Shown here: one piece after another, positions 1 to 64,000 of the stretch | How positions within the stretch are numbered: position 1 is the first letter of the stretch | How the letters are laid out: the number at the start of each line of letters is the position of its first letter | NCBI RefSeq assembly: GCF_004349105.1 | Contig: NZ_SMLB01000019.1 | Location: 1-64,000 of the forward strand | Source of the DNA: Jiangella aurantiaca | Lineage (GTDB): Bacteria > Actinomycetota > Actinomycetes > Jiangellales > Jiangellaceae | Direction of reading: 5' to 3' | DNA: 64,000 bases | Notes under the pieces: model-generated | Told to the model about the DNA's origin: nothing | Seen by the model: only the letters and a program-made list of their open reading frames with translations | The model's database searches: none | Program-made: the position numbers and the translations under genes

Positions 1-3000
1 GGTCGAGCGGGGCGCAGGCGTCGGCGTCGAGCTCGTGGTCGTTGTGGTCGACCAGGCCGAGGTTGAGCAGCCCACCGGTGTCGCCCTGGTCCGGGTTTGC
101 CGGGCACTGGACGGACTCGGCGGTCGCGGTGGCCGGGTCGACGGTGACCGCCACCGTCACCTGGTAGGTGTGGGTGGTGTCGACGTCGATGGTGACGTCG
201 CCGGTGATGGCGTTCTCCGCCGCGTCGGGCTCGGCGCCCTGGCCGGTGAAGGTGTCCAGCACCGGGACGTCCCCCGGCTCGGTGTTGGCCGCGGTGACGT
301 CGACGATCTCGATGCCGGCACCGTAGTTGAGCTGGTCGGACAGGACGTAGTCCCCGGCGGCGGCACCGTCGTTGGTGACCTCCAGCTCGTAGGTGATGGT
401 GTAGGCGTTCTCACCGGTCGAGGTGGGCCCGGACGCGATCGTCTTGTCCAGGTGGATCGACGGCAGGTCCGCGCAGTCGGTGTCGGTGAGCTCGTCGCCG
501 CCCTCGGTGGTGAGGGTCGCGGCGTTGTTCAGCCCGCCGTTCTCGAAGTTCGAACCTGGCTCGTCCTGGCAGGCGGCCTGCGTGTTGCCGTCATCGTCCA
601 CCTCGAAGCTCGGCGGCACGTCGGCCACCACGGTGATGGTGTAGACGTGCGGCGCGTACGCCTCGTCGTCCATCCCCGCGAGCGGCACATCCTCGGCGAT
701 GAGGGTGTCCTCGAGACCGTCCCAGTCCTCGTTCACCTCGACCCCGTCGGGGTAGTCGGTGACCTCGGCGTAGTCGACCTCGACGGTGTCGCCGAACAGC
801 AGCTCGTCCTCGAGGTCGTAGGTGGTCTCGCCGGGCAGCAGGTTGTTCACCGTCAACTGGTAGACGACCTGCCACTGCCCGTCACCGACCGGCTCGGCGG
901 ACACGAGTTCCTTGTCCAGGTCCGGCTCACCCAGGCTCAGGCACGCCTCGTCGTCGTCGGTGAGGTCGTTGTGCTCGATGCCGGTGCTGTTGGCCAGCCC
1001 GCCGTTCTCGCCGGAGTCCGGCTCCGGGCAGGCCATCGACTCCTCGGTGAGGGTGTCCTCGTCGAGGGAGAACACCACCTGCACCTGGTAGATGTGCACC
1101 CCGCCCGCGGCGAGCGGCACGTCCTCGGCGATGACGTTCGCCGGATCGTCCGCCGGGCCCTGGCCGGTCCAGGTGTCCAGCGCCGTCACACCCTCCGGTG
1201 TGGTGATCACCTGAGCGTCCTCGACCACGATGCCCTCGCCGTAGCGCAGCTGGTCGGTGATGGTGTAGACGCCGTCACCCTGGCCGGTGTTGGTGGCCAC
1301 CAGGTCGTAGGTGATGGTCCAGGTGTCGTCGCCGTTCGACGTCGGACCGGCGCTGATCGTCTTGTCGATGTCGATCGACGGCGGTTCCGCACAGGCCTGA
1401 TCGTCTTCCTCGAGGCCGGACTCGTCGGTCAGCGTCGAGGTGTTGTTGAACGCCGTGTCGGCCGTCGGGTCCTCCCCCTCACCAGGGCAGGCCGTCGGAT
1501 CCGAGCCGCCCTCACCGATCTCGAACTGCAGCGGCGCGTCGGCGATCACCGTCAGCTCGTAGTGGTGCGGCGCGTACCCCTCGTCGTCGGTGCCCAGGAT
1601 CGGCACACCTTCGGCGATGACCAGCTCGTCCCGCCCGTTCCACGCCGGATCGAACAGAGTCACCCCGTCCGGCGACGCGGTGACGTCGGCGGACACGATC
1701 GTGACCTGGTCGGTGAAGTGCAGCTCATCGTCCAGGTCGTAGAACGTCGCGGCGACGCCCTTGTTGATCACGTCGATGCCGTACACGACCTGCCACTGCC
1801 CGTTCCCGATCGGCTCAGCCGAGATCAGCGACTTGGTGTGCGTCGGCTGCCCCACCTCACGGCACTCCGTGTCTTCGTCCGGGTACCCGTTGAACGACGA
1901 GTTCGCGTCGTTGTACAGGCCCGTGCCGTCCTCACCCTCGCCGGCCAGCGTGCAGTCCGACGGGTCCGGCTGCGCCGGCGGGTTCGGCAGATTCACCGTG
2001 AACTGGACGGTGACGGTGTACTGGTGCGACTCCTGCTCGCCGATCGGCTGGTCTTCGACGATCAGCAGGTCGGTGACGCCGTCGTACTCCGGCCGCGTGG
2101 TGATGTCACCGGGGACGGTGTTCGTGGTGGTCACCGAGCCGTCGACGATCTCGATGCCGGTGCCGAAGCGCAGCGCGTCTTCGAGGTCGTAGTCGGTGGG
2201 GACGTCGGTCTCGTTGGTGACGGTGAGCCCGTAGGTGATCTCCCACACGCCGGGCTGGTTCTCCCGGTCGACGACGTGCGGCTCGGTGACGACCGTCTTG
2301 TCGAGGGTCACCAGTGGCAGCTCGCTGCACTCGTTGTCGGTGAGGTCCTCGTGGTTGGTCGGGTCCATCGTGGCCGTGTTGAACAGCCCCGTCGTCCCCT
2401 CACCCGGAACCTGCTCCGGAGTGCAGGCCAGCTGGTCCGGCGTGGCGATCGCCTCACCGGTCTGCGGGTCCGTCTCCAGCGCGACCGTCACCGTCAGCGT
2501 GTAGACGTGCTCGGTGCCGTTCTCGACCGTCGACTGCGGCGCTATCGGCACCTCGCCGGTGACGACGTTCATGTCACCGGTGCCGTCCCAGTCCGGGTTC
2601 AGCAGCCCCTCAGCCTGCGGCGGACCACTGACGACCTGGGTGTCCACCACCACGATGCCATCGCCGTAGCCGGTCAGGTCGTCGGTGAGCAGGTACGCCC
2701 CGGGGATCATGCCGGTGTTCTCGGCGACCAGCTCGTAGGTGATGGTCCAGGTGCCGTCGTCGTCCGGGTTCTCCGTCGGACCCGACACCATGCGTTTGTC
2801 GAACTCGTAGTCGATGTTGGAGTAGCCGAAGTCGATCGTGTGGTCGTTCTCGCCCGGCCCGCCGGTGGTGATGGCGGCATACGGGAAGTCGCCGTCCTCG
2901 GTGGTCTCCACGATGCCGTCGGAGTCGTTCCGATCGGCGTCGACGGAATTCGGGTCACCGGTGTCGGGCACCGTCGGGTACCAGTTCTCCAGCGGCCCGC

Positions 3001-5233
3001 CCGGTTCGTAGTCGGCCGGGTTGTCCACGCCGACGACGTAGTCGGTGTGCGTCTGCAGCTGGTAGTCGGCGTCGTTCGACGAGAAGTAGTACTCCCCGTT
3101 CGCGTCGGTCGTGGTGGTCGAGACGAGCGTGCGGGTGCCGTCCGCGGCCACCTCGTACAGATTCACCGTCGCACCCGCGACCACCGCCTCATCCGGATCC
3201 TGCACACCATCGTTGTCCACGTCGTACCAGACATAATTCCCGATCTCGATCGGCGCCGCCGACGCCATCGCCGTCAACTCACCCAGACCATTACCCTTCG
3301 TGGTCGCACCGGGCCCGACGTTCGTGCCGGTGATGATCGCCGCACCCCGCGGCTCCACCGGCGCACCGGTGTTCTGAAGGAATCGGCGGGTACCGACCTG
3401 GAACGCCCCCTCGGCGGCGTGGATGCCGGTCTCCAGGATGCCGTCCTCGCGGCTGGGCACCACCAGCGTCGCGCCGAGGTGCTCCGACCCGTTCAGCCAG
3501 AGGTCCACGAAGAACTTGTCCGGCCCCGATGGGCCGCTCAGCTGCGACGCACCGGCAGATCCCGCTCCCTTGACGCCGCCGACGACGCCGTTCTGCTCGA
3601 TCGTCCAGGTGCCGTCCCCGTTCGAGCCGGCCTTCAGCAGCTCACCACCGAGCGAGCGGCTGATGACGAGACGGTCGTCGCCCGGAGCGTAGGCCGTCTG
3701 CGCGCCGAAAAGATCACCGCCCAGATCGCGGATGCCGACGATCAGATCACCGTGCAGGTAGCGCGCATCGGCGACAATCGGCACGGCGGTGTACATGATG
3801 TCCTCCGCCGCGTTGAACGGATACCGCTGCGACAGCCAGGCCGCCGGGTTGGTGCTCCACGGGCGATAGTTCGCGCTGTAGGGGCCGTGGACGCCACGCT
3901 CGTAGTCGAGCGGGAAGTCGAGCACCAGGCGCAGGTCGGTCGGGTCGGCCGGGTCGAACGCGTACACGAAGGCATGCAGGTCGGCCCGGTTCCCGGTGGA
4001 TTCGGCGGTGTTCGTGACCGTCAGGTACATCTCGTTGGTCAGCGGGTTCGCCGAGATGCCATGGGGGCGCAGGTCACTGGCGTCCGGGAAGTACGCATCC
4101 AGCTCGTGCTCGGTCACCCCGAGCACCTGCGTGCCGTCCCGGCTGATCTCGATCTCCACCAGCGACCGGTTGTACAGATTGACCGCGAACAGCGACTCCT
4201 GGTCGTTGGAGATCTCCATCGCACCGAGACCGACCCGCCCGACCCGGTCCCACGCCTGCACATCGCGCAGCCAGCTGTACGCCGGGTTGTCGAAGGTCAT
4301 GGAGGGACGCAGGCCGTTCGGATCGCCTGCGACGGCGCCGTCATCGGAGTCGCTGCCCACGTCGATGCCGTAGTCGGACAGGTTCACGAAGACGTCGGCG
4401 CTGGCCGTCGGCGACGACGGGGTGCCGTCGTCGGACGTGATCTTGTAGATCGCATCGATGCCGCCCGGGCCGAGGCCCGAGTGCCGCCGGACGTAGGCCG
4501 AGGCGAACACCGACCCCATGCCGCCGGGCTCCTCGGCGCGCTGCCAGGCCGTGCCGTAGGTCGCGCCGACCTGCGCGAACGGCACCTGCATGGTCGTCGG
4601 AACGGCGGTGGTGGTGTTCGGGCTCATCGCCTCGTACTCGTGCGCTGCCCCGCCGAAGCTGCCGCCCTGGGCACCGTCGCTCGCTCCGAACCGGAAGGCC
4701 GGCAGGAACACGTGAGGATTGTTCTCCACGAAGGTGCTGGGCACCTGGAAGGAGAAGTCCACCTCCGTCGCCGGCACAGAGTCGATGAACTGCACAGTCG
4801 TGCCGTTGCTCCGCCCGGCCGCCCGGCCGACGACGGAGTCGCGCCACTCGGCCCACTCCGGCGTGTCGGGCACGTTCGCCTCGACCCGCCACGGACCCGC
4901 GTCACTGGTCACCGGCAGCGAGTAGTTGCCGTTCGCGTCCGTGATCGCCGGACCCGCGACGTTGCCCTCGGCGTCGTAGGCGTACACCTCGATGCCCTCC
5001 AGCAGGCCCGACTCCTCGAACGTGTCGTACATACCGTCGGAGTCGTAGTCCTGCCAGATCGTGCCGGTGATGGGGTCACCGACGGCGGCCTCGGCCGGCA
5101 GCGTGGACATGCCGGCCGCCCCGAGCACAGACCCCAGGAGGCCCAACGCGGCGAGTCCCCCTATCGCTGCGCGGGCCCGTCGCGGGCGGGAGTGGGGCGG
5201 TCGGCCGTGGCCGCGTTCCTGGAGCGCTCTCAC
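1..5233 (-). CDS. Large secreted SdrD-B/DUF11 repeat surface protein (3' end outside window)
   Basis: About 1,744 codons are visible and the C-terminus lies beyond base 1. The GTG start at 5233 is chosen because GGAGGA lies just upstream and an Arg-rich n-region plus hydrophobic stretch ending near LPAEAA follows, a Sec signal peptide. Residues about 45-105 form an SdrD-B-like module (WQDYDSDGMYD, DANGNYSL). A beta-rich region of about 550 residues follows, perhaps a propeller. A second SdrD-B module lies near 663-735 (IGNYVWYDVDNDGVQD). At least six DUF11-type repeats of about 155 residues then run to the edge, each opening with a DK-type motif such as LDKTIASGPTS and containing WTITYELVATN-like strands. 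Such proteins act as cell-surface stalks or adhesins. Any sortase signal would lie outside the window. The ligand is unknown. Confidence 0.88.
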   Translation of the reverse strand, partial: MRALQERGHGRPPHSRPRRARAAIGGLAALGLLGSVLGAAGMSTLPAEAAVGDPITGTIWQDYDSDGMYDTFEESGLLEGIEVYAYDAEGNVAGPAITDANGNYSLPVTSDAGPWRVEANVPDTPEWAEWRDSVVGRAAGRSNGTTVQFIDSVPATEVDFSFQVPSTFVENNPHVFLPAFRFGASDGAQGGSFGGAAHEYEAMSPNTTTAVPTTMQVPFAQVGATYGTAWQRAEEPGGMGSVFASAYVRRHSGLGPGGIDAIYKITSDDGTPSSPTASADVFVNLSDYGIDVGSDSDDGAVAGDPNGLRPSMTFDNPAYSWLRDVQAWDRVGRVGLGAMEISNDQESLFAVNLYNRSLVEIEISRDGTQVLGVTEHELDAYFPDASDLRPHGISANPLTNEMYLTVTNTAESTGNRADLHAFVYAFDPADPTDLRLVLDFPLDYERGVHGPYSANYRPWSTNPAAWLSQRYPFNAAEDIMYTAVPIVADARYLHGDLIVGIRDLGGDLFGAQTAYAPGDDRLVISRSLGGELLKAGSNGDGTWTIEQNGVVGGVKGAGSAGASQLSGPSGPDKFFVDLWLNGSEHLGATLVVPSREDGILETGIHAAEGAFQVGTRRFLQNTGAPVEPRGAAIITGTNVGPGATTKGNGLGELTAMASAAPIEIGNYVWYDVDNDGVQDPDEAVVAGATVNLYEVAADGTRTLVSTTTTDANGEYYFSSNDADYQLQTHTDYVVGVDNPADYEPGGPLENWYPTVPDTGDPNSVDADRNDSDGIVETTEDGDFPYAAITTGGPGENDHTIDFGYSNIDYEFDKRMVSGPTENPDDDGTWTITYELVAENTGMIPGAYLLTDDLTGYGDGIVVVDTQVVSGPPQAEGLLNPDWDGTGDMNVVTGEVPIAPQSTVENGTEHVYTLTVTVALETDPQTGEAIATPDQLACTPEQVPGEGTTGLFNTATMDPTNHEDLTDNECSELPLVTLDKTVVTEPHVVDRENQPGVWEITYGLTVTNETDVPTDYDLEDALRFGTGIEIVDGSVTTTNTVPGDITTRPEYDGVTDLLIVEDQPIGEQESHQYTVTVQFTVNLPNPPAQPDPSDCTLAGEGEDGTGLYNDANSSFNGYPDEDTECREVGQPTHTKSLISAEPIGNGQWQVVYGIDVINKGVAATFYDLDDELHFTDQVTIVSADVTASPDGVTLFDPAWNGRDELVIAEGVPILGTDDEGYAPHHYELTVIADAPLQFEIGEGGSDPTACPGEGEDPTADTAFNNTSTLTDESGLEEDDQACAEPPSIDIDKTISAGPTSNGDDTWTITYDLVATNTGQGDGVYTITDQLRYGEGIVVEDAQVITTPEGVTALDTWTGQGPADDPANVIAEDVPLAAGGVHIYQVQVVFSLDEDTLTEESMACPEPDSGENGGLANSTGIEHNDLTDDDEACLSLGEPDLDKELVSAEPVGDGQWQVVYQLTVNNLLPGETTYDLEDELLFGDTVEVDYAEVTDYPDGVEVNEDWDGLEDTLIAEDVPLAGMDDEAYAPHVYTITVVADVPPSFEVDDDGNTQAACQDEPGSNFENGGLNNAATLTTEGGDELTDTDCADLPSIHLDKTIASGPTSTGENAYTITYELEVTNDGAAAGDYVLSDQLNYGAGIEIVDVTAANTEPGDVPVLDTFTGQGAEPDAAENAITGDVTIDVDTTHTYQVTVAVTVDPATATAESVQCPANPDQGDTGGLLNLGLVDHNDHELDADACAPLD

Positions 5234-5354
5234 AGGGGTCCTCCGTTGCTGTCGTACAACTGCGGGTGCACATCCCGGCGCCGCTGGCTCCCGGGTCGGG
5301 GTACGCACCGGCGCTGACCGTGAAGAGGCGGTTCGCATCTCGATCAGCACGCAA

Positions 5355-5370
5355 TGTGACACAGATCACG
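5355..5370. promoter_or_regulatory. Crp-like binding site in divergent promoter region
   Basis: TGTGACACAGATCACG fits the Crp/Fnr-family consensus TGTGA-N6-TCACA with one mismatch. It lies between the divergent surface-protein gene (start 5233) and lipoprotein gene (start 5448), so it could act on either. Which regulator binds is inference. Confidence 0.45.
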
Positions 5371-5447
5371 TTTCTCAGCGGAACTCCGCGGTCTGAGTGT
5401 CCGAATTGCCAGGTCAGTAAGGCACGACGGTGCTTACACTCGGCGCC

Positions 5448-6275
5448 ATGACCACACCCGGCCGCCGCCCGAGCGGTCCGCCCGCACGCCGGCTCGGACG
5501 CGTCGCCGCGCTTGCCGCGCTCGCCACGATCGCCGTCATCGCCCTCACCGGATGCTCGGGCGACGACGATCCGGCGGCCGCGCCGAGCGCGTCGGAGTCC
5601 GGTGACGGGCCACGGCCGCTGACCGGAGACGAGGCGCAGCGGCTGTCGATGATGCGGTACACGAACTACACCGATGGCGTCCGCGGGCTGAGGTTCGAGG
5701 TGATCGACAACGGCCGCACGTTCTCCGTCGACGGCTGGGCCGACTTCACCCGGCACGTCGGCTACGTCAACGTCAGCCAGGACGGCGCCGACCCTGAGCT
5801 GGTGGCGTGGACGCTGTCCCAGATCACGTCGCACGCGCCGGTCGGACCCGCCACCGACGACCCGCCGCTCCCCCCGCCCGACGACACCGCGTGGACGTCG
5901 TCGACGCTGGCGCCGGAGCAGTCCCGGCTGCACGCGATGCTCGCGCTGGTCTTCCAGGCCGCCAGCGACCGGCCGGACAACCCGCTGCTGCTGCAGCAGA
6001 CCGACGCGCGCTGGCTGCGCTCCGACGAGGTCGACGGGGTGCCCGTCGACGTCGTGGCCGGGCCGACCGCCGACCGCGCCTACGACCCCGCGACCGCCAC
6101 CACCGCGCCGGACGGCAGTGACGCGACGGTCCGGTACTGGGTCGACGAACAGGGCCGGCTGCTGCGGCTGGAGGCGCGGCTGGGCGCCGCGGGCGACTGG
6201 ACCGCGGTCGACTTCTCCGACGCGCCGGGCGTTGACTTCGCCGGCCAGTTCCTCGCGACCACGGCGAGCGGCTGA
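5448..6275 (+). CDS. Lipoprotein of unknown function
   Basis: A 275-residue protein with a basic N-terminus, a hydrophobic core and the lipobox LTGC near residue 31, so it should be lipid-anchored outside the membrane. An Asp/Ala/Ser-rich linker follows. The mature part ends in strands including YWVDEQGRLLRLEARL, which resembles the concave beta-sheet of LolA/LppX/LprG-type lipoproteins; that comparison is by eye only. The ATG at 5448 starts directly before the signal peptide. The stop overlaps the start of the DyP peroxidase gene (TGATG), so the two are probably translationally coupled and work at the same envelope site. Confidence 0.8.
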   Translation: MTTPGRRPSGPPARRLGRVAALAALATIAVIALTGCSGDDDPAAAPSASESGDGPRPLTGDEAQRLSMMRYTNYTDGVRGLRFEVIDNGRTFSVDGWADFTRHVGYVNVSQDGADPELVAWTLSQITSHAPVGPATDDPPLPPPDDTAWTSSTLAPEQSRLHAMLALVFQAASDRPDNPLLLQQTDARWLRSDEVDGVPVDVVAGPTADRAYDPATATTAPDGSDATVRYWVDEQGRLLRLEARLGAAGDWTAVDFSDAPGVDFAGQFLATTASG

Positions 6276-7522
6276 TGAGCGAGCCCACCACGGACCAGCT
6301 GTCCGACGACCAGCAGCCGCCCCGCCGCACCCGCCGCCGCGACCTGCTGCGCGGGCTGGCCGCCGCCGGTGCCGCCGCGGGCTTCGCGGGCGCCGCCGGA
6401 CTGGCCGCCGGACGGGCGACCGCCGACGACGGCGAGCGCCGAGCCGCCACCGCGTCCGACGACGGCCCGGCCGCCTCGGCCGGACGGCCGGACGCCGTCG
6501 ACCCCACGGGCACCCACCAGGCCGGCATCGCCCGGCCGGGCACGCCGCAGCCGCACGGTCTGCTGCTCGTCCTCGACCTGGTCGCGACGCCGTCCCCCAC
6601 GGCGCCGTTCCGCGACGCCGTCCGCGCCCTGTGCGCCCGGCTGGGCACCGCGATCCTCGACCTCACCGGCGAGCGGGCGGCCGAGGCCGGGCTGCTGGAT
6701 GGGCCGGGCGACCTGACGGCGACGGTCGGGCTCGGCCCGCGCGTCGTCGCGGCGTTCGGCGCCGATCTCCCTGGCGCGCAGCCGCTGCCGGCGTTCGCGA
6801 AGGACACCGCCGTCCCGCCCGAGCGAACCGGCGGCGACCTGCTGATCGCCGTCTACGCGAACGACCCGAACGACGTACACCGGGCCGCGTCCTGGCTGGT
6901 CGAGCGCGCCGCGCCGGACGCCGTCCCGCGCTGGTCGCAGCGCGGTTTCCGGGCGCCCGGCACCGGCACCATCGCGCGCAACCCGTTCGGCTTCCACGAC
7001 GGCGTCATCGTCCCGCAGACCGCCGCGGAGCAGGACGAGCACGTGTGGATCTCCGCCGGCCCGCTCGCCGGTGGCAGCATCTGCGTCGTGCGCCGGCTCC
7101 GGCTCGACGTCCCCCGGTTCACCGCGGAGCCGGTCGAGCGTCAGGAGGCGATCGTCGGCCGGCACCGCAACGACGGCTCGCCGCTGTCCGGCGGCGGTCC
7201 GACCGGCGAGGTCGACCTCTTGGCCAAGACGCCGGACGGCCAGTACGTCACCCCGGCCCGGTCCCACGTGCGGGCCGCGCACCCGTCGGTCACCGGCAGC
7301 GCGCTGATGCTGCGCCGCGGCTACGCCTTCGACGACGGCGGATCCGACGCCGGCCTGCTGTTCGTCTGCTTCCAGCGCGACCTGCGCACGTTCGTGCAGA
7401 CCCAGTTCCGCCTCGACGAGGTCGACGACCTGGGCGAGTACGTGACGCCCACCGGCAGCGCGACGTTCCTGATCCTGCCCGGATTCGACGCCGGCCGTCC
7501 CCTCGGCGCGTCACTGCCGTGA
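6275..7522 (+). CDS. Tat-exported DyP-type heme peroxidase
   Basis: A 415-residue protein starting with a twin-arginine signal (RRRDLLRG plus an Ala/Gly-rich hydrophobic stretch). The DyP fold is recognised from GFHDG at about residues 238-242, a variant of the GFRDG motif carrying the distal Asp. The proximal heme-ligand region SHVRAAHP is near 330, and the conserved LRRGYAFD/LLFVCFQRDL block follows. DyP enzymes use hydrogen peroxide to oxidise dyes, phenolics or porphyrins, and EfeB members act in iron acquisition. No efeU or efeO neighbour is present, so a link to iron uptake is unsupported. The start overlaps the stop of the lipoprotein gene. Confidence 0.9.
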   Translation: MSEPTTDQLSDDQQPPRRTRRRDLLRGLAAAGAAAGFAGAAGLAAGRATADDGERRAATASDDGPAASAGRPDAVDPTGTHQAGIARPGTPQPHGLLLVLDLVATPSPTAPFRDAVRALCARLGTAILDLTGERAAEAGLLDGPGDLTATVGLGPRVVAAFGADLPGAQPLPAFAKDTAVPPERTGGDLLIAVYANDPNDVHRAASWLVERAAPDAVPRWSQRGFRAPGTGTIARNPFGFHDGVIVPQTAAEQDEHVWISAGPLAGGSICVVRRLRLDVPRFTAEPVERQEAIVGRHRNDGSPLSGGGPTGEVDLLAKTPDGQYVTPARSHVRAAHPSVTGSALMLRRGYAFDDGGSDAGLLFVCFQRDLRTFVQTQFRLDEVDDLGEYVTPTGSATFLILPGFDAGRPLGASLP

Positions 7523-8166
7523 TCAGGTTCCCTTGCGGTCGCCGTGAGCGAACGTGAGGTTCCTCGACCCGTTCCGTGAATCGGACACGCCGGGCGTTCG
7601 CCGCGTTGGCTGGGAGTTGGCGGCATTGGCCGTCCCCCTGCTGCCCATTCTCTTGGCCGCGCACGCGCGCCTCAAGCGGACTGTTGGGCGCTTCGCGCCG
7701 GCGATGACCGCTTGACCCGCACGCAAGCGGCCGAAGAACGGGCAGCTATCAGGGGGACGGGGGAGTGTGGCGACGGGGCGTCGGGCGACGGTGCCCGGGT
7801 GTCGAGCGACGGCGTCGGTCCGGGCGACGGTCACGGCGTGTCGGGCGGGGTTCTGGCTGTTCTGGCCGCCATCGGTGTCCACTTGGTGAGATTTCACGGC
7901 GGTTCGGGGGGCATCACGAGGATTACCCGTGCGTCGACACGGTTGTAGGCGTGGTGATGCTCGGGTAATCCTGGTGATGTAGCCGATCGTTGATGATCTC
8001 CGCCGTCCACAATCCGGCGAATCGGGGCGAAACGGCGCGGGTTCGCGGCAAGAGAATGGGGCAGCCGGGGGGGACGGCGACGCGGCAGACCCGGCGCACG
8101 GAACGTCGGCACACGGGCAACAACCCGCACCGACGCCGAGCCGACGGGTCGGAGAGCCGAAGACGA
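7523..8166. other. Non-coding interval with hairpin
   Basis: About 640 bases between the convergent DyP and AhpD-like genes. Open frames exist on both strands but have no ribosome-binding site, no recognisable motif and Arg/Pro-rich shadow composition, so no gene is called. The interval holds short GCGACGG-type iterations around 7780-7850 and the large inverted repeat at 7912-7979. Confidence 0.6.
7912..7979. repeat. Long imperfect inverted repeat (hairpin)
   Basis: Arms 7912-7932 and 7959-7979 (21 nt) pair with two mismatches around the shared core AGGATTACCCG, flanked by CATCAC and GC. The loop is 26 nt. It lies between convergent genes, so a transcription-end hairpin or a mobile palindromic intergenic element are the simplest readings. 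There is no T-run. Confidence 0.7.
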
Positions 8167-8682
8167 TCACGGGATCGGGGCCACCTCCTCGATCGGGCGG
8201 CCGAAATCGACGGCGTCGAGGACGGCCTGCGGCGCGTGGTCCAGGATCTGCGGGTCCGGCCGGGTGCCGAGCGCGTCGTTCACCGTCGAGAACGCCACCC
8301 GCAGCGCGCAGAACACCGTGATGGCGAAGATCTCGCCGTCGGCCCAGCCGGCGTCGCGCAGTTCCTGCACGTCGCGCTGAGCGGTGCCGTTCGGGTCATG
8401 GACCACCTTGCGCGCCCACGCCGCCATCGCCCGCTCCTTCGCGGTGAGCCCGTCGTCGCGGCCGGTGAGGACCGCGGCCGCGGTCTCCGGGTCGGCCTCG
8501 CCGGCCAGCCGGGTGCCCCACACCAGTGAGCAGACGGAGTCGCCGAGCGCCGACGCGGTGGCGCCGACCAGGATGCCGCGCTGCCGGAACGTCATCCCGT
8601 TGCTCTCCCACACGTGCGTGATCAGGTCGAACAGCTTCTCGTGTTCGTCGGGGCCGTACGTCCACAGCCGCGAGACGTTCAT
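8167..8682 (-). CDS. Carboxymuconolactone decarboxylase/AhpD-family protein, probably N-terminally truncated
   Basis: A 171-residue all-helical protein of the AhpD-like fold (TFRQRGILVGATASALGD, AWARKV, AITVFCALRVAFSTVNDALG). The core helix has one cysteine (SVCSLVWG) in place of the CxxC of AhpD, so disulfide-reductase activity is doubtful. The reading frame continues upstream through a natural-looking N-terminus to an ATG at 8772 that overlaps the stop of the regulator gene, but a TAG lies at 8734-8736. The ATG at 8682, with GAGGA about 10 nt upstream, could allow re-initiation and is used here. Product function is unknown. Confidence 0.7.
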   Translation of the reverse strand: MNVSRLWTYGPDEHEKLFDLITHVWESNGMTFRQRGILVGATASALGDSVCSLVWGTRLAGEADPETAAAVLTGRDDGLTAKERAMAAWARKVVHDPNGTAQRDVQELRDAGWADGEIFAITVFCALRVAFSTVNDALGTRPDPQILDHAPQAVLDAVDFGRPIEEVAPIP

Positions 8683-8772
8683 GACGTAGCCGTCCTCGGC
8701 CAGGTCGTCGTCGTAGAGGCGCTGCGCGCCGGGCTAGTCCGGTGCGTCGCCGAGGAAATGCCGACCGGTCAT
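8683..8772 (-). other. Disrupted 5' end of the AhpD-like gene (in-frame amber codon)
   Basis: From the ATG at 8772 the frame reads MTGRHFLGDAPD, then TAG at 8734-8736, then PGAQRLYDDDLAEDGYV straight into the annotated CDS with no frame change. The ATG overlaps the TGA of the upstream regulator gene (ATGA), which marks it as the ancestral start. A single change from a sense codon such as TCG would explain the TAG. Confidence 0.7.
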
Positions 8773-10589
8773 CGTGCCACCTTCGGTCGGTCGGGATCGT
8801 CGATCAGGGCGAGCAGGGCGGGGTTGTCGACGTCGGCGGCGAGCACTCGCGCGGTCGCGAGCGCGCCACCGTCGCCGAGCCGGTGCCGGTGCACCTGCGC
8901 GCGCACCACCAGCTCGCGCATGTCGCCGCGCGCGGCCAGCGCGCCGAGCGTGGCGACGAGCGGCCGGGCCCGGCCCTCGTCGCCACGGTCCAGCGCCGAG
9001 TCGATGGCGGTGTCCAGGATGTGGCCCTGCATCCAGTGGTAGCGATCGGTCACCCGGTTGCAGCGGACGGTCGCCTCGCCCAGCCATTCGGCGGCCGCGC
9101 GGTGGTCCCCGCGTCCGGCGCTCAGCAGGCCGAGCCCTCGAGCCGCCATGGCCTCCCAGCACGGGTCGCCGACCTGGCAGCCCAGCACCCAGGACTGCTC
9201 GAACGCGTCGGCGGCCGCGGCGAGCTCGCCGTTGCGCAGGTCCACCTCGGCACGCAGTGCCTTCGGCCAGGGCAGGAAGGCCATCCACCGTTGCTGCTGG
9301 ACGATGCGCATCGACAGGTCCGCGGCCGCCGCGGCCTGGTGCCGCTCGTCGCGCAGCAGGTGCGCCCGGGCCAGGATCGACAGCGACCACGCCTCCTGCC
9401 GGTCATCGCCGGCGGCGCGGGCGCGCTCGATCGACTCGCCGAGGTGGATGAACGCCGCTGGGTAGTCGCCCTCGTCGGAGGCGTTCTGCCCGCGCACGCC
9501 CAGGATCGAGGCCAGCTCGGCGTCGGTCTCGGCGAGCGCCTGGGCCTTGGACAGCCACCGGTCGGCGGCGGACCGGCGGCCGGCCAGCACCTCGACGTAG
9601 CCCAGCTCGCGGTGGGCGATGACCGCGGTGGCGCGGTCCCCCGCCACCGCCGCGAACCGCAGCGCCTCCTGCAGGACCAGCGCACCTTCCTCGTCTCGGC
9701 CGCGGACGGCGTGCACCAGTGCCCCGCCGAGCGCCGCCAGCGTCCGGGCCTGCAGCTGCGGGTCCCGGCAGCGGGCCGCCTCGGCGACCGCCCGGCGCAG
9801 GCACTGGATGCCGGGATCGATCGCGCCCGCGTCGATCGCCGCCAGGCCCGCGTCGAGCTGGCTCAGGGCCGCTGCCCGGCCGCTCAGTGCCGGCGTCCGG
9901 GGCGAGTCCGACCCGGCCGACGCGGCCTCCGTCAGCGCCTCCGACGCCTCGACGCCCAGCTCGCGGCGGAGCACGTCGCGGCCGGCCGCCACCTGCCGCA
10001 GCGCCGCCGTCCGGTCTCCGGCCATCGCCAGGCTGCGGACCAGCAGCTCGTGGTTGCCCTCCTCGAGCGGGTTCAGCTCGACTGCCCGGGCGGCGTACGG
10101 GACGGCGTCGGCGGCCCGGCCGGCGGCCAGCAGCGTCACCGCCGTCTGCCGCAGGCGGGTCTCGATCAGCGCCGATACCCGGTGCCGTTCGACCGCCAGC
10201 CATGACTCCACCTCGGGGCAGGACGCCACGTAGACGCCCTCGAGCAGCTCACCGCGGGCCTCGAGCAGTGGGGCGGGGTCGGCCAGCTCGTCCATGAGCG
10301 CCCGCGCGTCGACGGCGTCGTCGGGCAGGCCGCCGCGCGAGACCGGGTCACCGGTCAGCACGTCGGACCGGCCGAGCGTGCGGCGCAGTTCCGCCAGCGT
10401 CCAGCGCAAAGCGCCGAGCGGGTCGTCGGCGTCGGCGAAGAACAGCTCGGCCAGCCGCTGCCTGCTTGGCGGGCGGTCGGCGAGCAGCACGTACGCCAGC
10501 AGTACCCATGCCTTCCGGCCGCGGGGCGCACGTGCGGGCCGGCCCTCGTGCTCGATGGCCGGTGGCCCCAGGAGCCGGATCGTCCCCAT
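8769..10589 (-). CDS. BTAD/SARP-type transcriptional activator with TPR-like C-terminus
   Basis: A 606-residue protein. Residues 1-90 form an OmpR-like winged helix (MGTIRLLGPPAIEHEG, RGRKAWVLLAYVLL, ALRWTLAELRRTLG). The bacterial transcriptional activation domain follows to about 230 (ELLEGVYV, VESWLAVERHRVSALIETRLRQ, RAVELNPLEEGNHELLVRSLA). The rest is about 370 residues of Ala-rich TPR-like helical pairs. There is no NB-ARC or NTPase domain, unlike AfsR. The start at 10589 is chosen because the canonical SARP beta-strand begins there; the frame stays open further upstream but without domain content. It overlaps the disrupted AhpD-like gene by ATGA, so the two form an operon. Confidence 0.82.
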   Translation of the reverse strand: MGTIRLLGPPAIEHEGRPARAPRGRKAWVLLAYVLLADRPPSRQRLAELFFADADDPLGALRWTLAELRRTLGRSDVLTGDPVSRGGLPDDAVDARALMDELADPAPLLEARGELLEGVYVASCPEVESWLAVERHRVSALIETRLRQTAVTLLAAGRAADAVPYAARAVELNPLEEGNHELLVRSLAMAGDRTAALRQVAAGRDVLRRELGVEASEALTEAASAGSDSPRTPALSGRAAALSQLDAGLAAIDAGAIDPGIQCLRRAVAEAARCRDPQLQARTLAALGGALVHAVRGRDEEGALVLQEALRFAAVAGDRATAVIAHRELGYVEVLAGRRSAADRWLSKAQALAETDAELASILGVRGQNASDEGDYPAAFIHLGESIERARAAGDDRQEAWSLSILARAHLLRDERHQAAAAADLSMRIVQQQRWMAFLPWPKALRAEVDLRNGELAAAADAFEQSWVLGCQVGDPCWEAMAARGLGLLSAGRGDHRAAAEWLGEATVRCNRVTDRYHWMQGHILDTAIDSALDRGDEGRARPLVATLGALAARGDMRELVVRAQVHRHRLGDGGALATARVLAADVDNPALLALIDDPDRPKVAR

Positions 10590-10896
10590 GCGTACCCCCC
10601 GCTGGGTCGATTGTGGCCCCGGAACCCGCGCCAGGGAACGATTCGCCGCTCGTCTTTTGCGGATTCGTACGTCCGCCTCGCCGTGGGCCCGCCCGGCGGC
10701 CGGCGCCGTCCGTTCCGCGTATGCCTGCAGCGTTCCCAAGGTGTCCCCCTGTGCTCGGATGTGCTGCCACTCCATCGCGCACGATCCGGCGGCCCCGTGT
10801 GAAGACGCGTGTGATGGCGATTGCCCTGGAGCGGCCGCGTGGGGCATCCTGCACGGACGCACTTTCGACGGCGTTGCGCGAAAGGGGGACGGCGCG
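10590..10896. other. Divergent intergenic region, nothing clear
   Basis: The interval between the BTAD regulator and idi must hold both promoters. No convincing -35/-10 pair, operator palindrome or terminator was found by eye. Confidence 0.5.
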
Positions 10897-11499
10897 ATGG
10901 CAGAGACACTGGTCGGCGAGCGAGTCGTGCTGTTGGACCCGGCCGGGGCCGCCGTCGGCACGGCGCTCAAGAGCGAGGTCCACCACGCGGCGACGCCGCT
11001 GCACCTGGCGTTCTCCTGCTACGTGTTCGACGCCGCCGGCTCGCTGCTGGTCACCAAGCGCGCTGCCAGCAAGCCGACGTGGCCGGACGTGTGGACGAAC
11101 TCGTTCTGCGGCCACCCGGGTCCGGATGAGGACGTGGTCGCGGCGCTGGCGCGGCGGGCGGTCGACGAGCTGACCATCCGCCTGAGCGACCTGCGCCCCG
11201 TCCTGCCCCGGTTCCGCTACCGCGCCGTGATGCCCAACGGCGTCGTCGAGAACGAGGTCTGCCCGGTCTTCGCCGCCACGACGGCCGACCCGCCCGAGCC
11301 GCACGCGTCCGAGGTCGGCGGGCTGGAGTGGGTCCCCTGGTCCATGTTCCGCGACGACGTCCTGGCCGGCCGACGTGAGGTGTCGCCGTGGTGCGCCTGG
11401 CAGGTGGCCGAGCTGGCGGCGCTCCCCGACGATCCGCTCGCCTGGCCACCCGGCGACTGGGGCGCGCTTCCGCCCGCCGCGCTCGGCTCGGCCGCCTGA
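10897..11499 (+). CDS. idi: Isopentenyl-diphosphate delta-isomerase (type I)
   Basis: A 200-residue Nudix-fold enzyme that interconverts IPP and DMAPP for isoprenoid synthesis in the cytoplasm. Family features are LHLAFSCYVFDAAGSLLVTKRA near the N-terminus, the catalytic Cys in NSFCGHP near residue 68, an acidic Nudix-like segment after it, and the ENEVCPVFAA strand carrying catalytic Glu. Length matches type I Idi (about 180-200). The ATG at 10897 has AAAGGGGGAC upstream. It stands alone; no carotenoid or terpenoid genes are adjacent. Confidence 0.92.
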   Translation: MAETLVGERVVLLDPAGAAVGTALKSEVHHAATPLHLAFSCYVFDAAGSLLVTKRAASKPTWPDVWTNSFCGHPGPDEDVVAALARRAVDELTIRLSDLRPVLPRFRYRAVMPNGVVENEVCPVFAATTADPPEPHASEVGGLEWVPWSMFRDDVLAGRREVSPWCAWQVAELAALPDDPLAWPPGDWGALPPAALGSAA

Positions 11500-11800
11500 G
11501 AGCCGCCGCGGCGCTACGCCTCACTCGCCCGGCCGGCACCTCACTCGCCGGAATGCCGGATGGCCGGCTGATCCCGGCCTCATGCGGTCTCGCGGCGAGC
11601 GAGGTGCTCCCGAGACGAGTGACGGCATCGGGTCTCCGCTCGGCGCGCGACCGGGTCTACCGACGCACACGCGGGACCGCTATGATGATCGTGTACGGCA
11701 CGCCTTCCGGCTCGGCTCCACCGACCCGGGAGGCTTTCGGCGTTTCTAGGCCCGGTTCGCGGCCCGCCGTCCTCACCACACCCCATCCCGAGGGAGCACT
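11500..11800. other. Intergenic region, little recognisable
   Basis: About 300 bases between idi and the GNAT gene. A TATGAT hexamer at 11681-11686 could be a -10 element for the downstream genes, but no matching -35 is visible. No gene is supported. Confidence 0.4.
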
Positions 11801-12307
11801 ATGTCCATGCCCGTCGTCCGTCCCGCAGGCGCCGCCGACCACGCCGTCCTCGAGCGGCTGTGGCTGATGTTCCGGCACGACATGTCCGAGTTCCAGGGCG
11901 GGCTGCCGAATCCCGACGGCACGTTCCGCAGCGACCGTCTGACCGCCGCGTTCACCGACCCCGACCGGCTGGCCTACATCGTGACCGACGACGACCACCC
12001 CGCCGGCCTCGCGATCGTCCGCGGACTGGCCGCACCGACCCGTGTGCTGAACAGCTTCTTCGTCGTCCGCGGGCTGCGCCGCCGCGGCGGCGGGCTGGCC
12101 GCCGTCCGCGAGGTCGTCGAACGGCACCCGGGCACGTGGGAGGTCGCCTTCCAGGACGCCAACACCGGCGCGGTCCGGTTCTGGCGACGTGTCGCGACGG
12201 CGCTGGCCGGGCAGCGGTGGACGGAGGAACGGCGGGCCGTGCCCGGCCGGCCTGAGCTGCCGCCGGACGTCTGGATCTCGTTCGCCGTGCCCGCGGCGAC
12301 GAGCTGA
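11801..12307 (+). CDS. GNAT-family N-acetyltransferase
   Basis: A 168-residue single-domain GNAT. The N-terminal strand VVRPAGAADHAVLERLWLMF, central AYIVTDDDHPAGLAIVRG and the acetyl-CoA loop region VVRGLRRRGGGLAAVREVV (degenerate RxxGxG/A) are present. The C-terminal half has WEVAFQDANTGAVRFWRRV, a typical GNAT helix. Acyl acceptor unknown. GGGAG lies 7 bases before the ATG at 11801. Two further genes follow closely in the same direction, suggesting co-transcription. Confidence 0.85.
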   Translation: MSMPVVRPAGAADHAVLERLWLMFRHDMSEFQGGLPNPDGTFRSDRLTAAFTDPDRLAYIVTDDDHPAGLAIVRGLAAPTRVLNSFFVVRGLRRRGGGLAAVREVVERHPGTWEVAFQDANTGAVRFWRRVATALAGQRWTEERRAVPGRPELPPDVWISFAVPAATS

Positions 12308-12334
12308 GCGCTCGCGGCAGGGCACAATGCCACG

Positions 12335-12982
12335 ATGGTGACGAACCCGCCCTCCTCGCCGACCCGCCTGACCCGCATGGCCGACAAGGCCGTCACCGAC
12401 CTCGCCGCGCTGCACGCCCTGCTCGACGACGTCCTGCTGGGGCACGTGGCGGTGCTGGTCGACGGGCATCCGGTCGCGTTCCCGACCGCCGTGGCCCGCG
12501 ACGGTGACCGGCTGCTGGTGCACGGGTCGACCGGCTCGTCCTGGCTGCGGGCACTGAGCGCCGGCGCGCCCGCGTCGGTCACCGTCACCGCGATGGACGC
12601 CGTCGTGGTGGCGCGGGCGTCGTTCGAGTCGTCGTTCCACTACCGCAGCGCGGTGCTGTTCGGCCGGTTCACCGCGCTCGACGGCGACGAGAAGGAGCGC
12701 GCCCTCGACGTGCTGGTCGACCGCATCCTGCCCGGCCGCTCCGCCGAGCTGCGCCGGCCGACGAAGCGCGAACTGGCCGCGACGCTGATCCTCGCGCTGC
12801 CCATCACCGAGTGGTCGCTCAAGGTGTCGGAGCGCTGGCCGGACGACCTCCCCGAGGACGTCGACGGGCCGACGTGGGCGGGCATCGTCCCGCTGCGCCG
12901 CGGCTACGGCGACCCCGTTCCGGCACCGGACCTGCGCGCCGGCATCCCCGTTCCGCCGTCGGTGCGGGCGCTGTCTGACTGA
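12335..12982 (+). CDS. Pyridoxamine 5'-phosphate oxidase-fold flavin-binding protein
   Basis: A 215-residue split-barrel protein. VAVLVDGHPVAFPTAVARDGDRLLVHGSTGSSWLRAL is the opening barrel with the flavin-phosphate region; SVTVTAMDAVVVARASFESSFHYRSAVLFGRF follows. This pattern matches NimA/PPOX-type FMN- or F420-binding proteins rather than true PdxH. The C-terminal helix ATLILALPITEWSLKVSERWPDD is typical of actinobacterial members. Substrate unknown. It lies 27 bp after the GNAT gene and 24 bp before the phosphoesterase gene, suggesting one transcript. Confidence 0.82.
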   Translation: MVTNPPSSPTRLTRMADKAVTDLAALHALLDDVLLGHVAVLVDGHPVAFPTAVARDGDRLLVHGSTGSSWLRALSAGAPASVTVTAMDAVVVARASFESSFHYRSAVLFGRFTALDGDEKERALDVLVDRILPGRSAELRRPTKRELAATLILALPITEWSLKVSERWPDDLPEDVDGPTWAGIVPLRRGYGDPVPAPDLRAGIPVPPSVRALSD

Positions 12983-13006
12983 CCAGCAGCGGGGTATGAA
13001 CCCGCC

Positions 13007-13798
13007 ATGCGCGTGATGACCTGGAACGTCTGGTGGCGATTCGGCGAGCGCTGGCGGGAGCGGCAGATCGGCATCGCCGCGACCCTGGTCGCGCTCCGGC
13101 CGGACATCGTCGGCCTGCAGGAGTCGTGGGCCGCCCGTGAGGCGTCGCAGGCCGTGGTGCTGGCGGCACCGTTGGGCCTGCACTCGGTGTTCGCCGGCCC
13201 GTCCCTGCCCCATCCCATCGAGGAACCTGGCCACGACGGCGTCGACCTCGGCCTGGCGATCCTCAGCCGCTGGCCGATCCGGCATTCGTGGACGCACCGC
13301 CTGCCGTCTAGCCGAGAGCAGCCGCCGGTGGCGCTGATCGCCGTTGTCGAGCACCCCGACGGCCCGCTGTACGTCGTCTGCACCTGTGCCGAGCACCACG
13401 CCCACCTCGCCGACGACCACCTCGCACAGACGCGGGCGCTGGCCCGGCTGGTCACCGACCTGAGCAGCCTCGGCGGCACGCTGCCGGTACTGCTGGTCGG
13501 CGACCTCAACGCCGGCCCGGACACGCCGGAGATCACCGCGCTCACCGACGGCGACACGCTCACGGACGCGTGGACAGCGAGCGGCGCCGTCGGCGAGGGC
13601 GTCACGCTGAGCGCCGCGCTGCCGGACGCCCCGCTGGGCGCGGTGAAGCAACTGAACCGCCGCATCGACTACGTCATGTTCCGCCCATCCACCGGCGGAC
13701 CCGCGCCGGCGGTGAAGAGCGCCGCCGTGCTGGACGAGCCGGTCGAGGGCCTCTACCCCTCCGACCACTTCGCCGTCGTCGCCGACCTCGCGCTGTGA
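13007..13798 (+). CDS. Endonuclease/exonuclease/phosphatase (EEP) family protein
   Basis: A 263-residue protein with the metal-binding and catalytic motifs of the DNase I-like fold: TWNVWW at the start (Asn), the metal-binding Glu in GLQESW near residue 38, LVGDLNAGPDTPE (Asp and Asn) in the second half, and the terminal SDHFAVVADL (Asp-His pair). There is no signal peptide or membrane helix, so it is probably cytoplasmic. The family hydrolyses phosphodiesters in nucleic acids, phospholipids or sugar phosphates; the substrate cannot be read from the sequence. Confidence 0.85.
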   Translation: MRVMTWNVWWRFGERWRERQIGIAATLVALRPDIVGLQESWAAREASQAVVLAAPLGLHSVFAGPSLPHPIEEPGHDGVDLGLAILSRWPIRHSWTHRLPSSREQPPVALIAVVEHPDGPLYVVCTCAEHHAHLADDHLAQTRALARLVTDLSSLGGTLPVLLVGDLNAGPDTPEITALTDGDTLTDAWTASGAVGEGVTLSAALPDAPLGAVKQLNRRIDYVMFRPSTGGPAPAVKSAAVLDEPVEGLYPSDHFAVVADLAL

Positions 13799-13836
13799 CG
13801 GCGGGCAACGCGGGTGCCCTCGTACCCTGAATCCCT

Positions 13837-13897
13837 GTTGATCATGGAGAATTCCCCCTTCAGAGGCGCGGGAAAGGGGCGTTTCTCCATGATCAAC
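13837..13897. terminator. Bidirectional terminator-like hairpin
   Basis: A perfect 15-bp inverted repeat (GTTGATCATGGAGAA at 13837-13851 against 13883-13897) encloses a second short stem (CCCCTT/AAGGGG). It lies between the convergent EEP and FAD-oxidoreductase genes, where a shared terminator is expected. The phrase CTGCTGATCATGG recurs near 27237, hinting at a dispersed element. Confidence 0.7.
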
Positions 13898-13928
13898 GTG
13901 GTGAGGACGCTCCAGGGCCGCCAGCGAA

Positions 13929-15299
13929 CTACGGCGCGATGTTCTGGTTCAGGTGGAACACGTTGTCCGGGTCGTAGGCGCGCTTCACCGCCCGCAGCCG
14001 GTCATAGTTGCCGCCGTAGTTCGCCGCGACCCGGCCCTGGTCGTCGCCGGCCATGAAGTTGACGTAGCCGCCCTCCTCCGAGTGCGGTGCCGTCGCGCCG
14101 TAATAGTCGCGCACCCACTGGATGTTCGCGTCGTTCTGGGCCGGGTCCGGCCACATCCCCGCGATCACCGCCGCGAACGTCGCGTCGCGGTGGCCGAACG
14201 CGGTCGCGTCCGGCGCGACCCGCTGCACCGCGCCGTTGATCGGGTAGATGTGCACCGTCGAGTTGACGACGGGCACCTTCGGCCCGTGCTCCAGATGCGC
14301 CGCGATCGCGTCGTCCGTCAACTCCCGGACGAAGTTCGCCTTCCAGTAGTGCTGCAGGCCGGGCGGCACCAAGCCGTCGAACGCACTGTTCAGCGCCGGG
14401 TACGGCATCGGCCCCACGTGCTCGGCGACCACCGGCGCGACGTCGTGCAGCGGCTTGAGCACCCGCTCGCCGTCCCCCAGCGGCCCGGCCCAGCAGGTGA
14501 CGAACGCCAGGAACGGCTCGCCGTGCCGGTCCGCCGGGATGAACGGCAGCGGCGGCGCGATCTGGTACGCCGGGAAGCCGCCGAACTGCTCCGGCGCGTC
14601 CTGGATGAACTCGCGGTAGAACCGCAGCACGTCGCCGGCATCGTCGAGCGAGAAGAACATCGGCCCGCCGTAGATGTCCTTCACCGGGTGCAGCCGGAAC
14701 TCCAGCGACGTGACGACGCCGAAGTTGCCGCCGCCCCCGCGCAGCGCCCAGAACAGGTCAGCGTTCTCCTGCTCGCTCGCCACCAGGATGCGGCCGTCGG
14801 CGGTGACGACGTCGGCGGAGATCAGGTTGTCGCAGGACAGCCCGAGGCCGCGGGCCAGGTAGCCGATGCCGCCGCCCAGCGTCAGCCCGCCGACCCCCGT
14901 CGTCGAGATGATGCCGCCGGTCGTGGCCAGGCCGTACGGATACGTCGCGGCGTTGAAGTCGCCCCAGGTCGCGCCGCCTTCCGCGCGCGCCGTCCGGGCG
15001 CCCGGGTCGACCCGGACCCCGCGCATGCCGCCCAGATCGATGACGACGCCGTCGTCGACGGTGCCGAAGCCGGGCACGCTGTGCGAGCCGCCGCGGACGG
15101 CGATCTCCAGGTCGTTCGCGCGAGCGAACCGGACGGCGGTCGCGGCGTCGCCCGCGTTGGCGACCCGCACCACGACGCGCGGCCGGCGGTCGATCATCGC
15201 GTTGTACACGCGCCGCGCCTGGTCGTAGCCGTCGTCGCCGGCGGCGATCACCGCGCCGCGCACTTGCTCGCGCAGTTGGTCGAGCGTGAATTCGGACAT
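13929..15299 (-). CDS. FAD-linked oxidoreductase, berberine-bridge (BBE) type
   Basis: A 456-residue flavoenzyme. The FAD-binding PCMH domain spans about 40-215: VRGGSHSVPGFGTVDDG contains the histidine usually bonded to the 8-alpha position of FAD, and GGGIGYLARGLGLSCDNL supplies the cysteine used for a second covalent bond in bicovalent members. LFWALRGGGGNFGVVTSLEF is also typical. The C-terminal BBE motif is YDPDNVFHLNQNIAP. Such enzymes oxidise sugars, alkaloids or polyketides; the substrate is unknown. No signal peptide is seen. The ATG at 15299 has GAGGGGG upstream. The gene is divergent from the molybdoenzyme gene. Confidence 0.9.
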   Translation of the reverse strand: MSEFTLDQLREQVRGAVIAAGDDGYDQARRVYNAMIDRRPRVVVRVANAGDAATAVRFARANDLEIAVRGGSHSVPGFGTVDDGVVIDLGGMRGVRVDPGARTARAEGGATWGDFNAATYPYGLATTGGIISTTGVGGLTLGGGIGYLARGLGLSCDNLISADVVTADGRILVASEQENADLFWALRGGGGNFGVVTSLEFRLHPVKDIYGGPMFFSLDDAGDVLRFYREFIQDAPEQFGGFPAYQIAPPLPFIPADRHGEPFLAFVTCWAGPLGDGERVLKPLHDVAPVVAEHVGPMPYPALNSAFDGLVPPGLQHYWKANFVRELTDDAIAAHLEHGPKVPVVNSTVHIYPINGAVQRVAPDATAFGHRDATFAAVIAGMWPDPAQNDANIQWVRDYYGATAPHSEEGGYVNFMAGDDQGRVAANYGGNYDRLRAVKRAYDPDNVFHLNQNIAP

Positions 15300-15413
15300 G
15301 GTTTCCCCCTCGGATGTCAGCCGACCCCACAGGTCTCCCACCCCGGCGTGTGACGCCGCGTGTGACCTGCTGGGACTGTTGCCAGCCGCGCGGCCGGGGA
15401 GTACGACTGGACG

Positions 15414-16517
15414 ATGAACACGGTCGAGGAGTGGGTCAGCGAACCGGCGCGCATCGCCGGTCCAGGCGAGGACATCTCGGTCGACGAGCTGCGGCTCGCG
15501 GCCCGCAACCACGGCCTGCCGCTCGAGGCGTTGCGCTACGACGTCACGCCGGCCGGCCTGCACTACCTGCTGACGCACTACGACATCCCGGCGCTCGATC
15601 CGGACACCTGGCGGGTGACGGTCTCCGGCGCGGTGGAGCGGCCGCTCTCGCTGCGCCTGGACGACCTGCGCGCCCGGCCGCGGGTCACCCACCGCGTCAC
15701 GCTGGAGTGCGCCGGCAACGGCCGGGCCCGGCTGAGCCCGCGGCCGGTCAGCCAGCCGTGGCTGGACGAGGCGGTCGGCACCGCGGAATGGACCGGCGCC
15801 CCGCTCGCCGGCCTGCTCGCCGAGGCGGGCGTGGCCACCAGCGCCGTCGACGTCGCGTTCACCGGCGCCGACCACGGTTTCGAGCGCGGCGTCGAGCAGA
15901 CCTACCGGCGCGGCCTGCCGCTCATCGAAGCCCTGCGCGACGACGTCCTGCTGGTCTACGAGATGAACGGCCAGCCGCTGCCGCCGCAGCACGGTGCGCC
16001 GGTGCGGCTGATCGTGCCCGGGTGGTACGGCATGGCGCACGTGAAGTGGCTGGTCGACGTCGCCGTGCTGGAGTCGGAGTTCGACGGCTTCCAGAACGCG
16101 ACGGCGTACCGGCTCAAGCAGGCGGCCGACGATCCCGGCGAGCCGGTCACCCGCATCCTGCCGAAGGCGCTCATCCAGCCGCCGGGTGTGCCGGACTTCC
16201 AGAGCCGCGTCCGGGTCGTGGACCGCGGGGTGGTGGAGCTGACCGGACGGGCGTGGTCGGGCTGGGCGCCGGTGGAGTCCGTCGAGGTGAGCACCGACGA
16301 CGGCGCCAGCTGGCGGCCGGCCGAGCTGGGCCCGCAGCCGGCCCCGTACGCGTGGCGGTCCTGGCGGTACGAGTGGACGGCGGCCCAGTCCGGCCGCTAC
16401 GAGCTGCGGGCCCGCGCCCGCGACGCCGCCGGCCACGGACAGCCAGTCAACCAGGCCTGGAACCGGCAGGGCATGGCCAACAACCACGCGCAGCGGGTCA
16501 CCGTCGTCGTCCGCTGA
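15414..16517 (+). CDS. Sulfite oxidase-family molybdopterin oxidoreductase
   Basis: A 367-residue protein with a molybdopterin-binding domain (about 40-240) and a C-terminal Ig-like dimerisation domain (about 250-365). HRVTLECAGNGR contains the cysteine that ligates molybdenum; GVEQTYRRGLPL and LIVPGWYGMAHVKWL are strongly conserved in sulfite oxidase-like enzymes. WSGWAPVESVEVSTDDGASW marks the dimerisation domain. There is no heme domain and no signal peptide, so this is a cytoplasmic type whose electron acceptor and substrate (sulfite or another oxyanion) are not shown. The gene stands alone, divergent from the BBE flavoenzyme. Confidence 0.9.
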   Translation: MNTVEEWVSEPARIAGPGEDISVDELRLAARNHGLPLEALRYDVTPAGLHYLLTHYDIPALDPDTWRVTVSGAVERPLSLRLDDLRARPRVTHRVTLECAGNGRARLSPRPVSQPWLDEAVGTAEWTGAPLAGLLAEAGVATSAVDVAFTGADHGFERGVEQTYRRGLPLIEALRDDVLLVYEMNGQPLPPQHGAPVRLIVPGWYGMAHVKWLVDVAVLESEFDGFQNATAYRLKQAADDPGEPVTRILPKALIQPPGVPDFQSRVRVVDRGVVELTGRAWSGWAPVESVEVSTDDGASWRPAELGPQPAPYAWRSWRYEWTAAQSGRYELRARARDAAGHGQPVNQAWNRQGMANNHAQRVTVVVR

Positions 16518-16620
16518 GAAAATTCCGCCGCCCGACTTTGTCGGAATCCGCCGCTACGGTTCGACGTCTCGGTGGGGACGCAGCGTGCGCCCCCTGTGGC
16601 ACAGACCACGAGGAGGGACG

Positions 16621-17424
16621 ATGAACGCACTCGCGATCGAGGCCGAAGGCCTGGTGAAGCAGTATCGCGGGCGAACCGGCACGGTCGACGCGGTCCGCGG
16701 CGTGGATCTCAGCGTCGCGGCGGGCGAGGTCTTCGGATTCCTGGGGCCGAACGGCGCCGGAAAGTCGACGACCGTGCGAATGCTCACCACCCTGCTGTCG
16801 ATCACGTCGGGCACCGCCCGCGTCGCCGGCATCGACGTCACGGCCGACCCTGACGCCGTCCGCCGGCGGATCGGCGTGGCGCTGCAGGAGGCCGGGCTGG
16901 ACCCGCGCCAGACCGGGCGCGAGCTGATCGAGCTGCAGGCCCGGCTGTTCGGCAGCAGCCCCGCCGAGGCGGCCGGACGAGCGGAGGAGCTGCTCGAGCT
17001 GGTGGAGCTCACCGACGCCGCTGACCGGCGCATCAAGGGCTACTCCGGCGGCATGAAACGGCGGCTCGACCTCGCGTCGGCCCTGGTGCACCAGCCGGAG
17101 GTGCTGTTCCTCGACGAGCCGACGACCGGCCTCGACCCCGCCAGCCGGCTGGGCGTCTGGGACGAGGTGCGGCGGATCAACCAGCGCGGCACCACGGTGT
17201 TCCTCACCACGCAGTACCTGGAGGAGGCCGACCAGCTCTGCCACCGGCTGGCGATCATCGACGACGGCAGGATCGTCCGCTCCGGCACACCGGCGTCGCT
17301 CAAGGCGGAGCTGCGCGCCCGCCTCGCGCTGTCGTCCGACCCGACGCTCGACGAGGTGTTCCTCGACGCCACCGGCCGGACCCGCGAACGCGTGGCCGGC
17401 GAGGTCCAGGAGGTGGGGGCATGA
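16621..17424 (+). CDS. ABC exporter ATP-binding protein (DrrA-like)
   Basis: A 267-residue ATPase with Walker A GPNGAGKST near residue 48, signature YSGGMKRRLDLA, Walker B VLFLDEPTTGLDP and switch region TTQYLEEAD. The sequence type (GYSGGMKRRLDLA, TGLDPASR) matches DrrA-type daunorubicin and drug-exporter subunits. The ATG at 16621 follows GAGGAGGGACG. The permease gene starts 34 bp downstream, forming a two-gene exporter. Substrate unknown; no biosynthetic cluster is adjacent. Confidence 0.93.
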   Translation: MNALAIEAEGLVKQYRGRTGTVDAVRGVDLSVAAGEVFGFLGPNGAGKSTTVRMLTTLLSITSGTARVAGIDVTADPDAVRRRIGVALQEAGLDPRQTGRELIELQARLFGSSPAEAAGRAEELLELVELTDAADRRIKGYSGGMKRRLDLASALVHQPEVLFLDEPTTGLDPASRLGVWDEVRRINQRGTTVFLTTQYLEEADQLCHRLAIIDDGRIVRSGTPASLKAELRARLALSSDPTLDEVFLDATGRTRERVAGEVQEVGA

Positions 17425-17458
17425 CTGCGGCCCGCCGCGAGGCGTCAGGGGGAGAACA

Positions 17459-18223
17459 ATGAGCGTCCTCGTCCAGACCGAGCTGCTCGGCCGGCGCGCC
17501 ATCCGCGAATCGCTGCGCACGCCCGAGGCGCTCGCGCCGACCCTGTTCATCCCGGTGTTCTTCCTGGTGGTCAACTTCGGCCAGGCCGGCCGGATCTTCC
17601 CGTCCGACTCCACCCCGTTCCTGCACGGTCAGACCTACGCGGCGTTCCAGCTGCCCAGCTCGCTGCTGCTGGCGGCCTCGTTCGGCTCGGCCGCGCTCTA
17701 CCTCGTCGAGGACATCGAGGGCGGCTACTTCGACAAGCTGCGTGCGGCCCCGGTCTCGCGCAGTGCCCTGGTGCTCGGCCGGCTGATCGCCGAGGGCGCG
17801 AAGACCGCCGTGCTCACCGCCGCGCTGATCGTCATCGCGCTGCCGTTCGGCGTGACGATCGCCAGCGGCACCGCCGGCCTGGTGCTGCTGCTGGTGCTCA
17901 CGTCGCTGTGGGGCATGGTCTTCGCCGGGTTCATGCAGCTCATCGCATTGAAGACGCGCAGCGCCGCGGCGACGAACTCGGGCGGGCTGGTGTTCTTCCC
18001 GTTGCTGTTCCTCACGCCCAACTTCGTGCCGCGCGACCTGCTGACCCGGCCCATGGAGATCGCGGCGACGTTCAACCCCGTCACGTACGTGATGGAGGCG
18101 CTGCGCTCGCTCATCCTCCAGGACCTGCAATGGGACGTGCTGGCGCGCGGGTTCGGCGTGGTGGCGGCGTTCGGCGCGCTGATGCTGTTCCTCAACGTCC
18201 GGCTGGTGCGCCGCTACGACTGA
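17459..18223 (+). CDS. ABC-2 type exporter permease
   Basis: A 254-residue integral membrane protein with about six hydrophobic segments (TLFIPVFFLVVNF, LLLAASFGSAALYLVEDIE, TAALIVIALPFGVTI, LVLLLVLTSLWGMVFAGFMQL, GGLVFFPLLFLTPNF and the C-terminal LARGFGVVAAFGALMLFLNV). The ABC-2 loop DKLRAAPVSRSALVLGR and the FVPRDLLTRPMEIAATFNPVTYV motif are typical of DrrB-like permeases. GGGGGAG precedes the ATG. It should pair with the ATPase directly upstream. Confidence 0.9.
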   Translation: MSVLVQTELLGRRAIRESLRTPEALAPTLFIPVFFLVVNFGQAGRIFPSDSTPFLHGQTYAAFQLPSSLLLAASFGSAALYLVEDIEGGYFDKLRAAPVSRSALVLGRLIAEGAKTAVLTAALIVIALPFGVTIASGTAGLVLLLVLTSLWGMVFAGFMQLIALKTRSAAATNSGGLVFFPLLFLTPNFVPRDLLTRPMEIAATFNPVTYVMEALRSLILQDLQWDVLARGFGVVAAFGALMLFLNVRLVRRYD

Positions 18224-18241
18224 CGCCTCGCAGATCAGTGG

Positions 18242-18276
18242 TTGACAACCTGTTCCCGATATGACAACATGTTGTC
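18242..18276 (+). promoter_or_regulatory. Promoter with overlapping palindromic operator (MarR site)
   Basis: TTGACA (18242-18247) and CAACAT (18265-18270) are spaced 17 bp. GACAACATGTTGTC (18263-18276) is a perfect 14-bp palindrome covering the -10. A second partial copy, GACAACCTGTT (18244-18254), covers the -35 19 bp upstream. The predicted transcript begins at about the ATG at 18278, so the mRNA is probably leaderless. The second gene of this operon encodes a MarR regulator, the likely autorepressor. Confidence 0.75.
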
Positions 18277-18277
18277 T

Positions 18278-18892
18278 ATGGCTGCTCCTACCGCACACAT
18301 CGCCCTGTACGACACGCTCGCTGACTCGGAGATCGGGCACCTGCTCGTCGAACTGCGCACCGGCCGGTTCACCGGCACGCCGTGGAACGTCGTGACCGTC
18401 GCCGAGTCGGCCGAGCCGATCACCACCATGGGCGGGCTGCGCATCGCCCCGGACCTGGCACTCGCCGACCTCGACCCGCGGCACAGTGACCTGCTGGTGC
18501 TGGCGGGCGCGGAGATGTGGGACACCGGCGGCGGCGAGGTGTGGGCCGCGGCCGCACGCCGGTTCCTCGACGCGCAGGTGCCGGTGGCGGCGATCTGCGG
18601 AGCGACCGCGGGACTGGCCCGGGCCGGCCTGCTGGACGACCGCGACCACACCAGTGCCGCGCTCGAGTACCTGATGACCGCCGACGGCTACCACGGCGAG
18701 GACCGCTACGTCGACGCGCGAGCCGTCGTCGGCGGTGACCTGATCACCGCTGGGCCGGACTCGCCGGTGCAGTTCGCCCGCGCGACGCTGAGCCGGCTCG
18801 GGCTGGCGCCGGAGCAGACCCTGCAGGCGTACGAGGACGTGTTCCACCGCGCCGACGCGAGCGCCTTCCCGGTGCTCATGCAGGCACACTGA
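18278..18892 (+). CDS. DJ-1/PfpI-family (class I glutamine amidotransferase-like) protein
   Basis: A 204-residue single-domain protein with the DJ-1 nucleophile elbow VAAICGATAGLARAGLLDDR near residue 105-124 and the upstream acidic strand LLVLAGAEMWD. This arrangement matches the family of small-molecule or protein glyoxalases and deglycases; the actual reaction is unknown. The ATG at 18278 is chosen because family sequence begins there (HIALYDTLADSEIGHLL) and no leader is available upstream. The MarR gene follows after 5 bp, so the protein is probably induced when MarR is released from the overlapping operator. Confidence 0.85.
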   Translation: MAAPTAHIALYDTLADSEIGHLLVELRTGRFTGTPWNVVTVAESAEPITTMGGLRIAPDLALADLDPRHSDLLVLAGAEMWDTGGGEVWAAAARRFLDAQVPVAAICGATAGLARAGLLDDRDHTSAALEYLMTADGYHGEDRYVDARAVVGGDLITAGPDSPVQFARATLSRLGLAPEQTLQAYEDVFHRADASAFPVLMQAH

Positions 18893-18897
18893 TCCGC

Positions 18898-19416
18898 ATG
18901 ACCGCAGCGGAGCCCGCCCCCGACACCGTCGTCCCGCCCCGGGAGGACTGGCCGGAGCCGCCACCGGCGACTCCGGCCGGCCAGGCGCTGACCGACGTCG
19001 CTCTGACGACGCTCCGGCTCAGCGCCCGGCTCATGGAGGCCGCGCAGGACATGGCCGCGGCCGGCGGCATCACCGCCGCGTGGTGGCAGGTGCTGGGCGG
19101 CGTCCTCGACCAGCCGCGCACGCACGCCGACATCGGCCGGCTCATGGGGATGTCGCGGCAGGGCGTGCGCCGGGTCGCCGACCTGCTCGTCGAAAAGGGG
19201 CTGGCGGAGTACCGCGACAACCCCGCGCACCGCCGCGCCAAACTGCTGGCCTGCACCGAGGCCGGCTACTGGGCCATCCGCCGAATCTCGCTCGTGCAGC
19301 ATCCGTGGGCCGAGCACATCGGCTCGCAGGTCGACCTCGACGACCTCACGCACGCGCTGGCCACGATGCGCATGCTGGTCGCCGTGCTCGAGGCGGACCG
19401 CCCGGCCGGCGGCTGA
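18898..19416 (+). CDS. MarR-family transcriptional regulator
   Basis: A 172-residue protein with a Pro-rich N-terminal tail of about 28 residues, dimerisation helices, then a winged helix: TAAWWQVLGGVLDQPRTHADIGRLM, the recognition helix region SRQGVRRVADLLVEKGL, and the wing EYRDNPAHRRAKLLACTEAG. The long C-terminal helix completes the dimer interface. It follows the DJ-1 gene after 5 bp and very likely represses its own operon through the palindrome at 18263-18276. No cysteine-sensor pair is obvious, so the inducing ligand is unknown. Confidence 0.9.
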   Translation: MTAAEPAPDTVVPPREDWPEPPPATPAGQALTDVALTTLRLSARLMEAAQDMAAAGGITAAWWQVLGGVLDQPRTHADIGRLMGMSRQGVRRVADLLVEKGLAEYRDNPAHRRAKLLACTEAGYWAIRRISLVQHPWAEHIGSQVDLDDLTHALATMRMLVAVLEADRPAGG

Positions 19417-19427
19417 GCTCGTCGGGG

Positions 19428-19607
19428 CTACAGACCCGTCCGCAGTCCGGCTACGAGCACCGCACCCACCAGCACGAGCACGATCAACGCCGACGCAGTC
19501 CACTGGACCAGCAGCAGCGTCCCCCGCAGGTCACGCGCGAACGCCGGCGTCACGACGTCGGCGAACCGCCGCCGGCGCAACCGGAACCTCCCCCGTCGCG
19601 GCGCCAT
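19428..19607 (-). CDS. Small basic single-pass membrane protein
   Basis: A 59-residue protein: an Arg-rich N-terminus (MAPRRGRFRLRRRRF), a middle segment, then one transmembrane helix (TASALIVLVLVGAVLVAG) near the C-terminus. GGGAGG lies 7 bases upstream of the ATG at 19607, which supports translation. No family is recognised. It is convergent with the MarR gene and divergent from the sigma-factor gene, so it may share a control region with the sigma factor, though nothing identifies it as an anti-sigma factor. Confidence 0.6.
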   Translation of the reverse strand: MAPRRGRFRLRRRRFADVVTPAFARDLRGTLLLVQWTASALIVLVLVGAVLVAGLRTGL

Positions 19608-19869
19608 GTCGCGACCTCCCATTCTCCCCCCGAGGGCACCTCCTCCGGGACGTCGTCGGCGTCCCACCCGCCGGCGCGGCCCGGAGGAGGCTGCTTTCCC
19701 TCGTCGAGTAGGAGACCCCCGCCGTAAGGATCAGCACGCGACGGCCGATGTGATCTGCGACACACGCCCGATTCGTCCGGGTTCCCGTACACCACACCTC
19801 ACACGCTGTGGATTACCCCGATGTGTTATGTCGCCCGCTACCCGGAGGGTCATCGCAGCAGGGGGTGAC

Positions 19870-20388
19870 ATGACCGAGTGTTCCGATGTCTTGGCGTTGG
19901 CAGGACAGGGCGACGACCGTGCCTTCGAGACGCTGTACCGCGAGGTGGCGCCGCGTGCCCGGCGGGTGGCCTATCGCATCGTCCGTGACGCCGACGCCGC
20001 CGACGACCTCGTCCAGGAGGCGTTCTACCTGGTGCTCCGGTCGATGCGGTCCGGCGGCGGCCCGCGGGAGCAGTTCGCCGGCTACGTCTTCACGACGACG
20101 AAGCGGCTGGCCTTCCAGCACTGCCGGGCCCGCGCCGCGCTGGCCGGCCACGACGACCCGGCCGCGCTGCGAGCCGGCGACGACCCGTACGACACCGAAC
20201 CCAAGGGCGCCTCGGACGCTCTGGCGACGCTGCCGCAGCGGTGGCGGACCATCCTGTGGTTGGTCGAGGTCGAGCGCTATTCGCCGGCCGAGCTGGCCGC
20301 GCCGATGTCGATGACGCCGAGCGCGGTGGCCAGCCTTGCCCACCGGGCCAGGCGCGCGCTGCGGACGGCGTACCTGGCGGCGAGCTGA
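19870..20388 (+). CDS. ECF-type RNA polymerase sigma factor
   Basis: A 172-residue protein with sigma region 2 (AFETLYREVAPRARRVAYRI, DADAADDLVQEAFYLVLRSM) and region 4 (LATLPQRWRTILWLVEVERY, PSAVASLAHRARRALR) joined by a short linker; no C-terminal extension. It should direct RNA polymerase to a small regulon. The ATG at 19870 is preceded by AGGGGGTG; an in-frame ATG at 19828 has no site. No anti-sigma gene is obvious downstream. The divergent 59-residue membrane protein is the only candidate partner and is unproven. Confidence 0.87.
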   Translation: MTECSDVLALAGQGDDRAFETLYREVAPRARRVAYRIVRDADAADDLVQEAFYLVLRSMRSGGGPREQFAGYVFTTTKRLAFQHCRARAALAGHDDPAALRAGDDPYDTEPKGASDALATLPQRWRTILWLVEVERYSPAELAAPMSMTPSAVASLAHRARRALRTAYLAAS

Positions 20389-20393
20389 CGGGG

Positions 20394-20413
20394 GCGCGAT
20401 TTCACCGTCGCGC
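20394..20413. terminator. Weak terminator-like stem
   Basis: GCGCGA and TCGCGC (6 bp) with an 8-nt loop directly after the sigma-factor stop, between convergent genes. No T-run. Confidence 0.3.
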
Positions 20414-20487
20414 ACCTCAGCGAGCGCATCGCGAATGTTGGACGTACTGGTCGGATCGTGGCGGACGGCAGCGCCGCGGCAGAGGCC

Positions 20488-20946
20488 CTAAAGGGTGCGG
20501 GTCATGAAGACGCTGAGCGGGTCGGGCACGTAGTCGGCGAACGGCTCGCAGTACTCGAACCCGAACTTCTCGTAGAGGCGCCGGGCCGGCAGGAAGAACT
20601 CGTCCGAGCCGGTCTCGAGGCTCAGCCGGCGGTACCCCATGCGGCGTGCCTCGTCGACGATGTGCCCGAGCACCAGCGACGCGATGCCGCTGCGCTTGCG
20701 CGCGGCCGCCGTCCGCATCGACTTCACCTCGGCGTGCCGCTCGTCCAGCGCCTTGATCGCCCCGCACCCGACGATGTCGCCGTCGTCGTCGCGGACCACC
20801 CAGAACGTCACCTCGGGCCGGCGTAGCCCATCGAGGTCGAGGGCGTGCTTGCTCTCCGGCGGCGTGATGGACCGCATCTCCTGGACGTGCTCGTCCAGGA
20901 AGACGGCGATCTCCGGTCCCGACAGGTCGTCGACGGCGATCTTCAT
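20488..20946 (-). CDS. GNAT-family N-acetyltransferase (ElaA/YafP-like)
   Basis: A 152-residue GNAT. Strand pair VTFWVVRDDDGDIVGCGAIKAL, then EVKSMRTAAARKRSGIASLVL, the acetyl-CoA-binding segment (RxxGIA/G type), and YRRLSLETGSDEFFLPARRLYEKFGFEYCEPF, the classical C-terminal beta-bulge and helix. AGAGGAG precedes the ATG at 20946 by 4 bases. The organisation resembles small GNATs that act on free amino acids or antibiotics, but the acceptor is unknown. It is a single gene, convergent with the sigma-factor gene. Confidence 0.88.
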   Translation of the reverse strand: MKIAVDDLSGPEIAVFLDEHVQEMRSITPPESKHALDLDGLRRPEVTFWVVRDDDGDIVGCGAIKALDERHAEVKSMRTAAARKRSGIASLVLGHIVDEARRMGYRRLSLETGSDEFFLPARRLYEKFGFEYCEPFADYVPDPLSVFMTRTL

Positions 20947-21074
20947 GATGCTCCTCTCGTTCCGCCCCGAGCGTATGGCGCCCGTGTCACCCGGAGGTTT
21001 CGGTGCCGATCAACGGCCGTACCCTGGAAATGATCACGTGCCGACGGAGTGCGCCGAGGCGATCGCGCGCGTCG

Positions 21075-21509
21075 TCAGCGGGTGACGGCGCGGCGGCGGA
21101 CGTCGCGGAGCATGCGGCCGACGATGCGGCGGTGCGCGCCCGAGCCGATGACCAGCAGCCGATACGCCCGTCCGTGCGGCCCGGGGAAGGCCGCCTCGGT
21201 GCGCGCGCTCAGCATCGTCCCGCCCGGCGCCGCGGCCAGAGTGAACGTGAGCGCGTAGCGGGAGAACCGGTGCCGGCCGGTGAGCCGCACGAGCCGCTCC
21301 GGCTCCGCCGCTGCGACGGCGAAGCCCGGCACCGTCGCGCCCGGCTCGAGCGGCACGCCGGACGCCCGGCGCGGGTCGGTCCCGAGCACCCACGCGAGCG
21401 GACCGGCCCCCGTCATGTCGCGCACGTGCGCCGCGAGCACCGACCACACCGCCGCCGGCGGGGCGGCCACCAGCAGGCGGTGCTCGTCGACGAAGGGCAG
21501 CGTGGTCAT
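21075..21509 (-). CDS. SRPBCC-fold protein (polyketide cyclase/START-like)
   Basis: A 144-residue protein fitting the helix-grip fold: DEHRLLVAAPPAAVWSVLAAHV at the start, a central beta-sheet (VPGFAVAAAEPERLVRLTGRHRFSRYALTFTLAA, GTMLSARTEAAF) and a long C-terminal helix (YRLLVIGSGAHRRIVGRML). Such proteins bind hydrophobic ligands in a deep cavity. The ATG at 21509 overlaps the TGA of the SGNH hydrolase gene, so it is the third gene of the TetR operon. No ligand can be assigned. Confidence 0.78.
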   Translation of the reverse strand: MTTLPFVDEHRLLVAAPPAAVWSVLAAHVRDMTGAGPLAWVLGTDPRRASGVPLEPGATVPGFAVAAAEPERLVRLTGRHRFSRYALTFTLAAAPGGTMLSARTEAAFPGPHGRAYRLLVIGSGAHRRIVGRMLRDVRRRAVTR

Positions 21510-22201
21510 GCCGGCGAGATCGCGTCGGCGACGGCCGACGACCACAGCCCGTAGCCGGTCGCCGACGGGTGAAAGCGGTCGGCCGAAAAGAAGTCCAGCG
21601 ACGGCGGCACGTCGGTGCCGACGGTCGTCCATGTCACCCGCGGCCGCGCCGCGCATACCTCGCGGGCCACCGCGTCGAGGGCGGCCGCCCGCTCGCCGAG
21701 ATAGCGCCGCAGCGTCCGGGGCAGCCCTGGGAACAGGCCGAACGGCGGGATCCCGGCGACGACGACCCGCTCCGCGCGCTCGCCGAGCCCGTCGACGATC
21801 ACGGCGAGGTCGGCGCCCCAGTCGGCCGCCGGACGCCGGGTGAGCACGTCGTTCGCGCCGGCCAGCAGCACGGCGACGTCGTAGTCGCCGGTCAGCCGGG
21901 GCAGCAGGCGGTACCGGATCCGCCGCGCGGTCGCGCCGAACTGCGCGGCCACCTCCCAGTCGACGGGGCGGCCGGTACGAGCGGCGAGCGCGGCCGCCAG
22001 CCCGCCGGCGAACCCGTCGTCGTGCGAGTCGACGCCGGACCCGGCCGCCGTCGACTCGCCGAGGATCGCCACCCGCAGCGGCGGGCCGGCGCCTTCGCCG
22101 GTGGTGCCGGTGAGCGGTCCGTCGACCGGGCCGGCCAGCGTGAACGTCGAGCGCACCCACAACCCTTGCAGCGCGACGATGGGGAACAGCAGCCGATTCA
22201 T
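21506..22201 (-). CDS. SGNH/GDSL-family hydrolase
   Basis: A 231-residue esterase/lipase-like protein. Block I is VAILGESTAAGSGVDSHDDG with the catalytic Ser in GES; block III is VLLAGANDVLTRR (GxND); block V is SADRFHPSATGYGLWS (Asp and His of the triad). The N-terminus MNRLLFPIVALQGLWV is hydrophobic and may be a membrane anchor or signal, placing the enzyme at the envelope. It overlaps the TetR gene upstream (ATGA) and the SRPBCC gene downstream. The pairing with SRPBCC and TetR suggests a ligand-induced lipid or ester hydrolysis unit. Confidence 0.88.
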   Translation of the reverse strand: MNRLLFPIVALQGLWVRSTFTLAGPVDGPLTGTTGEGAGPPLRVAILGESTAAGSGVDSHDDGFAGGLAAALAARTGRPVDWEVAAQFGATARRIRYRLLPRLTGDYDVAVLLAGANDVLTRRPAADWGADLAVIVDGLGERAERVVVAGIPPFGLFPGLPRTLRRYLGERAAALDAVAREVCAARPRVTWTTVGTDVPPSLDFFSADRFHPSATGYGLWSSAVADAISPA

Positions 22202-22746
22202 GGGGTCGCCCTTCCGGGGATCAGGGTGTCGACGGCGGCCCGGCTGCCGTCGCTCAGGTCCACGCCGATGGCCTGCAGCAGCACCACCAGCGCGCCGTCG
22301 GCCAGGAACCGGGCGAGGTCGTCGGCCCCGGCGCCGGTCAGGCGGGCCGTCTCTGCGAGGAGGACGGCGATCACCTCGCGGCAGCGTGCCGCCACGACCT
22401 CGTCGTGCCGCGCGATCGCGGACGCCTGCAGCCACAGCCCACCGGTGACGCCGCCCGCGAGCAGCTCGCGGAAACCCGCTCCCATCGCCGTCATCGGGTC
22501 GCCGGGCCGCTCCGCCGCGGCGGAGCGGAACGTCGTCCGTACCCGCGACCCCACCTCGTCGATGCAGGCCAGCAGCAGTCCCTGCTTGCTGCCGAAGAGC
22601 CGGAAGACGTACGGCTGCGACACCCCGATCTCGTCGGCGACGCGCTGCATCGCGGCCGTCGTCAGGCCGTCGTCGGCGATCACCCGCATCCCGGCGGCGA
22701 CGGCGTCGGCCCGCCGCTGGGTCGCGGTACTGCGGACGGGTGCCAT
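22198..22746 (-). CDS. TetR-family transcriptional regulator
   Basis: A 182-residue protein with an N-terminal TetR HTH (residues about 8-55: RADAVAAGMRVIADDGLTTAAMQRVADEIGVS, QPYVFRLFGSKQGLLLACIDEV) and a helical ligand-binding C-terminal domain. YVFRLFGSKQGL is the typical recognition-helix exit. The start lies 17 bp from a perfect 16-bp palindrome (22764-22779), its probable operator, so it likely autoregulates the TetR-SGNH-SRPBCC operon and perhaps the divergent MOSC gene. Confidence 0.92.
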   Translation of the reverse strand: MAPVRSTATQRRADAVAAGMRVIADDGLTTAAMQRVADEIGVSQPYVFRLFGSKQGLLLACIDEVGSRVRTTFRSAAAERPGDPMTAMGAGFRELLAGGVTGGLWLQASAIARHDEVVAARCREVIAVLLAETARLTGAGADDLARFLADGALVVLLQAIGVDLSDGSRAAVDTLIPGRATP

Positions 22747-22763
22747 GCACCGCAGAATGGCAG

Positions 22764-22779
22764 AAGTAAGTACTTACTT
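22764..22779. promoter_or_regulatory. TetR-type operator palindrome
   Basis: AAGTAAGTACTTACTT is a perfect 16-bp palindrome 17 bp upstream of the TetR start and about 60-90 bp upstream of the divergent MOSC gene. Its AT-rich sequence stands out in this GC-rich region. Confidence 0.8.
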
Positions 22780-22872
22780 ACAAGCTTCAGGGCAGCACAG
22801 CCCCCGTAGGCTGGACGTCTATCGGCCGATCGGAGGGTGGATGAAGGTCATGATCGACGGGGCAGTGGCCGG

Positions 22873-23430
22873 GTGACCGGCGTCAGCCCGATCATCGCGC
22901 CGGTCCACATCGTGGGGCTACTAGTCTCGCCGGTGCACGCCTACGAGGGCCGGCCGCAGGACGGGCCGACGCCCGATCCGGAGCCGGCCGCCCGGACGGA
23001 GGTGACGGTGCGCGCCGGCCTCGGGCTCGTCGGGGACCGCTACTTCGGCCGGCCCGCGCATCGCAACGCCGCCGTGACCGTGATCGACGCGGAGGCGCTG
23101 GACGACCTCGCCGCATCGCTGGACCTGGACCGTCCGCTGGACCCGCTGCTGACGAGGCGCAACATCGTGGTCCGCGGCTTCCCGGTCGACGACCTCGCGG
23201 CGCGCCGGCCGCACCCGGGCGCGGTGTTCGCGCTCGACTCCGGCCCGGGGGCGGTCCGGTTCCAGGCCAACCGCCCGGCCCATCCGTGCGCCTGGATGGA
23301 CGTCGTGCTCGCGCCGGGCGCGTTCCGCGGACTGCGCGGCCGCGGCGGCGTGCGCTGCACACCTCTCGACGACGGCGTACTGCGGCTCGGTCCGGCGACG
23401 CTCACCGTCCTGCCGCCGGACCCCGAGTGA
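22873..23430 (+). CDS. MOSC-domain protein
   Basis: A 185-residue beta-barrel protein of the MOSC family (molybdenum cofactor sulfurase C-terminal). HIVGLLVSPVHAYEGRP opens the fold, GLVGDRYFG is the characteristic GDR/H turn, TRRNIVVRGFPVDDLAARRP follows, and HPCAWMDVVLAPGAF holds the conserved cysteine. MOSC proteins handle sulfur or a metal-sulfur cofactor; members are linked to N-hydroxylated substrates or Moco. The GTG at 22873 is used; a GTG at 22837 in the same frame is an alternative. An 11-codon ORF (22841-22876) with GGAGG upstream ends on the GTGA overlap. Confidence 0.8.
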   Translation: MTGVSPIIAPVHIVGLLVSPVHAYEGRPQDGPTPDPEPAARTEVTVRAGLGLVGDRYFGRPAHRNAAVTVIDAEALDDLAASLDLDRPLDPLLTRRNIVVRGFPVDDLAARRPHPGAVFALDSGPGAVRFQANRPAHPCAWMDVVLAPGAFRGLRGRGGVRCTPLDDGVLRLGPATLTVLPPDPE

Positions 23431-23610
23431 GCGCAGTCACCGAGGCCGACCACGAGCGGCTGGGCCCTCCTCCTTGTAGAGATCTCGGTACTTCTTGCCG
23501 CGCAGTGATCGGGACGAAAGTCGCCGCGCACTCTTGCCGCCCGAGCGCCGCACCGCTATCGTGGCACGACGTTTCATGTCGATCCGCCGGATGTGTACAG
23601 GAGTGGACGC

Positions 23611-25611
23611 ATGCCACGCACCGCCGTCGTCGCCGCCATCGCCGCACTGGGACTCATTGCCGGGCTGGGGGTGAGTACGACGGCCTCCGCGCCGGCCGCA
23701 CGAGCCGCCGCCGGCGACGTCCGCACGTTCGACGCCGAGCCACTCGGCGCGCCGCCGGCCGGCTACACCACGCAGGGCGACGTCACCGTCGCCGAGGCGC
23801 CGTTCGGCGCGCCTGGTAACCGCGCGGTGCACCTGGCCGACTACACGTCGACACTCCAGTCCCGCCTGCAGATTCCCGCACCAGCGGCCGCTGCCAGGCG
23901 GTTCGAGTTCGACTTCGCCATGCACACGACCCGGCAGGCGGTGTTCGTCGCCGTGCACGCCGCCGGCGACAACCCGGCGCTCGGGACGTACCGGTTCATG
24001 ATCAACCCGGTGTACCCGTACGGCGGTAGCACCACCGCCCAGGTGTCGGTGTATGACGGGCAGCGGTACCTGCGCCTGGCGACCGTCCCGATGCTCACCG
24101 CGCGCGACCACCCGAGCCGCGTCCGCATCGACGCGAGCATCGAGGCGGCCGTGCTGACGGTGAACGGAATGTCGTTCCGTACCACTGTCCGGGCGTCCGG
24201 CGGTAGCGCGATCACCGGCCTCGAGTTGGCCTCGAGCGGCGCGTCCGGAGTCGGCTCCGACGCCTACCTGGACGACGTCGCGCTGAGCGACCTCGACCCG
24301 GCCGGCCCGGCGCTGGCCGAAGGGCTACCCGTCACCGGCGTCCTGCCGTCCTACGTCGCCGAGAAGCACCCGGCGTCCACCGTCGTCGCGACCATCGACG
24401 CGCCGGACGTGCGGGCGGCGCAGGTGCGAGCAGAGGTCGTCGTCGACGGCGTCGACGAGCCGTTCGCGGGACGCGTGCACGGCGAGACCGGGCGGCTGCT
24501 CGTCAGCGCCCCGATCGACAGCGAAGACATCGGGCTGCACCCGGTGACCGTCACCGTCACCGACCTGCGGACCGGCGTCACCCGCTCCACCCAGATGCGG
24601 ATCCAGGCGTACGCGCCGATACCCGCGCGGGTCGTGTCCCAGGAGCCGGCGGGTGCGGCCGAGCCGCGCTTCCCCGACGCGGTCCGGCTGGCCGACGGCA
24701 CGATAGTGCTGGCCTACCACTTCGCCGACGCGCACACCAACGCGAACGGCGTGGTCCGCATGGTGCGTTCCGCGGACGGCGGCAAGACGTGGACGGACCC
24801 CGTCACCGTCGCGGCGACCGCCGGCGCCGACAACCGCGACCCCAAGCTCAACGTGCTGCGCGACGGGACCGTGCTGCTGACGGTGTTCCGCACCGACTGG
24901 TCGACCCGGCCGGAGAGCAACCTCGGCACGTTCGTCTACCGGTCGGTCGACGGCGGGCTGACGTTCCCGGAGGTCACGCGGGTCGAGAGCGCACAACCCG
25001 GCGCCTGGCAGCACGGCCCCGCCGTCGAGCTGCCGAGCGGCGACATCCTGCAGCCGCTGTATGGGTACGGCGCCCGGGTCGCCCGCAGCACCGACGGCGG
25101 CCGCACCTTCCCTGCGGCGAACGAGCTCACCGTCGTCGAGGACGACGCGCGGTTCTCCAACGGCGAGCCGAACATCGTCCGGCTGCCCAGCGGCGAGCTG
25201 GTCATGCAGATCCGCCGTCACGACAACCTGCTGGGCATCGAGAGCGAGTCGACCCTCGTCCGCTCCTATGACGACGGCCGCACCTGGACCGACCCCGAGC
25301 CCACCGGCCTCCCGGCGTCGTCGGCACACCTGCTGCTCACCGCCGACGGCTCGGTGCTGATGACGTACGGCAACTACGCGCAGCCGGGCCGGCCGACGTA
25401 CGGCGTGCTGATCGCGGATCCGGCCGGGCCGTGGACGCAGCACCGGCCGGTGCCGCTGTACAACTCAGGCTGGGAGGACCAGGCCAACCCCACGAGCGTC
25501 CAGCTCGACGACGGCACGTTCCTCACCTTCGGCTTCGACGTCGCCGACCGCACCGTCGTCTCCTTCCGCTCGGCCGCCGACGACTACGAGGCCCGCTTGT
25601 TCCAGCCGTAG
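23611..25611 (+). CDS. Secreted sialidase-like (BNR/Asp-box) glycoside hydrolase
   Basis: A 666-residue protein. A Sec signal peptide (about residues 1-33, ending ARAAA) is followed by a laminin-G/concanavalin-like N-terminal domain to about 230 and a beta-sandwich linker region to about 335. A six-bladed propeller follows, with at least four Asp-boxes: SADGGKTWTD, SVDGGLTFPE, STDGGRTFPA and SYDDGRTWTD. This is the GH33-like exo-alpha-sialidase fold; substrate specificity cannot be confirmed, and related BNR proteins cleave other sugars. CAGGAG precedes the ATG at 23611. The 3' end overlaps the convergent peroxiredoxin gene by 28 bp. Confidence 0.87.
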   Translation: MPRTAVVAAIAALGLIAGLGVSTTASAPAARAAAGDVRTFDAEPLGAPPAGYTTQGDVTVAEAPFGAPGNRAVHLADYTSTLQSRLQIPAPAAAARRFEFDFAMHTTRQAVFVAVHAAGDNPALGTYRFMINPVYPYGGSTTAQVSVYDGQRYLRLATVPMLTARDHPSRVRIDASIEAAVLTVNGMSFRTTVRASGGSAITGLELASSGASGVGSDAYLDDVALSDLDPAGPALAEGLPVTGVLPSYVAEKHPASTVVATIDAPDVRAAQVRAEVVVDGVDEPFAGRVHGETGRLLVSAPIDSEDIGLHPVTVTVTDLRTGVTRSTQMRIQAYAPIPARVVSQEPAGAAEPRFPDAVRLADGTIVLAYHFADAHTNANGVVRMVRSADGGKTWTDPVTVAATAGADNRDPKLNVLRDGTVLLTVFRTDWSTRPESNLGTFVYRSVDGGLTFPEVTRVESAQPGAWQHGPAVELPSGDILQPLYGYGARVARSTDGGRTFPAANELTVVEDDARFSNGEPNIVRLPSGELVMQIRRHDNLLGIESESTLVRSYDDGRTWTDPEPTGLPASSAHLLLTADGSVLMTYGNYAQPGRPTYGVLIADPAGPWTQHRPVPLYNSGWEDQANPTSVQLDDGTFLTFGFDVADRTVVSFRSAADDYEARLFQP

Positions 25612-26159
25612 AACGGCGCGCGGTCGCCGGCCTCCCAGCGTTCCCGCAGGCCCGGCGTGGTCAGGTCCCAGTCGGGCCGGATCTCGCGGGTCACCTCGCG
25701 CAGGTCGTGCCACAGGTCCACGGTCGAGGGGCGGCCCCAGAACCAATAGCCGTTGTAGACCGAGTGCACGACGAGCCCCGGCTTGAGAACCAGCGTGTGC
25801 GGGATCATCGGGTCGTCTGCGGGGTCGGTGTACTCCTGGATGTCGAGATCGCGCTGCACGGTCCGCTCCGGGTCGGAGAGGAACGGCCACTGCGCGCCCA
25901 CCGCGTCGTGGAACTCCTGGGCTCCACGGGGCGTGTCGGGCGTGATCGTGGCGATCTTGGTGTAGCCCACGACGATCTTCGGGTAGAACGCGGCGAGCTC
26001 GAGGTGCTGCTGGTGCTCCTTGGGGCAGTAGCCGCCACGGGCCAGGGTGAGGATCATCGGGTCCTCACCCTGGATGTCGCTGAGCCGGCGCGGGGTGTTG
26101 GTGTGGTCGGGCAGTTCGTAGTCCGGGAACGTCCCGCCCGGGGCGAGTTCGGGTCGCAC
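25584..26159 (-). CDS. Peroxiredoxin/AhpC-TSA-family protein
   Basis: A 191-residue thioredoxin-fold protein. APGGTFPDYELPDHTN opens the family domain and LTLARGGYCPKEHQQHLE carries the one clear cysteine near the position of the peroxidatic Cys (normally PxxxTxxC), here in the order GGYCPKE. DPERTVQRDLDI and IPHTLVLKPGLVVHSVYNGYWFWGRPS resemble the strands of thiol-specific antioxidant proteins. Peroxide reduction is an inference because the standard PxxxTxxC order is altered. The GTG at 26159 has GGAG 7 bases upstream. Confidence 0.75.
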   Translation of the reverse strand: MRPELAPGGTFPDYELPDHTNTPRRLSDIQGEDPMILTLARGGYCPKEHQQHLELAAFYPKIVVGYTKIATITPDTPRGAQEFHDAVGAQWPFLSDPERTVQRDLDIQEYTDPADDPMIPHTLVLKPGLVVHSVYNGYWFWGRPSTVDLWHDLREVTREIRPDWDLTTPGLRERWEAGDRAPFYGWNKRAS

Positions 26160-26220
26160 GACTGGTCTCCTTCGGTTGACGAGCCCGGCCGGGCTCTCGG
26201 TGACGTGGACGACCGGCCTG

Positions 26221-27081
26221 CTAGCGGACACTCGCCATCGCGGCCCGCTCGATCACCCTGGTCACGGTCTTGGGGTCCGACATCAGGCCGACGTGCCCCT
26301 CGTTGTACTCGAGGATGGTGGAGCCGGCTCGTTCGGCCATGGCCCGCTGGACGTCGCCCGGGATGATCGTGTCCTTGGTGCCGACGAGGTACCACGACGG
26401 GATCGTCCGCCACGCAGGCGACCCGGACGGCTCGTTGAGCGCCCCGACGGTGGCCGGCCGCTGGGTGGCCGCCACGAGCGCCTTGTCATCGGCCTTCAGC
26501 CCGGTGGCGAACGAGTCGAACACGGTCGACCTCTTGAGGTACAGGTCGGTGTCCGCGGTGGGTGGGAGGGTGGCGGGAACGAAGTCGAAGATGGTCGTCG
26601 GGTCGGGCACCGAGAGCGCGGAGTCCGGCCCCGCGAGTTGTGTCGCGGACTCGCCGGCGTCGGGCGCGAAGGCGTTGACGTAGACCAGCGCCTCGACGTT
26701 CGGGAGCCCGGTGGCCGCGTTGGTGATCACCGCCCCGCCGTAGGAGTGGCCGACGAGGACGACCGGTCCTGGAATCGTCTCGAGGAACGTCCGCACGTAC
26801 GCGGCGTCACCCGAGAGCGATCGGAGCGGATCGGCGACCGCCGCGACGGTGTACCCGTCGTCCTGGAGCCGCTCGATCACTCCGTTCCAGCTGGAGGCGT
26901 CGGCCCAGGCTCCGTGCACGAGCACGACGGTGGGTTTCGGGGTCCCCGGCCGGCCCTCCTGGGCGACGACGCTCTGCGCCGAATGGGGGCTCACCAGGAC
27001 GAGGGCGGCTGCGGCGAGGAGCATCGCCGCCGCGCGGGGTCGTCTTCTGGCTTGGACGGATGCGTTACGGGCGCTGGTCAT
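26221..27081 (-). CDS. Secreted alpha/beta hydrolase
   Basis: A 286-residue protein with an N-terminal signal peptide (RRRPRAAAMLLAAAALVLV, cleavage around the QSVVAQ segment) and an alpha/beta-hydrolase fold: VVLVHGAWADASSW (oxyanion loop), nucleophile elbow VVLVGHSYGGAVI, and GHVGLMSDP near the C-terminus supplying His. It resembles EstC/salicylate-esterase-type hydrolases of Actinobacteria. Substrate unknown. It precedes the peroxiredoxin gene by about 60 bp on the same strand, so the two may be co-transcribed. Confidence 0.88.
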   Translation of the reverse strand: MTSARNASVQARRRPRAAAMLLAAAALVLVSPHSAQSVVAQEGRPGTPKPTVVLVHGAWADASSWNGVIERLQDDGYTVAAVADPLRSLSGDAAYVRTFLETIPGPVVLVGHSYGGAVITNAATGLPNVEALVYVNAFAPDAGESATQLAGPDSALSVPDPTTIFDFVPATLPPTADTDLYLKRSTVFDSFATGLKADDKALVAATQRPATVGALNEPSGSPAWRTIPSWYLVGTKDTIIPGDVQRAMAERAGSTILEYNEGHVGLMSDPKTVTRVIERAAMASVR

Positions 27082-27429
27082 TGCTCTGTCCTGTCTGTGC
27101 GATGGACGACTCGCTAGATCAGACCGGACACCGGCTGCCGACGTGACACTCGCCGGCTCGGGACGGACGGGGTGAGCGTCGACTCGCGGTTTCGCCCGGC
27201 GGACGGTCGTCGGGATGCGTGGCGTTCGCCGTCCCCCTGCTGATCATGGTTCTCGCGTCACTTCACCAGGCGTCGTTCCGCTCCACCAGGCATGCATGGG
27301 TGGTCCGTTCACCGTCGCCCGCGGCCGGGTGGTCGAGATCGAGACCGTCATGGATCCCGACCGGATCCGCGAGTTCGACATCCAGTTACTCGACGCCTGA
27401 CCGGAGCACGCCGTGAGACGCTGGAGCGC
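27082..27429. other. Intergenic region with gene remnant
   Basis: About 350 bases upstream of the RelA-like operon. It holds a short coding remnant (27296-27400) and a CTGCTGATCATGG phrase (27236-27248) like that of the hairpin at 13837. The operon promoter must lie here but was not identified. Confidence 0.5.
27296..27400 (+). pseudogene. C-terminal remnant of an ECF41-type sigma factor or SnoaL-like protein
   Basis: The frame reads MGGPFTVARGRVVEIE, then DPDRIREFDIQLLDA and a stop. This matches the usual end of the SnoaL-like domain in ECF41/SigJ-type sigma factors (FTVxxGRVxxIDxxxDPxRLxxLDLxxLDA). Nothing upstream supplies the rest of such a protein and no ribosome-binding site is convincing. 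It looks like a decayed gene end left by deletion. Confidence 0.5.
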
Positions 27430-28713
27430 ATGCCGGGCGGCGAGGGCGACAGCCAGCGACCCATCGCGGACGGCGTCGACGGGCTGCGGGAGTTGCACGA
27501 CCGCGAGCTGCCGGCGGCCGTCGGCGAGGTCGCCGAGCACGTCCGCGACGAGCTTGCCGAGGTGCGGCGCCTGGCCGAACGGGCCCGCCGGCACGTCGAC
27601 CCGCGCGTGCTGACGGCCCTGGCCGACGCGGCCCGGCGGATGCCGGACGGCGTCCACGCGTTCGGCGCGGACGTGTCCGCCGTGCTCTCGTCGGTCACCG
27701 GCGAGCTTGACGCGCTGCGACGACCCGACACCGGAGCGTCGACGACTGCCGTGCCTCGGCTGGTCGACGCCGACGCGGCCGTGACCTCCGCCCTGGCGGG
27801 TCCGCACGCCGACGTCGCGGCCCTGGTGGCGCGGCTGCTGGCCGACGTCGCGCATCCGCTGGACCTGACCCGCGCGCTGCGCGACCCGGACCTTCGCGCC
27901 GGCACGCTGGCGATCCTCGCGGAGCTGGCCGACGGCCGCGCGCTGGCCGGCCGGAGCCTGGACGAGTACCTCGCCGCGCGTCCCGGTCGCGGCCCGTTGT
28001 TCGCGCCGGTGCCCGGCGAGGCGCTGACCACGGCCGACGGCCGGTCCCGCAAGGAGCTGTTCGTCGCCGCGGCCGTCCGGCTCGATCCCGGCCGGGCCGT
28101 CGGCGCCGATCCCACCCCGGAGCAGCGGGCCCTCCTCGACGACTACGTCCGGCGGCTGGTCGAGCAGGTCGAGCCGCACGTGCGGGTCGAGTTGGGCGAG
28201 CTGGCCGCCGCCTATCCGGGCACCACCGTGAGCACGCGCGTCAAGGACCCGAACGGCCTGGTCGACAAGGTCCGGCGGATGTCGGCCGGCGGCACGAACC
28301 GTCCGGCCCGCGAGGGCTACCGGGTCGGCGACGTCCTCGACGCCGTGGGCACGCGGATCACCGTCGCCGGCACCGCCGAGCTGGCCGCGCTCACCGCCAC
28401 CGTGGTGGAGCGCTACGGCGTCGGCGACGGCGGCCGGGTGCTGGACTGGGAGAACCGGTACACCGACCCGAAGCCGCACAATCCGGCCTACCGGGTGGTG
28501 CCGTTCATCCTCGGTGTGCGCGTCGGCGGACTCCCGTACCCGTTCGAACTACAGTTGACCACGCGACGGGCCTCGGTCGCCGCGGACCTCGAGCACAACA
28601 CCGTCTACAAGCCGTACGTGCCCGTCAGCGACCCGGAGCGCGACCGCGTTCGCCGCATGCAGGCCGAGGCGGCCGCACTCGATCAGGACGACACCAGGAG
28701 CGACGCGCGGTGA
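27430..28713 (+). CDS. RelA/SpoT-domain nucleotidyltransferase-like protein
   Basis: A 427-residue protein. The C-terminal part (about 260-400) fits the RelA_SpoT synthetase fold: STRVKDPNGLVDKVRRM, YRVGDVLDAVGTRITV (Asp), YTDPKPHNPAYRV, FELQLTTRR (Glu and Gln of EIQ) and ADLEHNTVYK, comparable with AEIEHdxxYK of small alarmone synthetases. The GYRSLH-type G-loop is altered to AYRVVP, keeping Tyr. The first 250 residues are helical, Ala/Asp/Arg-rich and unrecognised; ordinary SAS proteins are about 200-250 residues. GGAG precedes the ATG at 27430. It overlaps the next gene by 4 bp. It may make an alarmone or pyrophosphorylate another acceptor; neither is shown. Confidence 0.8.
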   Translation: MPGGEGDSQRPIADGVDGLRELHDRELPAAVGEVAEHVRDELAEVRRLAERARRHVDPRVLTALADAARRMPDGVHAFGADVSAVLSSVTGELDALRRPDTGASTTAVPRLVDADAAVTSALAGPHADVAALVARLLADVAHPLDLTRALRDPDLRAGTLAILAELADGRALAGRSLDEYLAARPGRGPLFAPVPGEALTTADGRSRKELFVAAAVRLDPGRAVGADPTPEQRALLDDYVRRLVEQVEPHVRVELGELAAAYPGTTVSTRVKDPNGLVDKVRRMSAGGTNRPAREGYRVGDVLDAVGTRITVAGTAELAALTATVVERYGVGDGGRVLDWENRYTDPKPHNPAYRVVPFILGVRVGGLPYPFELQLTTRRASVAADLEHNTVYKPYVPVSDPERDRVRRMQAEAAALDQDDTRSDAR

Positions 28714-28973
28714 CCGACACGAACCATGCGTGGGTGTGGATCGGGCATGTGACGACCGGCGACGGCGAGACCGCCGCGGCCTTCGTCATCGACGAGCGCC
28801 AGTACCCCGACGCCGACGCCGCCCAGGCGGCCCTCAACGCGGCCGCCGCGGAGCTGCGCCGGCGCCGCATCCCGCACGAGCTGGAACACGTGCGGGTCCG
28901 CATCGACGCGCCGGCGGAGCCGCTGCCCACCTGGGCCGAGTACCGTGCCACACTGCCCGACGGCGACGCGTGA
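28710..28973 (+). CDS. Small protein between RelA-like and HD-hydrolase genes
   Basis: An 87-residue protein, GTG start overlapping the stop of the RelA-like gene and stop overlapping the GTG of the HD gene (4 bp each). Predicted pattern: beta strands (HAWVWIGHVTT, AAAFVIDERQ), a helix (DAAQAALNAAAAELRRRR), another strand (ELEHVRVRID) and an acidic tail. No family is recognised. The coupling implies fixed stoichiometry with its neighbours, so a role as a second antitoxin, adaptor or allosteric subunit is possible inference. Confidence 0.75.
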   Translation: MTDTNHAWVWIGHVTTGDGETAAAFVIDERQYPDADAAQAALNAAAAELRRRRIPHELEHVRVRIDAPAEPLPTWAEYRATLPDGDA

Positions 28974-29575
28974 AGACCTTCGGTACCTGGCTGACCTGGG
29001 ACGACGCCCGGGCCGCACTGACGGGGCGGCTGCCCGCCACGGACCTCGACCTGCTGGCCGCCGCCTACGCGTTCGCCGCCGAACGGCACGCCGGGCAGAC
29101 GCGGCCGGCCGGCGAGCCGTACACCCGGCACCTGCTGGAGGCGGCCGAGATCCTCGCCACCGAGCTCGCCGTCACCGACGCCGAGCTGCTCGCCGCCGCT
29201 CTGCTGCACGACGTCGTCGAGGACACTCCGACCACGTCCGCTGAGGTCGCGCAGCGCTTCGGGCCGCGAGTCGCCGCGCTCGTCGACGGCGTCACCAAGC
29301 CGCCGCCGGGGCCGGGCGAGGACCCCGCCGCCGTCAGACGGCGTTATCTCATCGGCCTGCGCGATCTGCCCGCCGACGGGCTGCGCCTCAAGCTGGCCGA
29401 CCGGTACAGCAACGTGCAGCGCCTCCACACCCACCCGCGGCCGGAGAAGCAGCGCAGCTACTACGCAGAGACCTGCCGCGACCTCGTCCCGCTGGCCGCT
29501 GTCGACCCGCGCCTGGCCGCCCTCTTCGCCGACTGGGAGCGCGCCTACGCCTACCTCGCCGACACCCCGGCCTGA
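28970..29575 (+). CDS. HD-domain (p)ppGpp hydrolase-like protein (small alarmone hydrolase)
   Basis: A 201-residue protein close to the hydrolase half of RelA/SpoT homologues. HAGQTRPAGEPYTRH (about 40-54), LLHDVVEDT (His80, Asp81, Glu84, Asp85), FGPRVAALVDGVTK and KLADRYSN (Asp144) together supply the metal-binding and catalytic set expected of an active Mn-dependent alarmone 3'-pyrophosphohydrolase. It lacks the synthetase, TGS and ACT domains, as in MESH1/SAH proteins. GTG start overlaps the 87-residue gene. It likely removes a product of the RelA-like protein encoded two genes upstream; that pairing is inference from gene order. Confidence 0.88.
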   Translation: MKTFGTWLTWDDARAALTGRLPATDLDLLAAAYAFAAERHAGQTRPAGEPYTRHLLEAAEILATELAVTDAELLAAALLHDVVEDTPTTSAEVAQRFGPRVAALVDGVTKPPPGPGEDPAAVRRRYLIGLRDLPADGLRLKLADRYSNVQRLHTHPRPEKQRSYYAETCRDLVPLAAVDPRLAALFADWERAYAYLADTPA

Positions 29576-29774
29576 GGTCTCCTGGGGTTTGACGCGGTCG
29601 GTGACGGTGCGCCAGGCTATGAACCTGGCGTGGCTCCCGCCTCACCTTCGCCGACCGGCCCCAGCCTGGTCCTGCTCAGAAGGCAAAGGGACTTCCTGTC
29701 TCGAGCCGCTCGTCCTGGTCACCTGCCTCGGGCGAGATCGCTGGGGGATCGCGCGCGAGTGCTTGGGAGGCCGG

Positions 29775-30734
29775 ATGACAGCGCACAGGAACCTCAAACG
29801 CCGGGTACGTGCTCGCGCCGCCAAGACGGGCGAGTCTTACGTGGCTGCTCTCCGGCACTTCCGTCCGACTCCGACAGGAGATGACATGCCGGACCACACT
29901 CACACCACCCTGCGGATCGCCGTCGCTCAGTCGACGGTGCGCGACGATCCCACCGACGCCGACGGCTTGCGCGGCAGCGCGGCGGAGGTCCGCCGGTTGA
30001 TGAAGGAGGCGGCCGAGGCCGGGGCCCGACTGGTGCATTTCACCGAGGGCGCGATCTGCTTCCCGAGCAAGTTCGTGTTGTCCGAGCTCGGGCCGGACCA
30101 GGTCGGGCCGTCCGACTGGAGCCGGGCCGCCTGGGCGGTGCTGGACGAGGAGCTCGACCGGATCGCCGCGCTGTCGGGCGAGCTCGGGATCTGGACGGTG
30201 ATCGCCTCGGTGCACCGGCGGCCCGCTCCGGCACGTCCGCACAACAGCCTGTACGTCCTCTCCGACGAGGGAAGGGCCGCGGCGCGGTACGACGAGCGCA
30301 CGTTGTCCAACACGAAGATCAGCTACATGTACTCCCCTGGTTCGAGGCCGGTGACATTCGCCGTCGACGGGTACCGGTTCGGCCTCGCTCTGGGGATGGA
30401 CGCGCATTTCCCCGAGGTGTTCACGGAGTACGAACGGCTCGACGTCGACGGCGTGCTGATGTCGTACGAGACGGGCGGACTTCCCGGCCGGGAGACGGTG
30501 GCGACAGAGGTCCGCGGGTACGCCGCGGCGAACAGCTACTGGATCAGCCTGGCCGTGCCGGCCGACCCGTCCGGTCCGCACGCGGGGGTGATCGGTCCGC
30601 GTGGCGCCTGGGCCGCCGAGTGCCCGCCGGACGGCCAGCCGGCGGTCGCCGTCGCCGACCTGCACCGTGAGGACACGCTCGGCCCGCTCGCCCGCGACTG
30701 GCGCCGCCGGACGCGGAGCCGCATCGGCGTCTAG
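29775..30734 (+). CDS. Nitrilase-fold (carbon-nitrogen hydrolase) protein lacking the usual Cys
   Basis: A 319-residue protein. Residues about 5-30 carry NLKRRVRARAAKTGESY, a basic ribbon/helix-like segment seen ahead of several actinobacterial enzymes. From about residue 45 the nitrilase fold begins: LRIAVAQSTV, then Glu in HFTEGAICFPSK, a Lys in LSNTKISYMY, and GLALGMDAHFPEVF where nitrilases normally have ICYDxRFPE. The catalytic cysteine position appears to be Gly, so amidase or nitrilase chemistry is doubtful. The ATG at 29775 has GGGAGG upstream. Function unknown. Confidence 0.82.
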   Translation: MTAHRNLKRRVRARAAKTGESYVAALRHFRPTPTGDDMPDHTHTTLRIAVAQSTVRDDPTDADGLRGSAAEVRRLMKEAAEAGARLVHFTEGAICFPSKFVLSELGPDQVGPSDWSRAAWAVLDEELDRIAALSGELGIWTVIASVHRRPAPARPHNSLYVLSDEGRAAARYDERTLSNTKISYMYSPGSRPVTFAVDGYRFGLALGMDAHFPEVFTEYERLDVDGVLMSYETGGLPGRETVATEVRGYAAANSYWISLAVPADPSGPHAGVIGPRGAWAAECPPDGQPAVAVADLHREDTLGPLARDWRRRTRSRIGV

Positions 30735-30752
30735 CGGCAGCCGAGGCATGCG

Positions 30753-31283
30753 TCACCGCGACGCCGTCAGGCGGACGGCGTCCGCGGTGACGACCGTGCC
30801 GAAGCGAGGAAGGTTCAGCCCGACGGCGGCGTCGTGCTCGGGTGCGGTGAGTGCGGTCATGGCCTCGGCCACGAAGACGAGGTCGTAGCCGAGGTCGGAC
30901 GCGGCCCGGGCGGTGGACTCGACGCCGAGGTTGGTGGCGATGCCGCCGAAGACGAGCGTGCTCACACCCCGCGCCTGCAGCTGTTCGTGCAGTTCGGTGC
31001 CGTAGAAGCCGCCGATCGTCCGCTTGACCACGACGATGTCGCCGTCGGACACCAGGCCGGCGACCAGGTCGCTGCCGGGCGGCTGCTCGGCGACGCCGGG
31101 CCGCTCGACCCGGATGAGGACGACGGCCGCACCGGCGGCACGGAACCCGGCGGCCAGCTCGCGCGCCGTCGCGACGACGTCCGTGCCGCTGCGTGGCGCG
31201 AGCGGCTGCCCCACGATGCGGTCCATGAGGTCGACGAGGACGAGTGCGGTGGCCGACGGGTCCAGCTCCAGCTGATCGGGCAT
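30753..31283 (-). CDS. Isochorismatase-like (cysteine hydrolase fold) protein lacking the nucleophile
   Basis: A 176-residue protein with the isochorismatase fold: TALVLVDLMDRIVG (Asp of the triad), VVKRTIGGFYGTELHEQL (Lys), and LVFGGIATNLGVESTARAA, where TNxCVxST would place the catalytic cysteine; here it is Gly. The fold is intact, so it may bind a ligand or act without the thiol. The start at 31283 (ATG) is preferred over a TTG at 31292. It is convergent with the nitrilase-fold gene. Confidence 0.83.
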   Translation of the reverse strand: MPDQLELDPSATALVLVDLMDRIVGQPLAPRSGTDVVATARELAAGFRAAGAAVVLIRVERPGVAEQPPGSDLVAGLVSDGDIVVVKRTIGGFYGTELHEQLQARGVSTLVFGGIATNLGVESTARAASDLGYDLVFVAEAMTALTAPEHDAAVGLNLPRFGTVVTADAVRLTASR

Positions 31284-31411
31284 GTCGGCCAACCTATCGC
31301 CCGGCCTGCGCCGTGCTGCTCGGGCCCGCAGCTGGGCAAGATCGACACAATGATCGCGACGCGCAGTCCGGCGACCTGTACGACAACATGGACGCTCTTC
31401 TTTGAACAGGC

Positions 31412-31494
31412 AAATACCTTTGGGTGGACTTGACGGACATGGGCTTGTCAGGGAAGGCTAGGCGACCGGTCGCGACGGAAATAGAGAGGTATTT
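31412..31494 (+). promoter_or_regulatory. Inverted repeat that could mask the ribosome-binding site
   Basis: AAATACCT (31412-31419) and AGGTATTT (31487-31494) are complementary, and the second arm contains the AGAGG/AGG ribosome-binding region of the gene starting at 31499. Pairing would hide the start region. Arms are short and 67 nt apart, so this is tentative. Confidence 0.35.
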
Positions 31495-31498
31495 ACTC

Positions 31499-32122
31499 AT
31501 GCAAGCAATTCATAGGGCTGCGATGGCCGCGCCACTGGCTGTCGTTGCACTCGCCATCGCAACGCCTGCATTTGCAGTCGACGACGACGCACTCACCTCG
31601 TTGAATACTGACGTGAAGGCGCAGCTGGAGGCAGACCTCGAGGCGGCGATCGAGGCCCGCATCGAGGCCGACGTCGACGTGGACATCGAGGCTGACGTGC
31701 ACGTCTCCCTCGCCGGCACCGTCGCTGTCGACGTTCACCTCGACGGCGAGGTCCAAGCCGATGTCGACGCCGAGGTCGAGAGCGCCATCGAGGCAGACCT
31801 CGAGGCCGCGATCGAGGCCGAACTCCAGGCTGCGGTCGCGGCCGGCATCGAGGGCGTCGTCGGCACCGGCGTGGAGCCTGAGGTCGATGTCGACGTCGAT
31901 GTCAGGCTCGAGGCAGGGGCCGATGCCGAGATCGCGGTCGTTGCCGAACTCGCTGCCGGCGCGCAGGCGGATGCCGAAGTCGCCGATGCCGAGGCCGGCG
32001 CCGATGCGGACGCCGGGGTCGCGGCCGAAGCGGAGGCCGGCGCCAGCGCTGACGCTGGCGCTGCTGCCGAAGCCGAGGCCCAGGCCGGTGTCGTGGTCGG
32101 CAAGGTCCTGCGTCAGCTTTGA
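31499..32122 (+). CDS. Exported acidic low-complexity protein
   Basis: A 207-residue protein with a Sec signal peptide (residues 1-26, MQAIHRAAMAAPL to TPAFAVDDD). The mature part is almost wholly Ala, Glu, Asp, Val, Ile and Gly. It falls into helical-looking Ala/Glu runs (DLEAAIEAELQAAVAAG), alternating Val/Asp runs (EADVDVDIEADVHV, VDVDVDVRLEAG) and a terminal Ala/Glu/Asp/Gly-rich tail. Imperfect repeats of about 8-14 residues recur. There are no cysteines or aromatics and very few basic residues. A Ca2+-binding or envelope-coating role is possible inference. No family is recognised. Confidence 0.75.
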   Translation: MQAIHRAAMAAPLAVVALAIATPAFAVDDDALTSLNTDVKAQLEADLEAAIEARIEADVDVDIEADVHVSLAGTVAVDVHLDGEVQADVDAEVESAIEADLEAAIEAELQAAVAAGIEGVVGTGVEPEVDVDVDVRLEAGADAEIAVVAELAAGAQADAEVADAEAGADADAGVAAEAEAGASADAGAAAEAEAQAGVVVGKVLRQL

Positions 32123-32162
32123 GCGCCCGGGTCGTTCGCGCTGCGTGGTGACTCCCCGCACA

Positions 32163-32209
32163 GTCGTGGCGCTGTTCGTCACCGTTCAGCGGACGAACAG
32201 CGCCACGAC
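32163..32209. terminator. Terminator hairpin
   Basis: A perfect 18-bp stem (32163-32180 against 32192-32209) with an 11-nt loop lies 40 bp after the acidic-protein stop and before the convergent ABC permease stop. It probably ends both transcripts; no strong T-run follows. Confidence 0.8.
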
Positions 32210-32324
32210 AATGCGATTTCTGAAGCCGAACGAGAATCCGGACGGTCCTGGAGTTCAGCGAGAACTCGCGGGGTGAATTGATCCTCGGACTATTTCCGAT
32301 CGAAAACCGCTCAGGGCGCCGTGC

Positions 32325-34265
32325 TCATCGAGCCAGTTCCGCTTGAAGGATTTCCGCTGTCGGGCGGCGACCTCCGAGGCGAGCCGGAATGAGCGTGAGC
32401 ACAGCCACCACCAGGACTGTCGCGGGCGGGACGGCGAGCAGCTGCCACAGCGGCGGGTTCGCTGCCTCGTCGCTCAGAGCGGACCACAGGGCGAGACCTC
32501 CGGGGATGGCCAGCACGGCACCGGCGAGCGCGGGGAGCACCTGGGCGGCCGAGAGCGCGGTGCTGACGGCGCGCGGCGTCGCGCCGAGCGCCCGCGCCAG
32601 CGCCGTGGAGTGCCTGGCGTCGAGGGCGGTCGTCCAGGTGACGAAGACCGCGTTGAGGGCGGCCAGCGCGATCAACATCACCGCGATCACGAGCAGCAGC
32701 CGGTCGACCTGGGCAGCGTCGGGATCCAACTGGGAAGGACCTTCCCATTCCCGCGCGATCTCGTTGCGCGCGGCCAGCAACGTGACGATCCCGCTGACTG
32801 TGACGACGATACTGAGTGTGCTCAGCACCATGCGGCGCGGCCGCCGGGCGGCCGTCCGCAACCCGAGCAACAGCGGGGCCGGCAGTCGGGCCGCGAGGGC
32901 GATCAGCCAGGGCGTGCGCCGGGGTGGCCGAGCCTTGTCGGCGAGAGCCTCGACGGTGCTGGTCGAGGCGGCACGGAGCGCGGGAACGAGGGACGCCACC
33001 ATTGCTACCCCGAGCGCCACTGCCGTGACCACGCCAGCGGTGGCCAGGGTCAGCGAGGGCGCGCCGGCACTGCCGAGGAGGCCGGCACCGGGGTCGGTGA
33101 ACAAGCGCGCGGTCAGCCATCCGACAGCGAGCCCGCCCACCGCGGCGACAAGCGCCAGGACGACGTATTCGGCGAGGAGGACAACGGCGACCAGGCGCGG
33201 TGTGCCGCCGACCGCCTTGAGCAGTCCGACCCGACGGGTCTGGTCGGCGAGCCGGCCGCCGACCAGTACGGCGACGCTGGCCAGGCCGAGCACGGCGAGC
33301 AGCCAGCTGAACGTGACCAGCACTTCTCCTCGCACCTCCACCAGCTCGCGATACGCGTCGCGGAGGTCCTGCCACGACAGCAGCACGGGTTCCGTCGTGA
33401 TGCCCGACGCGGCATGCCCACTGACGAACGCCGGAGCTGCGGCCGGCTCGGCCAGCTCCAGATTCACGACGTAGGACAGGAGATCCTGCTCGGAGGCGAG
33501 GCCACGGAGGTCCTCCTCGGTCAGCCAGACCAAGCCGGCGTCGTCGGGCGGGATCGGGAACGATTCGAAGTCGACCCGTCGGGCGGTCGACGGGACCGGC
33601 GGCGAAGAAGGGTTGATGACCTCTTCCGCCGTGAATATGGTGCACACCCAGCCGAAGCAGACATCGGTGTACGGCAACGCAGCCGCCGTGACGGCGACGC
33701 CGACGACCTCGAAGCGGTCGCCGTTGAGCGCCAGCCGATCCCCGACGCCGACATCGAGGACGTCGGCGAAGGCGGCCTCGACGACGACACCACCGGCTTC
33801 GAGCCACCGTCCGGCAGTCAGCTCGGGCCGGTCGACGGCGGCCCCGTCGGGGTCGTGCCCCTGCGCCCACACCTCGGTGGTGACGGCGTCCACCTCGAGA
33901 TCGGCGACGATCGCCGGGTACGGACCGCTGTGGGCGATGACGCCGGACTCCTCGGCCAACTCCTCCAGGGCGGCGATGTCGGCGGGAACGACGGCGGCCT
34001 CGGCGGGCTGCCGGAAGCCCTCGTCGTCGACCACCGTCCCGTCCGAGGTCGGGACGAAGTCGGGCCCGGCGCTGGCGACGACGTCGGGACCGGCTGTCGC
34101 CTCCTTGGTGCGCTGGTAGGGGCTGTCGGTCACGCCGTGCAAGGCGAGTCCGAGAGTGAGCGTTGTTGTGGCGGCCATGATGGCAAGCAACAGGAGCGCG
34201 GATTCGACCGCGCGTCTCCGCACGCTGCGGGCGGCGAGGCGGCCTACGAGCAGGACGCGGCCCAT
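32325..34265 (-). CDS. FtsX-like ABC transporter permease
   Basis: A 646-residue membrane protein of the MacB/FtsX type: an N-terminal helix (ESALLLLAIMAATTTLTLGLAL), an extracytoplasmic domain of about 270 residues, then a FtsX core (LVTFSWLLAVLGLASVAVLVGGRLADQTRRVGLLKAVGGTPRLVAVVLLAEYVVLALVAAVGGLAVGW) and a second FtsX block near the C-terminus (LARALGATPRAVSTALS). Typical of permeases that export lipids or peptides or transmit envelope stress. The start at 34265 lies 4 bp after the ATPase stop. It forms one operon with the ATPase and PadR genes. Confidence 0.9.
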   Translation of the reverse strand: MGRVLLVGRLAARSVRRRAVESALLLLAIMAATTTLTLGLALHGVTDSPYQRTKEATAGPDVVASAGPDFVPTSDGTVVDDEGFRQPAEAAVVPADIAALEELAEESGVIAHSGPYPAIVADLEVDAVTTEVWAQGHDPDGAAVDRPELTAGRWLEAGGVVVEAAFADVLDVGVGDRLALNGDRFEVVGVAVTAAALPYTDVCFGWVCTIFTAEEVINPSSPPVPSTARRVDFESFPIPPDDAGLVWLTEEDLRGLASEQDLLSYVVNLELAEPAAAPAFVSGHAASGITTEPVLLSWQDLRDAYRELVEVRGEVLVTFSWLLAVLGLASVAVLVGGRLADQTRRVGLLKAVGGTPRLVAVVLLAEYVVLALVAAVGGLAVGWLTARLFTDPGAGLLGSAGAPSLTLATAGVVTAVALGVAMVASLVPALRAASTSTVEALADKARPPRRTPWLIALAARLPAPLLLGLRTAARRPRRMVLSTLSIVVTVSGIVTLLAARNEIAREWEGPSQLDPDAAQVDRLLLVIAVMLIALAALNAVFVTWTTALDARHSTALARALGATPRAVSTALSAAQVLPALAGAVLAIPGGLALWSALSDEAANPPLWQLLAVPPATVLVVAVLTLIPARLGGRRPTAEILQAELAR

Positions 34266-34269
34266 CGGC

Positions 34270-35016
34270 TCAGCCCTCCAGTCCGGCCAGGGCGCCGAGC
34301 TTTCCGCTCGTGCCGCCGGCCAGCCTGGTCTCGTCGACGAAGGCACCGTCGCGCATGGAGATCAGCCGATCTGCAGTTGCTGCGATCCGGTCGTCGTGGG
34401 TGACGATGACCAGCGTATGACCTGCTTCGTGCAGGCTCTCGAAGAGCCGCAGCACATCGAGAGTGGCAGCGCTGTCGAGGTTGCCGGTGGGTTCGTCGGC
34501 CAGGACGACGCGCGGTTCGTTGCACAGCGCGCGGGCGATCGCGACCCGCTGACGCTGACCACCCGACAGCGCGGCCGGCAGGAAACCCGCCCGATCGGCC
34601 AGCCCGACCCGCTCCAGCAGCTCGGTGGCCCGCCGTCGTGCCGCGCGCGGCGAGTTCCCGGCGAGCAGCGCCGACAGCTCGACGTTCTCCACCGCGGTGA
34701 GCTCGTCCATGAGGTGGAAACCCTGGAACACGAACCCGACGGCCTCGCGGCGCATCCGGGCCAGGGCCTTCTCTCCGAGCCGGTCGATGCGGCGCCCGTC
34801 GAGCCATACCTCTCCCTCCGAAGGGCGATCGAGGCCACCCAACACGTGCAGAAGCGTGGACTTGCCGCAGCCGCTGGGCCCCATCACCGCAACCGTCTCG
34901 CCAGAGGCGACATCGAGATCGACGCCAGCGACGGCGCGCACCAGAACTTCGCCCTTGCCGTACTGCTTGCGCAACCCGCGGGTGCGCAGCACGGGTGTGT
35001 CGGCTGTATCGCTCAC
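34270..35016 (-). CDS. ABC transporter ATP-binding protein (MacB/LolD-like)
   Basis: A 248-residue ATPase: Walker A GPSGCGKST, Q-loop GFVFQGFHLMDELTAVENV, signature LSGGQRQRVAIARAL, Walker B VVLADEPTGNLDS and H-loop VTHDDRIA. The LTAVENVELS and EPTGNLDS sequences match the LolD/MacB class that drives FtsX-type permeases. The GTG start at 35016 overlaps the TGA of the PadR gene. It should pair with the permease directly downstream. Confidence 0.93.
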   Translation of the reverse strand: MSDTADTPVLRTRGLRKQYGKGEVLVRAVAGVDLDVASGETVAVMGPSGCGKSTLLHVLGGLDRPSEGEVWLDGRRIDRLGEKALARMRREAVGFVFQGFHLMDELTAVENVELSALLAGNSPRAARRRATELLERVGLADRAGFLPAALSGGQRQRVAIARALCNEPRVVLADEPTGNLDSAATLDVLRLFESLHEAGHTLVIVTHDDRIAATADRLISMRDGAFVDETRLAGGTSGKLGALAGLEG

Positions 35017-35537
35017 AAGTTGCCCCTTCGCTCGGTCCAGTTCCGCTCGCAGGCCTCCAGCCAGCGAAGGTCCGCCTGCAGCCGGAGCACGATCCCTTCC
35101 AGCAGCAGCGCGGCGTCTGAGCGATCCGGCTCGGCCATCGCGGCGCGCTGAGCATCGCGCAGTCGACGCAGCAACTCGCGACGCTGCTGGTCCACGATGG
35201 CGAGCGGGTCAGCCAGCCCGGCTGCCGCAGCGGCGACCAGCTTGAGATGAAATTCGGCAAGATCGGGCCTCGGCCAGCTCACCTCCGCCAGCCACGCACC
35301 GACTCGCTCCTGGCCCGCGGATGTCAGCCCGTACACCTTGCGAGCCGGCCCCTCCGTGCTCGTCGCCTCCTCAGAGGCCACCAAGCCAGCCTTCTCCAGC
35401 CGGGTCAGCGTGACGTAGATCTGCCCGGCGTTCATCGCGTCCCCGAGCGGGCCCAGCGCCGCACTCAGCCGGGCGCGCAGCGCATACCCGTATGCGGGCT
35501 CCTTGGCCAGCATCGCCAATACGACTTCCTGCTGCAT
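35013..35537 (-). CDS. PadR-family transcriptional regulator
   Basis: A 174-residue regulator. N-terminal winged helix: VVLAMLAKEPAYGYALRARL, GQIYVTLTRLEKAGLVASEE and ARKVYGLTSAGQERV. A C-terminal helical dimerisation region of about 90 residues follows. It is the first gene of a three-gene operon with the ABC transporter, overlapping it by 4 bp (GTGA). A perfect inverted repeat just upstream (35550-35579) is the probable operator. PadR repressors commonly control adjacent exporters and respond to phenolics or drugs; the inducer here is unknown. Confidence 0.9.
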   Translation of the reverse strand: MQQEVVLAMLAKEPAYGYALRARLSAALGPLGDAMNAGQIYVTLTRLEKAGLVASEEATSTEGPARKVYGLTSAGQERVGAWLAEVSWPRPDLAEFHLKLVAAAAAGLADPLAIVDQQRRELLRRLRDAQRAAMAEPDRSDAALLLEGIVLRLQADLRWLEACERNWTERRGNL

Positions 35538-35549
35538 GACGCTCCTACG

Positions 35550-35579
35550 TAACGGTTAGCTAGGACTATATAACCGTTA
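35550..35579. promoter_or_regulatory. Inverted repeat, probable PadR operator
   Basis: TAACGGTTA (35550-35558) and TAACCGTTA (35571-35579) are perfect complements with a 12-bp AT-rich spacer containing TATATA. The element begins 13 bp upstream of the PadR start, suiting autorepression. Confidence 0.7.
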
Positions 35580-35807
35580 TCCCCCCTGGAGCAAGTGGGT
35601 GGCGAAGCGTCGGGGAGCAACCCCGGCCGTCCGAGGCCTCGCGGGAGTGCTGGCACCACACTGGTCGCCGCCAGTCCGTGCCACGAACCATGCCACGCGC
35701 CACCGTCATCACTGCTGCGTCCAGGTGTTGGTGACAGCAACGGCAGCCAGCTATGCGCGTCGGTTTGCGGCGTGCTCCGACGGGTAACGCGTGGCAGGGA
35801 GGCCGCC

Positions 35808-36011
35808 ATGCGGATCGGAAGCGCGCTCATCGCAATCTGGTTGATCATCGGTGTGCTGGCCACCTGGCAACGGGGCTATTTCACTGGCAGTGAGGATCCC
35901 GACTGTGCGCGGGCCACCACAATCGCGATAACCGTCATCGCAGGACCGCTCAACTATGTTGGTGTGAACCCCAAGGTCGAGGAGTGCGACCTCCCCGAGC
36001 CGTCACAGTAG
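35808..36011 (+). CDS. Small membrane protein
   Basis: A 67-residue protein with a hydrophobic N-terminal helix (RIGSALIAIWLIIGVLA) and a second apolar segment (TTIAITVIAGPLNYVGV). Two cysteines lie in the loop and C-terminal part. CAGGGAGG lies 5 bases upstream of the ATG at 35808, giving a strong translation signal. No family is recognised. It stands alone between the PadR operon and the convergent lipoprotein gene. Confidence 0.65.
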   Translation: MRIGSALIAIWLIIGVLATWQRGYFTGSEDPDCARATTIAITVIAGPLNYVGVNPKVEECDLPEPSQ

Positions 36012-36079
36012 ACCAGTGGGACTCGCGCGCATCTTGTGCTGCGCACGTCTCCCCGGTCCCGGACGACGGGAGCGGATCT

Positions 36080-36796
36080 TCAGGCGGACTGGATGAGGAA
36101 ATCAAAACTGCCGCCATCCGAAGGCTGACCCTTTGCCACGCCACGCAGCTCGCCATCCGGCAGGACGATCAGGCGGACCTGCCCCGCGCGGAGATGAGCC
36201 AGGTCACCTGCCGGCGTCTGGGTGACGGAGAACTCGAGGCGTTTGCCGTCGACCAGCCTGAGCATTCCGGTTCCTGCCTCTTCGAGCGTGATCTGGCCTG
36301 TCACGCCCAGTCCGGCTGCGGACGCGCCGCTGAGCTCTCCGACGGACGAGATCGTCAGCTCGTAGAGGCCCGCCGCACCAGATGGTGGGGTGGCCTCGTA
36401 TCCGACCGTCGTGCCATCGGGTAGCTGGACGGTGCCGGTCACCGAGCCGGCGGTCAGCGTGCCCTCCGTCGCCGCGTCGCCGTCATCGGATTCCGCGACG
36501 AAGCCGCCGTCCGAGATCGGGCCGGAGAACCACTCGCTCAGGCCTCCGCCGTCGGAAAGGTAGATCTGCACGGCACCAGAGCCCTTCTCGCCCTCGACGG
36601 GTGCGGCGACGACGGCCACGAAGGCCTCCGTCCCCGAAACCTCGCCGACGAACGTGCCGGCGACCGCGTCGTCAGCCTCCGCCGCCGCGCCGGTCTTGTC
36701 GCCATCGGGGCTGTCATCGCCGCTGCAGGCGCCGAGAGACATGAGCAGGAGCACGACCGCTATGACCTCCACCCGCATCCGTGTCCGCTTGGCCAT
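36080..36796 (-). CDS. Lipoprotein of unknown function downstream of the giant gene
   Basis: A 238-residue protein with a lipoprotein signal: RTRMRVEVIAVVLLLMSLGAC ends in an LGAC lipobox near residue 24. An acidic Gly/Ser/Asp linker follows, then repeated beta-strands (AGTFVGEVSGTEAFVAVVAA, VQIYLSDGGGLSEWFSG, GSVTGTVQLPDGTTVGYEAT) ending in KGQPSDGGSFDFLIQSA, suggesting a beta-sandwich or barrel. GGAGGG lies upstream of the ATG. It begins 34 bp after the giant gene's stop on the same strand, so the two may be co-transcribed and could assemble at the surface. Confidence 0.8.
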   Translation of the reverse strand: MAKRTRMRVEVIAVVLLLMSLGACSGDDSPDGDKTGAAAEADDAVAGTFVGEVSGTEAFVAVVAAPVEGEKGSGAVQIYLSDGGGLSEWFSGPISDGGFVAESDDGDAATEGTLTAGSVTGTVQLPDGTTVGYEATPPSGAAGLYELTISSVGELSGASAAGLGVTGQITLEEAGTGMLRLVDGKRLEFSVTQTPAGDLAHLRAGQVRLIVLPDGELRGVAKGQPSDGGSFDFLIQSA

Positions 36797-36830
36797 CCGT
36801 CCATCCCTCCATGAGGTCTTGAGTGGTCGC

Positions 36831-39800
36831 TCACGAGGCCGGCTTGAAGGTGAGAACGAGCTGGGGGACGTTGTCGCCCTTCTCGCGTGCGTGGAACTGC
36901 TGCTCGGCGTCCTGACCCTCGGTGGCGTCCTTGATCAGGAAGCCGTGGTTCGATCCGCTGGAGTACATCGCTTGGACGAGCGTCGCGACGTTCCACTCGC
37001 GGTAGCCGCTGCCCGACGTCGTCGTGGCCGCCGAGCCGGACGTCTGCGGTGCGTTCGCCCAAGTGACGCCGTTCTCTGTCCAAGATCCGCCGAGCCGGAA
37101 GACCTGGAGGGTGCGCTGGGTCCCGGAGGTGGAGGCCGCGTACAGACGCAGCTTCGCCGTGTCGAGGACGCAGCCCGCCGGGATCGCCGGGAGATCGAAC
37201 CGGACGAGTGCTCGCAGGTTCGCATTCCCGCTCTTGGACATGAGTTTGAGGATCGAGTCACCGCCCTTGTTCGACGACGCACTGCTCTGATCGATCCACG
37301 CGTCGGCGACGGACGTCATGGTCTGCGCGGAGCCGCAGGCGGGAGGCGTCCCGCCAGGCTGGATGGTCCACGAGTAGCTGACAGGCGTCTGGTCGACGTT
37401 GCCGGCCGCGTCGGCCGCGCGCACCCGGAACGTGTGCTGACCGGCCGTCAGGCCCGTGTAGTCCCTCGGTGAGCTGCACGCGGCGTACGGCGCCGAGTCG
37501 AGCGAGCACTCGAAGGTCGCGCCGCTCTCGGGCGAGAGGAACCTGAACGTGGCGCTCGTGCTCGTCGTGGACGAGTCCGGGCCGGAGCTGAGGACGGTCT
37601 CAGGCGCTGTCTGGTCGATCGTCCAGGTGTACGCGGCCGGCTGCGGGTCGACGGCACCGCTGCCGTCAGTGGCGCGGACGCGGAAGGTGTGCGAGCCTGC
37701 CGCGAGGTTCGAGTAGCTCTGCGGGCTCGCGCAGGCCGTCCAGGTGCCGGCGCCGTCGAGCTGGCACTCGAACGTCAGGCCGCTTGCCGGCGTCGCGTCG
37801 TCGGTGCCCGTGAAGGTGAAGGTCGCCGAGCTGCTCGACGTCGCCGCCAGCGGGCTGCCGGTGATCTGCGTGTCGGGCACGCCGTTCGGCGGCGCGGTGG
37901 TTCCGAACGTCAGCACGAGCTGCGGCCGGTTGGTGCTCTCCTCGCGGCTGTGGAACTGCTGTTCCGCGTCCTGGCTCTCGTTCGCGTCGCGAACGAGGAA
38001 GCCGTGGTTCGCGCTCGTGTACATGGCCTGCACCATCCCGGCCACGTTCCACTCGCGGTAGCCGGTGCCGGAGCTGGTCGTCGCGGCCGAGCCCGTCGTC
38101 GACGGCTGGTTCGCCCAGGTGACCCCGCCCTCCGTCCAGGAGGCACCGAGCTGGAACACCTGCAGCGTGCGACCGCCGGCGGCCGACTTGGCGTAGATGC
38201 GCAGCGTCGCGCTCTCGACCGAGCAGCCCTGCGGCATGGTCGGCAGGTCGAAGCGGAGGAGGGCGCGGAGGTTCGCGCCGCTCTTGGACATGACCTTGAG
38301 GATCGCGTCCGGGCCCTTGTTGCTCGTCGCGCTGCCTTCGTCGATCCAGGCGTCGGCGGTGGCCGTCAGGGTCTGCTGCGAGCCGCAGTTCACCGTGGAG
38401 TTCTGGATCGTCCACGAGTAGGTCGTGGGCGTCTGGTCGACGTTGCCGGCGGCGTCCTTGGCGCGGACGGAGAAGGTGTGCGTCCCGATCGCCAGTCCCG
38501 TGTACGCCTTCGGCGTGGTGCAGGCCGCGTACGTGCCAGTGTCGAGCTTGCATTCGAAGGTCAGGTCGCCCGCCGGCGTCTCGTTGTCGGTGCCCGCGAA
38601 GGAGAACGAGGCGTTCGTCTCCGTCGTGGTGGCCGGCGGGTTCGCACTGATCGTCGTCTCCGGCGCCGTGGTGTCGGGCGTCGGAGCGGTCTCCTGGATC
38701 TCCCACGAGTAGCTCGCGGGCGACTGGTCGGTGTTGCCGGCGGCGTCCTTCGCGCGCACCTGGAAGGTGTGCCCGCCGACCGCCAGGCCCGTGTATTCCT
38801 TCCCCGAGGTGCACGCGGCGAACGCGGCGTCGTCGAGCGAGCACTCGAACGTGAGGCTCGCCGGCGCCGTGCCGTCGTCGCTACCGGTGAAGGTGAACGT
38901 CGCCGTGGTGTTGGTCGTCGTGGCCGCCGGCCGGCCCGTGATCGACGTGTCCGGGGCCTTCGTGTCGGGTACCGTGAACGTGCGGCTGTCGGGCTGGCCG
39001 ACGTTGCCCGCCTCGTCCATGGCACGCACCTGGAAGGTGTGGTCGCCAGGTGTCATCGCCGCCAGGTCGACGTCGGAGTAGGTCCTCGGGCTGGTGCAGA
39101 CGCTGTACGCCTCGCTGTCGACCCGGCACTCGAACCGCAGGTCGGCTGGAGCCGTGTGGTCGTCCGTCCCCGTGAACTCGATGACCAGCGAACCCGTCGT
39201 GACGCTCGTGATCTGAGCCTCCGGGTCCACGACGTCCTGCACCGTCCAGCTGTAGCTCTCCGTCCGGGCGTTGCCCGCGGAGTCGGTCGCCCGCACGTCG
39301 AACGTGTGCTGGGCCGCCGACAGACCGGAGTACGACGTCGGCGAGGCGCAGGCTGCGAACGCCGCTCCGTCGAGGCGGCACTCGGTCGTGACCGCGCCGC
39401 CCCAGTTGTCGCTGGTGGTGAAGCTGAACTGGGCGGTCGTATCGGACGTCGTCGCCGCCGGCTGCTCGCCGATCGTGATGTTCGGCGCCGTGAGGTCGGC
39501 CACTGTCCAGCTCCGGCGCACCGGCTCACTCGGGTTCTCTCCCTCGGAGAGATCGTCGGCGCGGACGTCGAACGTGTGCTCGCCGAGGCCCAGGCCCGTG
39601 TATGTGACACCGGACTGGCACATGCCGAAGGGCGCGCCGTCGAGCGAGCACTCGAACGTGGATGGCTCACTGGCCGAGAACGTGAAGTTCGCGCTGGTCG
39701 AGTCGACCGTGCCCTCCGGGCCACTGTCGATCGTGACGGTCGGAGCGCTGAGGTCGGCGACCTCCCACTCGTACTGGGCGGGCACGAAGCTCGCGTTGCC

Positions 39801-42800
39801 GTCCTTGATCGCCTGCACCTCGAAGGTGTACTCCCCGAGCCCGAGGTTCTCGTAGCTCTTCGGTGACGAGCAGGTCTCCCACGTCGTACCGGTCGCCTCA
39901 CCGGTCAGGCGGCACTCGAAGGTGCTGGACGACTGGTCGGAGCTGAAGACGAACTCCGCCGAGCGGCTCTCGTTCTCGACGTCCGGAGTCGACGGATTCT
40001 GGTCCGCGGGCCCGGACTGGATCGTCGCGACCGGCCGAGCGAGGACCGTCCACGTGTACACGGCAGGCGTCGCATCGCGGACGCCCGTGTCGGTCCATGC
40101 CCGGACGCGGAGCGTGTGCTCGCCGAACAGCGCGTTGAACTGGAACGGCGTGTCACAGGAGCTCCACGGCTCGGCGTCCAGCCGGCACTCGAACTGGGCC
40201 GGGCGCTCGATCGTGTCGATGGTCGAGGAGAACTGGAACCGCACGTCGGCGCCATCGCCCGTCGACTGGACGGTCGGATCCGCTGGGGCCTGGACGATCG
40301 TGGTGTCGGGAGCGACCTCCGCCGAGGCCTCGGCGACGGCGAACGGCGACAGGCTGCTCACGACGCCACACACCAGGTCGCCCTGCTCTTCGAGGGTGAC
40401 GTCGACCCACACGCCGTCGAAGTGGAGGACGTGCGCGTCCACGAGCGTGTCGTACGGCAGGCACACCGTGACGGCGCCGACGAAGGTGGCCGTCGTGGAG
40501 ACGTCGTAGTACCGCGCGCCGGCCGCGTCGTAGCCGGCCGGCAGGCCGGGCGCCGACCCCGCGGTGAGGGCGGAGACCGCGGTGAAGCCGGCGCCCGTGA
40601 CCTCGGCGAAGGTGATCCGCGCGCCGTCAGCGGTCACCTCGACCTCCGTGCCCACCGGCGTGTTGTCGGCGCCTGGAGCCTCGATCGTCCACTCGAAGGT
40701 GGCCGGCGAGTCGTCGACGTTCGGGGGCACGGCCGTGTCGGACGCGCGCACCGCGAAGGTGTGCGGGCCGCCCGTGAGGCCGGTGTAGGCGTCGCCGCTC
40801 TGGCAGCCGGCGAAGTCGGACCCGTCCAGCGAGCACTCGAACGTCAGGTTGCCGGCCGCGGTCAGGTTGTCCGTACCGCTGAAGAGGAACGTGGCCGAGG
40901 TGCTCGTGGCCGGGTTCGCCGGACCGAGCTGGATGGTCGTGTCCGGCGCCGTCGTGTCGGCGGCGTCGACCGTCCACGTGTACCTCGCGGCCGGGCTCTC
41001 GGTCATGCGCTGCCCGTTCAGCGGCAGCGTCGTCGCCCTGACCTCGAACACGTGCTCGCCGTTCGACAGGTCGTACGAGTACGGCGACTCGCACGGGGTG
41101 AACAGATCGACGTCCGTATCGACCGCGTCGAGGCGGCACTCGTACGTCGAGCCCGGCTGGTCAGCGAAGGACAGCTCGCCGGTCGCGCTGATGCTGATGT
41201 CACCGTCGGGCACGTCGACGCCGGCCGGCGCCTCGTTCGTGATGGTGGTCAGCGGCGGCGCGATGACGTCCCAGCTGTAGCTCGCCGGCTCGGGATCGGC
41301 TTGGAGCGTCTCGTCGACGGCGCGCACCTCGAACGTGTGCTCTCCGCCGGTGAGATCGGCAATCGTGTGCGGCGAGGAGCAGCCGGCCCACGGGTCGACC
41401 CCGTCCAGCCGGCACTCGAACTCCAGGTTCGCGGGGACCGTGCCGTTGTCGGAGCCGGTGAACCGGAACTCGACCTCGTTGCCGCTCGGGCTCGAGGGCG
41501 TGGCGAGCAGGACCGTCTCGGGAGCGGCCTCGTCGTTGATCACCCATTCGTGGGTGGCCGTGTTGAGGGTGACGCTCGGCAGGAGGTCCGTCCTCGTCGC
41601 GGTCACCTCGAAGGTGTGCGGGTTCTGCTCGCCGGCCAGGAGGTCGGCGTATTCGAACGGCGACGAGCACGGGCGCTCGGGTCCACCATCGAGGACGCAG
41701 AGGAAGGACGCCTGCGGGTCGGCCGAGCTGAACTCGATCGTGCCCGAGGTCGCGGTGCTGCCGGTCGCCGGCGGGCCGCTCGTGATCGTCACATCAGGCG
41801 CGACGTCGGTGCCGCTCACCCACTCGAAGACCGCGGGTGACAGGTCGGGAGTGCCGAACTCGCCGACGGCGAAGACCCGGAACTCGTGCTCGCCGTACGG
41901 CACGTCTGTGTACTCCTTCGGCGACGTGCACGGCTCGAAGACCGTCGAGTCGAGGGCGCACCTGAACGAGGCACCGGTTCCGGAGAACGTGAAGGTGACC
42001 GAGGTGCTCGTCGTCTCGAGGTCGACGCCCATGTCCGGAGTGACGGTGCCGATCGTCGTCTCCGGCTCGCCCTCGACCGTGAACTCGTACGGAGCCAGCG
42101 GAGCCGGCGTCTCGTCGGCGTTCGCGGCGAGGTCGAGGGCGCGGACCTGGAAGGTGTACGCGCCACCCGTCAGGTCGGCGTACACGATGTCGTGGAAGAA
42201 CGAGTCGTTCGCCGCCGGCTCGCCACACGACTCCCACACCACAGGATCACCCGCGGTCGTGTTCGTGATCGCGCACTCGAACGTGAGCTCGTAGGAGGAG
42301 CCCTGGTCGTCGTCGCCGCGGAAGGTGAACCGCAGGCCGGGCTCGAGGAACTGCTCGGGTCCGATCTCCTGGGCGCCCAGGAACTGGGTCTCGGGCGGCG
42401 TGACGTCCTGCACCGTCCAGGTGTGGGTCGCGGGCGACAGGTCCATGACCTGCTCGCCGTTGGCGTTGCGGTACTGGTTCACCGCGCGCACCTGGAACTC
42501 GTGCTCCATCGGCGCTCCACCCGGGCCGGGCAGGAACGGGCCGGCCTGGAACCCGGAGGAGCAGCCGACCCACGACGACCCGTTGACGGAGCACTGGAAG
42601 GTGGCGCCGGGCTGGTCGGAGTGGAACTCGAAGATCGCGGTGGACGAGCCGGTCGGATCGGCGGGCCCGGAGTCGACGATGGTGTCCGGCTCGCCCGTCG
42701 TCGTCCACACGAACGGCGCCGTGTCGTTCGGCCCGAAGCCGCGGTCCCGGCCCGCCGGCGTCGGATCCACGTTCGGGGTCGGAGCGCTGTCGAGCGCGCG

Positions 42801-45800
42801 CACCCAAAGCCAGTGCTGGCCGGAGCCGAGGGCCTCGAGGAGCCACACCGCCTCGCACTGCTCCCACGTCGTCGGCTCGGCCGGCGGCGCACCGCTCCCC
42901 CACGAGCACTCGAACGTCTCGACCGGCTCGTTGCTGGCGAAGCCGAAGGTGACGTCGGGGCCGGAGTTGGCCGGATCCGGGTAGGTGGTGATGAACGTGT
43001 CGGGCGGCGTCGTGTCGTCGGACCCGAGGATCAGCCACTCGTAGAAGGCGGGCGAGATGTCGCGGTTGCCGTCGGGATCGACGGCGCGGACGTGCAAGAC
43101 ATGCACCCCGCCGCCCAGCGGGCCGGCGATCTCGTGCGGTGACGTGCAGGGAGCGAACTCCCCCTGGTCGAGCGCACACTCGAACTCCGTGACAGGGATC
43201 GGCCCGTTCGGACCGTCGATCAGCTCGAAGCCCTCGAACGTGAACGTCGCGCTGGTCTCGGTCGTCTCCTCTTCCGGCCCGGTGAGGATCGCCGTGTCCG
43301 GGCCGGACATGTCGACGACCGTCCAGGTTCGCGTAGCGCCCACCGGGTCGACGTTGCCGGCGGCGTCGATCGCCTGGACGACGAGGGTGTGCTCACCAGG
43401 CGTGAAGACCTCGATCTCCTGGGGCGTCTCGCAACCCCCGATGGCCTCGCCGTCGAGCGTGCACTCGAATTCGAGGTCGAGCGCGGGCGTCATGTCGTCG
43501 GTGCCGCCGAACTCGAAGAAGCTGATGAAGTTCGGCGTCGACGAGCCCTCGCGGGGGCCGTTCGTGATGACGGTCGTCGGGGGCGTCACGTCGGGCCCGA
43601 TGACCTCGAACTCGTAGATCGCTGGCGTCAGGTCCACCCAGCCGAACTCGTTGACCGCCTGGACGAGGAGCTCGTGGCCGCCCTCCTCGAGCGGGCCGAC
43701 GGTGAGGGGAGACTCGCAGAAGAAGTAAGGGTCGCCGTCGAGCGAGCACTGGGTGATCGCGTTCTCCTGGTCGGTCCAGAACTCGAACGTCGCGGAGCCG
43801 CTCGTCGTGGACGGGCGGCCCTCGGGGCCGGGCGGACCGTCAGGGCCGGACAGGATGAACGTCTCGGGCGCCATGCCCGACGAGGCGGTGGCGATCGCGA
43901 AGACCGAGAATCCCCCCGCTTCGGAGCTGCACAGGCGGGCCGGCGTGGAGAACGGGTTGTGCAGCGTGGTGATGTCCATCCACTCGCTGCCGTCGAAGTG
44001 GAGCAGGCGGAGGGACTTCGTCCCGCCGAAGTCCGCGGGGTCGTAGTCGATGCAGATGGTGACGGGCTCGGAGTATTCCGCGGTCGTCGAGATGTCGTAG
44101 TACCGCGCGCCGCCGTAGCCCTCGGGCAGGGACGGGCCGCCGCCGAGTCGTTCGGCGGTGGTCGTGCCGGCTGTGCCGACCGAGAAATACGTCACCGTGA
44201 CGTCGCCGAGGGTGACCTCGACGTTCTCCCCGGCGGGCGTGTTCGGCGGGCCGTCGGGCGTTCCGATCGTCCACTCGTGCGTGGCCGGGCTCGTGTCGGC
44301 GTTGCCGGACAGGTCGGTGGCCACCGCCGTGAAGGTGTACGCGCCCGGAGCCAGGTCGGTGAGCTCGGTCACGACTCCCGGTTCGCAGTCGGCCTGCTGG
44401 GTGCCGGCCGGCCCGGTCAGCGTGCACTCGATCGTCGCCGACGGGTCGTCCGAGCTGACCTGGAGGTACGCACTGGTGCTCATCGTGGTCGCGGGCGGCC
44501 CGAAGTCGATCGTGGTGTCGGGCGCCGTGAGGTCCTGAACCGTCCATGTGTGCACGGCCGGGACAGGGTGGTGCTCGAACGGCAGGCCCCGCCAGTCGGT
44601 GCCGGTGTAGAGCGTCTGCACCTGGAACGTGTGCTCGCCGGCCCAGAGGTTCGTGTACGTCTTGCTGTACGTGCCCGGCGAGCCCTCCACAGGCGTGCCG
44701 GTGCACAGGGAGAACGGGCGGTCGTCGAGCGAGCAGTAGAAGACCGCGTCCGGATCGGACGGCTCGCTGGTGAACTCGAATGTCGCCGTCGTGCTCGTTC
44801 CGCTTGCCGGGGCCGACAGCATCCGAGCCTCGGACGGGGTGACCCGGAACTCCGAGTCCTCCCACTGGCCGATGTTCCCGAACTGGTCGACCGCGCGCAC
44901 CGCGAAGAGGTGCTCGCCGATGCCGAGGTCTGCGTAGGTCTGGCCGGCGGGGTCGCACGGGGCAGGCTGCGACGGGTCACCCGGCGCGTGCGGGTCGAAC
45001 GCGCCGTCGAGCCAGCAGTGGAACGTCACCGGCGAGACGTCGGACGAGAAGGTGAACGTCGCCGTCCGGTCCGTCGACTCCTCCTGCTCGACGCCCGGGC
45101 CGGAGAGGATCGTGACGACCGGCGGAGGCGCGACCGTCCAGGTGTACACGGCCGGCGTCGACTCGATGTTACCGGCGGCGTCGATGGCGCGTAGGCGCAG
45201 CGTGTGCGCGCCGCGGGTGAGGTCGGAGAACTGCTCGGGAGAGGTGCACGAGTTCCACGACGTCGTCGAGTCGAGCGCGCACTCGAAGTTCAGGTCACGC
45301 GTGGGCGTGCGGTTGTCCGTTCCGGTGAAGGTGAATGTGGCGACCGTGTTCAGCGTGCCGTTCTGCGGCCCGGTGGCGAACTGCGAGTTCGGCTCGGTGG
45401 CGTCCGGACCGAGCTGGACGAGCCACTCGTAGACCGCTTCCTCGCCCACGATCCCCTGCGGGTTGGTCGCCCGGACCACGAACGCGTGCTCGCCGTTGTC
45501 GACGACCCAGGCCGCGCCGCTCGCCGGCACGGTCGTCCCGCCGCACGGCAGGAAGTCGGAGCCGTCGACCGAGCACTCGAACGTGGACCCGGACTGGTCG
45601 GACTCGAAGGTGAAGACGGCGTTCTCGGTGCCGCTCGCTCCGTCGGGCTGGCCCGAGGTGGGGTCGAGGCGGCCGTCCGGCCCGCTGAGGAAGGTCACGA
45701 CCGGGGCTGCCGAGACCGTCACCGTGCGCGTGGCGGCCGGCCCGACGTTCCCGGCGAGGTCGGTCGCCCGCACGGCGACGGTGTAGGCGCCGGGCTCCAG

Positions 45801-48800
45801 ACCGCTGATGTCGTAGCCGCCGCCGGCCGGCGATTCGCACGACTGCCATTCGGCGGAGCCGATGCCGGCCGTGGTGAGGTAGGCCGCGCACTCGAACTCG
45901 AGTCGGAGCTGGGGCGTCGCGTTGTCGTTGCCGGCGAACGTGTACAGCTCGGGCTCCTGGCCCACGGTCGCGCCGTCGGCCGGGCCACCGGTGACGGTGA
46001 CCACGGGTTTCCGGGTGTCGGCGACCGGAGTCCAGGTGTAGGAGGCCGGCGTCGGATCGGGGTTGCCCTCGAATTCGGGCTGCGTCGGATCGGGGAACTC
46101 GGGCTCGAACATGTCCACCGCACGCACGTAGAACGTGTGCTCCGTGAGCAGCAGCTCGGGATCGGTGTACGAGTAGACGTCGAGCAGGTTGAACGGGCTG
46201 GTGCACTGCACCCACTCGTTGTCGTTCGGCGCAGCCGTGCCGTTCGTGACCTGGCACTCGAACGTGAGCAGGAACTCCGGCGTCAGGTCGTCCGTGCCAC
46301 TGAACTCGAAGATCGTCGAACTGAGATCGGCGGCACCGGGAGCGCGCTCGATGCTCGTCTGCGGCGGCAAGGTGTCGACAGCGTCGACGACCTCCCACTC
46401 GTAGACCGCGGGCTCGAGCTCGGCCGCGGATGCCATCGTCTCGGACTCGGCGTAGACCTCGAGGATGTGGTCGCCCGGAAGGAGCGGCTCCGGGAAGGTC
46501 GTGTCAGCGGCGAACGCTGGGCCGGCCCGGAACGGCGAATCGCACGGGAAGTAGTCGCCCGGATCGACGCTGTCGAAGCGGCACCAGAACTGGGCATCGG
46601 CGACGTTGGCCTCGAAGGTGATCTCCGCCGAGGTGCTCGCCGTCGGACCGCCCGTCGCCGGCGTGCCCTCCGGGCCGCCGGTCGCCGGCGTGAAGCCGGG
46701 TCCGTCGGTGAAGACGACGTTGACGCCCAGGAGCTCCCAGGTGAAGGTGGTCGGTGCTCCGACGTTCCCCTCGAAGTCGATCGCGCGCACGGAGAAGGTG
46801 TGCGGGCCGACCTCGTTCTCGGCGAGCGCCCACTCGAAGGCGCCCTGGCTCATGAGAGTGGCGCTCTCGAAGCCGCATGGCTCGTACGCGTTGGTGTCGA
46901 CCTTGCACTGGAACGTGACGTCCGGCTCGTTCGCGTGGAAGGTGAAGACCGCGTCGAGCAGCCACGTCTGAACGCCGGCCACCGCCGGCTCGGTGTCCTC
47001 CGGCCCGACGTCCACCGCCACCTCGGGCGCGACGCCGGTCGGCAGCGGCACGTACGTCCAGGTGAAGCTCGCAGGAGTCGGGTCCGCCAGGCCCTGGCCC
47101 ATCATGTCGACGGCGCGGATGTCGAGGGTGTGCTCGCCGGGGCTCAGGTTGAGGTACTCGGCCGGATACTCGCAGTCCTCCCAGGCGAGCGCATTGGTCG
47201 AGTCCATGCGGCACTCGAACACGAGCTCGGTGATCGGGCTGGACTCGTCGGCGCCCATGTAGGTGAAGCTCGCGTTGCGGCTCGCGCTCTGGATTCCGGG
47301 CGTGCTGGTGTCCCAGTCCGCGGGACCCGAGACGATCCAGGTGTCCGGCGCGCCTGGCACGACGCCGAGCTCGCAGACGACGCCGAAGCACTGGTCGGGC
47401 TCCGCGTTGCCGGCGGCGAGGTTGCCACCGCCGTCGGCCGCGCCGACGGAGTAGATGCCCCAGCCGCCGTTGAGCTGCGCGACGTTGGTCCTGATCGTGT
47501 GCCCGGCGCCCTCGACGAGGATGCCGTCGCCGCCGTTCGCGTCCGCGGTGTTGCTCTCGACCAGCGTCCCGCGGTCGATGACGGACGACTCCGTGATCTC
47601 GATCCCGTCGCCGCCGTTCCCGCTCGTGGTGTTGTCCCGGACGACGGAGTCGAGGGACAGCTCGCCGATCTCGATGCCGGAGCCGAGGGTGCCGCTGGCG
47701 TTGTTGGCCTCGACGATGGTTCCCGTGGCCTCGCCGACGACGATGCCGCCCGCGCTCCCGCTGAGGTCGTTCCCCTTGACGAGTGTGTTGGTGGCGAGCT
47801 CCACCATGACGCCCGGACCCGTCGTGCCGATCACGTCGTTGTTGAGGACCGTGTTGCCGTCGCCCGCGACCATGACGCCGCCCTGGCCGCCCCGGATCGT
47901 GTTCCGCTGGACGCGGTTGTCGTCGGAGGCCAGCAGATCGTCGCCGGCCATGATCCCGATGCCGCCATTGTCCTTGAGGACGTTCTCGGTGACGGTGTTG
48001 CTGCCGCCGCCGAGCATGGACACACCGCTTGCGGCGCTCTGACCGATCTGGTTGCCCTCGATCAGGTTCTCGCTCGCGAACTCGAGGAGGATCGCGCCCT
48101 CGCCCCGGTTGGCGGCGAGCGTGTTGCCACGGATCACGGCGTGCCGCGTGCCCGTGTAGAGCGCGATGCCGATCTCGTTCGCGACGATCGAGTTGTCGCG
48201 GATCGTGTTTCCGTCGGCGCCCTGGTCGGCGTCGGAGAGCGCTATCCCGGCCTCCTCGTTCCCCTCGACCCGAAGAGCGTGCACCACGTTGCGAGCGGTC
48301 CCGGGGTTGAGCTGCACGCCGTTGAGGAACTGGGTGACGAGACCGTTCGTGATCGTGACGTCGTCGTGGCCGTTGTTGAGGATGCCGGCATCGAGCCCCA
48401 GGCCGTCGACGACGTGGCCGTCGAGGTCGATGGTGATGCCGGGCGCGCCGACGATGAGGCCGTGGCCGCCGCAGTCGACGAGGTCGTTGAGCAGCCGGGT
48501 GCTCTGGGTCAGGATCTCGCCGCACGTGAGGCGTGAGGCGACCGGCGACGGCCCGACCGTCCAGGCGTACATCTTCGTGTTGTAGGTGCTCGCCGCGTCG
48601 GTGGCGCGGACCCAGAACTCGTACTGGCCGGGCTCGAGGTCGGTGTACGTCGTCGGTGACGAGCACCGGGGCGCCGTGTCCCAGAGGTCGCTGAGGTCCG
48701 TGCCCGCGGGCACGCGCAGGCACTGGAACGTGACGCCGCTCTGCCGGTTGGCGGAGAACTCGAACGTCGCGGTCGTGTCGACGGTGACCTTGTCCGGCGT

Positions 48801-51800
48801 CGAGTCGATCGAGACCGTGAAGGTTCCGAGCTGGACCGCCCATGTGTAGCTCGCCGGGGTCGGATCGACGTTGCCGGAGAAGTCGACCGCTCGAACCTCG
48901 AACGTGTACGTGTCGTTGACGAGGTTGTCGTACGTCTTGGGACTGGAGCACGGCTGCCAGGCGGACTCGAGCGTGCTCTCGAACCGGCACTCGAACGTGA
49001 CCGGGCTCGCGTTGTCGGCCCCTGTGAAGCGGAAGACGGCGACGCTCTCCGTGCTCGGGTCGAGCGGCGTCTCCAGGATGCTGGTGTTCGGAGCGATCTG
49101 GTCGCCGCCGCCGGGCCCGCCGAGGCAGGTGATGTTGTAGCACTGCTGCGGCTTGAGGTCGACGCCGAGCGGACCGTCGTTGCTCTGCGCGACGTTGCCG
49201 CCGCCGTCGATGTTCGCCTTGCCGTTGGACGGGTCGCCGACCCAGATGCCCCAGCTGTCGTTGTCCATGGCGACGTTGTCCTTGAAGATGTGGCTCGGCT
49301 TCGTCGCCTGGATCCCCGTGCCCTTGTTGGAGTTGGCCGTGTTGCCCTGGACGAGGGTGCCCTGGCCGGACGGCGCCTCGTCGCCGATGTAGATCCCGCC
49401 GGCGTTGTTGCCGCTGGAGACGTTGTTGAGCAGCGTGTTCGAGTACGAGTGCGACTCGAGCGTGATGCCCGTCGAGTCCGAGTCGCTGGCGTCGTTGTCC
49501 TTGATCAGGTTGCCGGTCGACTCCTTGAGCGAGATGCCGCCCTTGTTGCCGCTGACGTCGTTGCCGCGGACGAGGTTGTCGTTGGCGCGGTACAGCTCGA
49601 TCGCGTACGAGTCGGTCAGCTGGCCGACGTTGTCGATCAACTGGTTCGAGCTCGACGTGTCGATCTCGAGTGCGGGGCCGCTGCTCTCGGTGACGAGGTT
49701 GCCCTGGACGAGATTGCCGGTCGACTCGATGCCGGTCGCGCCGCTCGTGGTGGCGCGCACGATGACGCCGGTGCCGGCCTCGACGATCGAGTTCTCCTTG
49801 ATCGTGTTGTCGGTCGCGCCCTCGAGGAGGATGCCGGCCTTGCTGGCGACCTGGATGTCGTTGCCCTCGATCAGGTTGGACCCGGCGCGCTCGATCCAGA
49901 CCGCCTCGCCGCTCGTCGAGCCGATGAGGTTGCCGCGAACGACGTTGTCCTTCGCCCCGTTCAGCAGCCAGACGCCGCGCGTGTTGGACACCAGTGTGTT
50001 CGACCGGAGGATGTTGCCGTCGACACCCGACTGGAAGCCGGGCACCGGCTCGCTCGGCGCCAGGGTCGGATCCTCAGGGAACGTCCCGTGGCCGAGGCCG
50101 ATGGCCGCCTCCTGGTTCACGTCCGCCGTGACGCCCTCGACGATGTTCAGCCTGGCGCCGTTGTTGAGCATGACGCCGTAGTCGAAGTCGGTCAGCCGGC
50201 CGTTCTTGATCGTCACCGAGTCATAGCCGTTGTTGAGGATCGCCGCGCCGAGAGACTTGCCGTCGATCGTCCTGCCGTTCAGGTCGATGGTGATGCCGTC
50301 GGCGCCGACGATGAGGCCGTGGCCCAGGCAGTCGCCGAGGTTGTTGTTGACCTTGATGCTGTGCGTGATCTTCTGGCCGCAGAAGACAGTCTTCGGCACC
50401 GGGGCGTCGCCCACGCTCCAGACGTAGGCCGCCGGAACCCCGTCACCCGGGTCGTTGACGTCGGGCGCGCTCGGGTCGTCCACGTTCCCGTTCACGTCGT
50501 CGACGTTCCCGGCCAGGTCGACGGCTCGGACCTGCAGCACGTGCTCGGCCGGGGTGAGCCCGTTGACGGTGTGCGGCGAGGTGCACGTCGTCCAGGCAGG
50601 CTGGCCGGCGTCCATGGCGCCGTCGAGCCGGCACTGGAACTCCAGCTCCTCGGCCGGCGTCTGGTTGTCGCTGCCCGTGAAGGTGAACGTCGCGCTCGTC
50701 TGCACGGTCGTCGGATCCGGCCCGGACCGGAACTGCGTGTCAGGTGGCGTCGTGTCCGGGGGCGGCGGGTGGATCCACCACGTGTGCGAGGCCGGGCTCA
50801 GGTCCTTGTTGCCGACGAGGTCGACGGCCCGCACCTGGAAGATGTGGCCTCCGTGGGCCAGGTTCGAGTACTGCTTCGGTGACTCGCACGAGCCCCACTC
50901 GGCCGTCGCGGGAATGTCCGCGGGTGTGAGGTGGTCGTTGAACTGGTCGTAGTACGTCCGGCACTCGTACGTCAGGTTGTAGCCCGCGGTCCGGTTGTCG
51001 TTGCCGGTGAACGTGAAGCTCGCCGCTCTGTTCGTCGTGTCGTAGCGCGTTCCGGCGGCGTCGGTGATCAGCTCACCGGGCGCGGCGGTGATGCGGGTGT
51101 CCGGCGTGGCACCCGCGACGGTGCAGTCCACGCCGAGGGTCTCGCCGGGGCCGCACTCCTCGGTGCCGTCCTCCTCGACGCCCGCCTCGATCCGCCACGT
51201 GAACTCGGCGGGAGTGGGATCGAAGTTGCCGGCCTGGTCGATCGCGCGCACCTCGAAGTGGTGGTCCATGGCCGGCTCGAGGCTCAGGTACGTCTGCGGG
51301 CTCGAGCACTCTCCCCAGCGCTCACCTTCTGGCGGCTCGGGCAGCTCGGGCGGCTCGTTCGGGTCGGGCGGCTCGAGGTCGGGCTCCTCCGGAGGCACCG
51401 ACGGGTCCGGCGGCGCGTCGAGGCGGCACTCGAAGGTCAGTGCGGTCAGCGGGTCGCCGTCGGCGCCGTCGTCGGCGGTGAACTCGAAGCGCGCCGTCTC
51501 GTTCCCGGTCAGTGCGGGAGGCGTCGACGTGAGGATCGTCTGGGGCGCCTGGAGGTCGGGCGGGGTGATCTCGCCCAGGTCACCGGTCTCGCAGACGACG
51601 CCGACACATTGCACGGCGTCGGGGAGGCCCGGCGTGACGCCGTCCGAGTGGTTGCCGGCGGCCTTGTTGCCGCCGCCGTCGATGTTCCGGTTCGGGTCGG
51701 GCGGCTCGCCGGAGGCGGTGTCCTCGCCGGCCTCGATGCCGTAGTTGGCGTTCAGGTTCGCGGTGTTGTTGCGGATCGTGTGCTTGCCGACCGCGACCGA

Positions 51801-54800
51801 GATGCCGCTCGCGGCGTTCTCGTGCGCGGTGTTGCCCTCGATCAGCGCGCCGCCGACGGCGACGCCGCTGGCGTCGAACGCGGCGCCGTCCACGGAGATG
51901 CCGGGCCCGCCGTTGTTGTTCGCGATGTTGCCGCGGATCACCATGCCGACGCCGTCACCGAGCGCGATCCCCGCCTGGAGCGAGTGCGAGACGTCGTTGT
52001 TCTCCACCACCAGGTAGTTCGTGCGAGCGGCATCGACGCCCGACGGGTTGTAGCCGAGCTCGCTGTTCTTGACCACGCTGTTGCTCGAGTTCGACAGCAC
52101 GACGCCGCCGTCGGACTGCTGATGTGCGAGGACGCCGTCGATCTCGATCCGGTCCGCGTCCTGCACGATCACACCGGCGTCGCCGTTCCGGACGAGGACG
52201 CCGCCGCGCACGATGTTCCCGTGCGAGCCCTGGTGGATCTTGATGCCGGCGTCGCCGGTGTCGCTGACGTCGTTGTTCTCGAGGACGTTCTGCCGCGAGC
52301 CGTTCTCCAGCACGATGCCGGCGTCGGAGTCCAGGGCCGGGTCCAGGATGATGCCGCTGATCGTGTTGCCGCGGATGACGTTCCGATGACTGTCGAACAC
52401 GTGGATCGACATGCCGTTGGAGACGAAGTGGTTGTTCTCGATCAGGGCGCCCTCGGTACCGCTCATGAGCTGGAGACCGGTCTCGCCGTTGGAGTCGAAG
52501 ACGTTGTCATGGACCGTACTCCCCAGCCGCCCGTTGTCGGCGTCGAAGAGCTGGACGCCGGTGAGGGCGTTGCGGACCAGCGTCATCCCATGGACTTCAC
52601 TGTGGACTGAGCCAGGGCCGAGCAGGACGCCGTAGCCGAAGTTCGTGACGGTGCCGTTGCGGATCTCGACGTTCGGGTAGCCGCTGCGGATGCCCGGCGT
52701 CAGGTTGTCCTCTTCGCCCGGCTCGAGCACGAGGCCACTCGACACCGTGTGCCCGTTCAGGTCGAGGACGATGTTCGGTGCCCCGATGGCGATGCCCTGC
52801 CCGAGGCAGCCGGTGACGTCCGCCGCCAGCTTCGTGCTCTCGGTGATGATCTGCCCGCAGGTCACGACCTCCGGAGCCCCCGGCTCCTCACGATCCGGCG
52901 GAGGCGGCGTGTCGGCCGCCTCGAAGCGCAGCTCGAGCTCGGGCAGCGTGACCTCCGGCGGATCCTGCGGCGTCTCCCGGGAGAGGAACGACTGGTCGCC
53001 GCCTTCGAGATCGCTCTCGTTCCCGTCGCGGATCACCCAGCCCTGGCTGGGGAGCGTGCCCGCGAAGATGGCCTCGACGTGCGCCTTGACGTCGAACTCG
53101 CGGTAGCCCTCTCCAGCTGAGGTCTGGGCGATCGCGGCGCCGGCGACCGGGTCGGGCTGGTTGGTCCAGGTGAGCGTGCTCTCCTTCCACGTCTCTGCGA
53201 GCGGCACGGCCGCCAGCGTCCGGCCCTCGGTGTTGGAGCCGGAGTAGAGACGCAGCGTGGCGGAGACCAGCTCACAGTCGGGCGCGTCCGACTGCAGTGG
53301 GAAGCGGAAGAAGGCGCGCGCGTTCTCGGGGACCACGGGCTGGCCGTTCCCCGGGTCGGTCGCCCCCGAGCGGACCTCGAGCTCCGTCATCGACCAGTAG
53401 TTCTCGAGCGGGGTGACCTGGTCGGCCCAGCCGTCCGCGTTCGGGGTCAGGGTGATGTTGGCCTCGTCGCAGCTGATCGGCGTCGCGCCCGGATCGTCGG
53501 GATCCGGCCCGACGCGCCAGGTGTAGCGCGCGGGCGTCGGATCCGGCCCCGCGGCCTCGCCCGCGAGCGCCCGCACCTCGAAGGTGTGGAGGCCGGTCGT
53601 CAGGTCGGAGAACATCGTCGGGTTGAAGCACTCCACCCACATCTCCGGATCGCGGCTGTCCAGGCGACACTCGTACTCGGCGAACTGCGACGGCGTGAAG
53701 TCGCTCACGGCCATGAAGCTGAAGAGCGCCGAACGGCTGTTCGTCGAGGGGGTGGTGGCCGGAGCGGGGGGAACGGTCCGGCCGGGCGTCAGTCCTGGCG
53801 CCTCGACGATCACCGTGTCAGGCGGGGTCATCCCGACGCCGCTGATGAGCTGGCTCACGGGTGTCGGGTCGACGTTGTCCGCGCGGTCGATGGCACGGAC
53901 CTCGAACCTGAACTGGCCTTCCTCGGGAAGCGGTACCGACCACGGGCTGGAGCAGCCGTTCCATCGAAGCTCGGGCGGGACCGGGTCCCACGGCGCGACC
54001 GGGTCGGGTTCCTCGGCCAGGTCGATCTCCAGGAAGCGGCACTCGAAGTTGAGGTCCTCCGGCGCGGTCACGTTGTCGGTTCCCCGGAACCGGAACGCCA
54101 TCGTCTCGATCCCGTCCTGGAACGGCCCGTCCTCGGGGTAGTCGAAGACGGTCTCCGGTGGCTCGACGTCCGAGGGTGGCGGCTCTCCTTCGAACTCGAA
54201 GGCGCCCGCGTCGCAGCGTCCGTTCTGCGGTCGCTCGATCCCACGCTGGTCGACGGTCGAGCACGGCGGGGCGCTCGAGTCGATCGCCAGGCTTCCGTGC
54301 TGAAGGGCGTGCGTCAGCGTCGGCCCGCCGTTGTCGGCGATGGCCAGCAGCCGCGGGTCACCGCGCCGGTCGCGGACGCCGAGCTCGATCGGGCTCTCCG
54401 CGGTCTCGTGGGTCACGGCCAGGAAGCAGGTGTTCGTCGCTCCGGTCTCGAGGTTCCCACCCTCCGACCTCACGTACCAGTCGCAGCTACCGCCGTTGAG
54501 GCTGCCGCCGACGATGGAGTTCTTGAGGATCACCGCCGAGTTCGCGGCCGGCGGGACGGGCGGTACGAAGTCTGATTCACGGACGCCGATGCCGCCGCCG
54601 GACGGCGCCGAGTTGCGCCAGATCGTCACCTGCGTGAGCCTGAGCTCGCCGTCGGCGTCGTGGAAGACGCCGCCGCCGGCGCTCGCGGCCTTGTTCCCGG
54701 AGATGGTCGTGTTCTCGTAGAGCGAGTCGCCGTCGGCGAAGCTCATGATGCCGCCGCCCTGGCCGGCCTCCTCCGGGAGCTCACCGTCCTCGCCGGTTGT

Positions 54801-56726
54801 ACCCATGTGCGCGGTGTTGTTCAGGAACAGGGAGCCACGGACGATGATGGCCTGGTCCGGGGCGTTCGCGAGACCGCCGCCCATCTGTCCGCTGTTTCCC
54901 CTGATCGTCGAGTCGAGGAGATGGAACTCCCCGCTCGAGGTGTTGAAGATGCCGCCGCCCGCGCCCTGTGCCCGGTTTCCCGAGACCGTCACTCGCTGGA
55001 ACGTGACCTCGGTGGCGCTGTTCTCCAGGCCGCCGCCGTCGAGCGCGCGGTTGTTGCTGATGGTGCTGTCCACGATCTCGACGTCGGCCGCGTTGTGGAG
55101 GCTGAGGGCGCCTCCCTCGTCGGTCGCCACGTTGCCGTCGAAGGTCGAGTCCCGGACGGTGAGCGGGCCACCGTCCGTGTGCAGGGCGCCGCCGCCCGCG
55201 ATGTTGTCGCCCAGAGTGCCGTCGTCCTCGACGACGGGCACGCCCGCCTTGTTCTTCGTGAAGGTCGAGTCGATGATCGTGTGCTGGCGCTCGCTGTGGG
55301 TCCAGACGCCGCCGCCCTCGCCGTTCGACGCGTTCTCGGTCACGGTCACGCGGGTGAGCGTCATGTTCGACCGCCCCTCGCTCGCGATCGCGGCGCCGTG
55401 GTCGGACGAGTGGTTCTTCCTGAACGTCGTGTCGGTCACGGAGAGCTGGGCGTCGCCGCCGTTGAGAATGCCGCCGCCGTTCTCGGCGATGTTCTCGAAG
55501 ACCTGCGAGTCCTTGACCGTGAACGAGCCGCGCAGGCCGTGTTGCGAGACCTGGCCGCCGCTGTAGAGGCCGCCGCCGTTGGCGGCCTGGTTCTTGGAGA
55601 CCGTGCTGCCCGAGACGGTGACCTTGCCGCCCTCGGTATAGAGGCCGCCACCGGCCGCCGCGCGGTTCTGGGTGAGCGTCGAATTCGTGATCTCGACGAT
55701 GCTGTCGCCCTCGTTGAGGATCCCGGCGCCGTTGCCCTCCGTCGCGTTCAGCGAAATGGTCGAGTCGGAGATCTTGAGCGTGCCGGCCTTCTCCCAGCGC
55801 GCCTGGTTCGCGACGGCACTCGCAGCGATCGGGTAGTCCGACGGGTCGACGAGGACGAACCGCTCCGGGTCGAGCGGATCCGGCTTGATCGCCCCGGGGT
55901 TGAGCGTGACGAGGCTCTCCTGGGAGATCGTGATCGTGCCTCCGGAGACGTTGTTGATCGCCGCGCCGCTCCCGCCGGCCGAACCGTTGCCCGTGAACGT
56001 CGAGCGCAGGATCTCCACGCGGCCGTACGGGAGCAGCTCGAGGTTCGGCGGCTCGGTCGTCCATGGATAGTCGTGCAGGTCCGCGTAGTTGAGACCGCCG
56101 CCGGCCTTCTCCGCATAACTGTCCTTGACCGTCACCCCGTCGAGCGTCAGCTTGCCCATCGACCAGTTCTGGATGGCGCCGCCCTCCTCCGGGGTGAACC
56201 CGTTCTGGAGGGTGACGTTCCTGATGGTGACGTCGCCGGCACCGGGGTGGATCTCGAACAGACGGTCGAGCCCACGGGCGATGACGGGTGCACTCGGAAG
56301 GGGCGTGCCGCCGTCGATGACGACGGTGCCGAGGTAGTCGGGCGCCTTCTCGATCGTCACCGGATCGAGGATCTCGAAGTCCCCGACGTTGGCGCCGTTC
56401 TCGTTGATCGGAGCGATCCCGATCGCGTACGTGCCGGGAAGGATGTGGATGGTGTCAGGACCGGCGATCGCGTTGGCCTCCTGGACCGCCGCGCGCAGCG
56501 TACAGCCCCCTCCGGATGCCCTGCACACACGGTCGCCGACGTTGGCGTCGACCTGGTCGTTCGTGTCGTCGACCAGGAGCGTCGTGCCGGTGGGGGCGCT
56601 GGCGGCGGCCAGCGCCGGCAAGACGGGCAGCATCCCGGCGAGCACCAGAGCGGTAGCCAGGACCGCGATGATCAGGTGCCGGCGCCGCCGGCGCACATCG
56701 TGCAAACGACCTTCGGATGTCGCCAC
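36831..56726 (-). CDS. Giant secreted protein with beta-helix, Ig-like and DNRLRE modules (6,631 aa)
   Basis: One uninterrupted frame. The GTG at 56726 is chosen for GGGGGGAG 6 bases upstream; a signal-anchor follows (residues 18-42). Order: CSLREA-like motif (about 50-85); right-handed parallel beta-helix with GGGI-type rungs (about 100-845); two Ig-like modules; DNRLRE (about 1090-1270); beta-helix 2 (about 1290-1710); three modules; beta-helix 3 (about 2110-2530); two modules; beta-helix 4 (about 2735-3110); a long Ig-like array (about 3120-6105) with two inserted 110-140-residue domains; DNRLRE 2; two modules; DNRLRE 3 at the C-terminus (LVLTFKPAS). No LPxTG, SLH or C-terminal membrane helix is seen. 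It is likely an exported adhesin or matrix-binding protein; ligand unknown. Confidence 0.9.
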   Translation of the reverse strand: MATSEGRLHDVRRRRRHLIIAVLATALVLAGMLPVLPALAAASAPTGTTLLVDDTNDQVDANVGDRVCRASGGGCTLRAAVQEANAIAGPDTIHILPGTYAIGIAPINENGANVGDFEILDPVTIEKAPDYLGTVVIDGGTPLPSAPVIARGLDRLFEIHPGAGDVTIRNVTLQNGFTPEEGGAIQNWSMGKLTLDGVTVKDSYAEKAGGGLNYADLHDYPWTTEPPNLELLPYGRVEILRSTFTGNGSAGGSGAAINNVSGGTITISQESLVTLNPGAIKPDPLDPERFVLVDPSDYPIAASAVANQARWEKAGTLKISDSTISLNATEGNGAGILNEGDSIVEITNSTLTQNRAAAGGGLYTEGGKVTVSGSTVSKNQAANGGGLYSGGQVSQHGLRGSFTVKDSQVFENIAENGGGILNGGDAQLSVTDTTFRKNHSSDHGAAIASEGRSNMTLTRVTVTENASNGEGGGVWTHSERQHTIIDSTFTKNKAGVPVVEDDGTLGDNIAGGGALHTDGGPLTVRDSTFDGNVATDEGGALSLHNAADVEIVDSTISNNRALDGGGLENSATEVTFQRVTVSGNRAQGAGGGIFNTSSGEFHLLDSTIRGNSGQMGGGLANAPDQAIIVRGSLFLNNTAHMGTTGEDGELPEEAGQGGGIMSFADGDSLYENTTISGNKAASAGGGVFHDADGELRLTQVTIWRNSAPSGGGIGVRESDFVPPVPPAANSAVILKNSIVGGSLNGGSCDWYVRSEGGNLETGATNTCFLAVTHETAESPIELGVRDRRGDPRLLAIADNGGPTLTHALQHGSLAIDSSAPPCSTVDQRGIERPQNGRCDAGAFEFEGEPPPSDVEPPETVFDYPEDGPFQDGIETMAFRFRGTDNVTAPEDLNFECRFLEIDLAEEPDPVAPWDPVPPELRWNGCSSPWSVPLPEEGQFRFEVRAIDRADNVDPTPVSQLISGVGMTPPDTVIVEAPGLTPGRTVPPAPATTPSTNSRSALFSFMAVSDFTPSQFAEYECRLDSRDPEMWVECFNPTMFSDLTTGLHTFEVRALAGEAAGPDPTPARYTWRVGPDPDDPGATPISCDEANITLTPNADGWADQVTPLENYWSMTELEVRSGATDPGNGQPVVPENARAFFRFPLQSDAPDCELVSATLRLYSGSNTEGRTLAAVPLAETWKESTLTWTNQPDPVAGAAIAQTSAGEGYREFDVKAHVEAIFAGTLPSQGWVIRDGNESDLEGGDQSFLSRETPQDPPEVTLPELELRFEAADTPPPPDREEPGAPEVVTCGQIITESTKLAADVTGCLGQGIAIGAPNIVLDLNGHTVSSGLVLEPGEEDNLTPGIRSGYPNVEIRNGTVTNFGYGVLLGPGSVHSEVHGMTLVRNALTGVQLFDADNGRLGSTVHDNVFDSNGETGLQLMSGTEGALIENNHFVSNGMSIHVFDSHRNVIRGNTISGIILDPALDSDAGIVLENGSRQNVLENNDVSDTGDAGIKIHQGSHGNIVRGGVLVRNGDAGVIVQDADRIEIDGVLAHQQSDGGVVLSNSSNSVVKNSELGYNPSGVDAARTNYLVVENNDVSHSLQAGIALGDGVGMVIRGNIANNNGGPGISVDGAAFDASGVAVGGALIEGNTAHENAASGISVAVGKHTIRNNTANLNANYGIEAGEDTASGEPPDPNRNIDGGGNKAAGNHSDGVTPGLPDAVQCVGVVCETGDLGEITPPDLQAPQTILTSTPPALTGNETARFEFTADDGADGDPLTALTFECRLDAPPDPSVPPEEPDLEPPDPNEPPELPEPPEGERWGECSSPQTYLSLEPAMDHHFEVRAIDQAGNFDPTPAEFTWRIEAGVEEDGTEECGPGETLGVDCTVAGATPDTRITAAPGELITDAAGTRYDTTNRAASFTFTGNDNRTAGYNLTYECRTYYDQFNDHLTPADIPATAEWGSCESPKQYSNLAHGGHIFQVRAVDLVGNKDLSPASHTWWIHPPPPDTTPPDTQFRSGPDPTTVQTSATFTFTGSDNQTPAEELEFQCRLDGAMDAGQPAWTTCTSPHTVNGLTPAEHVLQVRAVDLAGNVDDVNGNVDDPSAPDVNDPGDGVPAAYVWSVGDAPVPKTVFCGQKITHSIKVNNNLGDCLGHGLIVGADGITIDLNGRTIDGKSLGAAILNNGYDSVTIKNGRLTDFDYGVMLNNGARLNIVEGVTADVNQEAAIGLGHGTFPEDPTLAPSEPVPGFQSGVDGNILRSNTLVSNTRGVWLLNGAKDNVVRGNLIGSTSGEAVWIERAGSNLIEGNDIQVASKAGILLEGATDNTIKENSIVEAGTGVIVRATTSGATGIESTGNLVQGNLVTESSGPALEIDTSSSNQLIDNVGQLTDSYAIELYRANDNLVRGNDVSGNKGGISLKESTGNLIKDNDASDSDSTGITLESHSYSNTLLNNVSSGNNAGGIYIGDEAPSGQGTLVQGNTANSNKGTGIQATKPSHIFKDNVAMDNDSWGIWVGDPSNGKANIDGGGNVAQSNDGPLGVDLKPQQCYNITCLGGPGGGDQIAPNTSILETPLDPSTESVAVFRFTGADNASPVTFECRFESTLESAWQPCSSPKTYDNLVNDTYTFEVRAVDFSGNVDPTPASYTWAVQLGTFTVSIDSTPDKVTVDTTATFEFSANRQSGVTFQCLRVPAGTDLSDLWDTAPRCSSPTTYTDLEPGQYEFWVRATDAASTYNTKMYAWTVGPSPVASRLTCGEILTQSTRLLNDLVDCGGHGLIVGAPGITIDLDGHVVDGLGLDAGILNNGHDDVTITNGLVTQFLNGVQLNPGTARNVVHALRVEGNEEAGIALSDADQGADGNTIRDNSIVANEIGIALYTGTRHAVIRGNTLAANRGEGAILLEFASENLIEGNQIGQSAASGVSMLGGGSNTVTENVLKDNGGIGIMAGDDLLASDDNRVQRNTIRGGQGGVMVAGDGNTVLNNDVIGTTGPGVMVELATNTLVKGNDLSGSAGGIVVGEATGTIVEANNASGTLGSGIEIGELSLDSVVRDNTTSGNGGDGIEITESSVIDRGTLVESNTADANGGDGILVEGAGHTIRTNVAQLNGGWGIYSVGAADGGGNLAAGNAEPDQCFGVVCELGVVPGAPDTWIVSGPADWDTSTPGIQSASRNASFTYMGADESSPITELVFECRMDSTNALAWEDCEYPAEYLNLSPGEHTLDIRAVDMMGQGLADPTPASFTWTYVPLPTGVAPEVAVDVGPEDTEPAVAGVQTWLLDAVFTFHANEPDVTFQCKVDTNAYEPCGFESATLMSQGAFEWALAENEVGPHTFSVRAIDFEGNVGAPTTFTWELLGVNVVFTDGPGFTPATGGPEGTPATGGPTASTSAEITFEANVADAQFWCRFDSVDPGDYFPCDSPFRAGPAFAADTTFPEPLLPGDHILEVYAESETMASAAELEPAVYEWEVVDAVDTLPPQTSIERAPGAADLSSTIFEFSGTDDLTPEFLLTFECQVTNGTAAPNDNEWVQCTSPFNLLDVYSYTDPELLLTEHTFYVRAVDMFEPEFPDPTQPEFEGNPDPTPASYTWTPVADTRKPVVTVTGGPADGATVGQEPELYTFAGNDNATPQLRLEFECAAYLTTAGIGSAEWQSCESPAGGGYDISGLEPGAYTVAVRATDLAGNVGPAATRTVTVSAAPVVTFLSGPDGRLDPTSGQPDGASGTENAVFTFESDQSGSTFECSVDGSDFLPCGGTTVPASGAAWVVDNGEHAFVVRATNPQGIVGEEAVYEWLVQLGPDATEPNSQFATGPQNGTLNTVATFTFTGTDNRTPTRDLNFECALDSTTSWNSCTSPEQFSDLTRGAHTLRLRAIDAAGNIESTPAVYTWTVAPPPVVTILSGPGVEQEESTDRTATFTFSSDVSPVTFHCWLDGAFDPHAPGDPSQPAPCDPAGQTYADLGIGEHLFAVRAVDQFGNIGQWEDSEFRVTPSEARMLSAPASGTSTTATFEFTSEPSDPDAVFYCSLDDRPFSLCTGTPVEGSPGTYSKTYTNLWAGEHTFQVQTLYTGTDWRGLPFEHHPVPAVHTWTVQDLTAPDTTIDFGPPATTMSTSAYLQVSSDDPSATIECTLTGPAGTQQADCEPGVVTELTDLAPGAYTFTAVATDLSGNADTSPATHEWTIGTPDGPPNTPAGENVEVTLGDVTVTYFSVGTAGTTTAERLGGGPSLPEGYGGARYYDISTTAEYSEPVTICIDYDPADFGGTKSLRLLHFDGSEWMDITTLHNPFSTPARLCSSEAGGFSVFAIATASSGMAPETFILSGPDGPPGPEGRPSTTSGSATFEFWTDQENAITQCSLDGDPYFFCESPLTVGPLEEGGHELLVQAVNEFGWVDLTPAIYEFEVIGPDVTPPTTVITNGPREGSSTPNFISFFEFGGTDDMTPALDLEFECTLDGEAIGGCETPQEIEVFTPGEHTLVVQAIDAAGNVDPVGATRTWTVVDMSGPDTAILTGPEEETTETSATFTFEGFELIDGPNGPIPVTEFECALDQGEFAPCTSPHEIAGPLGGGVHVLHVRAVDPDGNRDISPAFYEWLILGSDDTTPPDTFITTYPDPANSGPDVTFGFASNEPVETFECSWGSGAPPAEPTTWEQCEAVWLLEALGSGQHWLWVRALDSAPTPNVDPTPAGRDRGFGPNDTAPFVWTTTGEPDTIVDSGPADPTGSSTAIFEFHSDQPGATFQCSVNGSSWVGCSSGFQAGPFLPGPGGAPMEHEFQVRAVNQYRNANGEQVMDLSPATHTWTVQDVTPPETQFLGAQEIGPEQFLEPGLRFTFRGDDDQGSSYELTFECAITNTTAGDPVVWESCGEPAANDSFFHDIVYADLTGGAYTFQVRALDLAANADETPAPLAPYEFTVEGEPETTIGTVTPDMGVDLETTSTSVTFTFSGTGASFRCALDSTVFEPCTSPKEYTDVPYGEHEFRVFAVGEFGTPDLSPAVFEWVSGTDVAPDVTITSGPPATGSTATSGTIEFSSADPQASFLCVLDGGPERPCSSPFEYADLLAGEQNPHTFEVTATRTDLLPSVTLNTATHEWVINDEAAPETVLLATPSSPSGNEVEFRFTGSDNGTVPANLEFECRLDGVDPWAGCSSPHTIADLTGGEHTFEVRAVDETLQADPEPASYSWDVIAPPLTTITNEAPAGVDVPDGDISISATGELSFADQPGSTYECRLDAVDTDVDLFTPCESPYSYDLSNGEHVFEVRATTLPLNGQRMTESPAARYTWTVDAADTTAPDTTIQLGPANPATSTSATFLFSGTDNLTAAGNLTFECSLDGSDFAGCQSGDAYTGLTGGPHTFAVRASDTAVPPNVDDSPATFEWTIEAPGADNTPVGTEVEVTADGARITFAEVTGAGFTAVSALTAGSAPGLPAGYDAAGARYYDVSTTATFVGAVTVCLPYDTLVDAHVLHFDGVWVDVTLEEQGDLVCGVVSSLSPFAVAEASAEVAPDTTIVQAPADPTVQSTGDGADVRFQFSSTIDTIERPAQFECRLDAEPWSSCDTPFQFNALFGEHTLRVRAWTDTGVRDATPAVYTWTVLARPVATIQSGPADQNPSTPDVENESRSAEFVFSSDQSSSTFECRLTGEATGTTWETCSSPKSYENLGLGEYTFEVQAIKDGNASFVPAQYEWEVADLSAPTVTIDSGPEGTVDSTSANFTFSASEPSTFECSLDGAPFGMCQSGVTYTGLGLGEHTFDVRADDLSEGENPSEPVRRSWTVADLTAPNITIGEQPAATTSDTTAQFSFTTSDNWGGAVTTECRLDGAAFAACASPTSYSGLSAAQHTFDVRATDSAGNARTESYSWTVQDVVDPEAQITSVTTGSLVIEFTGTDDHTAPADLRFECRVDSEAYSVCTSPRTYSDVDLAAMTPGDHTFQVRAMDEAGNVGQPDSRTFTVPDTKAPDTSITGRPAATTTNTTATFTFTGSDDGTAPASLTFECSLDDAAFAACTSGKEYTGLAVGGHTFQVRAKDAAGNTDQSPASYSWEIQETAPTPDTTAPETTISANPPATTTETNASFSFAGTDNETPAGDLTFECKLDTGTYAACTTPKAYTGLAIGTHTFSVRAKDAAGNVDQTPTTYSWTIQNSTVNCGSQQTLTATADAWIDEGSATSNKGPDAILKVMSKSGANLRALLRFDLPTMPQGCSVESATLRIYAKSAAGGRTLQVFQLGASWTEGGVTWANQPSTTGSAATTSSGTGYREWNVAGMVQAMYTSANHGFLVRDANESQDAEQQFHSREESTNRPQLVLTFGTTAPPNGVPDTQITGSPLAATSSSSATFTFTGTDDATPASGLTFECQLDGAGTWTACASPQSYSNLAAGSHTFRVRATDGSGAVDPQPAAYTWTIDQTAPETVLSSGPDSSTTSTSATFRFLSPESGATFECSLDSAPYAACSSPRDYTGLTAGQHTFRVRAADAAGNVDQTPVSYSWTIQPGGTPPACGSAQTMTSVADAWIDQSSASSNKGGDSILKLMSKSGNANLRALVRFDLPAIPAGCVLDTAKLRLYAASTSGTQRTLQVFRLGGSWTENGVTWANAPQTSGSAATTTSGSGYREWNVATLVQAMYSSGSNHGFLIKDATEGQDAEQQFHAREKGDNVPQLVLTFKPAS
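38410..47370 (-). repeat. Tandem Ig-like module array within the giant gene
   Basis: About 28 modules of roughly 85-105 codons lie in this span (about 37 in the whole gene). The consensus opens with PDTxIxxGP, continues with TATFxFxGTDN and FECSLDG, then a short cysteine-flanked loop (CxSP) and ends HTFxVRAxDxAGNxDxxPAxYxW. Each has two cysteines placed for one disulfide. Copies are diverged, so unequal exchange is not recent for most. Two non-Ig inserts of 110-140 codons interrupt it near 44,300-43,870 and 40,660-40,310. Confidence 0.85.
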
Positions 56727-56765
56727 GAGATGCTCCCCCCGGGCGGAGGCAGCCGAGCCTGACTG

Positions 56766-56801
56766 CTGCCTCGAATTGGTTGTACCAATGCGGTCAGTCA
56801 A
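56766..56801 (-). promoter_or_regulatory. Candidate promoter and dyad for the giant gene
   Basis: On the minus strand TTGACT (56801-56796) is followed after 17 bp by CAATTC (56778-56773), giving a leader of about 40 nt to the GTG. The spacer contains ATTGGT-TGT-ACCAAT (56775-56789), a perfect 6-bp-arm dyad suited to regulator binding. The -10 is poor, so this is tentative. Confidence 0.4.
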
Positions 56802-56875
56802 GACCTGGCGCATAAGGGAGCTGTAAGAGTCCGGTGAAGAGATCCTTATCGACGTTCTCATCCGGGCCGCCGGCG

Positions 56876-56895
56876 GCTGACACCATGGCGTCAGC
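56876..56895. repeat. 20-bp near-perfect palindrome at the response-regulator stop
   Basis: GCTGACACCATGGCGTCAGC differs from its own reverse complement only at one symmetric pair. It overlaps the stop of the response-regulator gene and could be a terminator stem before the giant gene or a regulator site. No T-run follows. Confidence 0.5.
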
Positions 56896-57547
56896 GGCGC
56901 AGCCGGTAGCCGACACCCCTCACCGTCTCGATGACCTCGGTGCCGAGCTTCTTGCGAAGCGTGTTGATGTAGACATTGACGACGTTGGTTCCCGGATCGA
57001 ACGCATAGCCCCAGACCTGAGACAGCAATTGCTGGCGGGTGAGCACCTGGTCGGCGTGGCGTAGGAAGGTCTCGAGCAGACAGAATTCGCGGGCGGTCAG
57101 CTCGACGGTCTTCTCGTGCGACGTCACGCGATGCGTCTGCAGGTCGAGACGCAGCCCGCCGGCGCCCAGGACATGCGGCTGCTCGCTTCCGGCGTGCCGG
57201 AGCCGGGCCCGAACCCGGGCGAGCAACTCATCGAATCGGAACGGTTTCGTCATGTAGTCGTCCGCACCCGCGTCGAGGCACGCCACCACATCACGCTCAC
57301 TTCGCCCAGTGACGACAAGCACCGGCAGTCTGCTCCCTCTGGCCCGGAGCTCCTGCAGAACTTGGTACCCTTCCCGGTCGGGCAAGTGGATGTCGAGGAT
57401 CAGCAGGTCGAACGCACCACTGAGGCCGAGTGACTGAGCCTGCTCGCCAGTGCCGACGAGCGTGGTGGAGTAGCCACCAGCTCTGAGACCCTTTTCGATG
57501 AACGAGCCGACAAGTGGGTCGTCCTCGGTAATCAGAATCTTTGCCAC
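56891..57547 (-). CDS. OmpR/PhoB-family response regulator
   Basis: A 218-residue protein. Receiver (1-115): acidic pair in ILITEDDPL, phosphoacceptor Asp52 in LILDIHLPD, Thr in VVTGRS, Lys about 101 in MTKPF. DNA-binding winged helix (about 125-218): VTSHEKTVELTAREFCLLETFLRH, QVLTRQQLLSQVWG, VVNVYINTLRKKL, VRGVGYRLRR. The GTG at 57547 follows GGGGGG. It is divergent from the histidine kinase and lies 165 bp upstream of the giant gene on the same strand, so it may control that gene. Confidence 0.93.
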   Translation of the reverse strand: MAKILITEDDPLVGSFIEKGLRAGGYSTTLVGTGEQAQSLGLSGAFDLLILDIHLPDREGYQVLQELRARGSRLPVLVVTGRSERDVVACLDAGADDYMTKPFRFDELLARVRARLRHAGSEQPHVLGAGGLRLDLQTHRVTSHEKTVELTAREFCLLETFLRHADQVLTRQQLLSQVWGYAFDPGTNVVNVYINTLRKKLGTEVIETVRGVGYRLRR

Positions 57548-57723
57548 TCGAGCCCCCCAGCGTGACAACTACCACGCGAATGCCCCCGGAGGGGGCGATC
57601 CCCCGACTGCACCCCGGTCGGCAGTCTAGTGCGAGACCACGATCGGCACTACGCCCCGTGTTGACTCATCGAAGTCGGCCGCACCACGCGCCTCATTCAA
57701 GATCGTCATGAAAAGACGTCCTC

Positions 57724-59229
57724 ATGCAGGGCTACCTGGCCGGCCAACGCGACGCCATGATGGGCAGCATGGCAGAGCTGAGCCGGTCGAGAAACTTGCT
57801 CGGCGGGATGCGGGTCCGCATCCTCGCTGCGGTCATCGTGCTGCTTGCCGGGTCGTCAGTCGTCTCCATCCTGCTTCTGCGCGGCGCACTGCTGGAACGC
57901 CTCGATGAGGAGATCGAGGGCAACATGCACCGTGAGACGGATGAGTTCCGGACCGCGGCGGAACGTCTGCTTCCACCGGATCGGGCGCCGACCGAAGCCG
58001 ATCTGACCGCGGTGTACGACGCGTACTTCGCACGCGAGGTGCCCGACGAGGGCGAGACGCTGATCTCGTTCATCGGCCCTGACATCTACATCACCGAGAG
58101 TGCGGCCAACGCCGTACCGGCGAGTGAGCTCGGCGATGCCATCCGATTCTGGTTGAGTCTCGACGAGGACACCGAGGACGAGATCGACACGAGCGGAGGT
58201 ACGGCCCGGTTCATCGCGCTACCGCTGCGCGAAGGTAGCACCGACGGACTGTTCGTGATCGCCAACTTCCCGGCCGGTGAACAGCAGGAACTCACCGCCG
58301 CCATCGGCGCCCAGGCCTTGATCCACTTCGGGACGATAGTGCTGGCCTCGGTTGTCGGATGGTTCCTGGCGGGGCGCGTGTTGCGACCACTGAACACGCT
58401 CGCCGACACGGCTCGGGTGATCTCCGAGACCGACCTGACGCGGCGTATCCCAGGACGCGGCGACGACGAGGCGTCCCGGATCGCCACCGCGTTCAATGAC
58501 ATGCTGGCCCGGCTGGAGCGGGCGTTCGCCACGCAACGTGACTTCCTCGACGAGGTCAGCCACGAGCTACGGGCACCGCTGACCGTCATTCGCGGTCATG
58601 TCGAGCTGCTCGACCTGGAAGATGACCCGCAGGAGCGAGCCTCGACCACGCTGCTCATCACGAACGAGATCGACCGCATGAACCGGATGGTGGAGGATCT
58701 GCTCACGCTGGCCAGGGCGGAGCGGCCCGACTTCCTGACGCCAGAACCGGTCGACCTGGAGATGTGGACCCACGACATGTTTCGCAAAGCGTCGATGCTC
58801 TGCTCCAGGACGTGGGAGCTCGAAGCGTGCGCCTCGGGAGTGCTTTGGGCGGACAGCCAACGGCTCACGCAGGCGATCATGCAACTGGCGGAGAACGCCT
58901 GCCAGCACACCGAGGCCACGGCGACGGTCCGCATCGGGTCCGAGGTCGATGGAGGCTTTGTTCGCCTGTGGGTTCACGACGATGGTCCCGGTGTAGCGGC
59001 CGAGGACGCGGAGCGCATCTTCGAGCGCTTCGTCAGGTCCTCCGGTCGTCGGACCGGCAGCGGGCTGGGCCTGTCGATCGTAGCCGCGATAGCCGAGGCC
59101 CACGGCGGATATGCCCGGCTGAATCCTCACGCCGGACCCGGCGCTCTGTTCGAGATATTCATCTCGAGGAATCTCGTACGCGAGCACACCAAGGTGAGTT
59201 CGACGGCTTCCGCGCTGCGAGTGGATTGA
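57724..59229 (+). CDS. Membrane histidine kinase
   Basis: A 501-residue sensor kinase: transmembrane helix 1 (RILAAVIVLLAGSSVVSILLL), an extracytoplasmic sensor of about 140 residues (acidic, no known fold seen), transmembrane helix 2 (HFGTIVLASVVGWFLAG), HAMP linker (RVLRPLNTLADTARVISETDLTRRI), HisKA with His280 (DEVSHELRAPL), then HATPase_c with N-box AENACQHT, DDGPGVAAED and GSGLGLSIV. The start is uncertain: ATGs at 57724 and 57757 and one at 57808 just before helix 1 are all possible. It is divergent from the OmpR-type regulator and convergent with the receiver-only gene, the likely phosphotransfer partners. Confidence 0.93.
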   Translation: MQGYLAGQRDAMMGSMAELSRSRNLLGGMRVRILAAVIVLLAGSSVVSILLLRGALLERLDEEIEGNMHRETDEFRTAAERLLPPDRAPTEADLTAVYDAYFAREVPDEGETLISFIGPDIYITESAANAVPASELGDAIRFWLSLDEDTEDEIDTSGGTARFIALPLREGSTDGLFVIANFPAGEQQELTAAIGAQALIHFGTIVLASVVGWFLAGRVLRPLNTLADTARVISETDLTRRIPGRGDDEASRIATAFNDMLARLERAFATQRDFLDEVSHELRAPLTVIRGHVELLDLEDDPQERASTTLLITNEIDRMNRMVEDLLTLARAERPDFLTPEPVDLEMWTHDMFRKASMLCSRTWELEACASGVLWADSQRLTQAIMQLAENACQHTEATATVRIGSEVDGGFVRLWVHDDGPGVAAEDAERIFERFVRSSGRRTGSGLGLSIVAAIAEAHGGYARLNPHAGPGALFEIFISRNLVREHTKVSSTASALRVD

Positions 59230-59235
59230 CGGGAG

Positions 59236-59589
59236 TCAGAGGGCGGCATCGACCATGGCGAACAGGTCGGCGAGAGGGAATGGCTTGGTCAGGTAGGCCC
59301 TGACGCCCAAGCCCTCGGCTATGGTTCGGTCCACGGGGTCACTTCGGGACGTGATGATGATGACCGGAGTCTGATCGCCGCGCTCCTTGAGTTGTCGCAG
59401 CACGTCGAGACCGTCGATGTCGGGCAGCCCGAGATCGAGTAGCTGGAGATCCACACCCGTCCTGTCGATGCGATCCAGCGCCGCCTTCCCGGTCTGGACC
59501 CATTCGACGTCGTGGCCATGCCGAACGAGGGCCTTCTGGATGAAAGACGCAATCAGCGGATCATCCTCCACGATGAGTACCGTTGCCAC
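59236..59589 (-). CDS. Receiver-only response regulator (CheY-like)
   Basis: A 117-residue stand-alone receiver: VLIVEDDPLIASF, Asp52 in LLDLGLPDIDG, Thr/Ser in IIITSRSDP and Lys in YLTKPFP. It ends after alpha-5 with no output domain. GTG at 59589 follows GGGGAG. The stop lies 7 bp from the convergent kinase stop. A single-domain receiver beside a kinase and a full regulator suggests phosphate competition, a sink, or a protein-binding output; which applies is unknown. Confidence 0.9.
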   Translation of the reverse strand: MATVLIVEDDPLIASFIQKALVRHGHDVEWVQTGKAALDRIDRTGVDLQLLDLGLPDIDGLDVLRQLKERGDQTPVIIITSRSDPVDRTIAEGLGVRAYLTKPFPLADLFAMVDAAL

Positions 59590-59699
59590 CCGTTCTCCCC
59601 TGACGCACCGGCGGAAAAGGCCTGACAGGACGATGCCCGACAACCCTATGCCGCTCGTTGCCCCGAGCCAACCGCTTCCTGGTGAGCGCAGCAGCGTCC

Positions 59700-59738
59700 T
59701 GGCGCAGCAGGGTTCGAACCTGCGACCTGGTTTGTAAG
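59700..59738 (-). pseudogene. tRNA-like 3' fragment (Val-type anticodon loop)
   Basis: On the minus strand the order is CTTACAA (anticodon-loop-like, TAC), a short linker, the T-arm GCAGG-TTCGAAC-CCTGC (59707-59723) and TGCGCCA as a possible 3' acceptor strand. There is no matching 5' acceptor or D-arm, and the variable region is 2 nt short. It sits directly downstream of folE. This looks like a tRNA-end duplicate, as left by integrative elements, rather than a functional tRNA. Confidence 0.5.
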
Positions 59739-59759
59739 GCTGCGCGACACAGCGCGAGC

Positions 59760-60401
59760 TCAGGACGTGCCGATGGCGAGCGACATGAACTCGCGCCGTG
59801 ATCGCTCGTCGCTGCGCAGGCGGCCCATCAGTGCGGAGGTGACCGTCCGCGAGCCGGTGGCCGCCACGCCGCGCAGGGACATGCACTGGTGCTCGGCTTG
59901 GATGACGACGCCGACCCCCCTGGAGCCGAGGTGGTCCTGGAGCCAGCCGGCGACCTGCTGTGTCAACCGCTCCTGGACTTGCAGGTCGCGGGCGAACAAC
60001 TCGACCACGCGGGCCAGTTTCGAGAGCCCGAGGATCCGCTCGCCCGGCAGGTACCCGACGTGGGCGACACCGTGGAAGGGAAGCAGGTGGTGCTCGCACA
60101 GCGAGTGGACCGGGATGTCTCGGGCCAGCACGAGCTCGTCGTACCCCTCGTGGTTGGGGAAGGTCGTCAGCTCGAAGTCGCGCGGCGTCAGCAGCTCGGC
60201 GTAGGCCTCGGCGACGCGTCGGGGCGTGTCGGCCAGGTGCGGGTCGGTCGTGTCCTTGCCGAACGCGGCCAGCAGGTCGGCGACCGCGCGTGCGGCCGCG
60301 CCCAGATCCGGCTCGCCTCGACCATGAACCACTCGGAGCCTGGCCGGCACGGCCGCGAGAGGCGCCGGCATCGCGGCCAATTCCGAGTCCGGTGCGCTCA
60401 C
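59760..60401 (-). CDS. folE: GTP cyclohydrolase I
   Basis: A 213-residue enzyme converting GTP to dihydroneopterin triphosphate, the first step of folate and pterin synthesis. Zn-binding and catalytic motifs are present: SLCEHHLLPFHGVAHVGYLP (Cys and His ligands), GLSKLARVVELFARDLQVQERLT, and AEHQCMSLRGV (second Cys ligand). ADTPRRVAEAYAELLTPRDF is a conserved opening. The start is a GTG overlapping the DoxX stop (GTGA). Its place in a DoxX operon beside a cysteine-containing regulator, away from other folate genes, suggests a condition-specific supply of pterin. Confidence 0.93.
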   Translation of the reverse strand: MSAPDSELAAMPAPLAAVPARLRVVHGRGEPDLGAAARAVADLLAAFGKDTTDPHLADTPRRVAEAYAELLTPRDFELTTFPNHEGYDELVLARDIPVHSLCEHHLLPFHGVAHVGYLPGERILGLSKLARVVELFARDLQVQERLTQQVAGWLQDHLGSRGVGVVIQAEHQCMSLRGVAATGSRTVTSALMGRLRSDERSRREFMSLAIGTS

Positions 60402-60832
60402 CGGGCCTCTCCGGCGGCTCGGTCCGCGCTGACCGCGAGGCGAAAGAGCGCCACGGCTGCGATGAGCAGGCCGAAGTCGCGCAACGCGATGTCGTAGTAC
60501 CCGGGAATGGTGAGCAGGTTGACGATGATGCCGGCCAGCCAGGCCGCCACCAGCAGTCCGCCCCACCGAGGGGCGAGCGCGACGACGACACCGGCGACGA
60601 TCTCGATCGCTCCGACGGCATACATCGCCTGCTGGGCGGTTCCGGGAACGATGTCGTCGATCCAAGGCGAGAGGTAGATCGGCCAGTCGACCAGCACGTT
60701 GGCGAACTTGTCCAGCCCGAAGACGATCGGCGCCACGGCGAACACCGTGCGCAGCAGCATGAACGCCTGCCAGGACGGGTCACCCAAGCCACGAGCGACG
60801 GCGGAATCGCGCGACACGGATGCAGGAGACAT
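60398..60832 (-). CDS. DoxX-family membrane protein
   Basis: A 144-residue protein with four predicted transmembrane helices (AFMLLRTVFAVAPIVFGLDKF, AMYAVGAIEIVAGVVVALAP, GGLLVAAWLAGIIVNLLTI, LRDFGLLIAAVALFRLAV), typical of DoxX/DoxD-like proteins linked to redox and sulfur metabolism. WPIYLSPWIDDIVPG is the short extracellular loop. It is the first gene of a two-gene operon with folE (4-bp overlap) and is divergent from an HTH regulator. Exact role unknown. Confidence 0.85.
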   Translation of the reverse strand: MSPASVSRDSAVARGLGDPSWQAFMLLRTVFAVAPIVFGLDKFANVLVDWPIYLSPWIDDIVPGTAQQAMYAVGAIEIVAGVVVALAPRWGGLLVAAWLAGIIVNLLTIPGYYDIALRDFGLLIAAVALFRLAVSADRAAGEAR

Positions 60833-60844
60833 GGTGGGCCGCCT

Positions 60845-60915
60845 TTCTAAAAGAAGAAGATATTGCTATTAGAGATCCGTCCACACTCTTCCGTCAAGAC
60901 CTGTGTGTTTTAGAA
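60845..60915. promoter_or_regulatory. Divergent promoter region with repeated half-sites
   Basis: TTCTAAAA (60845-60852) and TTTTAGAA (60908-60915) are perfect complements 55 bp apart, flanking an AT-rich stretch that contains a third related half-site TATTAGAG (60867-60874). One copy lies next to the DoxX start and one overlaps the regulator start. They are good candidates for binding by the divergent regulator. Confidence 0.45.
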
Positions 60916-61595
60916 TGTCCGACATGGACGAGCGGTCGACCTCCGAGCGGATCGCCGCGGCGGTGACCGCCCTCGACGACCCGGTCCGCCGCGCGCTGCT
61001 CGAGCTGGTGTCACGCAGCCCCGAGCTGGTGAGCCGCGACCAAGCCGCCGCGGCCATGCGGCTCCCCCGCAGCACCGTCGCGTTCCACCTCGACCGGCTC
61101 GCCGACGCGGGCCTCGTGGAGGTGGAGTACCAGCGCCTCAGCGGGAAGACCGGGCCTGGCGCTGGACGACCGGCCAAGCTCTACCGGCGTGCCGAGGGCG
61201 AGGTCGCGGTGAGCGTTCCGGAACGGCATTACGAGCTGGCCGCCGAGCTGCTGGCGGCCGCGGTCGAGCAGGCCGGTCGCAGCGGCGAACCGGTGTCCGC
61301 CGCGCTCGCCCGGCTCGCGGCCGAGACCGGCCGGGCCATGGGCGAGGTGGCCGGCTCGCTCGAGCAGGCGCTGGAGGACAATGGCTTCGAACCGCGCACG
61401 GAGGCCGACGGCGGCATCGTGCTCGGCAACTGCCCGTTCCACCGGCTCGCCCGGCGGCACACCGAGATTGTGTGCGCCATGAACCTCGACCTGCTGCGTG
61501 GAGTCGCCCACGGCGCCGGAGACACCGACCACGTCATGCTGCTCGACCCCGGCGCCGGGCGCTGCTGCGTACGGGCTGGTGTCCGGTCAGGTTGA
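60915..61595 (+). CDS. HTH transcriptional regulator with C-terminal cysteines (SufR-like)
   Basis: A 226-residue protein. An ArsR-type winged helix is at about 15-80 (ALDDPVRRALLELVSRSPELVSRDQAAAAM, PRSTVAFHLDRLADAGLVEVEYQR), a helical middle, and a C-terminal part with cysteines in NCPFHRLARRH, VCAMNLDLL and GRCCVRAG. This spacing is like SufR-type regulators that bind an iron-sulfur cluster; the metal centre is inference. ATGs at 60915 and 60924 are both possible, with little leader. It is divergent from the DoxX-folE operon and probably controls it. Confidence 0.82.
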   Translation: MSDMDERSTSERIAAAVTALDDPVRRALLELVSRSPELVSRDQAAAAMRLPRSTVAFHLDRLADAGLVEVEYQRLSGKTGPGAGRPAKLYRRAEGEVAVSVPERHYELAAELLAAAVEQAGRSGEPVSAALARLAAETGRAMGEVAGSLEQALEDNGFEPRTEADGGIVLGNCPFHRLARRHTEIVCAMNLDLLRGVAHGAGDTDHVMLLDPGAGRCCVRAGVRSG

Positions 61596-61750
61596 AGGCT
61601 CGTCCGGCGCCCCTCAGGAGCACTGAGATCACAGCAGGTGCCTCCAGTTCACGCCGCGAAGGATGCCACGCGACCATCGCATCAGTGGCGGCCAGGCGGG
61701 CGAGGAGAAGCGGGGTCGGCAGCCGGGCGGCAGGTCTCGAGCCGCCAGCA

Positions 61751-63493
61751 CTACCCCGAGCCGTGACCGATGGGGAACCCACCCACAGGCACCGGAAGCC
61801 GGCCGGTCGCGGGGCGGTCGCCGAGGAGCACCGTCGCGATGCCCGTGTAGACCTCGGGCGATCCCACCCGGTTGACGTTCTGCGCGTAGGTCGCCAGCCT
61901 GGCGTTCGCCGTGTCCAGGCCGGCCAGGTCGTAGGGCAGTCCGAGGGAGACCGCGACGGTCGGGGTGCCGGTGGCCGCGACGTCGTTCAGCAGCTGCGCC
62001 TGGGCGGCGTTGGGCGCCCCTGAGGTGAAGGTCGTCACCACGGCGACGTCGTGGTCGGCGGCCAGTGCCACTGCCTGCGCCCGCACGGCGGCAGACGGTG
62101 ACTGGGGTGTCGTCAGCGGGGTGACCGCCGTAGCGCCGAGTGCCGTCAGCTCGCCGGCCACTCGGTTGGCGTCCCGTCCGGCGACCAGGATGCGCGCGTC
62201 GCGTTCGACGGGCAGTGCGACGCCGTCGTCGTCTAGCAGCGTCATGCTGTCGACCGCCTGGTCGAGGCCCTGCTGGTGCGCCTCCGGAGTGCCGACGACG
62301 GTCAGCGCGTGCTGCGGGTCGGCGTAGCGGTTGCCCCACAGACCCATCTCGCACTTGGTCCGCACCACCCGGGTCGCCGACTCCCGCACCCGGGCGGCGG
62401 AGAGCTGACGCGAGTCGAGCGCCTCCACGAGGAAATCGGACACCGGCCGGGCGTCACCCTGCACCATGACGATGTCGGCTCCGGCCTCGATGGCCATTGC
62501 GGCGGCCTCGTGGAGACCCCAGGTGTCCCTGATGGCGTCCATGGCCATGGAGTCGGTGACGACGACGCCGTCGAAGCCCAGCTCCCCGCGCAGCAGGCCG
62601 GTGAGCACCTTAGGCGACAGCGTCGCCGGGAGATCCGGGTCGACGGCCTCGACGACGACGTGCGCCGTCATCGCGCCCTTGCTGCCGGCGTCGAATGCCG
62701 ACCGGAACGGCGTCAGGTGCCGATCGAGCGTGGCGCCCTCGTATTCGACCGTCGGCAGCCCGGTGTGCGAGTCGACGCTGGTGTCGCCGTGGCCGGGGAA
62801 GTGTTTGGCGGCGGAGAGCACACCGGCCTCCTGCAGCGCCACCGCGTAGGCCGCGGTATGTGGGGCGACGGCGGTGTCGTCCGCGCCGAAGCTCCGCACC
62901 CCGATGACAGGGTTCTCCGGGTTGGTGTTGAGGTCGGCGACCGGGCCGAAGCTCCAGTTGATCCCGATCGCCTCCGCCTCGGTTCCGGCGACCCGCGCGG
63001 CCGCCGAGGTGGCCGCCGGGTCCCGGGTCGCGCCCAGCCCCATCGGAAACGGGTGCCCGGCCGCGACCGGGATCTGCTGGACCGTGCCGTTCTCCAGGTC
63101 CATGCCGATGAACAGGGGCACGCCGGACCGGGACTCCTGCGCCCAGGCCTGCATCCGGTTGTGGAAGACCGCGGCGCCGTCGGGCGTGCGGGGCACGCTG
63201 TTCTGCGTGATGAAGGAGCCGATGCCGTAGTCCTGGATCTGCGCGCGGGCCGCCTCGTCCGGCAGCGCACCGGACCGGGCGGGCTGACCCATGAGCAGTT
63301 GCCCGATGCGTTCGCGCGGCGTCATCCGGGCGACGAGCGACGCCGCGACACCTCGGCAGGCGTTCGGCGGCACCAGCGTGGGGTCGGGCTCGGCCTGGGC
63401 GGGCATGCTTGGTGCTGCCAGCGCGAGCCCGCAGGTCAGAGCGGCAGCCACCGCTGCCGCCGTGCTCCGGCGAAGGCGTCGGACGCGCGACAT
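61751..63493 (-). CDS. Secreted beta-N-acetylhexosaminidase (GH3, NagZ-like)
   Basis: A 580-residue protein with a Sec signal peptide (residues 1-35, RRSTAAAVAAALTCGLALAAP to AQAE). GH3 N-terminal TIM barrel (about 45-390): GMDLENGTVQQIP, INWSFGPVADLN, the NagZ signature KHFPGHGDTSVDSH near 229 (catalytic His-Asp dyad) and the nucleophile Asp in VVTDSMAMD. The C-terminal alpha/beta sandwich continues to 580 (VLVAGRDANRV, AVSLGLPYDL). It probably removes N-acetylglucosamine from cell-wall fragments outside the membrane. Confidence 0.9.
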   Translation of the reverse strand: MSRVRRLRRSTAAAVAAALTCGLALAAPSMPAQAEPDPTLVPPNACRGVAASLVARMTPRERIGQLLMGQPARSGALPDEAARAQIQDYGIGSFITQNSVPRTPDGAAVFHNRMQAWAQESRSGVPLFIGMDLENGTVQQIPVAAGHPFPMGLGATRDPAATSAAARVAGTEAEAIGINWSFGPVADLNTNPENPVIGVRSFGADDTAVAPHTAAYAVALQEAGVLSAAKHFPGHGDTSVDSHTGLPTVEYEGATLDRHLTPFRSAFDAGSKGAMTAHVVVEAVDPDLPATLSPKVLTGLLRGELGFDGVVVTDSMAMDAIRDTWGLHEAAAMAIEAGADIVMVQGDARPVSDFLVEALDSRQLSAARVRESATRVVRTKCEMGLWGNRYADPQHALTVVGTPEAHQQGLDQAVDSMTLLDDDGVALPVERDARILVAGRDANRVAGELTALGATAVTPLTTPQSPSAAVRAQAVALAADHDVAVVTTFTSGAPNAAQAQLLNDVAATGTPTVAVSLGLPYDLAGLDTANARLATYAQNVNRVGSPEVYTGIATVLLGDRPATGRLPVPVGGFPIGHGSG

Positions 63494-63849
63494 CAGAAGC
63501 TCAGCCCGACGACGGCGGCGATTCCCACGGCCAATCGGGAGCGGACGGATCGACGGGTGCGGACGGCACGTCCCATGGCGCATACCTTTCGCCAATTGAT
63601 CTAGCCAACGGTCCCCCAACGTCCGATACGCGCCCTGGGGTGTCAAGCGTGGGCGTTCCTCCCCTCCGCGTTCCTCCGCTCCGCGTTTCCCCCTCCCCTG
63701 CGTGCCGGGCGCCGAGTTCGGCGGAGATCGTCCGGGCGGTGGCGAGGACGCGCGCCGATGGCGTACCCGGTCCGGCGGTAGTCGTCGGCGGCGCGGCGCA
63801 GGCCACTGGCGTCGTCGATGGTCCGATGGGTGATGGCCCGGCAGAGGGG
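63494..63849. other. Intergenic region, no gene seen
   Basis: About 355 bases between the glycosidase gene and tRNA-Lys. It includes a pyrimidine-rich stretch (63655-63705) with short CTCCGCGTT iterations. No open frame with a ribosome-binding site is supported. The glycosidase promoter should lie here. Confidence 0.5.
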
Positions 63850-63922
63850 TGGGCCCCCAGGGGATCGAACCCTGAACCCGCGGATTAAAAGTCCGCTGCT
63901 CTGCCAATTGAGCTAGAGGCCC
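63850..63922 (-). tRNA. tRNA-Lys (anticodon UUU)
   Basis: A complete cloverleaf of 73 nt: acceptor stem GGGCCTC paired with GGGGCCC (one G-T pair), D-arm starting GCTC, anticodon loop CTTTTAA with TTT at 63889-63887, T-arm CAGGG-TTCGATC-CCCTG. The 3' CCA is not encoded. The sequence upstream has TAGCCT as a plausible -10 element. Confidence 0.95.
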
Positions 63923-64000
63923 CGCGGACAGGCTACCCAGTCCCGACGCCGACCGCCGACCGCCTGCCACTCCGATCGGCTACACCTGCGCCAATGCTCT

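Follow-up and report, generated by a model that had tools for sequence, protein, structure and literature searches.

Downstream of Apk2, a polymorphic toxin of MuF prophages, come first IapK, which covers the active site of the toxin, and then Aph1, a pppApp-cleaving HD enzyme (PMC12226406). IapK acts mostly on its own toxin, and Aph1 acts on all three toxins tested, mostly in part (PMC12226406). FaRel from Cellulomonas marina, described as a toxin-antitoxin system, is flanked by SAH and a binding antitoxin (PMC11782079). RelA/SpoT-like toxin domains were noted on ESX/T7SS polymorphic toxins in 2012 (PMC3482391), and a 2025 study tested AaEAS, a T7SS exported synthetase accompanied by an immunity-like ORF (PMC12691689). 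Bxa-Bsi-BAH comprises a polymorphic toxin with one binding immunity protein and one enzymatic immunity protein that reverses its product (PMC11699363).

By analogy, a locus within a 64,000-nucleotide stretch of Jiangella aurantiaca DNA (the window) combines features of Apk2, FaRel, and the T7SS synthetases. As in Apk2-IapK-Aph1, a putative C-terminal synthetase toxin is followed by a small protein and then by an HD hydrolase-type protein (PMC12226406). Unlike Apk2, the N terminus of the window protein is not MuF by a full-protein Pfam scan (limit of E 10, with HMMER filters dropping most matches above 0.1), and its host is an actinomycete. Like the exported alarmone synthetases, it has a C-terminal SYNTH unit, approximately 120 upstream residues predicted to co-fold, and a small downstream putative immunity ORF (PMC12691689). 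However, AaEAS has an LXG N terminus, whereas the N-terminal module of the window protein is neither LXG nor WXG100 by Pfam, and the sections covered describe no HD immunity gene for AaEAS (PMC12691689). As with FaRel, a synthetase toxin is paired with a small, putatively binding partner and an SAH-type gene, but the FaRel toxin gene lies between its two antitoxin genes, whereas the window toxin gene comes first and carries a swappable N-terminal module (PMC11782079). The ESX/T7SS RelA/SpoT toxins are of the same catalytic class, and the section covered does not mention a pairing with HD hydrolase immunity (PMC3482391). Unlike the window toxin, the Bxa toxin is an ADP-ribosyltransferase (PMC11699363). 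Among the papers listed by the literature searches, main texts only, none was seen to describe an exported toxin of this type from an actinobacterium together with an HD immunity gene; FaRel is itself actinobacterial but is described as a toxin-antitoxin. A first-pass annotation of the locus had taken the extra small protein as one of two traits that set it apart; this protein is not distinguishing, because FaRel (PMC11782079) and Apk2 (PMC12226406) each have a binding antitoxin or immunity protein plus a hydrolase.

Gene structure of the locus

The three genes lie where the first-pass annotation had placed them, with the 4-bp overlaps that it had noted, and encode proteins of 427, 87, and 201 aa. 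The features of the locus are as follows.

27430 to 28713, forward strand: gene 1, the putative toxin gene, 427 aa, with an N-terminal module and a predicted C-terminal alarmone-synthetase unit
28710 to 28973, forward strand: gene 2, encoding a small immunity-like protein of 87 aa with a predicted beta-beta-alpha-beta-alpha fold and no match to a Pfam family above cut-off
28970 to 29575, forward strand: gene 3, an HD alarmone-hydrolase-type gene, 201 aa, with RSH hydrolase residues kept
27430 to 27729, forward strand: N-terminal module, residues 1 to 100, the same module as in Jiangellaceae endonuclease and ADP-ribosyltransferase toxins
27799 to 28710, forward strand: toxin unit, residues 124 to 427, a helical PGRGPLF extension and then the predicted SYNTH fold, recurring in Streptomyces, Nocardia, and others
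28228 to 28710, forward strand: SYNTH core, residues 267 to 427, with R270, K272, K280, R283, D304, R309, Y354, E373, Q375, H389, and K394, and with P358
27263 to 27400, forward strand: C-terminal remnant of an ECF sigma factor (tblastn 4.8e-13 and 4.2e-11), context only

Gene 1 starts with ATG at 27430 and ends with TGA at 28713, genes 2 and 3 start with GTG, and both junctions read GTGA. A longer alternative ORF for gene 1 begins at 27292. The start at 27430 is supported because the relative at L036, a locus on a Jiangella endophytica contig, is called from MPRGEGDSERPIADG. Compared with three Jiangella relatives, dN/dS was 0.27 to 0.47 across all three genes and 0.43 to 0.47 for the whole of gene 1. 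These values, together with the recurrence of the gene order in other genera, indicate at the sequence level that all three are real genes. A spurious extension at the N terminus of gene 1 was considered and rejected, since homologues have the same start and the whole-gene dN/dS is in the range just given. A scan for promoters and terminators between 27050 and 29900 gave no match. In two other Jiangella, the ECF sigma factor gene is intact directly upstream of the toxin gene.

Distribution of the locus

A search of other genomes, which the first-pass annotation had proposed, found the gene order in other genera and thus beyond close relatives, with identities to the window proteins of 48 to 51% for the toxin unit, 51 to 57% for the HD protein, and 24 to 38% for the small protein. 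The toxin unit is rare and patchy. It was present in 4 of 11 other genomes of the same genus and, by profile, in 8 of 393 genomes sampled from the class, comprising five full Jiangella copies (including the window's own) and three fragments. Profile searches of further genome samples found it in 2 of 351 (both full), 2 of 341 (one full), 3 of 394 (two full), and 2 of 35 genomes, the last two being fragments that are also among the eight of the class sample. One scan of genome contigs returned eight loci, one of them a fragment, and a plasmid collection yielded four Streptomyces records. No relative was found in one scan of IMG/VR, and GenBank phages gave just one weak archaeal phage match (E 5e-3). 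The locus of S. antimycoticus is on a plasmid, adjoining an ABC-three-component gene set.

Seventeen complete loci were counted from 21 scanned sources, leaving out the fragments L043, L061, L064, and L066; the small family is present in the first three of these and the HD gene in L043, L064, and L066. Fragment L050 is outside the locus counts. Duplicates were counted once (L004/L036/L046, L038/L065, L043/L048, and three S. clavuligerus records, represented by L034). The profile scores are not independent, because some of these loci also went into the profiles.

The two RSH-type domains encoded side by side would fit a housekeeping stringent-response pair in which Rel has been split into a synthetase gene and a hydrolase gene. 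We regard this explanation as highly improbable. Two further genes of the genome exceed the Pfam cut-off for RelA_SpoT, one of which has a 998-aa frame like long Rel, and the locus is patchy at both the genus and the class level (4/11 and 8/393). In addition, its constant partner is the small gene rather than the HD gene. A split housekeeping Rel was rejected on the first two of these grounds.

Predicted synthetase fold and active site of the gene 1 protein

Pfam RelA_SpoT matched residues 269 to 394 of the gene 1 protein at E 2.2e-4, with a score of 21.9 bits that is below the cut-off of 27. Searched against the PDB as a single sequence, the protein gave no alarmone synthetase match at E values up to 10, and a profile of the toxin family reached YwaC at E 0.012. 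The AlphaFold2 model contains a clear SAS fold at residues ~230 to 427; its means over ten-residue blocks are 84 to 97 for residues 111 to 420 and at most 60 for residues 1 to 110. With this model, Foldseek retrieved RelP (6ewz; E 3.2e-6, TM 0.62), and VIA matched SAS1 of B. subtilis (5dec; Z 14.7, 3.0 Å over 179 residues), CapRel (Z 12.9), the exported synthetase SaEAS (8vx3; Z 11.5), and Tas1 (6ox6; Z 9.9). The C terminus of the gene 1 protein is clearly predicted to adopt the alarmone-synthetase (SYNTH) fold. The structure prediction that the first-pass annotation had suggested thus agrees with its assignment of gene 1 to the RelA_SpoT type, as do the active-site residues.

Eleven active-site positions, which were placed by alignment with YwaC and which we take to be catalytic, are kept in 16 of the 17 loci. 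The toxin unit of L040 is degenerate and has lost catalytic residues, yet its immunity-like genes remain. The acceptor loop reads YRVVP in the window protein compared with YRSLH in YwaC, placing P358 at the position of the YwaC histidine, and the last loop residue is proline in 16/17 loci. Judged from the sequence, this proline loop may indicate another acceptor. One such acceptor would be the tRNA 3' end, which CapRel, FaRel2, and PhRel pyrophosphorylate, with the HD enzyme then repairing the tRNA. This possibility is compatible with a polymorphic toxin, and both the YR..P loop and the presence of CapRel among the close folds speak for it. We nevertheless consider it unlikely, since the nearest folds are ppGpp synthetases and the HD partner is most like RSH nucleotide hydrolases; by analogy, the finding that the tested T7SS exported synthetase AaEAS makes (p)ppGpp also argues against it (PMC12691689).

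Modular architecture of the gene 1 protein

The toxins of toxSAS systems are compact, stand-alone synthetases of about 200 aa. The gene 1 protein is 427 aa long and shares its N-terminal module with other toxins. The first-pass annotation had noted this doubled size, which reflects not an enlarged toxSAS toxin but the N-terminal module (residues ~1 to 110) and a helical extension (residues ~111 to 262 in the model) that lies between this module and the SYNTH fold.

The N-terminal module, modeled by AlphaFold2 as low-confidence helices, is swappable. Its first ~100 residues occur at 27 places in 11 of 22 Jiangellaceae genomes, some of them weak or broken. All five of the module proteins first chosen for a Pfam scan end in Endonuclea_NS_2. 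These endonuclease genes have a gene of ~150 aa close behind, which was YezG-like in three of the four scanned (E 4.6e-4 to 5.4e-3, all below cut-off). Among four further module proteins scanned, the C terminus was an ADP-ribosyltransferase domain above cut-off in two and matched no identified domain in the other two. The module itself matched nothing consistent in Pfam across 10 members, with one weak match to EspC (E 0.18).

The C-terminal toxin unit is exchanged as well. Relatives outside Jiangella align to the window protein only from residue ~124 to 144 onward, and the unit is joined to a WXG100_2 N terminus in five of nine non-Jiangella N-terminal parts scanned with Pfam (L038, L039, L059, L060, and L062); no WXG100_2 was found in the other four (L040, L042, L061, and L063). 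The WXG100_2 forms, from Nocardia aurantia, Nocardia nova, and three further genomes, are ~1,600 to 2,600 aa long and have the unit at or near the C terminus, with further sequence beyond it in L059. Some of them hold other toxin-like domains, such as Gln_amidase, in midprotein. Small genes judged by eye to be WXG100-like are directly upstream in L059, L060, and L062. The toxin of Streptomyces L033, whose N terminus was the one scanned from that genus, begins with an acidic, low-complexity region. Upstream lies a HerA-like ATPase gene in L033, L037, L041, and L063; L064 has a broken copy and L034 a trace of one.

Therefore, one N-terminal module is found with Rel, Endonuclea_NS_2, and ADP-ribosyltransferase C termini, and the same toxin unit is found on other trafficking N termini (WXG100_2). 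Since exchange at both ends of a protein is a hallmark of polymorphic toxins, the gene 1 protein has a polymorphic-toxin architecture. This finding bears on the proposal of the first-pass annotation that the locus is related to, and distinct from, toxSAS systems: the synthetase fold and the alarmone-hydrolase-type protein in one operon were borne out, whereas the architecture is that of a polymorphic toxin and not of toxSAS. An intracellular toxSAS toxin-antitoxin or antiphage module, in which the N-terminal module would sense or regulate and the small and HD proteins would be the first and second antitoxins, is in our judgment rather unlikely. FaRel has exactly this set of a binding antitoxin and SAH, the S. 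antimycoticus locus has an ABC-three-component neighbor, and the N-terminal module has no recognized export family. However, the module heads unrelated toxin domains, and the endonucleases among them are followed by a gene of their own kind. Moreover, in WXG100_2 proteins of ~1,600 to 2,600 aa the toxin unit lies close to the C terminus, which is the pattern of exported polymorphic toxins.

Candidate delivery route

A 1,556-aa EssC/EccC-like ATPase carrying FtsK/SpoIIIE domains is encoded in the J. aurantiaca genome next to a WXG100 gene; the two matches are below curated cut-offs. A T7SS-type ATPase (E of 1e-60 or lower, none over cut-off) is found in 20 of the 22 Jiangellaceae genomes, in carriers and noncarriers of the module alike; its presence therefore does not discriminate, and co-occurrence with T7SS was rejected as evidence for the delivery route. 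All six host genomes of the named relatives have an EccC match, five of them over cut-off, and two (L038 and L039) have WXG100_2 forms. Visual inspection of the ORFs between 25,000 and 33,000 of the window showed no T7SS gene. Delivery of the 427-aa protein by T7SS is plausible by analogy.

The small gene is the constant partner

By profile, a gene of the small family lies directly after the toxin gene in 17/17 complete loci. The family occurs as a separate protein of ~90 aa or as a domain of a longer protein (L038, L039, L040, L059, and L060). L062 carries tandem copies, as does L040, where the form is extended. Tandem copies are usual for immunity genes. All three genes are present in 12 of the 17 loci; across the 66 pairs that these form, mean identity was 41% for the small protein, 56% for the toxin unit, and 61% for the HD protein. 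Identity of the small protein fell below that of the toxin unit in 60 pairs and below that of the HD protein in 64, making it the fastest-changing and least conserved of the three partners.

The small protein model (pLDDT 88, pTM 0.75) is beta-beta-alpha-beta-alpha. It gave no Foldseek match at E of 0.001 or lower, and VIA returned no convincing relative (best Z, 4.1). The best match among PDB sequences, a set that possibly does not include IapK, was at E 0.69. Two weak hits, to DruD in PADLOC (E 0.0022, the sole match there) and to NCBIfam GVDTG_CTERM (E 6e-4, below its cut-off), were not taken as meaningful. The simplest and most likely reading is that the 87-aa protein is a dedicated binding immunity protein. 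The small family would then be an unclassified group of ~90-aa proteins with no Pfam match above cut-off, and its members are probable synthetase inhibitors.

The HD gene is an auxiliary partner

The gene 3 protein matched Pfam HD_4 over cut-off (9e-22) and TIGR00691 spoT_relA at 1.2e-26, under a cut-off that is set for whole long Rel proteins. Residues H40, H54, H80-D81, E84-D85, D144, and N148, presumably catalytic in the hydrolase, are invariant in 13/13 aligned HD sequences, upholding the full HD catalytic set that had been read in gene 3. The protein most resembles MESH1 and the hydrolase domain of long Rel proteins, with the (p)ppApp hydrolase 7smg less close, a likeness that hints at (p)ppGpp as the substrate. 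PADLOC gave no match to the HD protein or to the toxin.

The HD gene is present in 12 of the 17 complete loci. It directly follows the small gene except in L060, which has one gene in between, and in L042 two HD domains lie within one protein. No HD gene was found in the 18 to 21 kb around L038, L040, L044, L059, and L062, absence being judged on this span per locus and not on whole genomes; L044, a Jiangella, has the toxin and small genes with no HD gene nearby. Since the small gene is constant (17/17) and the HD gene is not, the HD gene is an auxiliary partner and not part of the core. The pairing of synthetase and hydrolase emphasized in the first-pass annotation thus holds in the majority of loci, but the hydrolase is optional.

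Discussion

We consider it probable that this locus is a polymorphic toxin cassette with dual immunity, composed of a synthetase toxin, a binding immunity protein, and an auxiliary hydrolase. The gene structure, predicted toxin-unit fold, conserved catalytic residues, modular exchange of the N-terminal module and toxin unit, and constancy of the small gene were all computed here. We infer the delivery, substrate, and toxicity of the toxin, the binding by the small protein, and the hydrolysis by the HD enzyme, as follows. The 427-aa protein would be an exported antibacterial toxin, marked for delivery by its N-terminal module, with T7SS as the first candidate route. In the recipient cell, the SYNTH unit would move pyrophosphate from ATP onto a nucleotide, yielding (p)ppGpp and/or (p)ppApp and draining GTP/ATP. 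The 87-aa protein would bind and block the synthetase, sparing the producer and its siblings, and the HD enzyme would hydrolyze alarmone that escapes, as a second protection of the same cells.

Several observations run against a polymorphic toxin. The N-terminal module has no secretion family, the Streptomyces protein has an acidic N terminus and a HerA-like ATPase gene, four of nine non-Jiangella N-terminal parts are without WXG100_2, and L040 has lost catalytic residues. A more novel system, in which the YRVVP toxin unit with its helical extension (Jiangella to Nocardia) pyrophosphorylates an acceptor other than GTP/ATP and is combined with an undescribed export route of the N-terminal module, a new immunity fold, and a product-specific hydrolase, seems quite unlikely. 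The biochemistry proposed in the first-pass annotation fits and its reading is partly supported, but the locus is better classed as a polymorphic alarmone toxin accompanied by two immunity genes than as an unusual toxSAS pair.

The probable dual-immunity cassette would extend to actinomycete polymorphic toxins a logic of toxin, binding immunity, and product hydrolase already reported for the MuF toxins of phages and for the FaRel operon. This logic is known from other bacteria, but little has been described of this branch and of its small protector. The N-terminal module marks further toxins in Jiangellaceae. With a hydrolase gene nearby in 12 of the 17 loci and none nearby in the other 5, the family offers a natural comparison for when destruction of the product is needed beyond blocking of the enzyme.

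Surroundings of the toxin gene

The toxin gene in the window is preceded by the remnant of a regulatory gene:

Window 27263-27400: tail of an ECF sigma factor gene (SigJ-like by appearance), just upstream of the toxin gene.

At the equivalent place, the ECF sigma factor gene is complete in the Jiangella endophytica locus L036 (8708-9601) and in the related locus L047 (8272-9186). Elsewhere in the window, a 232-aa ORF (31424-32122) consists mostly of acidic repeats, such as EADVDVDIEADV, and has a hydrophobic stretch close to its start, both features being recognized by eye.

Domain variants in related proteins

The N-module of the toxin was also found joined to an ADP-ribosyltransferase C terminus in other Jiangellaceae proteins, at loci L097 (435-aa frame) and L109 (365-aa frame). 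In two toxin-unit carriers outside Jiangella, a second RelA_SpoT-like stretch lies in the same protein upstream of the C-terminal toxin unit, with Pfam E values below the cut-off in both (L038, 0.0096; L040, 2.6e-4). The HD protein of related locus L042 (11178-12218) contains a tandem pair of HD domains.

In bacterial phages, MuF-type toxins are located right after the portal gene. In the archaeal phage record of Nitrososphaera phage Pro-Nvie1 (FR725450; L035), a protein annotated as Rel_Spo-like (3899-4531) is encoded immediately after the portal gene; its tblastn match was weak (E, 5e-3).

HerA-like ATPase genes in Streptomyces

In two Streptomyces loci, a HerA-like ATPase gene overlaps the toxin gene:

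L033 1841-4873: HerA-like ATPase gene.
L041 6105-9020: HerA-like ATPase gene.

This gene is perhaps related to the TrwB-linked cluster described in PMC12691689.
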